NCBI GenBank assembly: GCA_012517255.1
Contig: JAAYVH010000188.1
Span: forward strand, 1 to 44,181
DNA length: 44,181 nt
Direction of reading: 5' to 3'
Source: Chthonomonadales bacterium
GTDB lineage: Bacteria > Armatimonadota > Chthonomonadetes > Chthonomonadales > CAJBBX01
Shown here: in pieces, positions 1-44,181 of the stretch
Layout of the letters: each line of letters opens with the position of its first letter
Numbering within the stretch: position 1 is the stretch's first letter
Notes under the pieces: model-generated
Databases searched by the model: none
Seen by the model: the letters and a program-made list of their open reading frames with translations, nothing else
Told to the model about the DNA's origin: nothing
Made by a program: the position numbers and the translations under genes

Positions 1-810
1 GAAGTGCCGAGGGTCGGACCCGCCACCGGATCTGTGTCGGTCTCCGTTGCCCCCATCCGTGGAACGTCCGGACCGGTCGGTTGGCTCATCGTCGCGCGCG
101 ACGTATCGTCTGTCAGAAGGTTGGAGGCGTTGCGCCGCGACTTCGTCGCTAACGTCTCGCATGAGCTGCGCACCCCCATGGCTTCCATCCGCGCCATGGC
201 AGAGACACTGAAAGACGGCGCCCTCGATGATCCGAGCGTTGCAGACCGGTTTCTCGGCACGATCATCACCGAGGCGGAGCGCCTGACACGCATCTCTGAA
301 GACCTGCTGACGCTCTCCGACGCGGAGTCCCGCCCGCCGGAGCGAGCCGAGTTCTCGCTGACACAGTTGGCCGAGCTTACCATCCGTCGGCTCGAGCCTC
401 AGGCGCAGCAATCGGGCATCACGCTGACCATCCAGGCGCCGGACGACATTCGGGTCTGGGCCAACCGCGACCAGATGGAACAGGTGATCCTGAACCTCGT
501 TGACAACGCCGTGAAATACACTCCGTCGGGCGGCACGGTCACGGTTAGCGTGACAACTGAGAACAGCAACGCCGTACTGACCGTAACAGACACAGGCATC
601 GGCATCCTGCAGGAGCACCTGCCTCGTATCTTCGAGCGGTTCTACCGCGTAGACAAGGCGCGCTCCAGACAATCGGGCGGAACCGGTCTGGGCCTCTCCA
701 TCGTTAAGAACATCGTGGAAGCGCACGGCGGCCGGGTGGAGGCGCAGTCCGAGTACAATCGCGGCAGCGTCTTCCGCATCGAGATCCCTATCTCGCCGAA
801 CCGGATATAA
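1..810 (+). CDS. PhoR-like sensor histidine kinase, 3' part (5' end outside window)
   Basis: The frame is open from the first base, so the N-terminus lies upstream of the window. The visible part begins in the tail of a probable PAS domain (GWLIVARDVSSVRRLE). A HisKA dimerisation domain follows with the phospho-acceptor motif VSHELRTP (His codon 160-162). An ATPase domain comes next with an N-box (NLVDNAVKYT), a G1 box (DTGIGI) and a G2 box (GTGLGLSIVK). This is the standard layout of PhoR/ResE-type membrane sensor kinases that phosphorylate an OmpR-class regulator. The regulator is not in the window and would be expected upstream. All core catalytic boxes are intact. The stop codon overlaps a TATAAT sequence that may serve the next genes. 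The kinase family is certain; the stimulus cannot be inferred. Confidence 0.93.
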   Translation, partial: EVPRVGPATGSVSVSVAPIRGTSGPVGWLIVARDVSSVRRLEALRRDFVANVSHELRTPMASIRAMAETLKDGALDDPSVADRFLGTIITEAERLTRISEDLLTLSDAESRPPERAEFSLTQLAELTIRRLEPQAQQSGITLTIQAPDDIRVWANRDQMEQVILNLVDNAVKYTPSGGTVTVSVTTENSNAVLTVTDTGIGILQEHLPRIFERFYRVDKARSRQSGGTGLGLSIVKNIVEAHGGRVEAQSEYNRGSVFRIEIPISPNRI

Positions 811-811
811 T
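806..811 (+). promoter_or_regulatory. possible -10 box upstream of the exported paralogue cluster
   Basis: A perfect TATAAT lies across the kinase stop codon, 57 bases before the TTG start of the next gene. No convincing -35 hexamer is seen 16-18 bases upstream. It could be a weak or activator-dependent promoter, or chance. Confidence 0.3.
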
Positions 812-867
812 AGGGTGTTGTCCGCCGCCCCACTGACCGGCTCGATGCCGGCGCCGGAGGTTAGCCT

Positions 868-1815
868 TTGGTCCAGCGAACGTTCGTCATCATCGCCTCA
901 TTGATGGTCGCCCTGTGTGCCTCTGCAGAACGCCTGCCTCAAGCTGGCCCCAGACGCATGGCCTACCGATGGACCTCCGGTGAAGCCGCACGCTACAGGC
1001 TCACGGCTGATCTATCGGGCTCTCTTCCCATCATGCAGAGCGTCGAGCCCATTGACCTCGAGGCGACTCTGGAGCTGATCTACAAGGTTCTGCCGCGCTC
1101 TGTGGAGCCGCAGGGAGGCGCTACGCTGGACTTCCGCATTGAGAAAGCCGAGGCTGAGCTGGCCAAGATCCCCCTGCCGGTACCGTTCGAAGACGCGCAG
1201 AAAGTGCTCAATCGAACGGTTGTCTTCGACTCTACGGGCGCCGTCAAAGAGATCAAAGCCGCCGAGCCGCTGCCGTTCGCCGTCACCATCCCGGGCGTTG
1301 ACCCGCAGCGGCTCTTCACGCTGATCTACCCGATCGTCTTCCCCGACCGGCCCATCAAGCCAGGTGACACCTGGCAGTACCAGAGTGAGCTGCTGGGTTC
1401 CGAGGGGACGCCCGCTAGCTTCACGGCGACCGTCCTGGAGTCCGAACCAGTCAAAGCAACGGGATCGCGCAAGGTCGCGGGCAATGCTGAGCCGCCCCTC
1501 CGTGTCCGCCAGGAGTTCACCATGGCGGTGGATCAGCGTCTCAACGCGGACAAGAAGCCCGCGGCTGATGGCGAGGCGGTTCGAAGGACGCGAACGGGCA
1601 AGATTACAGGCGTCGGCGTGATGGCCTTCAGCCCGGCGCGCGGCAAACTGATCCGAGGCCATGTGACGATACAGGCGGACATCCTGGAGCGCGTGGTTGG
1701 CGAGCCGGAACCTGATGAGGCACCGGAAGTAGCCAGCAAGGTCAAGGCAGTGGTGCGGATCGCGCCCGTGCCGCCGCCGGCTCCAGAGCAGCCTGTGAGG
1801 AGAAAGCGTACATGA
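868..1815 (+). CDS. exported protein of unknown function, paralogue 1 of 3
   Basis: Translation probably starts at TTG 868, seven bases after a GGAGG ribosome binding site at 856-860. Residues 1-20 form a signal peptide with a likely cleavage after CASA. The mature part looks beta-rich and has no recognised catalytic motif. It opens with a segment YRWTSGEAARYRL, and near residue 165 has DRPIKPGDTWQY. The same pattern (D-K/R-x-I/L/V-K-x-G-D/E) recurs in the next two genes, so the three look like diverged tandem copies. The layout recalls DUF6263-type exported proteins, but that is a weak impression. The gene ends in an ATGA overlap with the next one, which implies co-translation. Function unknown; probably periplasmic or extracellular. 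Confidence 0.8.
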   Translation: MVQRTFVIIASLMVALCASAERLPQAGPRRMAYRWTSGEAARYRLTADLSGSLPIMQSVEPIDLEATLELIYKVLPRSVEPQGGATLDFRIEKAEAELAKIPLPVPFEDAQKVLNRTVVFDSTGAVKEIKAAEPLPFAVTIPGVDPQRLFTLIYPIVFPDRPIKPGDTWQYQSELLGSEGTPASFTATVLESEPVKATGSRKVAGNAEPPLRVRQEFTMAVDQRLNADKKPAADGEAVRRTRTGKITGVGVMAFSPARGKLIRGHVTIQADILERVVGEPEPDEAPEVASKVKAVVRIAPVPPPAPEQPVRRKRT

Positions 1816-2585
1816 AACGAGTGCTGTCCTCGAACGATCGTGTCGCCCCGCTGCGCGCCATCGGCCTGGCAGCGGGCATCGTCGCGGCCATGGCGTGTCT
1901 GTCACGGCCCGTTGCGGCTCAGGAGAGCGTCACGCTGAAACGCGTGTTCACCGCGGGCGAGACCGACCGATACACCACCATCATTAAGTTTGAACAGAAT
2001 GCCATGGAGGCGGTGCTGGTGACAACGGAAGTCACGCGCGAGGTCAAGGATGACGGCACAGCCGTCGTTGCGACCACCGTCGACTCCATTGTGCTGCGCG
2101 GTCGAGGCTCGGAAGTGCCGTTCCCCGGCGGCTCGGGTCAGGTGCTCCTCTCGACCTACGACAAGAGCGGCAAGCCCGTGAAACACGAGACGGTCGGCGG
2201 CGGGGGCGATGTGGGCATGCTCTTGAACGTAGCGCGCCCCAGCGTCTTTCTCGACAAGCCTCTCAAGGTCGGCGAAACGATCAAGGACGAGGTGCCTGTG
2301 GGTCCGGACAAGTCCCGCAAAGCTGTAGTAGCGGTGACGTTGCTGGGCATCGACAAGAAATCAGCCGACACCCCGGAGGACTGCCTGAGGTTCAAGGTTG
2401 TCACCGAGCGCGTGGTTCCGGGCCCCAATGGAGACATCAAGAGCACGTCCGAGGTGATGGTACGCCTTGGAAAGGACAACGGCAAGCTCGTCAGCGCCGA
2501 GGGCAAGATGGACGGCATCCCGATGCCGGGAGGCGGCTCGACAAAGCTTTCGTATACCGTTACGCGAACTCCGGCCAAGAAGTAA
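1812..2585 (+). CDS. exported protein of unknown function, paralogue 2 of 3
   Basis: ATG 1812 overlaps the previous stop (ATGA) and is preceded by a GAGGAGA site at 1797-1803. The N-terminus is a basic stretch and a hydrophobic segment ending in VAAQ, a good signal peptide of about 36 residues. The mature protein is about 220 residues, beta-rich, with no cysteine pairs or catalytic motifs that I recognise. LDKPLKVGETIKDEVP matches the paralogue signature of the flanking genes. The opening (LKRVFTAGETDRY) parallels the start of paralogue 1. Function unknown. Its place behind a sensor kinase gene could be incidental. Confidence 0.8.
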   Translation: MKRVLSSNDRVAPLRAIGLAAGIVAAMACLSRPVAAQESVTLKRVFTAGETDRYTTIIKFEQNAMEAVLVTTEVTREVKDDGTAVVATTVDSIVLRGRGSEVPFPGGSGQVLLSTYDKSGKPVKHETVGGGGDVGMLLNVARPSVFLDKPLKVGETIKDEVPVGPDKSRKAVVAVTLLGIDKKSADTPEDCLRFKVVTERVVPGPNGDIKSTSEVMVRLGKDNGKLVSAEGKMDGIPMPGGGSTKLSYTVTRTPAKK

Positions 2586-2610
2586 TGCCGGCATGGAAAG
2601 GTGATCGCCC

Positions 2611-3384
2611 ATGAGATGCGGACTACTGGCTGCGGCTCTGGCCGCGATTGGCTGCTCGCTCGGCTTTCCTGCGGCGTCGCAGGAGACCAAGCCTGCCGAG
2701 CCCGCCGTGACGTTGGTTCGGACGGTGAAAGTCGGCGACGTGAGGGTGATGAAGGTGTCGGCGACTGCCGATGTCTACGGCACCGAGGTCGTGCTGGAGC
2801 GGACCCTTCGGACGGAAGTGAAGGAGATCAAGGATACCGGCGAAGTGGTGACCGTCGTGCGCGACACAGGCGGCAAGGTGAATGCCGGCGGTCAGGAACT
2901 CGATATTCCTGACACGGGTCCCATCACGGTCACCGCAGACAAACTCGGGCGCATGGTCAAGTACGAGAGGCCAGCCGCCGACATGGCGATTCTCGGCGCC
3001 GAAGTGGAACAGCTTCTCGCCATCATGCAGGACTACATCCTTTCCGACAAGGCAGTGAAACCGGGCGAGGAGTGGAAGAACGAGCTGCCCAATCCGGCCT
3101 TCAAGGACAAGAAGGTACAGGTAAAGACTACCTTCGTGGGCATGGACAAGCTCGACGATGCACCGGTATGGAAGATCCGGCAGTCGGTCGTCGCACCGCT
3201 CGACGCGAATGAGGGCAAGATGACCGCCGACCTCGTGTTCCTCGCCGATCCCGCCAACGGTCATCCGCGCGTCATCGAGGGCGCCATCAAAGGTCTGCCC
3301 ACGCAATACGGCACGGTGGATCTCAAGCTGAAGGCGACCCAGGTTCCGGCGGAGAAGTCCAAGCCGGCCGAGACGCCCAAATAG
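2611..3384 (+). CDS. exported protein of unknown function, paralogue 3 of 3
   Basis: ATG 2611 follows a GAAAGGTGAT ribosome binding site. The first 23 residues are a signal peptide. A cysteine follows AAIG, which is a poor lipobox, so lipoprotein export is possible but cleavage near AAS-QE is more likely. The body shares SDKAVKPGEEWKNELP with the family signature of paralogues 1 and 2. It also shares a similar opening (VRTVKVGDVRVMKV), followed by strands alternating with charged turns. Lysine and threonine are abundant. Three bases separate its stop from the ligA GTG, so ligA may be expressed from this unit. No function can be assigned. Confidence 0.8.
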   Translation: MRCGLLAAALAAIGCSLGFPAASQETKPAEPAVTLVRTVKVGDVRVMKVSATADVYGTEVVLERTLRTEVKEIKDTGEVVTVVRDTGGKVNAGGQELDIPDTGPITVTADKLGRMVKYERPAADMAILGAEVEQLLAIMQDYILSDKAVKPGEEWKNELPNPAFKDKKVQVKTTFVGMDKLDDAPVWKIRQSVVAPLDANEGKMTADLVFLADPANGHPRVIEGAIKGLPTQYGTVDLKLKATQVPAEKSKPAETPK

Positions 3385-5481
<2,097 letters not shown>

Positions 5482-5509
5482 CTCGACAATGCACGAGTGA
5501 TACTCTGCT

Positions 5510-6223
5510 ATGCCCTACGAACCGCACCATCGCGAGATGCAAGGCGAGGCCCCGGCGGCAGGTAACGCCGTCGAGACGTCACGTGCGATCGCTCGGCCCT
5601 ACTCGACGCCCATCGCCCTGCGCGCGCTCGCCTTCGTGTGGGTTCTGATCAACGTCTACTTCATCGCCGCTCGGATCGCCCAGCCTGCCACTCTGCCCAT
5701 CTCGCTGATTCCGGCGGCGGCCGTCACGGTCATGGCATCCTGGGCAGCGCTCGAAGGCAAGCGCTGGGGCTGGATGTCCATGGTGTTCCTCGTCGCGGCC
5801 TCGCTGGCTGACCTCCTGATCGGGATCGGCATAGTAACCCTGGCGACACCGGTCACCGAGCACACAAGATCCGAGCTGCTACGCCTGTGGACGGATGAGA
5901 TCTCGGCTCTGGGGCTCGGTCCCTGGTACGGCATCACCGTTGTCGGAATCTGGTTACTGAGCATCGTCGTGTTGTTCGCTCCGAGCGTTCGACGCCCGAT
6001 CTTCCAGAACAAGCGTGAGCATCTCACGCCGGGCCAAACAGCGCTGGCGCTCATCCTGCTTGCTGGGTATCTGCTCGGACTGGGGGCCGTCGGCTCGACG
6101 GCCCAGGCCGTCAAACTCATGCGACGTGCGCCGCTGCGCTCCGGTCTCGGGCGGACTGCAGTCCACGACCTGGGTCAGCGCGAAGCCAGTCGGGATCGCC
6201 ATTCCCGCTCAGCGCGCCGCTGA
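5510..6223 (+). CDS. multi-pass membrane protein of unknown function
   Basis: A basic and polar N-terminus of about 34 residues is followed by roughly five hydrophobic segments, near residues 36-57, 60-77, 86-112, 138-158 and 174-194. No enzymatic or transport motif is recognised. The C-terminal 40 residues are very rich in Arg and Ser (for example REASRDRHSRSARR) and fall partly in the region that overlaps the oppositely directed peptidase gene. This tail may therefore be a run-on rather than a conserved domain. ATG 5510 has only a poor ribosome binding site; ATG 5537 is an alternative. Codon use (GC-rich third positions) and the hydrophobic pattern support it as real. Confidence 0.7.
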   Translation: MPYEPHHREMQGEAPAAGNAVETSRAIARPYSTPIALRALAFVWVLINVYFIAARIAQPATLPISLIPAAAVTVMASWAALEGKRWGWMSMVFLVAASLADLLIGIGIVTLATPVTEHTRSELLRLWTDEISALGLGPWYGITVVGIWLLSIVVLFAPSVRRPIFQNKREHLTPGQTALALILLAGYLLGLGAVGSTAQAVKLMRRAPLRSGLGRTAVHDLGQREASRDRHSRSARR

Positions 6224-7050
6224 TCGAAGCCCAGGGCGCGCCGGAACGTCCGGGGCGTGTCGCCGTGTTGGCGTATCTCACGCAATAGATGGCGCATGGC
6301 CAGCAGCCCGCTCGTCTCAACGAGATGACCAACGAACGAGCCGGCGACGGCGTAGGCGATAGCCGCCTGCCCGCTGTCGAGGTCCACGGCGTAGTTTCCG
6401 AAGGCAGCCTCGATCCTCTCGATGGAAGGGACCCGATCTTGCAGGGCTGCCAGCCTGAGCCTGCGAGATTCCACCGGGCTGGACCCCCCTTCAGTCCAAA
6501 CAGCGATCCCCTCGTCCAACCACCGGCTGATTGCATCTCCCGCGACGTCGTGGACTGCCGCATGGGCGATCTCGTGAAGAGCGGCAATCTCCAGGAGTCC
6601 ACGAGACTGCGCCACATCGGGAGGAAGGCAGACCTTGTGGACCTCGCGGCGCTCGGCATAGTAGCCATAGCGACTGTGCATGAAGAGCGCCGCGTCCCGC
6701 GACCCGAAGATCGTGATGAGCACCGGCTTCCCCCAGTGCACATTCCATAGCTGTCCCACTTCGGCCCAGGCGCCCCAGCATACGGACAGCACTGTGTCAC
6801 GGCGCTTCGGTTCGCAGTCCTGCGGCACCTCGGCCATGAGATGCTCGTCGAGACGGACCAGCTCGCCGTGGGTCCGCGCGGCCAGCTCGGCGTCAATCGT
6901 GCGCTGACGGTCGAAAACGTCGCTGGGATGAACGCCGGCGTTGAGCGCAAGGGCCATGGCGGCGTGGGCCTTGCCGAGCAGGTCGTGGAGCCAGTACTCC
7001 TCGGCTTTGGCCAGGTGCGTTCGCGCTATGACCTCCGCTGCCGTATGCAT
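6175..7050 (-). CDS. gluzincin (peptidase MA-like) zinc metallopeptidase
   Basis: The protein carries a classic zinc site: HEIAH at residues 159-163, then WLDEGIAVW with the third ligand Glu 180, 20 residues after the first His. This is the HEXXH + E arrangement of the MA clan (peptidase MA-like family). About 150 helical residues precede the site, with an initial stretch resembling a helical repeat. No signal peptide is seen, so it is either cytoplasmic or the start is mis-set. The ATG 7050 ribosome binding site is weak. It lies 44 bases after the large glycosidase-like gene and is probably its co-transcribed last partner. Its 3' end overlaps the convergent membrane-protein gene by 49 bases. 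The substrate is unknown. Confidence 0.85.
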   Translation of the reverse strand: MHTAAEVIARTHLAKAEEYWLHDLLGKAHAAMALALNAGVHPSDVFDRQRTIDAELAARTHGELVRLDEHLMAEVPQDCEPKRRDTVLSVCWGAWAEVGQLWNVHWGKPVLITIFGSRDAALFMHSRYGYYAERREVHKVCLPPDVAQSRGLLEIAALHEIAHAAVHDVAGDAISRWLDEGIAVWTEGGSSPVESRRLRLAALQDRVPSIERIEAAFGNYAVDLDSGQAAIAYAVAGSFVGHLVETSGLLAMRHLLREIRQHGDTPRTFRRALGFDQRRAEREWRSRLASR

Positions 7051-7094
7051 GCACTAACCAGCGGGGTTCCTGCGACACCCCCGCGCGGAGTAGC

Positions 7095-10052
7095 TCATTT
7101 GACTGGGAAGCCGTATCCGGCGATCGTGCGATCGTTGGTCAGCACAACGAAGTCGGCTCGCACGTCCTGGCCTGGAAGCGGGCGGAGCACCAAGGTGTTG
7201 ATCCCGCGCGTCAGCGTCGCCGTGCCGGCACACCGGGTCTGAGCGGCAGCGCGCGCCGGGATACCGGTCGCGGGCTCGCACGGTCGTCCGTTGACGAGGA
7301 CGGCGGCTGCGGCAAGGGAGCCTCGGCGGGACGCCCGATAGAACACCCTGTAGTTGCCCGGGTCCGTGCATTCGAACCGTGTGCCAATCTCGCCGCCGAC
7401 CGGCACCAGCACATGGGTAGCCCCTGAACCCCGACTGAACGTCGGCCCCTCAAGCGGCGTGAGCCCCTTCAGGTCGGCGAAGCGTTCGCACTGGAGCAGA
7501 ATCTCCGTCGGCGGACTGGCGAAGGGGATCTCGGCAATCGCGTGGGGGTCCAGTGTCAGCTCGTGCGCGAATGTTCGCGGTCGCACCACGTCCCTTCGCG
7601 CGCTGAACGCGGACGGCGACAGCACAATGGTCCGAAGGGCCCTGCTGTCCCCGTCATTGTAGTAGAGGGCGCGATCCGCGAGGAGGGTTGCGTAGACGCC
7701 GTCCCAGGCGTTGTCCACCGCGATGGCATCCGACTTGGTGGGGTCGAGATCCGAGAGGTTGTAGGCTGCATAGCGGACCACTTCGCAGTATGCGGCCAGC
7801 TGGTCGCGGCGAGCAGGGAAGTAGATGGTCCAGCCGCGGCCGAGCGGCCGTGCCCATTCGGATCGCAGCTTGCCGAGACTGATCGCCACCTCGAATCGCC
7901 CTTCAGGCGTCGGTGCGTCGGCTGCGGGCTCAGCCGATGATTCCGGCTGCACCTGCACATAGGTCACCCAGACCCCGAGCCGCCTCTGATCGGTACTCCC
8001 GGGCAGGACCGTCGCGGGAACGAAAGGCTGACTCCTGAAGGTCACGCGCATGATGCCGCGTCCCGACAGGAGCGATGCCGGCACCGTGAACCTGTACGTG
8101 TGCTCTCCGGCAAGATCCAGAATGCCGACCTGCGTTCCATTGACCAGCACTTCGCGCCGCAGTCCCGAGGCCTCGGCAGGAAACGAGGCGCGCACCGTCA
8201 GCGTGATGCCCTGGCTGCCCACAAGCGGGAGCCGCAGATCGGCGGATTCGCCCGACCACCGCCGAGAGACGCCGCCGACGTTGTCGGGAGCGTACCAGTC
8301 ACCCTCGAGGAATGGCGAGGCGCTCGGCTCTCCCACGGAGACCCTGTACGTGCTCGGCACAGCGGAGCCGGATGCGGGAACGAAGCGGAGATTGCCTCCC
8401 GCAGGAGACAGGCGACCGGCATATCCGAAGACATCCCGGAACCACTCGGTGCCGCCTTCCACTGTCTCGATCTTGCCGCAGTCGTAGGCAACCAGTACGC
8501 CCCCGCGCTGAACCCAGGCGCGTATGCTGTCGAGTACCGACGCCTCTACGATGGAACCCTCCCACCAGACGAGCACTCTGTAGCGATCCAGCGCGCCGTC
8601 GAGCACCATGCGCTCGTCCACGATGTCGAAATCCATGAGGTCCCGGATGGTAGCGCAGCCTCGCTCGAACGTGCGCGGAAAGCCGTCGCCGGGCCTGAGC
8701 AAGTGGGCCGTCGTCGGAAAGAACATGGCGACATCCACGATTCGCCTGGACGCTTTCAGGTGCTTGCCATACCGGTAGTAGGCATCGCGCCCCGTCGTCA
8801 CGTTGGCAGCCCAGTCGTAGTGACCTCGCGCGCCGAGCGTGGCACTCTCGAATATCCGAGCCACCTGCCCCTCGGGAGTGATCGTGCTGGGCGGTTCGGT
8901 CCAGAACGGCACGCCATAGAAGCGGCATGCCGACGCCAATCGCCCCAGCATGCTCGCGACATTCTCAGGATACGGGCGATAGCCTCCATGCGTGGAACGG
9001 AGCTCCACGCGGTGCCGAGCCGCGATCTTGGCCAGCATCGAGTTGTCCGCTCCGTTGCGTGGGTCCTCGTCCCCGAATCCGACGGGCAGGATCAGCAGGG
9101 CCGTGGGGAAGTTGCGTCGCGCGACCCGGCAGACCATGTCGGTCATGGCGTTGACCGAGTCGCGATACCACTGCACGAAGTCCAGCCAGTGCCTGCGTGA
9201 GCTCGTCGCCGGCGCAGTCGGAAAGGCGATGGCGTCCACGCTCGCATAGCGGGTGCGCCAGGCCTGATTCAGGCCCTCCAACCCTCCGTAGCGGGCCGCC
9301 ATGGCCGATCGGAACGCGGCGCGCGCCAGGGGATCTCCGCACCACCAGCCCACATGGTTATGCAGATTGCCGAAGCGCCGCTGCCAGTCCTCCTTCTGCC
9401 CCGGCACGGCGGTTCGGGCGCCGATGAACATGCCGGCCTCGCCGTAGTCGCCGTGCACGCCGAGGTACAGAGCCGGCACCTGGGCTTGCCCGCGGTAATG
9501 CTGTGCGAGCCGCTCATAGCCCCGGTTGAGATAGGCAGCAAAGTTGGGGTCCCAGGGCGAGAATGCCTCTAGAGTCTCGTTATGCTCCAGACACCGAACG
9601 CGCGTGAAGGCGTTGCGCTGGGCGTACCAGGGGGGCGGAAACGCGAAATGCGGGAAGTAGCACCAGTCGAAGCCCGCCGCCAATGCAAGCTCGCGCGCAC
9701 GATCCGGTCCCGCGTAGTCCCACACTTCGGGCCGCACCTCCTCGGTGCTCTGATGGTCGCTGTCGGTCTGAAGAAGCGTGAAGCCTGCGGAGGCGAGGAG
9801 CGCAAGGTCACTGGGAGCAGGCACATTGCTGGCCAGGATCATGCGCTCGCCATCGGCGGGCAGGCCCGCAATCGCCGTCGGCTGCGGCGAGGTCCACACA
9901 CGCACGAACCGCGAGTAGTCGTAGTCTGCGGTCCGGTTCTGGGGGGACGGTTGCTTTGCTCCGGGCGCAGCCGCCACGCCGAGAGACAGGCAACAGGCAA
10001 TAACGGCGGCGAACCGGAACGGTCCGCCGAGGGCCTTCGCAGCCGGTTTCAT
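7095..10052 (-). CDS. secreted clan GH-A-like (GH42-like) glycoside hydrolase
   Basis: The open frame extends upstream to 10391, but that part is antisense to the oxidoreductase gene. ATG 10052 gives a clear signal peptide (cleavage near residue 30) and lies four bases after the upstream stop. Residues 40-440 resemble a clan GH-A TIM barrel of the GH42/beta-galactosidase type. Candidate catalytic acids are Glu 205 (HGDYGEAG) and Glu 386 (FWTEPP), which is inference from position. Residues 455-600 look like a class I amidotransferase-type alpha/beta domain, as in beta-galactosidase trimerisation domains. The remaining 380 residues form beta-sandwich modules that may bind carbohydrate. It is predicted to act outside the cytoplasm on an unknown glycoside, together with the preceding Gfo/Idh/MocA protein. 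Confidence 0.75.
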   Translation of the reverse strand: MKPAAKALGGPFRFAAVIACCLSLGVAAAPGAKQPSPQNRTADYDYSRFVRVWTSPQPTAIAGLPADGERMILASNVPAPSDLALLASAGFTLLQTDSDHQSTEEVRPEVWDYAGPDRARELALAAGFDWCYFPHFAFPPPWYAQRNAFTRVRCLEHNETLEAFSPWDPNFAAYLNRGYERLAQHYRGQAQVPALYLGVHGDYGEAGMFIGARTAVPGQKEDWQRRFGNLHNHVGWWCGDPLARAAFRSAMAARYGGLEGLNQAWRTRYASVDAIAFPTAPATSSRRHWLDFVQWYRDSVNAMTDMVCRVARRNFPTALLILPVGFGDEDPRNGADNSMLAKIAARHRVELRSTHGGYRPYPENVASMLGRLASACRFYGVPFWTEPPSTITPEGQVARIFESATLGARGHYDWAANVTTGRDAYYRYGKHLKASRRIVDVAMFFPTTAHLLRPGDGFPRTFERGCATIRDLMDFDIVDERMVLDGALDRYRVLVWWEGSIVEASVLDSIRAWVQRGGVLVAYDCGKIETVEGGTEWFRDVFGYAGRLSPAGGNLRFVPASGSAVPSTYRVSVGEPSASPFLEGDWYAPDNVGGVSRRWSGESADLRLPLVGSQGITLTVRASFPAEASGLRREVLVNGTQVGILDLAGEHTYRFTVPASLLSGRGIMRVTFRSQPFVPATVLPGSTDQRRLGVWVTYVQVQPESSAEPAADAPTPEGRFEVAISLGKLRSEWARPLGRGWTIYFPARRDQLAAYCEVVRYAAYNLSDLDPTKSDAIAVDNAWDGVYATLLADRALYYNDGDSRALRTIVLSPSAFSARRDVVRPRTFAHELTLDPHAIAEIPFASPPTEILLQCERFADLKGLTPLEGPTFSRGSGATHVLVPVGGEIGTRFECTDPGNYRVFYRASRRGSLAAAAVLVNGRPCEPATGIPARAAAQTRCAGTATLTRGINTLVLRPLPGQDVRADFVVLTNDRTIAGYGFPVK

Positions 10053-10056
10053 GCGC

Positions 10057-11340
10057 TCACTCCAGCTTCCACGGCGCTCGGTACCTGTAGTGCAGCAGCG
10101 CGTTGGCTGCACGGTTGTTGGTGATGCGCTCCTGAGTGGGGTCCCATTCGATACGCGATCGGGTTGCCAGCGCGATGTTGGCCAGATGGGCGAACACTGT
10201 GGACAGATGGCCGTCCTCGACATCGCACGCGGGCCGTTCACGCGTCCGGACGCACGTGACGAAGTTCGCCATGTGCCGATCATCCAGATTGCCGTCGGCT
10301 CCTTTGATCGTTGATGCCTGCACCTTGGGCTCCCAGGTCTGGAACTGCCCCGGCCTGTCAGGGACGATCTCGTAGCCTGACGATGAGACATAGATCGTTC
10401 CCATCGTACCGCGAAGCTCCACCTCGCCGCTGCGCAACGCTGCTACGCCCGATGCCTCGTACTGCCCGAACGTCAACAAGCGCCCCGATGCGAACTCGAA
10501 AATGGCCTCCATCGTGTCGGGAATGTCACGGTCGTCTTCCACGGCATAGCGCCCGCCGTGGGCCGAGACCGACACGGGCGCACTCTCTCCGAGCACCCAC
10601 CGAATGGCGTCGAAGTAATGGACGCCCCAGTTGCCGACCTGCGATGAGTAGGCCTTCCACCAGCGGAACTTGTACGGGGCGATATTGGCATTGAAGGGGC
10701 GTCGCGGTCGCGGCCCGAGCCACATATCCCAGTCAAGACCGGGCGGAGGCGGTCCGTCGGGAGCTCTGCCGATGCCGTTCGGCCACATATTGCTGATTCG
10801 ATGAGCCTGCGCGAGCGTCACCTTGCCGATGACGCCCGCTCGGACCGCCCGTCCCAAATCGGCGTAGAGGGTGGATGAGCGCCGCTGGAGTCCAACGGCC
10901 ACCACGCGGTTGGTGCGTCGCGCGGTCTCGATCATCCGCCTGCCTTCGCGGATCGTGATCGTCAGGGGCTTCTCGACATACACGTCCTTGCCGGCTTCAC
11001 ATGCGGCGATCGTCTGCAGCGCATGCCAGTGGTCGGGCGTGGCGATCACGACGGCGTCGACATCACGCCGCTCAAGGAGCCTGCGGAAGTCGCCATAGCT
11101 CGGTATGGTCTTGCCGACGCGTTCCAGGGCGCGATCCAGATAGGGCCTGTACACGTCGCAGACTGCCGTTATCTCGGCATCGGGCAGCTTAAGCGCGCTG
11201 TTCAAGAGCTGCAGACCCCGATTTCCCACGCCGATGAAGCCGAGGCGCACGCGATCCTGGGCTCCGCGGGCGCCAGCGGCAGCCAGACTGCCGAGCGCAG
11301 CCAGTCCTATCGCTGCCTCTCTTCGTGTCATGTCCGCCAC
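10057..11340 (-). CDS. Gfo/Idh/MocA family oxidoreductase, possibly TAT-exported
   Basis: An NAD(P)-binding Rossmann fold is visible as GFIGVGNRG (about residues 34-42), followed by the family motif EKP at residues 123-125 and the C-terminal alpha/beta domain. Such enzymes oxidise or reduce a sugar ring carbon. Some family members cleave glycosides through an oxidation-elimination route. GTG 11340 lies six bases after GGGAGG, better than ATG 11331. The N-terminus has paired arginines (MTRREAAIGL) followed by a hydrophobic stretch ending AGARGA, which resembles a twin-arginine leader and fits export of a cofactor-loaded protein. The glycosidase-like gene begins four bases downstream, so the two probably act on the same sugar. 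The substrate is unknown. Confidence 0.9.
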   Translation of the reverse strand: MADMTRREAAIGLAALGSLAAAGARGAQDRVRLGFIGVGNRGLQLLNSALKLPDAEITAVCDVYRPYLDRALERVGKTIPSYGDFRRLLERRDVDAVVIATPDHWHALQTIAACEAGKDVYVEKPLTITIREGRRMIETARRTNRVVAVGLQRRSSTLYADLGRAVRAGVIGKVTLAQAHRISNMWPNGIGRAPDGPPPPGLDWDMWLGPRPRRPFNANIAPYKFRWWKAYSSQVGNWGVHYFDAIRWVLGESAPVSVSAHGGRYAVEDDRDIPDTMEAIFEFASGRLLTFGQYEASGVAALRSGEVELRGTMGTIYVSSSGYEIVPDRPGQFQTWEPKVQASTIKGADGNLDDRHMANFVTCVRTRERPACDVEDGHLSTVFAHLANIALATRSRIEWDPTQERITNNRAANALLHYRYRAPWKLE

Positions 11341-11395
11341 AGGCTGCCCTCCCTTCGATCCGAAATCATGGCGTGGCGAATGCGCCGGTCCTCGC

Positions 11396-11884
11396 CTATT
11401 CCATCACGCCCCAGCCGAACACATCCATGATCCGTCCGCGCTCGCCATCGGCGATGGCCCGAGCACGATCCAGGGTCTCCCGCAGCTCGGCGGCGCCCAG
11501 CGCCTCGAACGCTACGATGCACCCAAAGCGATACGGAGGGTAACCCTCCTTCAGCGTGTAGGTGTGGTATCCTCGTCGCAAGACGAGGGTCCGCCACCGA
11601 ATGACGGCAGCCAGGGCGTCTTCCGTTCGATCGCTCTGCCAGCAGCGACTATACAGCCGCGATAGCCGCGCGACTTCGGCCGCCGTCTCGTCGGCTTCCA
11701 CCGGTCTCTGGCCGGCTTCCTGATGAAGCCTGGCGAGTAGATCGGAGCGGGACTCTGCATCGCGAAAGAAGCAGCAGAACACAACATTCTCGGGAGCATC
11801 ATCCCCGATCGGGGATATCCCCATGTCGTGCAGCTCTTCAGGCTGCGTCAGGATGCACACCATGTCGGCCAATGCTAGCGCCAC
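11396..11884 (-). CDS. small soluble protein of unknown function
   Basis: The protein has about 160 residues with no signal peptide or membrane segment. It has a Cys-containing N-terminal part (FCCFFRD), a helical middle and a final motif RIMDVFGWGVME. Third codon positions are strongly GC-rich, and the composition looks like a real protein. GTG 11884 and ATG 11863 are both possible starts; neither has a good ribosome binding site. A strong promoter-like pair lies just upstream at 11916-11945. It is the first gene of the likely unit that continues with the Gfo/Idh/MocA oxidoreductase. I do not recognise the family. The 5' end overlaps the divergently oriented FAD oxidoreductase gene. Confidence 0.65.
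   Translation of the reverse strand: MALALADMVCILTQPEELHDMGISPIGDDAPENVVFCCFFRDAESRSDLLARLHQEAGQRPVEADETAAEVARLSRLYSRCWQSDRTEDALAAVIRWRTLVLRRGYHTYTLKEGYPPYRFGCIVAFEALGAAELRETLDRARAIADGERGRIMDVFGWGVME
11803..11822. repeat. double palindrome CCCCGATCGGGGATATCCCC
   Basis: Two perfect 12-base palindromes share a GGGG: CCCC-GATC-GGGG (11803-11814) and GGGG-ATAT-CCCC (11811-11822). The element lies inside the small minus-strand gene and 39 bases before the likely ATG of the FAD oxidoreductase gene. It could be an operator for that gene. Coding constraint alone does not require this symmetry. Confidence 0.4.
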
Positions 11885-14342
11885 CCCCCACCGATCTCAG
11901 CGCCCATCTAGAGGGATTGTACGCGTTCGGACTCTCGGGCGTCAATGTCTTCCGGCGCTTTCTTCCCTCGTTCTAGCGATGGCCTGGATGTCAAGCGCAT
12001 TGGCTTCAGACATCGCCGCGCCCGATGCCGTCGAAGCCGTGGCTGTCGGTCCGTCGCAGATTCGCGTCTACTGGAACGCAGTGCCCGGCGCAACTGGTTA
12101 CGCGGTGTACCGCGATGGCCGGCACATCGGAACGGCGGAGGCTTCGGCGATTGCATGGACAGACAGCAGCGCGGAGCCCGCTCGCAACCACGCCTATGCA
12201 GTCGCAGCCGTCCGCGCCTCTGGTCAAGGCCCCCTGAGCAGAGCTTACGTTGAGCGTACCGACAGGCCGTTGCCGCCGCGCCTGGAGTGCGAGGTACTGG
12301 TCGTCGGCGCCACGACCGCCGGAGTCGCGGCGGCGGTTGTGGCCGCGCGCTATGGACTGAACGTAGTCCTCATTGAGGAGACCCGCCGTCTGGGCGGCAT
12401 GTCGGTAAACGGTCTCGGCGCCAGCGACATCCGACGCTTGGACCATGCATCGGGTTTCTTCGAGGAGTTCCGCACCGGCGTGGCTCGCCACTATGGAAGC
12501 GACAACGGGCTCCGCTACGAACCCCGCGTGGCCCATCAAGTGATGAAGGAGATCATCTGGAGTGCGCCCGGTCTCAACGTCTTCCGCCAGACGAGACCCA
12601 CAGGGGTATGCACGAAACGGGGCAGCATTGAATGGGTCTCCGTCGAATCGCTGGCGGAGACGCCCGATCGAGACGCGCCCCGAACAGGACGCATCTACCC
12701 GCGGATCGTCATTGACGCGACCGAGTGCGGCGATGTTGCAGCGTGGGCCGGAGCGCCCTATCGGGTCGGGCGTGAAGCCCGATCTCGACGAGAACCTCAC
12801 GCAGGGCACATATACTACGACCGTGCGAAGGACAGGATCATGCCCAACAGCACGGGCAAGGCCGACCGACGCATCCAGGCATACGCCTACCTCATGACCG
12901 TCAAGGACTACGGTAAGGGCGCCGATCGGACGATCGAGCCTCCGGCAGGCTATAACGAGGAGCTCTACCGCCACGCTCCGCCCTGGCCCCGAAGCTGGAA
13001 TGCCACAAGCGGTAAGCTGCCCAACGATAAGTACGAGATCAACCAGCACCCGTACGGCAGCGACCTCCAGGGGGTCAACTACTCCTATCCGGAAGCGAGT
13101 TACGCCGAAAGACGCCAAATAGAGGCGCTCTTTCGCAATCACGCTCTTGGCTACCTCTACTGGATCCAGACGGGCGAGGGCTACCGGAACATCGGACTGT
13201 CGGAGGACGACTTCCGGGCCGACGGCGGCTGGCCGCCGCTCCTCTATATCCGCGAGGCGCGCCGCTTCGTTGCCGACGTCGTCATGGACCAGACAGACAT
13301 CATGTCGGCCCGCGAGCTGGTGCGGCCGGACGCCATCGGAATCGCCGACTACGCTATGGACTCCCATGCCACCCAACCCAAGACCGATCCATCCACCCCC
13401 GACATGGGCGAAGGCGAGTTCTACCTGCCCCAGTACACCCCGTGGCATCAAGTGCCGTTCCGGATCACCATTCCCAGGCGCGTCGAGAACCTCTTCGTCG
13501 TAACGGCGGTATCGGCTACGCATGTCGCCTACGGCACCTATCGCATGGAGCCGGTTCGGATGCACTTCGGCGCTGCGACAGCGGTCGCGGCGGCGCTCTG
13601 TCTGCGCCATGGACTGAAGCCGTCGCAGGTGCCCGCAAACCAGATCCAGAACGAGCTGCTCAAGCACGAAGCGGGAACGTCGGATCGGCCGGCGTGCGAC
13701 GGGTTCGGCGCACCCGGTCCGGGACCCCACCCGGCGCTCCTGTACATGTTCTCGGACATCGCGCCATCGCACTCCGCCTATCGTCCCATTCAGTGGCTGG
13801 GGGCGCGAGGCTTCTACCCGTGCCCGCCGCCCAGCGAGAGAACTCGGGTGTCGCGGTTGGCGGCTGCGCCGTTTCGACCGGACGATCCTTTGACCGCGGA
13901 TGAAGCGTCTCGCCTCCTCTCGATCCTGAAGGAACGAGCCGCAGCATCCGGTGATGCATGGATGGTTCCAGCAACGCCCGCGCCGGCAGACCGTCGCCTT
14001 ACCCGGGGCGAGGTCGCCGTCATGCTCGCCGCAGCGTTCGGATGGAGGCGTTCCTCTGTCCGTGCCCGCTACGCCGACACCCATGGCGGCAGCGCCTATG
14101 ACGACGCGGCGGAGGCGCTGGCTGAACGCGGCATAGATGTGCAGGTGTGGGGGGTACTCCAGTCACGCGACGCCAACGGCCAGCCGCTCTTCGAACGAGA
14201 TCGCATCGTTACGCGCGCGCAGTTCGCCTGGTGGCTCTATCTGTCCCATCGGTTCATCGGGCCGGCGTTCTTCGACCATCCGCTCGACCGACAGCCGGCG
14301 ATCCCCGTGAAGCTCACGAAGGGCGCCGACGCCGCACAGTGA
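11862..14342 (+). CDS. secreted FAD-dependent oxidoreductase with FN3 and SLH-like domains
   Basis: An extended signal peptide (hydrophobic core about residues 30-48) is followed by a fibronectin type III domain (about 52-132). A dinucleotide-binding motif VLVVGATTAGVAAA (about 145) and IEETRRLGGMSVNG follow, typical of the FAD-dependent oxidoreductase family PF12831. The FAD region runs to about residue 620. The last 150 residues resemble degenerate S-layer homology repeats (LTRGEVAVMLAAAFGW, then YADT...YDDAAEALAERGI, then VTRAQFAWWLY), so the enzyme may be held on the cell surface. ATG 11862 has AGGA eight bases upstream; ATG 11823 and 11853 are alternatives. It probably oxidises an extracellular substrate, possibly a sugar, but none is shown. 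Its start overlaps the divergent gene. Confidence 0.82.
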   Translation: MSANASATPHRSQRPSRGIVRVRTLGRQCLPALSSLVLAMAWMSSALASDIAAPDAVEAVAVGPSQIRVYWNAVPGATGYAVYRDGRHIGTAEASAIAWTDSSAEPARNHAYAVAAVRASGQGPLSRAYVERTDRPLPPRLECEVLVVGATTAGVAAAVVAARYGLNVVLIEETRRLGGMSVNGLGASDIRRLDHASGFFEEFRTGVARHYGSDNGLRYEPRVAHQVMKEIIWSAPGLNVFRQTRPTGVCTKRGSIEWVSVESLAETPDRDAPRTGRIYPRIVIDATECGDVAAWAGAPYRVGREARSRREPHAGHIYYDRAKDRIMPNSTGKADRRIQAYAYLMTVKDYGKGADRTIEPPAGYNEELYRHAPPWPRSWNATSGKLPNDKYEINQHPYGSDLQGVNYSYPEASYAERRQIEALFRNHALGYLYWIQTGEGYRNIGLSEDDFRADGGWPPLLYIREARRFVADVVMDQTDIMSARELVRPDAIGIADYAMDSHATQPKTDPSTPDMGEGEFYLPQYTPWHQVPFRITIPRRVENLFVVTAVSATHVAYGTYRMEPVRMHFGAATAVAAALCLRHGLKPSQVPANQIQNELLKHEAGTSDRPACDGFGAPGPGPHPALLYMFSDIAPSHSAYRPIQWLGARGFYPCPPPSERTRVSRLAAAPFRPDDPLTADEASRLLSILKERAAASGDAWMVPATPAPADRRLTRGEVAVMLAAAFGWRRSSVRARYADTHGGSAYDDAAEALAERGIDVQVWGVLQSRDANGQPLFERDRIVTRAQFAWWLYLSHRFIGPAFFDHPLDRQPAIPVKLTKGADAAQ
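11916..11945 (-). promoter_or_regulatory. sigma70-type promoter for the 11884 to 6175 unit
   Basis: On the minus strand TTGACG (11945-11940) and TACAAT (11921-11916) are separated by 18 bases. The predicted transcript start lies near 11909, about 25 bases before GTG 11884 and 46 before ATG 11863. It sits within the signal-peptide codons of the divergent FAD oxidoreductase gene. Confidence 0.6.
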
Positions 14343-14639
14343 GGGAGCCCCCCATACGGCTCATGGGAACGCCGGAACTGTCGCGGCGATCAATTGGCGG
14401 GCTGAAGCAACGGATCTTGCATGCGTCGGATGGTCTATAAGATGACTTAGGAGGACTCGGCTAGCTGAGGCTCACGACTCATCGGGCCGCGTATCCGGTG
14501 GACCATTCGCCTTCCGGTGTGTTAGACTCAGGGCGCAAGAGTGGAGGCGACCGGAGCATGGGAGCGACGGCGTCCGACGGATGCACTGGGAGGGCACGGT
14601 GCCTGAAGAAGATCGAACCGCCGCGATGGGACTGATGTC
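14343..14639. other. 297-base intergenic region
   Basis: I find no gene, terminator-grade hairpin or repeat here. A TATAAG at 14436-14441 has only a badly spaced TTGCAT upstream, so it is a poor promoter. TAGGAGG at 14449 has no open frame behind it. The region is likely to hold the promoter for the next gene, but I cannot point to it. Confidence 0.4.
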
Positions 14640-17147
14640 ATGGTAGGTCCGGCTCATGTCGCCTGGATGCTGGCGGGTCTCATCGCCGTTGCGCAGATGA
14701 ACGCGCCTGCAGGTCGCTTCACCGATCGCACGGGTGCAGCGCACGCGTGGCAGGTTTCGAAGGCCCGTGAGCTCATCTGGGAAGGCGCCCCCTACGAGCC
14801 CATCGGCACGTGGTTCACCCCCCGCGTGCTCGCTCAGAGCTCCACCGATGAGCTCTGGGCGCAGGACACGGCAGAGCTCGCTTCGCTCAAGGCCGCCGGC
14901 GTTGGCGATCTGATCATTGACCCGGGCCGAAGCGCAGCAGCGATCTCGCCGGAGATATGGCAGCGCGTCATTAATCATCTCGAGGCGCAGGGCTTCCGCT
15001 ACGGCATTGCCTTCGGAACCGGCCTGGACACTCCGCTCACCGGCATGCTGGTGAACCCATCGGCATTCCGCATCCCCGAAGTGCACGACGGCATGGATGT
15101 CGCCTGGGACGCGCCCAACGCCGACTTCGCATGGTTCGTCGTCGTGGACGCGCGCGACGGCACCCAGATCGCCGAGCAGGGCCGCATACCCGTCACTGGC
15201 GGTCAGGCATCCATCGCCACCGGACCGCGTGTCTCTGAAGGCTCGGTGGCCATACTGTATCCCCACGGAGCCCTGCGTCCAGCCCGACACGGCACGATCC
15301 CGGACATCTGGAGCGGGTTCGATCGCTATCGGGACCGGCTGCTGCTGACACTGGGCGCCGTGAAGTTCGGGCCTGGTCTGCGCTTTTTCCTGGATCCGCT
15401 CGGACCGCCGGTGGCTCTCGACGGCGACGCCGAGCATTTCGTGCCCGACGCCCCCGCGTTTCGGCTCGAATGGGAGGCATTTCTGGCCCGGAAGTACCCG
15501 TCCACCACGGCTCTGGCCACCGCGTGGTCCCTGATGGACCGCGACATCAAGGACTATCGCGCCGCTTCGGGGCTGATACCTCTCTGGTCGCGCGCCAAGG
15601 GCGTCCCGTTTCTGCTCGACCTGAACGAGGGCAAGCGATACCAGATCGGGGGCGGCGAACCGAAGTTCTGGAGCGATCTCTTCGAGTGTCGCGATGCAGG
15701 CATCACCTATGCCATGACCGCTCTGGCTGACCTTCTGAAGCGCGAAGTGGCGGACGTACCCGTCGTCTACACCCACACGGGACTGCATCGGGTGTTCGCC
15801 GGAACAAGCGCACCCGGCGGCCCCGACGGCCTGGGAGCCATAGCATCGGGACAGGGCCAGGCGTTGCGGATGGCCACTACGGAGGCTGCCTTTCGCCAGG
15901 CAAATGACTCCCCGAAGCCGCTCTGGTTCCTCGTGTCCTCGTTCGGCGACGAAGCGCCAGGAACGGCCCCTACCCGGGAGGCGCTGATTGCCGCCCTGGA
16001 TCGCCTCAGGGGGCTCGGCGCCCATGGCGTCTTCGTCCGCGCATCTTCCGCAGCGGGTTCGGAACAGGCCACGTGGATCAGCGAGTACGCTCGTCGGGCG
16101 GCCTCACGGCAGAGCGTCGGTTCGGGGCCGCGCGCTCTCCCCTATCCTGCAGCGGCAGCCGGATTGGTCACTTCGGGACGCATCGGCTCTGGCAACGTCT
16201 GGTGGGTACCATCGCTGGCCCCGGGACGGGCTCTGGACTACGGCGCTTCCTATGCCGGCTACACCATCAGACTGCCGGAAGGCGACAGCGTGGTCCTGTG
16301 GTCTCTCAAAGGCCCGCGTGACACGCGGCTTGCCGTCGCGGACCCGCGCAAAGTGCAGGCGTTTGAACCGGACGGCACCCCCGTTGAAATCAAGATCGAC
16401 CAGAAGGCCCGTACAGCACGGCTGATCGTCGGAGCCGATCCCGTGATCATCCGTTCCGGCGGCCAGGACATCTTTCCCATGGAGGCAGTCGAGGATTCCC
16501 TGCGTGAGCTGCGCGCCATGATCGCCGAAGCGCAATCGCAGAAGCTGCCCACGCAGGACCTGCGCTATCGCCTCGATACCGCTGAGGCCCGGTACCGCCA
16601 TCGGGACATGGCGACCGCCTACCTCATGTCCCGGCAGGCGCTCGAAGGCATCGTCGAACTGATGCAGCCCTACACCTGGATCGAGGCCGAATACGCGAAA
16701 GTCCAGACCTTCACCGAAGTGGTTGCCGATGCAGGAGCCTCCGCTGGGATGTACCTGTCTCTCAACACATCCTCGCCACCTCCGCGCGACGGCTACACGC
16801 TGCAACTGCCATTCCGCGTGCCGGCCAACGACACCTACGATGTCTGGATCGCGTGCACGCCGCCGGGCCCGAGCGTATCCCCCTTCGCCTGGATCGTCGG
16901 CGCAGGTGAGACGCGCACATCAGCCGAGGCTACGGTAGTCGGGAACACATATCTGGGCGACCGCTTCTGCTGGATGAAGCTCGGCAGCGTGGCGCTGTCG
17001 GCGGGCAACCATACCTTCACGCTCAGGGTAACCGATCGCTCATCGGCGGGGAGCGCATATGCCCTGAATGTGGATGCCGTTCTGATCACGCGAGAGCCGT
17101 TCACGCCACGGGGAACCGCCCGCCCGCAGGCGGTTCCTGGCCGCTAA
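14640..17147 (+). CDS. secreted glycoside hydrolase-like protein with C-terminal sugar-binding-like module
   Basis: A short signal peptide (cleavage near residue 24) precedes a region of about 460 residues that looks like a clan GH-A TIM barrel. The segment around FFLDPLG...WEAFLARKYPSTTALATAW has the spacing seen in GH42-type beta-galactosidases, where the same pattern precedes a catalytic acid. No acid pair can be named with confidence. A small beta domain and a helical linker follow, rich in RELRAMIAEA-type sequence. The last 150 residues begin TWIEAEYAK and resemble carbohydrate-binding CBM6/35-like beta-sandwiches. ATG 14640 has GGG nine bases upstream. It probably forms an operon with the next gene, ten bases away. 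The substrate is unknown. Confidence 0.7.
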   Translation: MVGPAHVAWMLAGLIAVAQMNAPAGRFTDRTGAAHAWQVSKARELIWEGAPYEPIGTWFTPRVLAQSSTDELWAQDTAELASLKAAGVGDLIIDPGRSAAAISPEIWQRVINHLEAQGFRYGIAFGTGLDTPLTGMLVNPSAFRIPEVHDGMDVAWDAPNADFAWFVVVDARDGTQIAEQGRIPVTGGQASIATGPRVSEGSVAILYPHGALRPARHGTIPDIWSGFDRYRDRLLLTLGAVKFGPGLRFFLDPLGPPVALDGDAEHFVPDAPAFRLEWEAFLARKYPSTTALATAWSLMDRDIKDYRAASGLIPLWSRAKGVPFLLDLNEGKRYQIGGGEPKFWSDLFECRDAGITYAMTALADLLKREVADVPVVYTHTGLHRVFAGTSAPGGPDGLGAIASGQGQALRMATTEAAFRQANDSPKPLWFLVSSFGDEAPGTAPTREALIAALDRLRGLGAHGVFVRASSAAGSEQATWISEYARRAASRQSVGSGPRALPYPAAAAGLVTSGRIGSGNVWWVPSLAPGRALDYGASYAGYTIRLPEGDSVVLWSLKGPRDTRLAVADPRKVQAFEPDGTPVEIKIDQKARTARLIVGADPVIIRSGGQDIFPMEAVEDSLRELRAMIAEAQSQKLPTQDLRYRLDTAEARYRHRDMATAYLMSRQALEGIVELMQPYTWIEAEYAKVQTFTEVVADAGASAGMYLSLNTSSPPPRDGYTLQLPFRVPANDTYDVWIACTPPGPSVSPFAWIVGAGETRTSAEATVVGNTYLGDRFCWMKLGSVALSAGNHTFTLRVTDRSSAGSAYALNVDAVLITREPFTPRGTARPQAVPGR

Positions 17148-17157
17148 GCCCGAACCG

Positions 17158-19785
17158 GTGCCAAGAGGACTGCGCATCCGGCAAGCATGGGCCGCACTGG
17201 CGGCCGTCGGGATCCTCCTGGGCATCGGCGCCCATCATGCATCTCGAGCCCTTCAGACGCCTCAACCCTCCAGCCCGATTCCGACCCCATCGCGCGAACC
17301 TACGGATGCAGTCGACTCCGTGAACCTGTCGGACGGAACCGACCGTGCTCGACACTCGGTGACCTTCGTTCGAGCCGAGGTTGCATCCGGCTTCGCCGTG
17401 TTCGGTCGGATTCGCGAGCCCATCAACGGCGTCGCTCTGCAGCCGGGCGGCGTTCTCTACGTGCGCATGGCCACCGCCGCTCCGCAGAGGACCGCCTTCG
17501 CGATACGCATGGCCACAGAGCCACAGTATCACGGCAAACCGCAGCAGTGGAGCGTCGAGATCCAGGGCAACGAGGTCTGCAGCGCAACAGAGGTCGACCC
17601 CGGCGCCGGCGCAGGAAGAACTGCGTTCGTCGAGACCGACATCCCGGATCGCGAGGTCGTCCTGCGGATACGCGCGGGATGGCGCAACGCCTTTGCGTTC
17701 GTGGTCACTTCGGTTCGCGCCTTTGCGCTCCCTGCCGACCCTGGCGGTCCGGATGACCGCGGCCGCGACTACCGCATGGGCCTGGCGCTGCTGACGTCGC
17801 AGGGCTTCGGATATGCGCTTGACCGGGTCGAGCTCGAGAGGATCAAGGGGCTCATACCCGTCGGTCCCCATATCCTCCCCCAGGCTTCCGTGCTCTATAA
17901 CTTCAACCGGAAGGACGTCGCCGAGCAGATGCAGCTCATGCGAAGGTTCGCCGACCTCGCGTATCAAGCCCGGTTCCCTATCCGTGTGGCGCCGCAGATG
18001 CACTGGGCTGGCATTCCAGCCGGCGTGCCCGACGGCGCCGGCGGCACGTTCACGGACGTGCCCTATCAGCAGATCACCTGGGACGACGACGACCAGACAG
18101 ACGACCCGGGGCTCAGGCCGCTGCTCGGAGACCGCTACGACGTGCGCTATGGCCTCTCCGTGCCCAATCGTTGGAGCAACACTCCGTGGCTGACGTTCAA
18201 TCATCCGCGGCTGAACCAGTATCGGCGATCGCGCCTCAAGCAATGCATCGCAGCCTGGCTTCTGCAACGCGAGCGTCTCGCCCGGTGGGGAGTTCCCCAG
18301 CTATTCCCCGGAGAGCTCGGAACCGGCGAAGAGACGGTCTACTGGGCCAAGGGCGTGGATGACAGCGCCTACACCGCCGCCAATGGGGGCAAGGCTCGCA
18401 CGGCGCTGCTCGCGGACTTCAACCCGTTTGTGGTGACTGATGCCCTCGCGGACCGGATCAACCTCGATCCCCGCAATGGCCTCGATCGCAATGAGCGCTG
18501 GTGGCTCCATCAGAACCTCGCGCGCTGGCAGCAGACGATTGTGGACTGGATGCTGGAAGCGTTGCCGCCCGACCCGATCAGGCTGTCTCCAGGGAGAGTC
18601 GGCATGGCCGACGATCTCGTTCGCCGTAACGTCTTTACCGAGCCCTACGCTATGCCGGTGTTCCCCATGCGAGGCGTCAACCCGCTGCGTCCAGGGCTCG
18701 AGGTCGGATATGTGCGAGATGGCCGGAGCGGCGGCGAGTACTGGTCTGGCGCGACCATGCTGCCCTGGCTGATCAAGGAGCGCGAACGAGGCCGGATCGC
18801 CCTGCCGAATCTGGAATGTACGGGCGCCGACGATGGTCAACTGCTCGCTTGTCTGCGCGCGGCGTACGCCCACGGAGCCCGCTATGCCACGCTGTACAAC
18901 TGGCATCACCGCCAGAACGTGCGTCCCCTGCTGGAGCAGTTCGCGTCGAGCATCGCGACACCCGCCTCGTTCGGGTGGGCGCCCAAAGCCAGCAGTACCC
19001 CGATGCCGCTCGCAGAACGTGCCGAGCGCACCTACGTGGCAGGGCCCGACGCGTTCGGTACCAACACGATCTGGCTCCATGCAGCTCCGAGCGACAGGAC
19101 TACGGCGACGGTGCGTGTGACCGTGCGGTCGCTCGACGCTAAGCCCGAACTGAGCGTAACCGTGACCGCAAAGCTGACCGGCGACGATCCAGCGCTTGCC
19201 GGCGCCCGTGTGCTCCGATTGCCTGCCATGTTCCACCAGAAGCCAGGAGAGCGCTACGCAGTCTCGGTTGAGAGCGTTCCGCCCAACAGCGCAATCTGTG
19301 TGCCTGCAGAAGACGGCGCTCCGGCCCTCACTCTCGGCTCTGACATTCGGTTCGAGCGCTGGCGAAGCATGGCTGTCGCCGACTATCAGGATGCCGCCGA
19401 CATCATCGCCTCGGTGGCATTGCGCGATCGCGAACCGTTCGCCAACGAGCCGTCCTCCGAATGGTTGCGCACGGCGCGCCGTCATCTCGCTGCGGGACGC
19501 CCGCGCGCTGCCTATGCGGCGGCCGTGAAGGCCGAGCAACTTCAGTTTCCGTGCACGTTCGCGGTGGCGGACCCCGGGGCGGATCTCGTCCCGTTTCCCA
19601 TCCGAGTGGACTGTCCCGATGAGCGCGTCCTCGTGACCGTACGGGGCCTCACCCCACAGACGGCCTCGCTGACGCTGTCGGCGACCGCGCGGCACCGTGT
19701 CACCGTGCGGTATCGAGGATCGATCACTGCCGTCGAGCTAACGCCGGACATGCCGGTCGCCCTCGATCTCGACGCGAAGCGCTGA
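17158..19785 (+). CDS. large exported protein of unknown function, glycosidase-like context
   Basis: GTG 17158 lies ten bases after the previous stop with no clear ribosome binding site. The first 30 residues hold a hydrophobic segment (signal peptide or membrane anchor), followed by a Pro/Ser-rich linker. Residues 60-190 form a beta-rich module. Residues 195-620 have an alpha/beta pattern that may be a TIM barrel, with acidic motifs FPGELGTGEETVYW and NLECTGADDG, and many Trp and Arg residues. The C-terminal 250 residues are beta-sandwich-like with one helical hairpin. I do not recognise the family. Pairing with the preceding glycosidase-like gene suggests a shared polysaccharide substrate outside the cytoplasm, which is inference only. 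Confidence 0.7.
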   Translation: MPRGLRIRQAWAALAAVGILLGIGAHHASRALQTPQPSSPIPTPSREPTDAVDSVNLSDGTDRARHSVTFVRAEVASGFAVFGRIREPINGVALQPGGVLYVRMATAAPQRTAFAIRMATEPQYHGKPQQWSVEIQGNEVCSATEVDPGAGAGRTAFVETDIPDREVVLRIRAGWRNAFAFVVTSVRAFALPADPGGPDDRGRDYRMGLALLTSQGFGYALDRVELERIKGLIPVGPHILPQASVLYNFNRKDVAEQMQLMRRFADLAYQARFPIRVAPQMHWAGIPAGVPDGAGGTFTDVPYQQITWDDDDQTDDPGLRPLLGDRYDVRYGLSVPNRWSNTPWLTFNHPRLNQYRRSRLKQCIAAWLLQRERLARWGVPQLFPGELGTGEETVYWAKGVDDSAYTAANGGKARTALLADFNPFVVTDALADRINLDPRNGLDRNERWWLHQNLARWQQTIVDWMLEALPPDPIRLSPGRVGMADDLVRRNVFTEPYAMPVFPMRGVNPLRPGLEVGYVRDGRSGGEYWSGATMLPWLIKERERGRIALPNLECTGADDGQLLACLRAAYAHGARYATLYNWHHRQNVRPLLEQFASSIATPASFGWAPKASSTPMPLAERAERTYVAGPDAFGTNTIWLHAAPSDRTTATVRVTVRSLDAKPELSVTVTAKLTGDDPALAGARVLRLPAMFHQKPGERYAVSVESVPPNSAICVPAEDGAPALTLGSDIRFERWRSMAVADYQDAADIIASVALRDREPFANEPSSEWLRTARRHLAAGRPRAAYAAAVKAEQLQFPCTFAVADPGADLVPFPIRVDCPDERVLVTVRGLTPQTASLTLSATARHRVTVRYRGSITAVELTPDMPVALDLDAKR

Positions 19786-19895
19786 CGTCGCGCTTCGCCG
19801 GCATACACCAACACGCCCCATAGCGGGTACGATGTTGTGTCGCGTCCACCCTGAACAAACCCGTGCCGGACGCCTGCTTCAGTTTGCGAGGCTGA

Positions 19896-21827
19896 ATGAC
19901 CACGCGGGCTCGTTTGATCACGTATCGCCTTAGCCTGATGGCAACCGACGCTCTCCTCAGCGCCGGATCGTTCTACGTCGCCTTCTCGCTGCGTACGGAC
20001 CAGTTCCCGCTCGGCCCCGTCTGGACCAAGGCGTTCGTCCAGATGCTGCCGTTCATCCTCGCGCTGCGCCTGCTCGCACTCTACGGGTTCGGCGTCTATC
20101 GGATCATGGTCCGGTACACGAGCTCGAGCGACGCCCTCCTGCTTGCCTACTCGACGTTCGTGAGCACTGCTCTCATCCTCGTGTACGCCATGTTCGTGCA
20201 CTGGTCACGGATCCCGAACACCGTAGTGGTGATTGACGGCTTTATTAACTTCATAGCCGTGGCCATGTCGCGGTTCGGCTACCGCATGTTCTACGACGCC
20301 CGGGGCGGGACCCTCTTCGTTCGGCCATCGAAGCGCCGGCGAGTGCTGATTGTCGGGGCTGGCCGACGCGGAGCCGCTCTGGCCCGAGAGGTGCGGCGAC
20401 GTGCCCACGAGGGTCTGGTTCTGATCGGGTTCATAGACGACGATCCTGCGAAGCAGAACCAGCTCATCCAGGGCGCGCCGGTCCTTGGCACGTCGCAGGA
20501 AGCGCCTGAGATCATCGCCACGCACAAGGTGGATGAGGCTATCATCGCGATCTCCGCTGCGAAAGGCTTCCAGGTGCGGGAGATCACGCGCCGATTGGAG
20601 AGCGTGCCCGTGCGGCTCCGCATCTCGCCCGGGTTCGCTGAGCTCGACGAGTCGGAGTTGCTCACCCATCTGCGGGACGTAGAGGTGGAAGACCTGCTCC
20701 AGCGCGAGCCCGTCTCCGTGGACGTCGAAGAGATCGCCGCGTACCTCTCCGGGGCCCGCGTCCTGATTACCGGCGCGGGCGGTTCGATCGGCTCCGAGCT
20801 GGTTCGACAGATCTCGCTGGCAGGTCCCGAGGAGCTCATCCTGCTGGGTCACGGCGAAAACTCGGTCTTCGAAATCGAAGAGGAGATGCGAACCCGTCTG
20901 AACGGCCTGAGCGCCGGACGGCGCGTCCCTCGGCTGACCTGTGTCATCGCGGACATACGGGACTACGACCGTGTGCTGCGCGTGATGAAGGAGACGGCCC
21001 CGACGGTCGTCTTCCATGCCGCAGCGCACAAACACGTGCCGCTGATGGAGCTCAACCCGGAGGAAGCGATCACCAACAATGTCCTCGGGACACGCAACCT
21101 CGCGCGGGCCGCATCGCTCGTCGGCGTGAGACGGTTCGTCATGATCTCGACGGACAAGGCCGTCAACCCCACTAGCATCATGGGCGCGTCCAAGCGCGTC
21201 GCCGAGCGGGTCATTCAGGCAGAGAGCGCGCGCAGCCAGACCGACTTCGCCATGGTGCGGTTCGGCAACGTGCTGGGAAGTCGCGGCAGCGTCGTGCCCG
21301 TGATGAAGCGCCAGATCGAGCGGGGAGGTCCCGTAACGGTGACCCATCCGGACGTGACCCGTTACTTCATGACCATCCCCGAGGCCGTTCAGCTCGTCAT
21401 ACAGGCTGGCGCGATGGGCGGCAACGGAACGATCTACGTGCTCGACATGGGTGAGCCGGTCAAGATCATGGACCTTGCCCACAGCCTGATTCGCCTCTCG
21501 GGCCTGATCCCGGACCGCGACATCAAAATCGTCATAACAGGACTGCGACCGGGCGAGAAGCTTCACGAGGAGCTCCTGACGGATGAGGAGGGGACATCGC
21601 TCACCAAGCATGCCCGCATCTTCGTCGCGGCGCAGACGCCGGCGCCTGTCGAGGACGTAGACTACCATCTGGACGCGCTGATCGAAGCCGCACAGACTGG
21701 CGATCACGCCCGGATGCTCGCCGAGCTGACGCTGCTCGCGCCATCGTACACATGCGGCGGCATCGTTGCAGGCGTCAGCGCCAGAGAACACGAACTAGAA
21801 GATACCCACGTCCATACCGGCAAGTAG
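19896..21827 (+). CDS. membrane nucleotide-sugar 4,6-dehydratase (CapD/PglF/WbpM family)
   Basis: Four N-terminal membrane helices (about residues 12-32, 50-70, 82-102, 110-128) precede a first Rossmann-like domain (VLIVGAGRRGAAL). The catalytic extended-SDR domain then begins at GAGGSIGSE (about 293-301). The family catalytic set is visible as STDKAVNPTSIMGASK, with Met 429 replacing the usual SDR Tyr and Lys 433. Such enzymes convert UDP-GlcNAc to its 4-keto-6-deoxy form at the start of bacillosamine-type and capsule sugar synthesis. ATG 19896 follows GCGAGG. A DegT-type aminotransferase encoded at 30368-31465 could use the product. The gap before it (19786-19895) holds no convincing promoter. 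Confidence 0.93.
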   Translation: MTTRARLITYRLSLMATDALLSAGSFYVAFSLRTDQFPLGPVWTKAFVQMLPFILALRLLALYGFGVYRIMVRYTSSSDALLLAYSTFVSTALILVYAMFVHWSRIPNTVVVIDGFINFIAVAMSRFGYRMFYDARGGTLFVRPSKRRRVLIVGAGRRGAALAREVRRRAHEGLVLIGFIDDDPAKQNQLIQGAPVLGTSQEAPEIIATHKVDEAIIAISAAKGFQVREITRRLESVPVRLRISPGFAELDESELLTHLRDVEVEDLLQREPVSVDVEEIAAYLSGARVLITGAGGSIGSELVRQISLAGPEELILLGHGENSVFEIEEEMRTRLNGLSAGRRVPRLTCVIADIRDYDRVLRVMKETAPTVVFHAAAHKHVPLMELNPEEAITNNVLGTRNLARAASLVGVRRFVMISTDKAVNPTSIMGASKRVAERVIQAESARSQTDFAMVRFGNVLGSRGSVVPVMKRQIERGGPVTVTHPDVTRYFMTIPEAVQLVIQAGAMGGNGTIYVLDMGEPVKIMDLAHSLIRLSGLIPDRDIKIVITGLRPGEKLHEELLTDEEGTSLTKHARIFVAAQTPAPVEDVDYHLDALIEAAQTGDHARMLAELTLLAPSYTCGGIVAGVSAREHELEDTHVHTGK

Positions 21828-21898
21828 CGCTTCCTGATGGCGCGGCTCGACGCTCATCTGAGGAAGCGCAGGATCCGGTTCAAGGAGGAATCGGACGC

Positions 21899-23119
21899 AT
21901 GACTACCTCAGCATCGCAATGGGAGGCCCGACCGCTCGGCCTCGCGGCCCGAATGGCACAGCTTGGCACGGAGACGGCATTCGACGTGCTGGCAAAGGTT
22001 CACGCGCTTCGTGCAGAAGGCCGCGACATCATCTCGTTCGGGTTGGGCGAACCCGACTTCGAGACGCCGGACCATATCAAGGCCGCCTGCAAGCAGGCGC
22101 TCGACGAGAACTACACCCATTACGGCCCGTCGCAAGGGCTTCCGGAGTTGCGCGAGGCCATAGCGGAGTACTTCACGGCGACGCGCAACATCGCGGTCTC
22201 CGCCGAGAACGTCGTGGTGGCGCCGGGCGCAAAACCCATGCTCTTCTCGGCAATGATGGCCCTGGTCAACCCGGGCGACGAGGTCATCTACCCATCCCCC
22301 GGCTACCCGATATACGAGTCGGTGGCGGACTGGATCGGCGCCAAGCCCGTGCCGGCGCGACTGACTGAGGAGACCGAGTGGTCCTACAATGTGGACGAAC
22401 TGGCCGCGCTCGTGACGCCGCGGACCAGGGCGATCGTCCTGAACAGCCCGCAGAACCCGACCGGCGGCATGCTCCTGGCTTCCGACATGGCCGCCATAGC
22501 GAAGATCGCCATGGATCACGACCTCTGGGTGATTACCGATGAGGTCTATTCACAGATCGTGTTCAACTACCCGTTTGCTTCGATCCTCTCCGTCCCCGGT
22601 ATGGAGGCGCGAACGGTCGCCATTGACGGCTTCTCGAAGACCTATGCTATGACGGGCTGGCGCATCGGCTATGCCGTCTGCCGGGCCGACCTCGCCAAAC
22701 AGCTCTCGCGTATTGAGACCAACCTGCACTCCTGCACCGCGATGATGATCCAGCGTGCTGCGCTTGCGGCGCTACGGTCGTCGCAAGAACCGTCGCGCGA
22801 GATGGCGGCTGCATTCCGTCGGCGCGCCACGCTTATCACGGATCTGCTGAATGAGATTCCGGGTGTCCGATGCGTCAAGCCGCGCGGCGCTTTCTATGTG
22901 TTCCCCAATGTGACGGGTGTATGCCGCTCCATGGGTTTCGCGTCGGCGAACGAGCTCTGTGATTACCTCCTGAACGAAGCCGGAGTGGCTGTTCTGCCTC
23001 GTACATGCTTCGGCAGACGCCTCGAAGACGAGGAGTACATTCGTCTCTCCTACGCCACCTCGGACGAGAACATCGTGGAGGGTCTGCGACGATTCAGGAA
23101 GGCGGTCGAGCGCCGGTGA
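21899..23119 (+). CDS. class I/II PLP-dependent aminotransferase (aspartate aminotransferase-like)
   Basis: ATG 21899 is chosen over upstream in-frame codons because AAGGAGG lies ten bases before it (21882-21888) and the protein aligns from there with the family. The PLP-binding lysine is Lys 247 in DGFSKTYAMTGWRIGYA, with Arg 255 in the same motif. NSPQNPTGG (about 182-190) and the TDEVY element (about 213-217) are also present. The length of 406 is normal. It transfers amino groups between amino acids and 2-oxo acids in the cytoplasm. The exact substrate (aspartate, alanine or aromatic) cannot be fixed. Its last four bases overlap the GTG of the next gene, so the two are translationally coupled, an odd pairing with an exported protein. 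Confidence 0.95.
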   Translation: MTTSASQWEARPLGLAARMAQLGTETAFDVLAKVHALRAEGRDIISFGLGEPDFETPDHIKAACKQALDENYTHYGPSQGLPELREAIAEYFTATRNIAVSAENVVVAPGAKPMLFSAMMALVNPGDEVIYPSPGYPIYESVADWIGAKPVPARLTEETEWSYNVDELAALVTPRTRAIVLNSPQNPTGGMLLASDMAAIAKIAMDHDLWVITDEVYSQIVFNYPFASILSVPGMEARTVAIDGFSKTYAMTGWRIGYAVCRADLAKQLSRIETNLHSCTAMMIQRAALAALRSSQEPSREMAAAFRRRATLITDLLNEIPGVRCVKPRGAFYVFPNVTGVCRSMGFASANELCDYLLNEAGVAVLPRTCFGRRLEDEEYIRLSYATSDENIVEGLRRFRKAVERR

Positions 23120-24975
23120 CGTCAGTGCGCCCGCTGGGTATCACCGTAGCCGCGGTTGCTTTCTTGCTGTCCTGCGTCGCCGCCCAAGCCCAGCCCTCCA
23201 GCTTCGGCACGTTCCGCGGCGCCTTCGAACATGCCTGCCGAAACTACGCGACGCTCGACCGCAACGGTGACGGTATCATGGAGATCGAGTCGCTTCGAGC
23301 CGTCACGACCGCACGGGGGGTGGGGCGCGGCGCTGTGCTCGTGGCTGTCGAGGAGCGGCTCTGGTCGCGCGATGGGTCCGCTGCGGACCTGCAGCCGGCG
23401 CTCCGTCGGTTCGTGAGCGACATTGCCCGAGACGGCTTCCACATCGGCCTTGCCGTGACGCGCCTTCACGCGTCGGCACGTCACCAGGACGGCGAGACCG
23501 TTCTCGCGCTGCGCCAGTGGGTTCAGGCGGTGTACCGGCAGGTCCCCGATCTCAAGTCGCTGGTTCTCGTAGGCAACTTCCCCGCGCCGTTCCTCGTGCG
23601 TCAGTACTACTGGCGCAGAACGGATGGGCTCACGCTGTTGGCCGGCACCGCTGCCGCGCGCACGTGGGACGCCGTATCCCACGTCCGAAGCATCGCCGAA
23701 GTGATCGCCATGCCTGGCGATATCGTGCTGGCGGATCTCGACGGAAACTGGGATCAGGCGTACCGCCGACTGCCCGAGCAGGTCGCCGGGCTTCTGGCAG
23801 CTTTCCCTGATGATCCCAAAGGCGAGGTCACCGAGTTCCATCAACGCACCGCAGAGCGATACGAAGATTTCTTCATGGTGCAGGACGGCTACTGGGAGGA
23901 GTATCCTGGACCTGGCGCCAAGCGCCGGTTCGTCTTCCCGGGCGAGCGCAACGCTGAATGCGCCGTCGCCGACCTTCGACGGGTCAATGTGCTTGCCCAG
24001 CCCGAGATCGCCGTCGGCAGGATCAACGCCCTGCACGCCGCCATTGAACCGAACCCTGACATCCGCGGCGTCCGCGGAGAGGGACTGCTCGACGCCGAGG
24101 GCAGGCCGCAAGCCGTCGAGTTCGCAGGTCCAGACGCGGTGCCCTCCCCTACGATCCTGTGGCGAACCAGCTCAACGCTGGAGAGGAGGTTGCTGCAGGA
24201 GTACTTCGATCGCAACCACGCCTACCGGCATGCGACAGCCTCCCCTGCATGGCTGCCAGCCTCCATCACCACAGAATGGGGCTCTTCGGTGCCCGACATG
24301 CAGTCCGGCGTGCCCGGATGGCGCAATGCCTCGGCTCCGCTGCTGGACATTCGGAACCCCAAGACCACGATCGCCGACTTTGCGGCCTGGATGGCCCGTC
24401 CCGCGCTCGCCCGAGCCATGAAGGCGCATGCAGGCTCGACCGGTTTTGGCTTCGAGCCGCCGGCAGACTATGCCGCCTATGGAAGCGCAGTCGGCCCCGG
24501 TTTCTGGTGGTGGACCAAACAAGGGGCGCGTCTGGTTCCGGACCCTCGGCCGCTGGGCGGCTGGGTGAACTACGGTCTTTTGCGATCACTCTACGAAAAC
24601 CGCAAGCTCAGCGGCGCTCCCGCTTTCTACCTGCACACGGGTTGCGAGGGCATGCAGCCTGCGCACTTTGAGCGCGAACCCTACAATTCCGGGCTATACG
24701 GCCAGTGGCAAATAGCCGAAGCCCTGCTCATGCTCGGCGATGGACTTGCCCTCGTCGGACGCGGCAAGGTGTTCTACGACGAACCGCGCGAGTTCTGGAA
24801 ATGCATGGGTGAGGGTGGCACATTCGGTGACGCGTGGAGGCGGTACTTTGACGTCGAGAGCGCCGACGCCGAACTGGCAGCCGACGGCATCGGCAGGAAG
24901 AGGGCCTACTTCTGGAGTGTCATCGGTGACTGCACGTTGAGCCTGCCCGCTTCTCTTCGCTCTCCCAGATCATAG
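23116..24975 (+). CDS. exported C25 (gingipain)-like protein, probably lacking the catalytic His
   Basis: GTG 23116 overlaps the aminotransferase stop (GTGA). Residues 1-26 are a signal peptide; a Cys after LLS leaves a lipoprotein possible. An EF-hand-like loop follows (DRNGDGIMEIE, residues 48-58). Landmarks of the caspase-gingipain fold appear in order: LVLVGN (149-154), ADLDGNWD (206-213), PEIAVGRI (296-303), YLHTGC with candidate nucleophile Cys 510, and WSVIGDCTLSL (600-610), which matches the family ending LLGDPTL. The usual His-Gly before the Cys is not found; the equivalent place reads WWTKQGARL. It may be an inactive homologue or use the adjacent His 507. The family call is inference from motif order. 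The target is unknown. Confidence 0.65.
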   Translation: MTSVRPLGITVAAVAFLLSCVAAQAQPSSFGTFRGAFEHACRNYATLDRNGDGIMEIESLRAVTTARGVGRGAVLVAVEERLWSRDGSAADLQPALRRFVSDIARDGFHIGLAVTRLHASARHQDGETVLALRQWVQAVYRQVPDLKSLVLVGNFPAPFLVRQYYWRRTDGLTLLAGTAAARTWDAVSHVRSIAEVIAMPGDIVLADLDGNWDQAYRRLPEQVAGLLAAFPDDPKGEVTEFHQRTAERYEDFFMVQDGYWEEYPGPGAKRRFVFPGERNAECAVADLRRVNVLAQPEIAVGRINALHAAIEPNPDIRGVRGEGLLDAEGRPQAVEFAGPDAVPSPTILWRTSSTLERRLLQEYFDRNHAYRHATASPAWLPASITTEWGSSVPDMQSGVPGWRNASAPLLDIRNPKTTIADFAAWMARPALARAMKAHAGSTGFGFEPPADYAAYGSAVGPGFWWWTKQGARLVPDPRPLGGWVNYGLLRSLYENRKLSGAPAFYLHTGCEGMQPAHFEREPYNSGLYGQWQIAEALLMLGDGLALVGRGKVFYDEPREFWKCMGEGGTFGDAWRRYFDVESADAELAADGIGRKRAYFWSVIGDCTLSLPASLRSPRS

Positions 24976-24999
24976 GGCAACAGCGCAACACTGGCCGGG

Positions 25000-25015
25000 G
25001 CGGCTCCTGCGCCGC
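25000..25015. terminator. weak hairpin between convergent genes
   Basis: GCGGC and GCCGC form a 5-base-pair stem around a six-base loop in the 54-base gap between the convergent C25-like and GT2 genes. There is no T-run, so termination is only suggested by position. Confidence 0.3.
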
Positions 25016-25029
25016 TCTCTTGCTGGCTC

Positions 25030-25863
25030 CTATCGCCTGGTCCTCGTGGAGCGCCCCGCCGTACGCTTCCTATTCAGGCGGCCCAGCCAGCGCTGGAACC
25101 CTAAGGGCGACACGCCGGGCCCATACTCGGGTGGTCTCAGCAGCCGCAGCGTGCGCTCCACCGTTCGGCGCGGCGCGCGCGGATCGAGCATGATGCGCAG
25201 GATCTGCCCGTACATACGCCCGCGCGAAGCCCATCCTCGAAGAACGCCGAGCTTCTCTTCCTTCATCGGATGAGTGACGCCGGCAAGTCGGACCGTCTCG
25301 GTGGGTATGCGATAGTATCGGCAGAAGCGTGTGATCTGCATTTCGACGCCGTACCGCACCGTGGCAATGCCTGGAATCTGTTCGAACACCTCGCGGGCAA
25401 TGGCGCGCTGGCCGCTGATGCTGGGCGCCAGACGCTGCGATAGATCGGTTAGTTTGCGTCCACCTGAGAAGCGTCCCACGGCCATCAGCGCACGCCCCGC
25501 TCGCACCGGCTCCACCAGCGCATCCACGTGCTCAGGCTGCAGACCGATCAGGTCGGCATCCAGGAACAGCAGGATGTCGGCATCGGTGAACCTGGCGCCG
25601 GCAGCCATGGCCCCGCCCTTCCCCATATTGCGAGGCAGACTGACGAGATAGACGCCGGGGACCTCGAGCGCGCGAGCTGCCGTGGCGTCGGTCGAGCCGT
25701 CATTCACTACCACGACTTCGTCCACGGATCGAGCTCGGCACACCGCGACGAGGACGTCCTTGACCCGAGCCTCCTCGTTGTAGGCCGGCAGAACGGCAGC
25801 TACTCTCACAGGCGTGCCGCCTGGCCTGGCCCACGGGGGCGCGGCGGCCGTGGCGCGAGCCAT
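25030..25863 (-). CDS. family 2 glycosyltransferase
   Basis: A GT-A fold is visible: VAAVLPAYNEE near residue 22, VVVNDGSTD at 52-59, and the metal-binding DXD as LDADLIG (Asp 102 and Asp 104). There is no membrane segment, so it should work at the inner face of the membrane with a nucleotide sugar donor, as dolichyl-phosphate-type or polysaccharide GT2 enzymes do. The C-terminus is very basic (NRKRTAGRSTRTRR) and may bind membrane. ATG 25863 is 12 bases after the M48 gene stop, so it is the last gene of the long minus-strand run. The product sugar is unknown. Its role in the local glycan pathway is inference from context. Confidence 0.92.
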   Translation of the reverse strand: MARATAAAPPWARPGGTPVRVAAVLPAYNEEARVKDVLVAVCRARSVDEVVVVNDGSTDATAARALEVPGVYLVSLPRNMGKGGAMAAGARFTDADILLFLDADLIGLQPEHVDALVEPVRAGRALMAVGRFSGGRKLTDLSQRLAPSISGQRAIAREVFEQIPGIATVRYGVEMQITRFCRYYRIPTETVRLAGVTHPMKEEKLGVLRGWASRGRMYGQILRIMLDPRAPRRTVERTLRLLRPPEYGPGVSPLGFQRWLGRLNRKRTAGRSTRTRR

Positions 25864-25875
25864 TGGCGCGGATCC

Positions 25876-26613
25876 CTAACGGCCAAAGCGGTAATCCTGC
25901 TTCTCTATGATCTTCTGGACGCGATCCATGCGCGCGGTTGTCAGAGGATGGGTCCGCAGTACCTCGGCGCCCTGCTGTTTGCCCTTCTCCATCTCCTGCA
26001 ACTTGGCGAAGAACGTCAGCAGACCGGTGGCCTTGAAGCCGGCCTTGTGGGCATACGAAATGCCCCGATGATCGGCCTCATACTCGTCGGACCGGCTGTA
26101 GCTCAGATTGAGGAGGTCGGTGGTCAGCGAGCCGATGTCCTGCGCCGTCTTGCCCTTAAGCAGCACCAGGATGCCCACGTTCGCAGCGATCTGCTGGCTC
26201 ATCTGCTTGGCGCTGTGCCGAGCGTCTATGTGACCTACCTCGTGCGCGATCACGCACGCGAGTGCGTCGTCATCGCTGCCGAGTAGATCGAGCAGGCCGC
26301 GATAGACATAGACCGGCCCGCCCGGCAACGATACGGCGTTTACATCGTTCTTGTCGATGACTTTGAACGAATACGGCACGCCCTCCCGCCTGTCCGAGTG
26401 GTTCAGAATGCGAGCTCCGATGGCAGCCACACGGCGCGCGTCCGCAGTGGTAGTCTCCACCTTGTAACGTCGCTCCACCTCGGCTGAGGCGTCCTTTCCG
26501 ATGCGGACTTCGTCCTTGGTGCTGATGAAGTTCGTATTGCGGCACCCAGTACCGGAGATGAGGCACAGTCCCACACCCACGGCAGCAAGGAAACGCCCAA
26601 TCGGCCGTATCAT
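25876..26613 (-). CDS. M48 family metallopeptidase, probable lipoprotein
   Basis: The zinc site is HEVGH at residues 124-128 with the third ligand in SRSDEYEAD (Glu 177), the arrangement of BepA/LoiP/HtpX-type M48 peptidases. The N-terminus is a signal sequence with a Cys 24 after SGTG, a weak lipobox. At 245 residues it is a minimal catalytic M48 form without the TPR domain of BepA. Periplasmic M48 proteins of this class act in outer-membrane protein quality control. ATG 26613 overlaps the stop of the upstream coiled-coil gene (ATGA), so translation is coupled. It sits among glycan-assembly genes, which suggests envelope maintenance rather than nutrient proteolysis. Confidence 0.92.
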   Translation of the reverse strand: MIRPIGRFLAAVGVGLCLISGTGCRNTNFISTKDEVRIGKDASAEVERRYKVETTTADARRVAAIGARILNHSDRREGVPYSFKVIDKNDVNAVSLPGGPVYVYRGLLDLLGSDDDALACVIAHEVGHIDARHSAKQMSQQIAANVGILVLLKGKTAQDIGSLTTDLLNLSYSRSDEYEADHRGISYAHKAGFKATGLLTFFAKLQEMEKGKQQGAEVLRTHPLTTARMDRVQKIIEKQDYRFGR

Positions 26614-26963
26614 CGTGATCCTCCTTGTCCGCTCTGCACCTCAGTGGTCAGATGCTTCACCTGCTCCTCGAGCCACCGAAGCGTCGGTCGAGCCTTCTCC
26701 GAAGCCGCCCTGGCGGCATCGCTCAGCTTCTGTCGCGCCGTTTCCAGCGAACTGCGAGCTGCCGCCGTGTCCACTGATCGCACAGCCTCGCCAGCCCGCC
26801 TGACCGCCTCGACCGCTTGAGCCAGTGCGTCGGCTGAGTGCCGCTGCTCATCAAGCTGTCGGCGAAGTGTCTGCACCTCAGCCTGGAGCTGCTGAACCTG
26901 CCAGGCGTTGTAGCCGGTCAGCGCAATGAAGACCAGTATGAGAAGCGCAAGGAAGCCTTTCAT
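26610..26963 (-). CDS. single-pass membrane coiled-coil protein
   Basis: One N-terminal membrane helix (residues 4-20, FLALLILVFIALTGYNAW) is followed by nearly 95 residues of heptad-like sequence rich in Ala, Glu, Gln and Arg. This indicates a long coiled coil facing the periplasm. There is no catalytic motif. Both ends are coupled by ATGA overlaps, to the acyltransferase gene before it and the M48 gene after it. It may tether or regulate one of these products at the membrane. This is inference; the family is not recognised and such sequences are hard to classify because of low complexity. Confidence 0.8.
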   Translation of the reverse strand: MKGFLALLILVFIALTGYNAWQVQQLQAEVQTLRRQLDEQRHSADALAQAVEAVRRAGEAVRSVDTAAARSSLETARQKLSDAARAASEKARPTLRWLEEQVKHLTTEVQSGQGGSR

Positions 26964-28114
26964 GTGATCTGCACTCCTTCGGACGGCGTCGCTTGCGAGG
27001 TTTCCCTCTGCCGTTCCGAGCCCTTGCCCCGATCGGACCAGGCCTTGGCCAGAGACTCAATGCGCCGCTCGAGACGGTTGAGCCTCAGCATGGCCGATGA
27101 CCGCCACCTTCTCGTGCTGGGCACGAGGAGCTGGGCATTGGTGCGCTCCTCCGGAGCCCAGCGGTATTTGTACGCCTCATGACCACGGAGGAAGTCGAAC
27201 TCCGAGCACCCCTCGGCAATGGCCTGACGGATCGCCGACGCGGTTAGCGTGGTCCCGATGCTGTAGCGTCCCAGTGCAGGCTCGAATCCGCCGAGGTAAT
27301 AGTAATAGCGCCGACGATAGGAGAAGCAGTAGAGTCCCGCCACGATCTTGCCATCCACGCGCGTCGCGTGCAACCGCAGCCATCCGCGGTCACTGAAACG
27401 CGCGGCGACGTCGCGATGGAATCGTCTCGTTGCCGATCCGGAGAGCACTCCCGGCATCATGCGCGAGCGCCACCTGCGCCCATGCAGATCGAAGAGCGCC
27501 GTCATGCCGGCGTCCAGCCCGTCTTTGTCGACCAGCACGGTCTCGACCTGCTCGAACGAGCGCTGCAGGAGCCGCTCGTAATAGGCGATGTTGCTGCGCA
27601 GCCGTTTGCCGCGTCCACGAATGAAGACGTCCCAGGTCTCCGGCAGCGCGACATACGGGCATATCTCCAGCGGCCTGGCGACGCATGAAGAGGCCCGAAG
27701 ATGCTTCACGGCGTGAGCGAGCGGCGACCATTCCGGTATCTGCTGAAGATCGGCGAGGTCATGGCTTCGGGCCGATTCCAGAAAGGACAGCAGAGCGCGG
27801 CACGCATGCGGCGCGCGCTGTTCGTCGGCGATCACGTCGAGATAGTCGGAAGCGCCCGTGCCGATGTAGGCAAGGCGCCGGAGCGGCGTGCCGAGATGAC
27901 GGCTCAGGTACAGCGGCGCGATAGCAACCAGCTCGTCGCCGTCATGGACAAGCAGAAGCCGGAGCGATTTGCGCCTACCATACGCCGACCACCATGCGTG
28001 GTTCCATTCCCACGTCTGGTATACGGTCGCCGCAGGCATCCGCTGGAGCAGGTCGGTCCACTGCTCCTGGAGCTCTGCCAGGGCGCTGCCCTCGCGTATC
28101 TCGATGACCTTCAT
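26960..28114 (-). CDS. FemAB/CelD-like GNAT acyltransferase
   Basis: The protein has the duplicated GNAT layout of the FemAB/CelD (BcsL-type) family. An N-terminal half contains YQTWEWNHAWW. A middle contains GKRLRSNIAYYERLL, the Arg-rich segment of the family. A C-terminal half contains IVAGLYCFSYRRRYYYYLGGF and ends after FDFLRGHEAYKYRWAP. Members transfer amino-acid or acyl groups to peptidoglycan precursors or exopolysaccharide. ATG 28114 is chosen because the upstream in-frame stretch is antisense to nothing conserved and lies within the preceding gene. The ribosome binding site is weak. The Arg-rich C-terminal tail is likely disordered. Context favours exopolysaccharide or glycan modification; the acyl donor is unknown. 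Confidence 0.88.
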   Translation of the reverse strand: MKVIEIREGSALAELQEQWTDLLQRMPAATVYQTWEWNHAWWSAYGRRKSLRLLLVHDGDELVAIAPLYLSRHLGTPLRRLAYIGTGASDYLDVIADEQRAPHACRALLSFLESARSHDLADLQQIPEWSPLAHAVKHLRASSCVARPLEICPYVALPETWDVFIRGRGKRLRSNIAYYERLLQRSFEQVETVLVDKDGLDAGMTALFDLHGRRWRSRMMPGVLSGSATRRFHRDVAARFSDRGWLRLHATRVDGKIVAGLYCFSYRRRYYYYLGGFEPALGRYSIGTTLTASAIRQAIAEGCSEFDFLRGHEAYKYRWAPEERTNAQLLVPSTRRWRSSAMLRLNRLERRIESLAKAWSDRGKGSERQRETSQATPSEGVQIT

Positions 28115-28127
28115 GGCTGCCGCACGC

Positions 28128-29186
28128 TCAGCCGATGAGCTCCAACGCCCCGTGGCCCTCGACGACCCCAAGCTCCAACCGATACTGTCGCGTCTCGCCC
28201 GGCTCAATCATCTGCAGTCGGCCTGCAGCACGTTCCACCGACCTGCCCATGACGCGCGCATTGGCCGGCTCCAACCCGACCACATACGTCCCCGCCCCCA
28301 TCATCTTCCATTGCACAAGCTGCGGCAACTGGTCGGGGCGGTACCGAACATAGACCCCGAGGCCGCCGTCGAGCGTCGGATTGACCACCGCAACGGTTGC
28401 CGAACCATCAGGGTCAGGCGCGACGCGGTGAAAGTAGACCTTCTCCCGATATCCGACTACCGGCTCCTCGACGCACATCCACCGATCTCCCCCGCGGGCC
28501 GACTCGTCGTCACGCGGCTCGGTAAGCTCGGCTGGAACCACTACCCGCGAGCCCGCATCCACGATGGGAAAGCCCAGGTTCACATGGTACAGCACCATAT
28601 GGGGCGACGATGAAAAGCCCTCATTCGTGATGGCATCCTCCACAATCAGGCGGTTCTCTCCGAGGACTGCGCTGATCTTGCGACGGCACACGACGTTCTC
28701 GCCGAACACCACAGTCTCGCGCACCTCACCCTGAACCGAGAGAACATAGGCATCCCCATCCCACTCGGCCCAGCCGCGGACCGCGGCCGCCGGAGTGTTG
28801 CTGTAGCGCCCATGAAGCCCCAGTTCGACCCCGTCGTCTGTATCGGGCGCGCCCATCCACGTGAGACCGCAGGTAGTGAGCAGTCCCCCCGGAAAGCCCC
28901 GCAGCCACCCCAGTCCCTGGGGCTCGTAATACGCCGGATGCCGATCGCCCTGCGCCGATCGCCATGCCAGCGAGCGCCCCCGATAGGATGCCGACGAGAT
29001 GTCAAGGCCGCGAGAGGGCACCACGGTGAACTGAAAACCGGTGCCCGTGGTCACATCGGCCGCATGGACGCCTTCGTCGCTTCCGTCGCTCAGCGTGTGC
29101 ATCTTGACGCGGGCGATCTGCGACATGTCACCCACGCGCGCGACAAGCTCTTGCCGTGTCCACTGCTTACCATACAGATTGACCAT
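28128..29186 (-). CDS. DUF4432-type, aldose 1-epimerase-like protein
   Basis: The sequence has the galactose-mutarotase-like beta-sandwich pattern, with VPSRGLDISSASYRGRSLAW near residue 60 and GLHGRYSNTPA near 130. Later come LYHVNLGFPIVDAGS (about 210) and WKMMGAGTYVVGLEPAN (about 302), which are features of the DUF4432 family. Such proteins are thought to bind sugars and may interconvert anomers; no biochemical function can be claimed here. ATG 29186 has GGGAGAG shortly upstream, so the longer upstream frame is not used. It is cytoplasmic (no signal peptide). It lies between a nucleotidyltransferase gene and a FemAB-like gene, which suggests a role in supplying or recycling sugars for the local glycan pathway. 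Confidence 0.85.
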   Translation of the reverse strand: MVNLYGKQWTRQELVARVGDMSQIARVKMHTLSDGSDEGVHAADVTTGTGFQFTVVPSRGLDISSASYRGRSLAWRSAQGDRHPAYYEPQGLGWLRGFPGGLLTTCGLTWMGAPDTDDGVELGLHGRYSNTPAAAVRGWAEWDGDAYVLSVQGEVRETVVFGENVVCRRKISAVLGENRLIVEDAITNEGFSSSPHMVLYHVNLGFPIVDAGSRVVVPAELTEPRDDESARGGDRWMCVEEPVVGYREKVYFHRVAPDPDGSATVAVVNPTLDGGLGVYVRYRPDQLPQLVQWKMMGAGTYVVGLEPANARVMGRSVERAAGRLQMIEPGETRQYRLELGVVEGHGALELIG

Positions 29187-29236
29187 TGGTTCTCTCCCAG
29201 AAGCGCCTGACCGGGCGTTGCCGAGCGGCAGCGCCT

Positions 29237-30283
29237 CTAGATGCCGTTGGCGTTGGACAGGTCCACAATAACCCCGTCGAAGATCGCAGCATTCGACTGA
29301 ACGCGGCATCCTTTGCCCACCACGCAATGTTCCAGCCGGGTCCCTGCCATGATCTGCGCGCCTTCCCAGACGATGGATTCGCGGATAACCGCTCCAGAGG
29401 CCACCGAGCAGTTGGGACCGATGACCGTGTTCTCCAGGACCTCGGCGCCCGATTCGATCTTCACGTTGTCGCCTATCACCACGGGGTAACCGATCTTCGC
29501 AGATGGCTCGATCTCGACGTTGTCGCCAATCCACACGTACTTGCGCACTTCAGGAACGGGAAACTCGATCTGTGCTCTTCCGGCCAGTGCGTCAATGTGC
29601 GCCTGCTGATACATGGCGAGATTGCCGACGTCCATCCAATAGCTCGCCGTGAGGTACCCATAGATGGGCCTGCTCTGGGCGAGCATCTGAGGGAAGAAGT
29701 TCTTGCCCAGCTGGTAGAAGACATTCCGCGGGATTAGTTCGAGAGCCTCGGGCTCAAACACGTATACGCCGGTATTGGCGGTGTTGGAGAAGATCACCTC
29801 GCCCTTTGGCTTCTCGAGGAACTTGGTTATGCGACCCTCCTCGTTGATCAGCACGATGCCGTATTCCGACGGATCGTCCACGAGCGAGAGCGCGATGCTC
29901 GCGAGGGCTTTCTTCTGCCGATGGTTCTCGACCAATCGAGTCAGGTCAATGTCCGCGAGGTCATCGCCTCCTATGACAAGAAACGTCTCGTCGCCGAAGA
30001 AGTCCTCGCACCGCTTCACGCTGCCGGCATCACCCCAGAGCTGGTCCTCGACGGAGTAGCTGATATTCACGCCCAGGCGCCTGCCGTCGCCGAAGTACGA
30101 CATGATCTGGTCGCCGAGATAGTGCACGTTGACGATGATATCGGTGAAGCCGTGTTTGCGGAGCAGCCGAACAATGTGCTCCATAACCGGTCGGTTGACG
30201 ATGGGCACCAACGGCTTGGGAAGGGTGCGCGTCAGCGGATGCATGCGCGACCCCACGCCGGCGGCAAGGATCATTGCTTTCAT
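29237..30283 (-). CDS. NDP-sugar pyrophosphorylase with hexapeptide-repeat C-terminus
   Basis: The N-terminus reads MILAAGVGSRMHPLTRTLPKPL, the nucleotide-binding signature of sugar-1-phosphate nucleotidyltransferases. GGDDLADI (about 103) and FLEKPKGE (about 155) follow. From about residue 250 short [IV]G-type hexapeptides (WIGDNVEIEPSAKIG, VIGDNVKIESGAEV) form a left-handed beta-helix, as in GDP-mannose and glucose-1-phosphate enzymes of the ManC/RmlA-like group. It charges a hexose-1-phosphate with an NTP. ATG 30283 follows a GAAGGGAGT site. Partners are the phosphomutases at 34992-37710, which could supply hexose-1-phosphate. Substrate sugar and nucleotide are not determined. Confidence 0.93.
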   Translation of the reverse strand: MKAMILAAGVGSRMHPLTRTLPKPLVPIVNRPVMEHIVRLLRKHGFTDIIVNVHYLGDQIMSYFGDGRRLGVNISYSVEDQLWGDAGSVKRCEDFFGDETFLVIGGDDLADIDLTRLVENHRQKKALASIALSLVDDPSEYGIVLINEEGRITKFLEKPKGEVIFSNTANTGVYVFEPEALELIPRNVFYQLGKNFFPQMLAQSRPIYGYLTASYWMDVGNLAMYQQAHIDALAGRAQIEFPVPEVRKYVWIGDNVEIEPSAKIGYPVVIGDNVKIESGAEVLENTVIGPNCSVASGAVIRESIVWEGAQIMAGTRLEHCVVGKGCRVQSNAAIFDGVIVDLSNANGI

Positions 30284-30367
30284 CGAGTACTCCCTTCCCT
30301 GCTATGGTTACGGTCCGGGGGCGCTGATCGCTTCACCATCTGCTGCCCGGAATGCGGACGGAGCGCG

Positions 30368-31465
30368 CTAGCGAAAACGCCGAACCGTAGCGCACACATG
30401 CTCCAGCTGCGCTTCCGTCAGATCGGGATGCACAGGCAGCGAGAGAACTTCGCGGCAGGCCCGCTCGGCCTCCGGGAAATCGCCCTCGGCGTATCCGAGG
30501 TCCTTGTAGGCAGGCTGCACATGGAGCGGGGACGGATAGTAGATGCCGCTCTGTATGCCGGCATCTGCGAGGAACGCGCGCAACCGGTCCCGTTCCGGAG
30601 ATCTGACGGTGAACTGATGATAGGTATGAAAGACGCCCGGAGCCTCAACCGGCAGCGTGAGACCCGTCTCCGCCAGGCATTGCCGGTACCGCTCGGCATG
30701 CCGTCGCCGCGCCGATGTCCATTCGCTAAGATGACGGAGCTTCACGCTCAGGATCGCGGCCTGCAGGGCGTCCAGCCTACTGCAGTATCCGACGGCATCA
30801 TAGGCATAGTCACCGCCGCTCCCATGGAAACGCAGTCGCCGAACCCGTTCGGCACAGGCCGCGTCGTTGGTCAACACCATGCCGCCGTCGCCGTATGCGC
30901 CGAGATTCTTTGTCGGGAAGAAGGAGAGCGTAGCGGCATCGCCAAAGGCGCCGATGGGCTTGTTGTTGAAGGCGCTTCCGATGGCCTGGGCGGAGTCGTA
31001 GATCAGGATCAGGTCATGCTCCGCTGCGAGGTCGGCAAACGCCTCCCGATCGGCCATCTGACCGAACAGATCCACGGGCATAATCGCCCTTGTGCGTGGG
31101 CCGATCTTCCCGGCCGCCGCTTCGGGATCAAGGTTGAACGTGGCTGGATCTATATCGGCAAACACCGGGGTTGCGCCAACGTGGCTTATGGCCTCGATCG
31201 TGGCCACGAAGGTGAAAGGCGTTGTGATCACCTCATCACCCGGTCCAATGCCGCATCCCGCCAGCGCGAGCAAGAGCGCATCGGTGCCCGAGTTCACCCC
31301 GACCGCATACTGCGAACCGCAGTAGTCCGAAAGGGATTGCTCGAGGTCTGCAACGGCTGGTCCCAGAATGAACCTGCCGCTCTCCAGCGCGGCCCTGATG
31401 GAGGTGTCTATCTCATCTTTGATGGATACGTACTGTGCGACAAGATCGGCAAGCGCGACAGTCAA
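30368..31465 (-). CDS. DegT/DnrJ/EryC1/StrS aminotransferase
   Basis: This is a PLP enzyme that aminates keto-sugar nucleotides. VNSGTDALLLAL (about 58-69), YDSAQAIGS and FFPTKNLGAYGDGG with the PLP lysine Lys 186 are the family hallmarks. The length of 365 is typical. The start is TTG 31465: LTVALADLVAQYVSIKDEI matches the normal beginning of the family, and GGAG lies seven bases upstream. Promoter-like TATAAT lies about 30 bases before it. Paired with the 4,6-dehydratase of this window it could make an amino-dideoxy sugar, as WbpE or PglE do. The dehydratase lies about 10 kb away on the other strand, so the pairing is inference. Confidence 0.95.
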   Translation of the reverse strand: MTVALADLVAQYVSIKDEIDTSIRAALESGRFILGPAVADLEQSLSDYCGSQYAVGVNSGTDALLLALAGCGIGPGDEVITTPFTFVATIEAISHVGATPVFADIDPATFNLDPEAAAGKIGPRTRAIMPVDLFGQMADREAFADLAAEHDLILIYDSAQAIGSAFNNKPIGAFGDAATLSFFPTKNLGAYGDGGMVLTNDAACAERVRRLRFHGSGGDYAYDAVGYCSRLDALQAAILSVKLRHLSEWTSARRRHAERYRQCLAETGLTLPVEAPGVFHTYHQFTVRSPERDRLRAFLADAGIQSGIYYPSPLHVQPAYKDLGYAEGDFPEAERACREVLSLPVHPDLTEAQLEHVCATVRRFR

Positions 31466-31494
31466 TGATTGGCTCCGGACGTGTTCGTGGCAAC

Positions 31495-31500
31495 ATTATA
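31495..31500 (-). promoter_or_regulatory. -10 box for the DegT transcription unit
   Basis: Perfect TATAAT on the minus strand in the 64-base gap between the GalU-like and DegT genes. The expected transcript start is near 31488, giving a leader of about 23 bases that just contains the GGAG site. The -35 region is poor (TTTGGT with a 14-base spacer). Confidence 0.45.
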
Positions 31501-31529
31501 CATCCCGCGCGGCCACCAAACGGCGCGGC

Positions 31530-32381
31530 TCAGTCTCCTTCGCTGGCGGCCACCTGTCGGCGCACATCTTCCCCGTACTCCGGATCCCACACCGATGCGA
31601 GGGCCTGGGCCGCTAACAGCGACTTCCAGTTACCGACGTCGCACCTGCGCTCCGACGCCGCCATCGGTACGGCAACCACGCGCCCGCCGTCTGCCAGCAG
31701 CCTCGCGATAGCCTCTGTCACCCCCACTTCACCGTTGGGGCCAGGCGTCTGGCGCTCGATGTATGCCAGCGCTTCGCTCCTAAGGATCCAGCGCGCCGCC
31801 ACGACCCACTCGCTCGGAGCCTCCGCGGGATCCGGCTTCTCGACGATTCCTGCCACGGCGAACGGCTCACCGTCGTTCGGATCGCTTGCGTCGAAGGGAG
31901 CCAGAACCCCGTAGAACCGCGTGCGTTCCCTCGGCACGCGTTCGCAGAGCACCGAGGCATGGGCTGAGCATGCGTCGTGAGCCCGAATCAATCGCAGCAA
32001 GGCAGGCAGCCTGTCGGCCGACGGCCTCCGGAACAGCGCACAATCCCCGAACGCTGCCACGACCGATCCCTCGAATGCTTGTCCCGTGGCCCGCAGAATG
32101 GCATCCCCGACGCCCCGCATCTCGGGCTGGAGCGTGTAGGCAACCTCGATACCCCAACGACCGCCGTCGCCGACATACAAGCGGATCAGGTCCTTGGACG
32201 GGGACAGCACCACCACTGCCCGTCGTATTCCTGCCTCCCGAAGCTCATCCATCACATGACCGATGACCGGCATCCGCCCAATCGTCAGCATCTCTTTCGG
32301 GATGGTGTCCGTGAGCGGCCTGAGCCGCGTGCCGTAGCCGGCCGCCGGTATGACGGCGAGATCTGGTCGTCCGCCAGCCAT
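31530..32381 (-). CDS. GalU-like UTP-glucose-1-phosphate uridylyltransferase homologue
   Basis: The signature PAAGYGTRLRPLTDTIPKEML is the GalU form of the nucleotidyltransferase motif (PKEML rather than PKPL). Later come the acidic element FGDCALF (about 110) and GIVEKPDPAEAPS (about 180). At 283 residues it is a single-domain protein, in line with GalU (about 300). It would make UDP-glucose or a related NDP-sugar in the cytoplasm. It is 35 bases downstream of the oxidase subunit gene, so the respiratory and glycan genes may share a transcript. The residue FGDCAL is a variant of the common FGDDxx motif, so specificity is uncertain. Confidence 0.87.
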   Translation of the reverse strand: MAGGRPDLAVIPAAGYGTRLRPLTDTIPKEMLTIGRMPVIGHVMDELREAGIRRAVVVLSPSKDLIRLYVGDGGRWGIEVAYTLQPEMRGVGDAILRATGQAFEGSVVAAFGDCALFRRPSADRLPALLRLIRAHDACSAHASVLCERVPRERTRFYGVLAPFDASDPNDGEPFAVAGIVEKPDPAEAPSEWVVAARWILRSEALAYIERQTPGPNGEVGVTEAIARLLADGGRVVAVPMAASERRCDVGNWKSLLAAQALASVWDPEYGEDVRRQVAASEGD

Positions 32382-32416
32382 GCCTCAGGCGTCCCAGCGA
32401 CGCCGATCTCTCATCG

Positions 32417-33493
32417 CTATCCTGCCATCTTCGGCTTGGCCCGAACGAAGGCAGCCACCATCCATGCCACGGTAGCGAGACCGACGAGCAAGACGGCAAC
32501 AAACACCACGAGCAGCGCCCATTGCGGATTCACCTGCAGGTTGTTCACCTGCAAATCGGGAAACAGCGAGATCTGGCGAACACGATGCCGCGTTCCGACC
32601 ATGAGGAACACCGAGATCCCCGTCAGGAGCGCTGCCAGACCAGGCATGCGTCGGACCACCGCCATGGCGACGATGGCGAGCACAATGCCTGCCGCCAACA
32701 CACCGCTGTCCAGCATGTTCCCGCCGATGAAGGCGTTACGCACGCGGTCGGGAAGCGCGAAGAGAAACCAGAACCCGATGATCAACTGCACGCCGCCCGC
32801 AGCCAGAAACCATCGTCGGCCGGCCGTCTGCAGCGCGTCGGAGACCTGCTCGTCGGCGGACTTGAGCGTGCGTCCAAGCAACATGACCGCGAGCCCACCT
32901 ACCGAGAAGGCGCCGACGATGAAGTGAAGATATCGGGGCAAGAGCGTTCCGTCAGCCATGTTGAGCTTCAGGCCGCTGATACCCGCGTCGTACAGGTACT
33001 TCCATATCGAAGGCGCCAGCATCAGGGTCCAGGTGTTGGTAAACACGAAGCCCACCGCCAGGATGGCAAGCATGCTCAACCATGCGACGATGGTCTCGCG
33101 GTTGCCCAACCATGAGGGCCGGAACTGGCAGATATACAGCCCGTAGTAACCGAGCATCACCAGCGGCACGATGGCAAGCCACGGCCAGGCTATGAGCACC
33201 GAAGCAGTGTAGAACGCCTGACCGTAGATCACCTGAACGAACAACAGCGGCGCCACGCCGAGGGTGATGGTCATGGACATGGTGACGGGCAGAGCTCGGG
33301 CAAGCCGCCGGAACACCCGATCGGCAAGAGGGTCGGTCTGCCGCTTTCGGCCCGCGAGCGCCATCATCGTCACGCCGCCCACGAGCAGGTTCATCGCTAG
33401 CAGGTGCAAGGTGAGCGTGAAGACGGAGAGAAACTTCAAAATCACAACCGGCGCCGGCAAGCCGGTGGGATCGGGAGCGGGCATTACCGGCAT
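32417..33493 (-). CDS. CydA'-like membrane subunit paired with a cytochrome c-fused CydA-like protein
   Basis: The protein has about eight to nine membrane helices. I see repeated resemblance to the first subunit upstream: a first helix with a His (TLTLHLLAMNLLVGGV), a pair of helices with YGQAFYTASVLIAWPWL, and WLSMLAILAVGFVFTNTWTLMLAPSIW. The last parallels WLSLFMINGILTFMLTPGRW of the CydA-like subunit. The two Glu residues typical of CydA are missing here. This fits a degenerate CydA paralogue (CydA'-like second subunit) rather than CydB. ATG 33493 forms a TGATG junction with the upstream stop; GTG 33496 is the alternative. It is expected to form the oxidase with that subunit. The assignment rests on visual comparison only. 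Confidence 0.65.
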   Translation of the reverse strand: MPVMPAPDPTGLPAPVVILKFLSVFTLTLHLLAMNLLVGGVTMMALAGRKRQTDPLADRVFRRLARALPVTMSMTITLGVAPLLFVQVIYGQAFYTASVLIAWPWLAIVPLVMLGYYGLYICQFRPSWLGNRETIVAWLSMLAILAVGFVFTNTWTLMLAPSIWKYLYDAGISGLKLNMADGTLLPRYLHFIVGAFSVGGLAVMLLGRTLKSADEQVSDALQTAGRRWFLAAGGVQLIIGFWFLFALPDRVRNAFIGGNMLDSGVLAAGIVLAIVAMAVVRRMPGLAALLTGISVFLMVGTRHRVRQISLFPDLQVNNLQVNPQWALLVVFVAVLLVGLATVAWMVAAFVRAKPKMAG

Positions 33494-34824
33494 CACAGCC
33501 CCCCTTTCTGCTCGGCGGGCGCAGCCGCCACGTCCGATTCCTGCTCCGTATCATTGAGCGTCAAAAGGTACTCGACCAGAGCGGCGCGCTCCTCATCCGT
33601 TCCGATGAACGGCGGCATGAACCCCTTCAGCTCGTTTAAGTACAGGATCTGATGGTCGAGGAACTCTCGGCCCCACCCCTTGACGGCGAAACGCATGCCG
33701 TTGAAGCCGTTGACTGTGTGGCATGCCATGCACTGGGCTCGGAACACCCGTCTGCCGACGCGTACCTGCGACTTCGTGTCCGCTTCCGTGGGGCGCTCCC
33801 ATTTGGCATTCGTGAGCAGGCCGCTCATGGAGTACTCGCCAAGGTCCTTTACGCGCAGAGTGTTCGAGTACATGTAATCGTAGATGATGTAGGGTTTCCG
33901 CACGGCTTCGCGAACCCATTCGGTCACCCCCGTGGCCATGAGGCCCATGATCGCCAGTCCGAACGCGTAGGTGACATGAACGTGCTTGGGAAAGAGATAC
34001 GGGCCGATGAACGCGCCGCCTACGACCAGAGCTGAGAAGAGGATGCTGCCCGCGGCGAACAACGTCACCACGGGGGCGCCTCCCATGGATATCTCGCGGG
34101 CCATCGGCGGCAGTTGCGCGACGTACCAGAAGCCCGCGAGGGGCAGTACGGCGATCCCGCCCATCACCCACTTGGCCGACCAGCGCACGATCCGCGCCCG
34201 GGCTTCATCATTGCGTATGAGCGTGCCTGTGATGAGCGCATAGAGTCCGGCGAGCGCCACGCAGACAGCCGTTCGGAGGATCGCTGACGGAATCATCGTG
34301 GGATTGAAGAATCCATCCGCCACCGACTGCGTTTCGATCCAGCGACCCGGCGTAAGCATGAACGTGAGAATGCCGTTGATCATGAACAGCGAGAGCCAGG
34401 CGGAGACCACGTAGATCCATCCGACCTTGATGTGCGTCGCGGGATCCATGCGCTCCCAGCCGTAGTAGTAGATGATCGCGGCGATCAGCTCGACGAGGAA
34501 GAAAACCCACTCGATGGCCCAGACCCAGACAAAGACATGGATGAGCGTCGAGACCGCTGTAGGATTGACGAGGGCGATGGTCCACCATATGCCCACCCCG
34601 CTGACCGCGCCGAACACCAGCACCACCAGGATGAAAAACGTGCTGTGCTTCCTGGCGAAGTCGAGCATGTCCGGATCGTTGGTCTTGCGGGCCTGTATCT
34701 CCGTCAGGACCAGATACAGCCCGCCGCCGATCGCGAAGTGAGACACGAACACGTGCAGGATCGCGATGATGCCGATGAGCATCCCGCCTCCTAGCATCGG
34801 TACTTCCCAGATCGGGTAGTTCAT
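33493..34824 (-). CDS. cytochrome bd-type (CydA-like) oxidase subunit fused to cytochrome c
   Basis: ATG 34824 follows GGGAGG by six bases. About nine membrane helices are followed by a periplasmic cytochrome c domain with heme-binding CMACH (residues 365-369) and a likely axial Met 403 in GFMPPF. CydA features: helix 1 with His 24 and His 29, two membrane glutamates (Glu 105 and 112) followed by YYYGWERM, and a helix ending MLTPGRW. In CydA a similar Glu pair precedes GWDRL and forms part of a proton path. The fused heme suggests electron delivery from a c-type carrier rather than quinol only. The family is known to have subgroups lacking the quinol loop. No CydB gene is present. Function as an oxygen reductase is inference from family. 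Confidence 0.8.
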   Translation of the reverse strand: MNYPIWEVPMLGGGMLIGIIAILHVFVSHFAIGGGLYLVLTEIQARKTNDPDMLDFARKHSTFFILVVLVFGAVSGVGIWWTIALVNPTAVSTLIHVFVWVWAIEWVFFLVELIAAIIYYYGWERMDPATHIKVGWIYVVSAWLSLFMINGILTFMLTPGRWIETQSVADGFFNPTMIPSAILRTAVCVALAGLYALITGTLIRNDEARARIVRWSAKWVMGGIAVLPLAGFWYVAQLPPMAREISMGGAPVVTLFAAGSILFSALVVGGAFIGPYLFPKHVHVTYAFGLAIMGLMATGVTEWVREAVRKPYIIYDYMYSNTLRVKDLGEYSMSGLLTNAKWERPTEADTKSQVRVGRRVFRAQCMACHTVNGFNGMRFAVKGWGREFLDHQILYLNELKGFMPPFIGTDEERAALVEYLLTLNDTEQESDVAAAPAEQKGGL

Positions 34825-34991
34825 AGGCTGCCTCCCATCGCCAACGCTTCTGCGCCGACTACTACGGCACACCGGCCCCAGACTCCTGCACGGGTACCGG
34901 TTACTCAGAATGTACCTCAAGCGCCGTGCGCTCAGCGCTCGGGGCACAGTCGTACCGAATGAGGGTGCGGTACAATCCTGGGAGCACTTCC
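34825..34991. promoter_or_regulatory. divergent promoter region between the oxidase genes and phosphomutases
   Basis: 167 bases separate the two divergent starts, so both promoters should be here. I find no good -35/-10 pair on either strand. A TACAAT at 34971-34976 is too close to ATG 34992 to leave room for its GGGAG site. Confidence 0.4.
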
Positions 34992-36356
34992 ATGCGGCAA
35001 CTCAAGATCGGAACATCGGGCATTCGGGGCGTCGTCGGCGATGCCCTGACCCCGGAACTGGCGGTGAACTTCGCCTGTGCCTTCGGCGCCTATTGCGCGG
35101 GAGGCGCCGTCGTCATCGGTCGCGACACGCGCCGGTCCTCGGTGATGCTGCGCTCCGCCGTCTTGTCCGCCCTCATTTCGTCCGGATGCGAAGTGATAGA
35201 CCTTGGCGTGTGCACCACCCCTGCCGTATCGTTCGCCATCCGGCACACCGGCGCTGCGGGAGGGATCAGCGTGACGGGCAGCCACAACGATGCGCGATGG
35301 AATGCGCTAAAGTTCATCGGTCCTGACGGAGCCCTGCTCAACGCTGCCAACACGGAAGAACTGCTGGACATCTATCACGCGGGCGCTTTCCTGCGTGTCG
35401 GCTGGTCCGAGTTGCGACGTTTCCGCTTGCGGACCGATCTCATTGAAGCCTACGTGGAGCATGTCGCGGAAGCGCTCGCCTGCGATGCCGTTCGCAGCCG
35501 GGGCTTGCGCGTCGCCGTTGACTACTGCAACGGGGCTGCCATCGAGGCTGGGCAGCGTCTGCTCGATCGCATGGGATGTGAGATCATCCCGCTCAACGAC
35601 GATCCCTCGGTCGAGTTCGCTCATCCTCCGGCGCCATCGCGCACGAACATGCGCCAGCTCGCCGCGCTCATGCGGAGCGTGCCGGCCGACATCGGTGTCG
35701 CGATCAATGCAGACGGAGACCGAATCGGCTTCGTGCTTCCCGGCGGCGTGCCTCTATCGGAAGAGTACAGCCTGCCGCTGGCGGCCAACGAGGCGATCGC
35801 CACACGGTCCGGGCCCGTCGTCACGAACCTCTCGACGTCCCGCATGGTGGAGCGCGTCGCGGAGCGCCATGGCCGCACGTGCGTTCGGACCACCGTGGGC
35901 GAGGGCCATGTCATGGACCTGGCGCTCACCAATGGCGCAGCCGTCGCTGGCGAGGGCAACGGCGGCGTTGCCGTCCTGCCCCATGCAGCGACGTTCGACG
36001 CTCTGTTGACGCTCGGGGTGGTGCTCCGAACCATGGCAACCAGAGACTGTACATTCGCGGATCTGTGCGCCGACATCCCCGCCATGCACATGCACAAGGG
36101 CGAGGTGGCCGTTCCCCCGGACCAGGTGTACCGCGTCCTCGATGTCTTCAGAGAGCAATATGCCGACGTTGAGGCCGACCTGACCGACGGCGTGCGGCTG
36201 GAGTGGCCCGATGCGTGGTTGCACGTCCGTGCATCCAACACCGAGCCGCTGCTGCGGGTGATTGCCGAAGCCGACGTTGCGGAGCGGGCCGACACACTGT
36301 TCGACGAAGCTATGGCGCTGGCGCGGCGAGCCGCCATGGCGCACGGGGTGCGCTGA
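34992..36356 (+). CDS. phosphohexomutase paralogue with altered metal and phospho-serine motifs
   Basis: The four-domain phosphoglucosamine/phosphomannomutase layout is complete: IGTSGIRGVVGD at the start, the phosphoserine loop near residue 97, the metal loop near 239-244, the sugar-binding loop GEGNGG, and RASNTEPLLRV at the C-terminus. Two key motifs differ from the norm. The catalytic Ser loop reads TGSHND (Ser 97) instead of TASHNP, and the metal loop reads NADGDR (Asn 239, Asp 241, Asp 243) instead of DxDxDR. ATG 34992 has GGGAG seven bases upstream. The next gene starts one base after the stop and has intact motifs. This copy may be slow, specific for another sugar, or regulatory. Which sugar is used is unknown. 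Confidence 0.92.
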   Translation: MRQLKIGTSGIRGVVGDALTPELAVNFACAFGAYCAGGAVVIGRDTRRSSVMLRSAVLSALISSGCEVIDLGVCTTPAVSFAIRHTGAAGGISVTGSHNDARWNALKFIGPDGALLNAANTEELLDIYHAGAFLRVGWSELRRFRLRTDLIEAYVEHVAEALACDAVRSRGLRVAVDYCNGAAIEAGQRLLDRMGCEIIPLNDDPSVEFAHPPAPSRTNMRQLAALMRSVPADIGVAINADGDRIGFVLPGGVPLSEEYSLPLAANEAIATRSGPVVTNLSTSRMVERVAERHGRTCVRTTVGEGHVMDLALTNGAAVAGEGNGGVAVLPHAATFDALLTLGVVLRTMATRDCTFADLCADIPAMHMHKGEVAVPPDQVYRVLDVFREQYADVEADLTDGVRLEWPDAWLHVRASNTEPLLRVIAEADVAERADTLFDEAMALARRAAMAHGVR

Positions 36357-36357
36357 C

Positions 36358-37710
36358 ATGCGCCAGGCGCTCGCGCTCAAAATCGGCGTTTCGGGCGTTC
36401 GCGGCATCGTCGGCGACGCGCTCACCCCCCAGCTTGTGACAACCTTCGGGGCCGCGTTCGGCACCTATGCCGGCGCCGGGCCCATTCTGGTTGGAACCGA
36501 CACGCGGCCCTCGCGGGACATGGTGCGCCACGCGGTCATGGCAGGTCTGATGAGCGTAGGCTGCATCCCGGTGGACCTCGGCATCGTGCCTGTCCCGGTG
36601 CTCCAGTCGCACATTCGTCGGAGCGGCGCTTTCGGGGGCATCTGCGTCACGGCTAGCCACAACCCCATCGAATGGAACGCGCTGAAGTTCTTCGGCGCCG
36701 ACGGCATTCTGTTGCGACCGCATGAGGCTGCTGAGCTGACGGACCTGTACCACCAGGGCGTGTTTCCGCGCATCGGCGGCACTGCCGTGGCGGAGCCGCG
36801 CCACGACGACAGCGCCATTGCCCGCCACCGCGAAGCCGTTCTCCGCCACATCGATATGGACGCGATCCGGTCGGCGGGCATCCACGTCGCCGTAGACTGC
36901 TGCAATGGCGCGGCGCATGCCGCCACTCCCGCATTCCTTGAGCAACTGGGATGTCGTGTCACCGCCATCTATGTCGACCCCGATGAGCCGTTCCCGCACA
37001 ATCCTGAGCCTGTACCCGAGAACATGACGGCCCTGGGTCAAGCCGTTCTGGAGAGCGGCGCCGACATAGGGTTCATTCAGGATGCCGACGCCGACCGGTT
37101 GGCCATCGCTGATGAGACGGGAGTGCCTCTCGGCGAAGAGTCCACGCTCGCCATCGTGGTACGCCACGTCCTGAAGCGAGATCCCGGACCGGTTGTGGTG
37201 AACGTGTCAACGAGCCGCATGCTCGATGATATCTGTCGCGAAGCCGGATGCCCGCTCCACAGGACACGTGTCGGAGAGATCAATGTGGTATCGCGAATGG
37301 CTGAGGTCGGCGCCCGTATCGGCGGAGAGGGGAACGGCGGTGTCATAGCGCCTGCCATCAATCCATGCCGGGACAGCTTTGTCGCCATGGCGTACGTGCT
37401 GGAGGCCATGGCCCAGGAGGCGAAGAGCATCTCCGCCCTGCGCGCCGCCATACCGCACTACGCCTTCATCAAGGAGCGCATCGAGGTGAGCCCGCGTGAG
37501 GTACCCGAGCTGCTGCGTGCGTTGCGCGCGCTGTGGGGAGAGGCGGATCTCGACTACACGGACGGCATCAAAGCGATCTGGGCAGACCGATGGATCCAGG
37601 CAAGGGCATCGAACACAGAGCCCATCGTACGCCTGATCGCCGAGGCGCCTTGCGAGGCGGACGCTCGGCAGATGCTTGATGCCGCGCGGGCTGTGCTTAG
37701 CCGTGGGTAG
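36358..37710 (+). CDS. phosphohexomutase (phosphoglucosamine/phosphomannomutase family)
   Basis: This is a paralogue of the preceding gene; the starts agree (MRQxLxLKIG and MRQLKIG). All catalytic features are canonical: TASHNP with phospho-Ser 100, the metal loop DADADR (Asp 242, 244, 246), the GEGNGG sugar loop and the RASNTEP phosphate-binding loop. The enzyme interconverts hexose 6- and 1-phosphates, feeding the nucleotidyltransferases of this window. Family features (GEGNGGV) occur in archaeal-type and several bacterial GlmM proteins, so GlcN-6-P or Man-6-P are both plausible. ATG 36358 is one base after the previous stop. A hairpin with a T-run follows its own stop directly. Confidence 0.95.
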   Translation: MRQALALKIGVSGVRGIVGDALTPQLVTTFGAAFGTYAGAGPILVGTDTRPSRDMVRHAVMAGLMSVGCIPVDLGIVPVPVLQSHIRRSGAFGGICVTASHNPIEWNALKFFGADGILLRPHEAAELTDLYHQGVFPRIGGTAVAEPRHDDSAIARHREAVLRHIDMDAIRSAGIHVAVDCCNGAAHAATPAFLEQLGCRVTAIYVDPDEPFPHNPEPVPENMTALGQAVLESGADIGFIQDADADRLAIADETGVPLGEESTLAIVVRHVLKRDPGPVVVNVSTSRMLDDICREAGCPLHRTRVGEINVVSRMAEVGARIGGEGNGGVIAPAINPCRDSFVAMAYVLEAMAQEAKSISALRAAIPHYAFIKERIEVSPREVPELLRALRALWGEADLDYTDGIKAIWADRWIQARASNTEPIVRLIAEAPCEADARQMLDAARAVLSRG

Positions 37711-37732
37711 ACGCGCGACCGCGCCGTTTTTT
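37711..37732 (+). terminator. rho-independent terminator after the phosphomutase pair
   Basis: A short GC-rich hairpin (37711-37727, six base pairs with one bulged C and a GACC loop) begins directly after the TAG stop and runs into six T residues (37727-37732). It separates the phosphomutase unit from the promoter of the next unit. Confidence 0.6.
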
Positions 37733-37742
37733 CGTTCTGTTC

Positions 37743-37771
37743 TTGACTAACCTTGGCACCGATGTTATGAT
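37743..37771 (+). promoter_or_regulatory. strong sigma70-type promoter for the YjbH-like gene
   Basis: TTGACT (37743-37748) and TATGAT (37766-37771) are separated by exactly 17 bases. The expected transcript start is near 37778. The AGAGGAGG ribosome site at 37807-37814 fits a 46-base leader before ATG 37824. This is the best promoter match in the window. Confidence 0.75.
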
Positions 37772-37823
37772 GATGCTTTACTGCACCGTGAGATTGCGGC
37801 TGCAGCAGAGGAGGTTGCACGGC

Positions 37824-39725
37824 ATGCGGATTGCACCGCGTGGTGCGATGGTGGCAGGCGCGATATGCGTTGCGTTTTGCAGCGCAGAGGTCCGCGCGGA
37901 TGATGGCAAGTCGAACTCCTGGGACTCGGTCTCGACCGTCACTGGCCTGACCGGATTGATTCGTGTGCCGAACGCCATGACGCTTCGCGGCGACCGGGGC
38001 CGAATCACCTGGTCGCCGCCCATGCGGAACTGGGACCCTGCAATCGGAGCTCGCAGCTCCTTTGCGCTGGGCGTACCCATTGCGCCCAGAGTCGAGTTTG
38101 CCGCCACGCTGGGCAGCGCTAGCCACGATTTCGACCTCGCGGGCCACGGCAAGCTGCAGCTCGTATCCGCCTCATCCTCCATGCCGGCGCTAGCGATCGG
38201 AGCCATGGACGTAGCCCGCAATGGCCCGCGTGGCTCAACGGGCTTTCTCGTAGCATCGTGGCCGTTCCTCGACAGCACCGCTCTCGTGACGCTGGGCGGA
38301 GCATTCGGCGGCAACGACGGTCTCCTTGCCGGTCTTCAGTATCGGATCGGCGACAACGTGGAGCTGCAAGCCGAGTACGACACCATGCGTGTGAACGTCG
38401 GGGCTCTTGTTCGCCTCGGCGATCGCGTGTTTGCACGCGTTGCCGACGTGAGCCAGGGCACCAACTTCACGCTCGGCTACACGGCCCCCTTGTCCTACCT
38501 TCCCTCTCGCCCGCTCCAACCGGCGGCTCAGGCCCAGGGCGGCGCTGCCCAGGAGGCCATGGAGCGAATCAAAGCCGCTCTGGCGGCGTCGGGGCTAGAG
38601 GACGTTCAGGTTACCGTGACTCATCTGGGCGACAATCGGGAGCTAGGTGTTGCCTATGAAGACCGGTGTCACACCATCAGCCAGCTCGACGGTCTGCCGG
38701 AGGTTCTACGTCTGCTCGCCGAGAATGCTCCGGATGACACGACGGCGCTCGCGGTTGTGCTGAAGCGGCGCGGCCTTGCGATGGCTGAATACCGCGTGCC
38801 CGTCGAGGACTATCGTCAGGTCGCAGAAGGCCGCAAGTCGCCTCGAGACCTTGCGACAGTGACCGAGGTGGTCGCATTGCCTGGTTCTGGGGAGATGCGC
38901 GGCCCCCAACAGCAAACCGATGTCGCCAATCCATCGTTTGGCCGAACCGACATAGTGATCAGCCCGGGTATCCGCAACGTAGTTGGGACCGAGGTTGGCG
39001 CATTCAGGATCGGCGTGTTCGGCAGAATCGAGGCCGTGACGCAACTCGGGCGCGGCCTCCAGGCACAGGCTCGCTTCGTTTACCCGATCGGAGGCGAGCT
39101 GGTTAGCGACGAGCCTCGCCGATGGACCAATGATCGGCGACTCATCTCCTACGCATTCGTCCCCAGAAAGGGCTGGATTGTTCAGGCGATCGGCGGGCGC
39201 TTCCCCGGCGAGAACGACGGCATTGTTCTGGAAGCGCTCCACACTCTGACCGACCGAATCGCACTTCGCGGCATCGCTGGCAAGCTCGACAATGACCGAC
39301 TGAACGACCGGCTCTACTGGCTCGCCGAGTGCTGGTACCTGATCCCCGAATGGCAGGCCCAGGTGCGTGTCGTCGGAGGGCGGTTCCTGTCGGCAGACAC
39401 AGGAATCGGCATCGATCTCATCCGCAGTTTCGGATCTGTGGACATCGGTATCGGCGTGCGCGACACGTCGAACACGCGTCTCGTCGAAGTACGATTGAGC
39501 GCTCCGCTCAGTCCGCGAAAGCAACCGCTAGCGCCGTCTCGGGTCCGGGTGCGGCTCGCGGATTATTACGAGCACAGTCTACGTAGTGTCATTGAGGGAG
39601 TAAACTATCTGCACTTGGAGAACGTCACTGCTCGGGAGCTGGCTATAGGGCCCGACCTGCGCGACACGTTCTTGAGTAGGTTCAGGCTTCTTCCGGACAG
39701 CGGCTGGTGGCCCGGACAGCAATGA
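37824..39725 (+). CDS. YjbH-like outer-membrane exopolysaccharide protein
   Basis: ATG 37824 lies nine bases after AGAGGAGG. A signal peptide with cleavage near VRA-DD precedes the mature part. That part begins with TGLTGLIRVPNAMTLRGDRG, close to the opening motif of YjbH/GfcD family proteins (GYTGLxxTPxA). Alternating hydrophobic strands and aromatic residues suggest a beta-barrel. The length of 633 is near the usual 680-700. In Enterobacteria the partners YjbEFG (GfcABC) act in O-antigen capsule or exopolysaccharide export; those partner genes are not seen here. The central residues 260-380 look like a periplasmic insertion with charged helices. The family call is good; the polymer exported is unknown. 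Confidence 0.78.
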   Translation: MRIAPRGAMVAGAICVAFCSAEVRADDGKSNSWDSVSTVTGLTGLIRVPNAMTLRGDRGRITWSPPMRNWDPAIGARSSFALGVPIAPRVEFAATLGSASHDFDLAGHGKLQLVSASSSMPALAIGAMDVARNGPRGSTGFLVASWPFLDSTALVTLGGAFGGNDGLLAGLQYRIGDNVELQAEYDTMRVNVGALVRLGDRVFARVADVSQGTNFTLGYTAPLSYLPSRPLQPAAQAQGGAAQEAMERIKAALAASGLEDVQVTVTHLGDNRELGVAYEDRCHTISQLDGLPEVLRLLAENAPDDTTALAVVLKRRGLAMAEYRVPVEDYRQVAEGRKSPRDLATVTEVVALPGSGEMRGPQQQTDVANPSFGRTDIVISPGIRNVVGTEVGAFRIGVFGRIEAVTQLGRGLQAQARFVYPIGGELVSDEPRRWTNDRRLISYAFVPRKGWIVQAIGGRFPGENDGIVLEALHTLTDRIALRGIAGKLDNDRLNDRLYWLAECWYLIPEWQAQVRVVGGRFLSADTGIGIDLIRSFGSVDIGIGVRDTSNTRLVEVRLSAPLSPRKQPLAPSRVRVRLADYYEHSLRSVIEGVNYLHLENVTARELAIGPDLRDTFLSRFRLLPDSGWWPGQQ

Positions 39726-39754
39726 GGGGCGACAGCCCAGGAGGGTTACATCTG

Positions 39755-40903
39755 ATGAAGCAAGGTACGCTCGCATTCTTCGGTCTGGTGGCTGCCGTGA
39801 CTGTCGTTGCGCTGGCGGGATGCGGCGGCGGCACGAGCGGCGCGAACCCCCGTCTCATGGGACGCGTGGCGGACACCGCAGGCGTTCCCGTCGAGGGGGT
39901 GACGGTCAGTCTGGAGGCCAACCCGTCTGTAACTACGGTGACCAACGCCAACGGCGTCTATGTGCTGCGCGGCGTTCCCACAAGCGGCAACTTCATGGTG
40001 AGGTACCGCAAGGCGGGCTTTGCCGACTCGCACGCTATCGGTCTGGTTTCGGACGGCAAGTACTCCACCATGGACGTTGTGCTGTTCCGCGAGGGCCGTG
40101 CGGCCAGCGTTGCGACTAGCTCCGAGCAGGTAGTCGCGGATGCCCGATCAGACGGCCTCAATGCAAAGGTTACGTTCCCGCCCAACCGCATCGTGAACTC
40201 CGCCGGCTCGCCGGTGGCTTCCGCGAACATCACCGTTACAACGGCGGTGCCGACCGACCCGCGCTACAACAGCGCGTATCCCAGCAGCTTCGTGGGAGTG
40301 GTTGGCGGTTCCGACGTACCGTTAACGAGCTTCGGCGCCGTCCATGTGGCGCTGAAGGACGGTTCGGGCAATGCGCTCCGGTTGGACGCATCGAAGCCGG
40401 CCACCATCGAGTTCCCAATCGCGGCCGGGCATGATCCGGGCACGCCCGAGGTCCCGCTGTGGTCCCTCAACGCCTCCACGGGCAAGTGGGTCCAGGAAGG
40501 GGTCGCGACTCGGGACAACTCCGTTTCACCGGCCGTCTACCGTGGTCAGGTCACCCACTTCTCGTGGTGGGCGATCAACATCTATCCGTCCAGCACGCAC
40601 ACGATCATCGTGCAGACCGTGGAGGATCCCACGATCAGCCCCATGGTGCCCGTGTGCGGAGCCCTCGTAACAGCTCGGCGCGACCGTGGCGCCTGGCAAT
40701 CGCGTGCTATCACGTCCATACCCCAGGGCCTTGCGGTCTTCCTGGCTCCCCCACCGGGTCCGTACTGGGTCGAGGCTAAGAAGGACTACCATGAGGACAA
40801 GGGCGTCTACTCGGTGACAACGGTGGGCAACGTGACGACCGTCATCTACTGGCTGCGTCCCGCCTCTACCGGAGCGCCGGGAGGCTGCCCAGACTGCGGA
40901 TAG
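39755..40903 (+). CDS. lipoprotein with carboxypeptidase-regulatory-like domain
   Basis: ATG 39755 lies nine bases after AGGAGGG. LAGC around Cys 23 is a good lipobox. Residues about 31-115 form a carboxypeptidase regulatory-like (CarboxypepD_reg) beta domain (MGRVADTAGVPVEGVTVSLEA and NGVYVLRGVPTSG). The following 200 residues contain PLWSLNASTGKWVQEGVAT, as in FAM171/CILP-like extracellular domains, and end in a third small beta domain (VPVCGALVTARRD ... GPYWVEAKKDYHEDKG). The C-terminus is Cys-rich (GGCPDCG). It is probably anchored on the outer membrane and co-transcribed with the YjbH-like gene 29 bases upstream. The role, binding or surface protein, is inference. Confidence 0.75.
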   Translation: MKQGTLAFFGLVAAVTVVALAGCGGGTSGANPRLMGRVADTAGVPVEGVTVSLEANPSVTTVTNANGVYVLRGVPTSGNFMVRYRKAGFADSHAIGLVSDGKYSTMDVVLFREGRAASVATSSEQVVADARSDGLNAKVTFPPNRIVNSAGSPVASANITVTTAVPTDPRYNSAYPSSFVGVVGGSDVPLTSFGAVHVALKDGSGNALRLDASKPATIEFPIAAGHDPGTPEVPLWSLNASTGKWVQEGVATRDNSVSPAVYRGQVTHFSWWAINIYPSSTHTIIVQTVEDPTISPMVPVCGALVTARRDRGAWQSRAITSIPQGLAVFLAPPPGPYWVEAKKDYHEDKGVYSVTTVGNVTTVIYWLRPASTGAPGGCPDCG

Positions 40904-40929
40904 AACCTTCAACTCCGCATGATAGTGGA

Positions 40930-40959
40930 AGGGCCGGCTCCAAGACTGGAGCCGGCCCT
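40930..40959. terminator. perfect 13-bp hairpin between convergent genes
   Basis: Bases 40930-40942 and 40947-40959 form a perfect 13-base-pair stem (AGGGCCGGCTCCA) with the loop AGAC. It lies 27 bases after the lipoprotein stop and 49 bases after the stop of the convergent GHL10 gene. There is no long T-run, but it is probably a shared terminator. Confidence 0.7.
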
Positions 40960-41008
40960 GTGCTTTGTCGGCCACTGATCGCGCTGTAGTTACGCAACGG
41001 GCATTCGA

Positions 41009-43429
41009 CTATCGCGCCGCGGCCAGTCCCTTGCCCATCAACGGAATGTGCTCGCCTGCGGTACGGCTATCGTAGTTGAAGATGATGAAGCCCTGGGCGC
41101 CTTCCGAGCGAGCGATGATTGCCTGCTCAATGGTCTGGACTGCGTCGAGGCCGGGAGCAGATGCGCCGATGCCCGGTATGAGCGGTATGCGTCGTTGCAC
41201 TTCGTCGCGCTGAACCTGTACGCGCGTGCGGAACTCCCTGTTGGAGGCCGTGTAGTCCATCGGGCACACGAAATTGAGGTACCCGTCACGCACCCATGCA
41301 CCCCAATCCTGGCCGATCTCATCCCGGCAGGCAGGCCAGTTGGGAAACACGGCCGCCGAGATCTTGATGCCCGGGCGTATCTTGCGCGCCTCTTCGGCCA
41401 CGGCCTTTACCAGACGGGTGATGTTCTGGCGTCGGAACTCCTGATACTCCGCGTGCAGCGGCCCTCCGCGCAGCACGTCGCGCGGCCAATCGCGTAGGCC
41501 GGGGAACGGCCTGTCAGACCCCAGCATCTGCAGAGCCTCAAACCGCTGCCGGCAGCCGTCGCAGTAGCATTTGGAGCTGTCCGGGTACCGAATGTAATCG
41601 AAATGAATGCCGTCCACACCGTACTTGCGGGCGACCTCGAGCATGCTGTCGCGCTCGAGCTCGAAGTTAGCGGGATGGCTCGGACAGAGCCACCGCTCCT
41701 CTGTCCCGTCGCTGGAACGCTGAAGCCGCCCCTCGTCGCGCATCCTGGCCACGAAACCATCGGGCGCCGTTGAGAGGTTCCAGTTGACCTTCCACACATG
41801 GACTTCGATACCGTGCTTGCGACAAGCTTTGAGGCATGCTTCGATCTGGTCCCCCTCGGTGCGCGCCCGCTCCGTGACCGGAAGTACCTCGCTCGCGTAG
41901 TCCGCCGATCCGCCCCACAGCATATTGGGCACCACCGCCGTGAAGCCGTTGCGCTTCAGGTTGGCGATCGCTTCGTCCCACGTCATGCCGTCAACGCCGT
42001 AGGCAGAGTGGCACCACACCGCGCGGAACTCGCCGGCGCGGGGCGACTGCGCCAGCGCGAACGCCTCGGTCAGGTCACGACGCGCGGCGGCGGCGGGCTC
42101 AAGCGCATCATGGAAGCGTCGAGCCTTGATGGCGGCTGCTGCCCGTCCGCGGTTTCGCTCGGCGGCCGCCAGCCTACGATCCACGGCTTCCAGCTTCCTG
42201 GAAGCACGGGCGGCGGCGCGAATGCCCGCTTCCGCCTCGTCGAAGCTCTTCCAACGGCTCCCCACCGCCCCGGCATTCTGCAGCGCCTTCTCCGCCAGGG
42301 CGGGCCAGAGATCGGCATCGAAATGCCCGAGCAAGGCTCGCAGCATCTGCAGTTTCGCGGGCCTGTCGTCGTCGAGGATGACGTGCGATACGAACGCGCC
42401 GGTGTCACTGAGGACGACAGCGGGAATGCCTGTCGCTTTGCCGCCCGAGTCCTCCCACTCAGCGATGACACGCGCGTTCCTGGCAGCGGCCTGCACACGC
42501 GTGACGTTCCAGGACGCCTGCTTAACGACTTTCGGGATGCCCACCGGGCCGCCAGGCTTGAACCGCATTGCCGCGAACTGCCCGGCCCGCGCTTGCTGCA
42601 TCCACTGAACGTCGGCGAGTCCGAGGAGGGACGCGAGACGATCGGGCAGCCCATAGCATGCCAGGATGCGGCCGCCGCGCGCCACGAACTCATCGAGAGC
42701 ATCGGCCTCTGCGTCGGAAATCCGGCCATTGTTGGGGAGCACGGCGATGCGCTTGCCCTGTAAGACGCCCTGCTCCACATCAACGTCGTCAACCGTTCCG
42801 GCGTCCACGCCGGCTTCGCGCAACATGGATGCCATGCGATCCGCCCAGAGGCTGCCTTCGTCGCCCGCCCTGGCATTCCGCACGACGGCAACCGAGGCTG
42901 CCTCCGCCTCCATGCCGCCGAGCAGCACCGTTGCTGTGCGATCCCGCCCTTTCCAGAACGATACCCGTATGCCCTGAATGCGAGCCCACCCTTGCGGCGA
43001 GTCCTCGGGGGTGAAACCGCCACGATCGAGCGCTACGCGCTGCCAGCCCTCTTCGGGCACATCGAAGCTCTGGCCATACCATCCGCTCCCGGCGTTGAAG
43101 TAGAGCGTGCAATGACCGATGGCCGAGGCGTCACCAACCAGCTTCACCCAGAACAGGATGCGTGAGTGTCGTGAGAGGTCGAGGTTGACTGCTCTGTCCC
43201 AGCACGCCCGCTCGCTGAGCGCCGCCATGTTGCAGTCGAAGCGCAAGGCAACCCGTCCGTCTGGCGTCTTCTCGGACGCCAGCTGCGCAGGCGACGATCC
43301 GTAGGCAGGGACCCAGGCCGCAGAGGCCGTTGCGGAATCACGATACGGAGCGTCCTCTATGACGAGCCGATCGGCCGCCCAGGCCAGACCGACGGTCAGC
43401 GATACCAGGACCATGGGCCAGATACCCAT
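41009..43429 (-). CDS. secreted GHL10-type glycoside hydrolase-like protein
   Basis: ATG 43429 is preceded by GGGAGGT at eight bases and starts a signal peptide (MGIWPMVLVSLTVGLAWA). The N-terminal 200 residues resemble a sugar-binding beta-sandwich. A ThuA/GATase-like domain follows (IAVLPNNGRISDAEADALDEFVARGGRILA), then a helical, coiled-coil-like linker. The last 320 residues form the GHL10 barrel (PF02638-like): GEFRAVWCHSAYG, WGGSADYASEVLP, EVHVWKVNWNLS and GVDGIHFDYIRYP. GHL10 proteins act on, or are thought to act on, cell-wall or storage glycans. A Cys-rich CYCDGC segment near the barrel end is unusual and may bind metal. The substrate is unknown. Confidence 0.85.
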   Translation of the reverse strand: MGIWPMVLVSLTVGLAWAADRLVIEDAPYRDSATASAAWVPAYGSSPAQLASEKTPDGRVALRFDCNMAALSERACWDRAVNLDLSRHSRILFWVKLVGDASAIGHCTLYFNAGSGWYGQSFDVPEEGWQRVALDRGGFTPEDSPQGWARIQGIRVSFWKGRDRTATVLLGGMEAEAASVAVVRNARAGDEGSLWADRMASMLREAGVDAGTVDDVDVEQGVLQGKRIAVLPNNGRISDAEADALDEFVARGGRILACYGLPDRLASLLGLADVQWMQQARAGQFAAMRFKPGGPVGIPKVVKQASWNVTRVQAAARNARVIAEWEDSGGKATGIPAVVLSDTGAFVSHVILDDDRPAKLQMLRALLGHFDADLWPALAEKALQNAGAVGSRWKSFDEAEAGIRAAARASRKLEAVDRRLAAAERNRGRAAAAIKARRFHDALEPAAAARRDLTEAFALAQSPRAGEFRAVWCHSAYGVDGMTWDEAIANLKRNGFTAVVPNMLWGGSADYASEVLPVTERARTEGDQIEACLKACRKHGIEVHVWKVNWNLSTAPDGFVARMRDEGRLQRSSDGTEERWLCPSHPANFELERDSMLEVARKYGVDGIHFDYIRYPDSSKCYCDGCRQRFEALQMLGSDRPFPGLRDWPRDVLRGGPLHAEYQEFRRQNITRLVKAVAEEARKIRPGIKISAAVFPNWPACRDEIGQDWGAWVRDGYLNFVCPMDYTASNREFRTRVQVQRDEVQRRIPLIPGIGASAPGLDAVQTIEQAIIARSEGAQGFIIFNYDSRTAGEHIPLMGKGLAAAR

Positions 43430-43687
43430 CGCAATGCACCTCCCGTTCCGGAAGCCGGCCTCGCCGGCGCCGGCTGATGCAATCTTGACTACGTCCGAGT
43501 ACACGGCCTACACTGCGAGGTGGCTCAGCCGGCCTGAAGGGACCCTCCGCTTGCTATGTTTGTCGAGCCGTCCGAGCTCGGTCTTGGTTAGCAACAGACT
43601 CCAGATGCCGTCGTGTCCGTCAACGACTCGATGGCAAGCTGCTGGCTCTCCGATATTCCACCTCGATCCCCAAGCTTGATCACTGCC
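43430..43687. other. intergenic region between GHL10 gene and WD40 remnant
   Basis: No credible gene on either strand. A promoter-like TTGACT (43485-43490) and TACACT (43509-43514) with an 18-base spacer faces the + strand, but no + gene follows. The minus-strand promoter of the GHL10 gene should lie here; I could not identify it. A GCCGGCGCCGGC palindrome occurs at 43463-43474. Confidence 0.35.
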
Positions 43688-43906
43688 TCACGCTCCGCAC
43701 CGCTTCAGGTCCAGCTTCAACGTGTTCTCCGGTACGTTGGGGTCTACGCCCCCAACGCACTCGTCCGCCTCCACACAAGTCTCGTCCAGCCATACCTGCA
43801 CCCGACCAAGGCCGCCGCCCCGGTTGACACTCCGAACACGCACCTGGCCTTCCGCATCCGGGTCGCTTACCTCCGTCTCGGGAGCAGAAGGCCAAACCCC
43901 AAAGGA
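43688..43906 (-). pseudogene. remnant of the region following the WD40 domain, cut off by an amber stop
   Basis: In frame with, and directly after, the TAG that ends the WD40 fragment, 72 codons remain open to TGA at 43688-43690. They read SDPDAEGQVRVRSVNRGGGLGRVQVWLDE and so on, with VNRGGGLGRVQVW. WD40-caspase proteins carry an NRGGGIGRV-like segment in the same position after their LLAKLLG ending. The homology continuing across the stop suggests that the TAG is a recent nonsense mutation or sequence error, and that the caspase domain expected next is lost. Whether it is expressed or read through is unknown. Confidence 0.55.
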
Positions 43907-44181
43907 CTACACATCCCGCAAGGGCTCCTTGCTGAAACCGAGAATCCGAGCCAGAAGACCGGGATGGTAGTATCGGCTCATCACCTGCTCCAGGGGGATG
44001 ACCTCCAGCCCGCGCACCCAGCACAGCCACTCCACCTCGCCGTCGTTGGAGGCATCGTAGCGGCCCTCGGGGTCCACCACCGCCCACGTGCCGTCCCGGA
44101 AGGAGAGGAGCTGGCACAGCTCCTTCCCCGTCTCCACGTCCCACAGACGGACGGTCGTATCATCACTCCCCGTGAGCGCCC
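43907..44181 (-). CDS. WD40-repeat protein, C-terminal fragment (N-terminus outside window)
   Basis: The frame is open to the right edge of the window and ends at TAG 43907-43909. It contains the tail of a WD40 repeat (LTGSDDTTVRLWDVETGKEL) followed by a LSFRDGTWAVVDPEGRYDAS element. A WV-RGLEVIPLEQ segment and RYYHPGLLARILGFSKEPLRD come next. This last block is characteristic of WD40 proteins that carry a caspase-like (C14) domain. In intact relatives, a linker and the peptidase follow. Here the frame stops, so only the propeller end is made. The upstream part cannot be judged. The family is clear from the fragment; function of the truncated product is doubtful. Confidence 0.75.
   Translation of the reverse strand, partial: ALTGSDDTTVRLWDVETGKELCQLLSFRDGTWAVVDPEGRYDASNDGEVEWLCWVRGLEVIPLEQVMSRYYHPGLLARILGFSKEPLRDV

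Follow-up and report, generated by a model that had tools for sequence, protein, structure and literature searches.

We assign a pair of adjoining genes from an Armatimonadota genome to what is probably a two-subunit, cytochrome c-dependent O2 reductase. Within the cytochrome bd superfamily, OR-C is the family that suits it best. The window, the 44,181-nucleotide stretch of Chthonomonadales DNA analyzed here (contig JAAYVH010000188.1 of assembly GCA_012517255.1), carries both genes on the minus strand. Subunit I (33493–34824, 443 aa) has a CydA-like membrane domain with a C-terminal cytochrome c, and subunit II (32417–33493, 358 aa) is a CydA paralogue that has neither the Glu pair nor the cytochrome c; its ATG overlaps the stop codon of subunit I in the sequence TGATG. 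The host lies near Chthonomonas, its 4.77-Mb genome is rated 100% complete and its subunit I is 80% identical to that of the closest named relative, from an assembly labelled Chthonomonas calidirosea. A genome of the same genus (L017) has both subunit genes and the same five downstream genes in unchanged order; the window locus is therefore genuine, and contamination of the assembly was ruled out. The oxidase genes precede sugar-nucleotide genes, with no donor complex adjoining. The latter genes, of the sugar-nucleotide or surface-polysaccharide type (26960–32381, minus strand), begin 35 bases downstream and encode a nucleotidyltransferase, a DegT aminotransferase, a second nucleotidyltransferase, a DUF4432 protein and a GNAT protein, an order kept in L017.

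The domain content of subunit I was established by profile searches. Residues 17–204 matched the Pfam family Cyt_bd_oxida_I (PF01654) with an E value of 4.3e-12 and a score of 45.8 bits (cut-off, 26.2 bits), and residues 353–420 (33565–33768, minus strand) matched cytochrome c families (PF13442, E 2.2e-9, and PF00034). The CMACH motif of this cytochrome c lies at 33718–33732 (minus strand), with Met403 as the distal ligand. The preliminary description had called subunit I CydA-like on the basis of a Glu pair, GWERM, PGRW and a C-terminal CMACH, and this was borne out by the two Pfam matches and by conservation: the Glu pair, GWERM, TPGRW and CMACH were all found, and E105, E112, M156, G160, W162, C365, C368, H369 and M403 are 95–100% conserved among 95 relatives, so the motifs are not chance occurrences. 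Alignment of the subunit I profile to CydA with hhalign gave an E value of 1.5e-11.

The residues that build the O2 site of cytochrome bd could be mapped onto subunit I one by one. By profile alignment, His24 (34753–34755, minus strand) corresponds to the active-site heme ligand His19 of Escherichia coli CydA and is present in 94/94 relatives, while Glu105 and Glu112 (34489–34512, minus strand) correspond to Glu99 and Glu107 of the proton path (94/95 and 95/95, respectively). Glu306, within REAVRKP (33907–33909, minus strand), aligns in the multiple alignment with Glu445, the heme b595 ligand (95/95). H24, E105, E112 and E306 are each conserved in at least 98% of the 95 relatives, and the residues that bind heme c (C365, C368, H369 and M403) reach the same level.

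An AlphaFold2 model of subunit I, built on an alignment of 83 relatives (pLDDT 91.1, pTM 0.88), shows eight membrane helices followed by a C-terminal cytochrome c fold. All significant matches of the model in a PDB fold search were bd oxidases, with CydA chains ahead of CydB chains. The eight predicted helices place the N and C termini on one side in the model; the heme of the cytochrome c must be periplasmic, and so the C terminus should be periplasmic. PuuD shares this layout: its eight helices leave both termini outside, and its C-terminal part is a cytochrome c (PMC4562309). Subunit I could on this ground be read as a PuuD-type membrane cytochrome c dehydrogenase that oxidizes urate and feeds electrons into the chain. 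We regard this as scarcely credible, because subunit I keeps the active-site residues of CydA and is paired with a CydA paralogue. The PuuD family PF06181 (Urate_ox_N) had no match in the window genome, in 60 relatives or in a Pfam scan of the subunits, and a PuuD-type urate enzyme was rejected on that result.

Canonical features for quinol oxidation are missing from subunit I. The heme b558 ligands are replaced, with L183 in the column of H186 and Ala in that of M393. Across 33 sampled subunits I, the H186 column holds Leu, Phe, Val or Ile, the M393 column is variable and the quinol-site region of K252 and E257 is absent in all 33. The cytochrome c, on the other hand, is universal: at least one CxxCH follows the membrane core of subunit I in 92/92 distinct loci, with one such motif in 55 loci, two in 14, three in six and eight in 17. 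A quinol oxidase of the ordinary bd type, with the cytochrome c merely accessory, would account for O2-site residues that are the same as in CydA and for a fold that matches quinol-oxidizing bd enzymes. It would leave unexplained the loss of b558 ligands and of K252/E257 in every sampled subunit I and the presence of a cytochrome c at every locus, and in relatives a Rieske/cytochrome b unit would oxidize quinol in its place; we therefore consider it very unlikely.

The subunits I with eight CxxCH motifs, mostly about 880 aa long, occur at L092 (6001–8616) and 16 other loci (for example, L095, L096, L104 and L108). The additional segment in L092 gave a match to an outer-membrane MtrC/MtrF-type domain, and the protein there is a fusion of bd-like oxidase and multiheme cytochrome. 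Three consecutive CxxCH motifs follow the membrane core in L105, L106, L110, L112, L116 and L099, mostly of the Geobacteraceae/Desulfuromonadaceae type.

Gene neighborhoods of the relatives were then compared. Wherever a locus holds both subunit genes (85/85), they are neighbors in the same orientation, and the other seven of the 92 loci are all cut by, or near, a contig end. In six Armatimonadota relatives (L026, L027, L028, L030, L031 and L032), subunit II is followed by a Rieske protein, cytochrome b and then subunit I, and in a seventh (L029), whose contig is cut upstream, the order is Rieske protein, cytochrome b and subunit I. These loci resemble operons that would encode a supercomplex running from quinol to oxygen around a bd-like oxidase. 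A cytochrome c donor is indicated by three independent facts: subunit I lacks the b558 ligands and the quinol site, its fused cytochrome c domain is universal, and related genomes have Rieske and cytochrome b genes within the operon. The interpretation in the preliminary description, a bd-superfamily enzyme that takes electrons from a c-type cytochrome, is supported by the same three lines. Two consecutive copies of subunit I stand ahead of subunit II in L055, L057 and L060, and L057 also has a cluster for a cbb3-type oxidase just upstream.

CydB, whose absence had been noted beforehand, was found neither beside subunit I nor, as PF02322, anywhere in the 100%-complete window genome. Among the sampled loci, it occurs only beside a separate canonical CydA (L035, L108 and L113), with a short CydB-like fragment in L115. 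In the operon, the position of CydB is taken by subunit II, which gave no match in single-sequence searches of Pfam, NCBIfam and PDB sequences or in a profile search of PDB sequences. With iterated profiles, either subunit recovers the other. Alignment with hhalign related the profile of subunit II to that of subunit I with an E value of 7e-16, to the OR-N-like group with 1e-7 and to canonical CydA with 6e-7, compared to 0.02 and a probability of about 2% for CydB. The model of subunit II (pLDDT 95.4, pTM 0.92) has nine predicted helices, and its fold matches were CydA chains first, CydB next and then ActC of alternative complex III. Structure prediction thus gave bd-like models for both subunits, and the mapping of His and Glu residues that had been proposed along with it located H24, E105, E112 and E306 in subunit I and H30 and H190 in subunit II. 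His30 (33404–33406, minus strand) occupies the His19 position in 86/86 relatives, and His190 (32924–32926, minus strand) aligns with the heme b558 ligand His186 in 75/85 (88%).

On these grounds, we consider it extremely improbable that subunit II is a diverged CydB and the complex a CydAB enzyme to which a cytochrome c has been joined. CydA and CydB do have a common fold, CydB chains are among the structural matches of subunit II and the operon position is the expected one, but the profile comparison separates the two, the best structural matches are CydA chains and the H19 position is conserved throughout; CydB identity was rejected by the profile comparison. As judged by profiles and models, subunit II is a paralogue of subunit I and a relative of CydA, and assignment to CydB is unsupported. 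It had been described as a degraded copy of the same fold. The shared fold and paralogy stand (E 7e-16) and the Glu pair is indeed lost, but subunit II has invariant positions of its own (H30, Y116, Y120, R187 and R302). Because H30 and H190 are kept and R187 and R302 are invariant, its conservation pattern is that of a specialized paralogue and not of a decaying copy. Subunit II itself may bind a heme, with H30 and/or H190 as ligands. In a tree with both subunits, long branches meet where an origin of subunit II from subunit I would be told from an earlier one. Subunit II may fairly be called 'CydA prime', with no kinship to archaeal CydA' or to the Nitrospira OR-N partner implied.

We take a C-terminal cytochrome c on CydA to be the defining trait of OR-C. 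Subunit I has this trait together with a CydA-like core without the quinol site and a clade apart from qOR, and the enzyme fits the OR-C family as a new member of a described kind; at this family level, no feature is known that would set it apart from OR-C. In trees of the shared core, with Methylomirabilota proxies for OR-N in place of the published reference sequences, subunit I was separated from qOR and from the OR-N-like group as one clade with a bootstrap of 100. Phylogeny within the bd superfamily had been suggested as a check, and Pfam, profile, fold and tree all place subunit I inside the superfamily and outside the quinol-oxidizing clade. With canonical CydAB (qOR), window subunit I has in common His19, Glu99, Glu107, Glu445 and the four-helix core. 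It differs in the added cytochrome c, and the qOR traits that were sought in the window pair, namely the H186/M393 heme b558 ligands, the K252/E257 quinol site and a CydB partner, were all absent.

The bd superfamily has been split into qOR, OR-C and OR-N (PMC13189123, PMC11707229 and PMC10839748). OR-N (CydAA') of Nitrospira and Nitrospinota is putatively cytochrome c-oxidizing and thought to consist of two CydA-like proteins, and in Nitrospira moscoviensis it clusters with Rieske/cytochrome b genes (PMC6606698, PMC10839748 and PMC12342949); both its use of cytochrome c and the CydAA' complexes are ideas without experimental confirmation (PMC10839748 and PMC12342949). The window pair resembles OR-N as a putative cytochrome c-fed bd relative with two CydA-like proteins. 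The OR-N-like proteins of Methylomirabilota (L192–L209), however, are about 600 aa long, have no CxxCH and keep H186, all unlike subunit I. In these proteins, Tyr replaces E99 and Ser replaces E445, which removes the usual b595 ligand. Membership in OR-N was rejected, as the pattern of subunit I is unlike that of the Methylomirabilota OR-N-like sequences and its clade is separate.

OR-C was reportedly described in sequence space by Murali, Gennis and Hemp in 2021 (ISME J 15:3534), a study whose abstract is also said to have archaeal CydAA' oxidizing quinol. The literature searched yielded no biochemical data on an OR-C-type enzyme, the classification having been made from sequence; the suggestion of a poorly studied class held in this respect, but the class itself was already described as OR-C. 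Compared by description only, archaeal CydAA' resembles the window pair in that two CydA-type subunits replace CydA and CydB. It is set apart, likewise by description, by its reported quinol oxidation and by the fused cytochrome c, which to our knowledge is not found on archaeal CydAA'.

In the mechanism that we propose for the OR-C-like enzyme, electrons from a periplasmic donor would enter at the covalently bound heme of the fused domain and pass from there directly to the active-site hemes and on to O2, which would be reduced to water. Ordinary cytochrome bd has a low-spin heme b558 and a quinol site; here, both would be absent and bypassed. This path is proposed because the quinol site is missing, the cytochrome c is universal and the operon partners are of the Rieske/cytochrome b type. 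The O2-reducing heme pair would sit in the four-helix core of subunit I, ligated via H24 and E306, and protons would move from the cytoplasm through E112 and E105 to the active site. As electrons would arrive from the periplasmic side and protons from the cytoplasmic side, the reaction would be electrogenic without pumping. Subunit II would be a structural stand-in for CydB, forming the pseudo-symmetric partner of subunit I.

The putative donor would differ between genomes, with quinol as the electron source in each case. In the Armatimonadota relatives, it would be the Rieske/cytochrome b pair. The window genome has no bc1-type cytochrome b and carries an ACIII-caa3 operon, in which alternative complex III lies beside a caa3 oxidase; this complex could be the source of reduced cytochrome c and is the most likely donor there, acting via cytochrome c. 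Since a caa3 oxidase is present, respiration would not depend on the bd-like enzyme, whose role may be to detoxify or to scavenge O2. A cytochrome c-fed reductase of another small molecule, such as NO or peroxide, or a detoxifier for which O2 reduction is secondary, would suit this coexistence and the many anaerobe-rich lineages among the carriers, such as Desulfobulbaceae and Geobacteraceae; detoxifying roles are also known for canonical bd oxidases (PMC10839748). Conservation of the full set of O2-site residues and of the proton-path Glu pair speaks against it, and we judge it unlikely compared to O2 reduction by the proposed OR-C-like enzyme. A bolder extension of the OR-C-like reading, which we offer tentatively as possible though doubtful, is that subunit II is a heme protein (H30 and H190) with an extra redox center, that the family forms obligate supercomplexes and that the four-gene operon in part of the Armatimonadota encodes a complete unit from quinol through cytochrome c to a bd-type oxidase. 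If so, the Armatimonadota operon would be the counterpart of a bc1-aa3 supercomplex without a heme-copper oxidase.

The solved structures matched in our PDB searches were only those of quinol-oxidizing cytochrome bd enzymes. Were the enzyme cytochrome c-fed, the third great class of O2 reductases would also work downstream of complex III. The question of the donor is directly testable thanks to the constant partnership with a CydA paralogue and to the Rieske/cytochrome b operons. Further work would be best spent on these operons and on the histidines that subunit II conserves. The arrangement is widespread, with relatives of subunit I in Armatimonadota, Acidobacteria, Geobacteraceae and Desulfobulbaceae, among others, and a cytochrome c-fed enzyme would mean that energy yield and oxygen use are to be read differently from the genomes of all these carriers.
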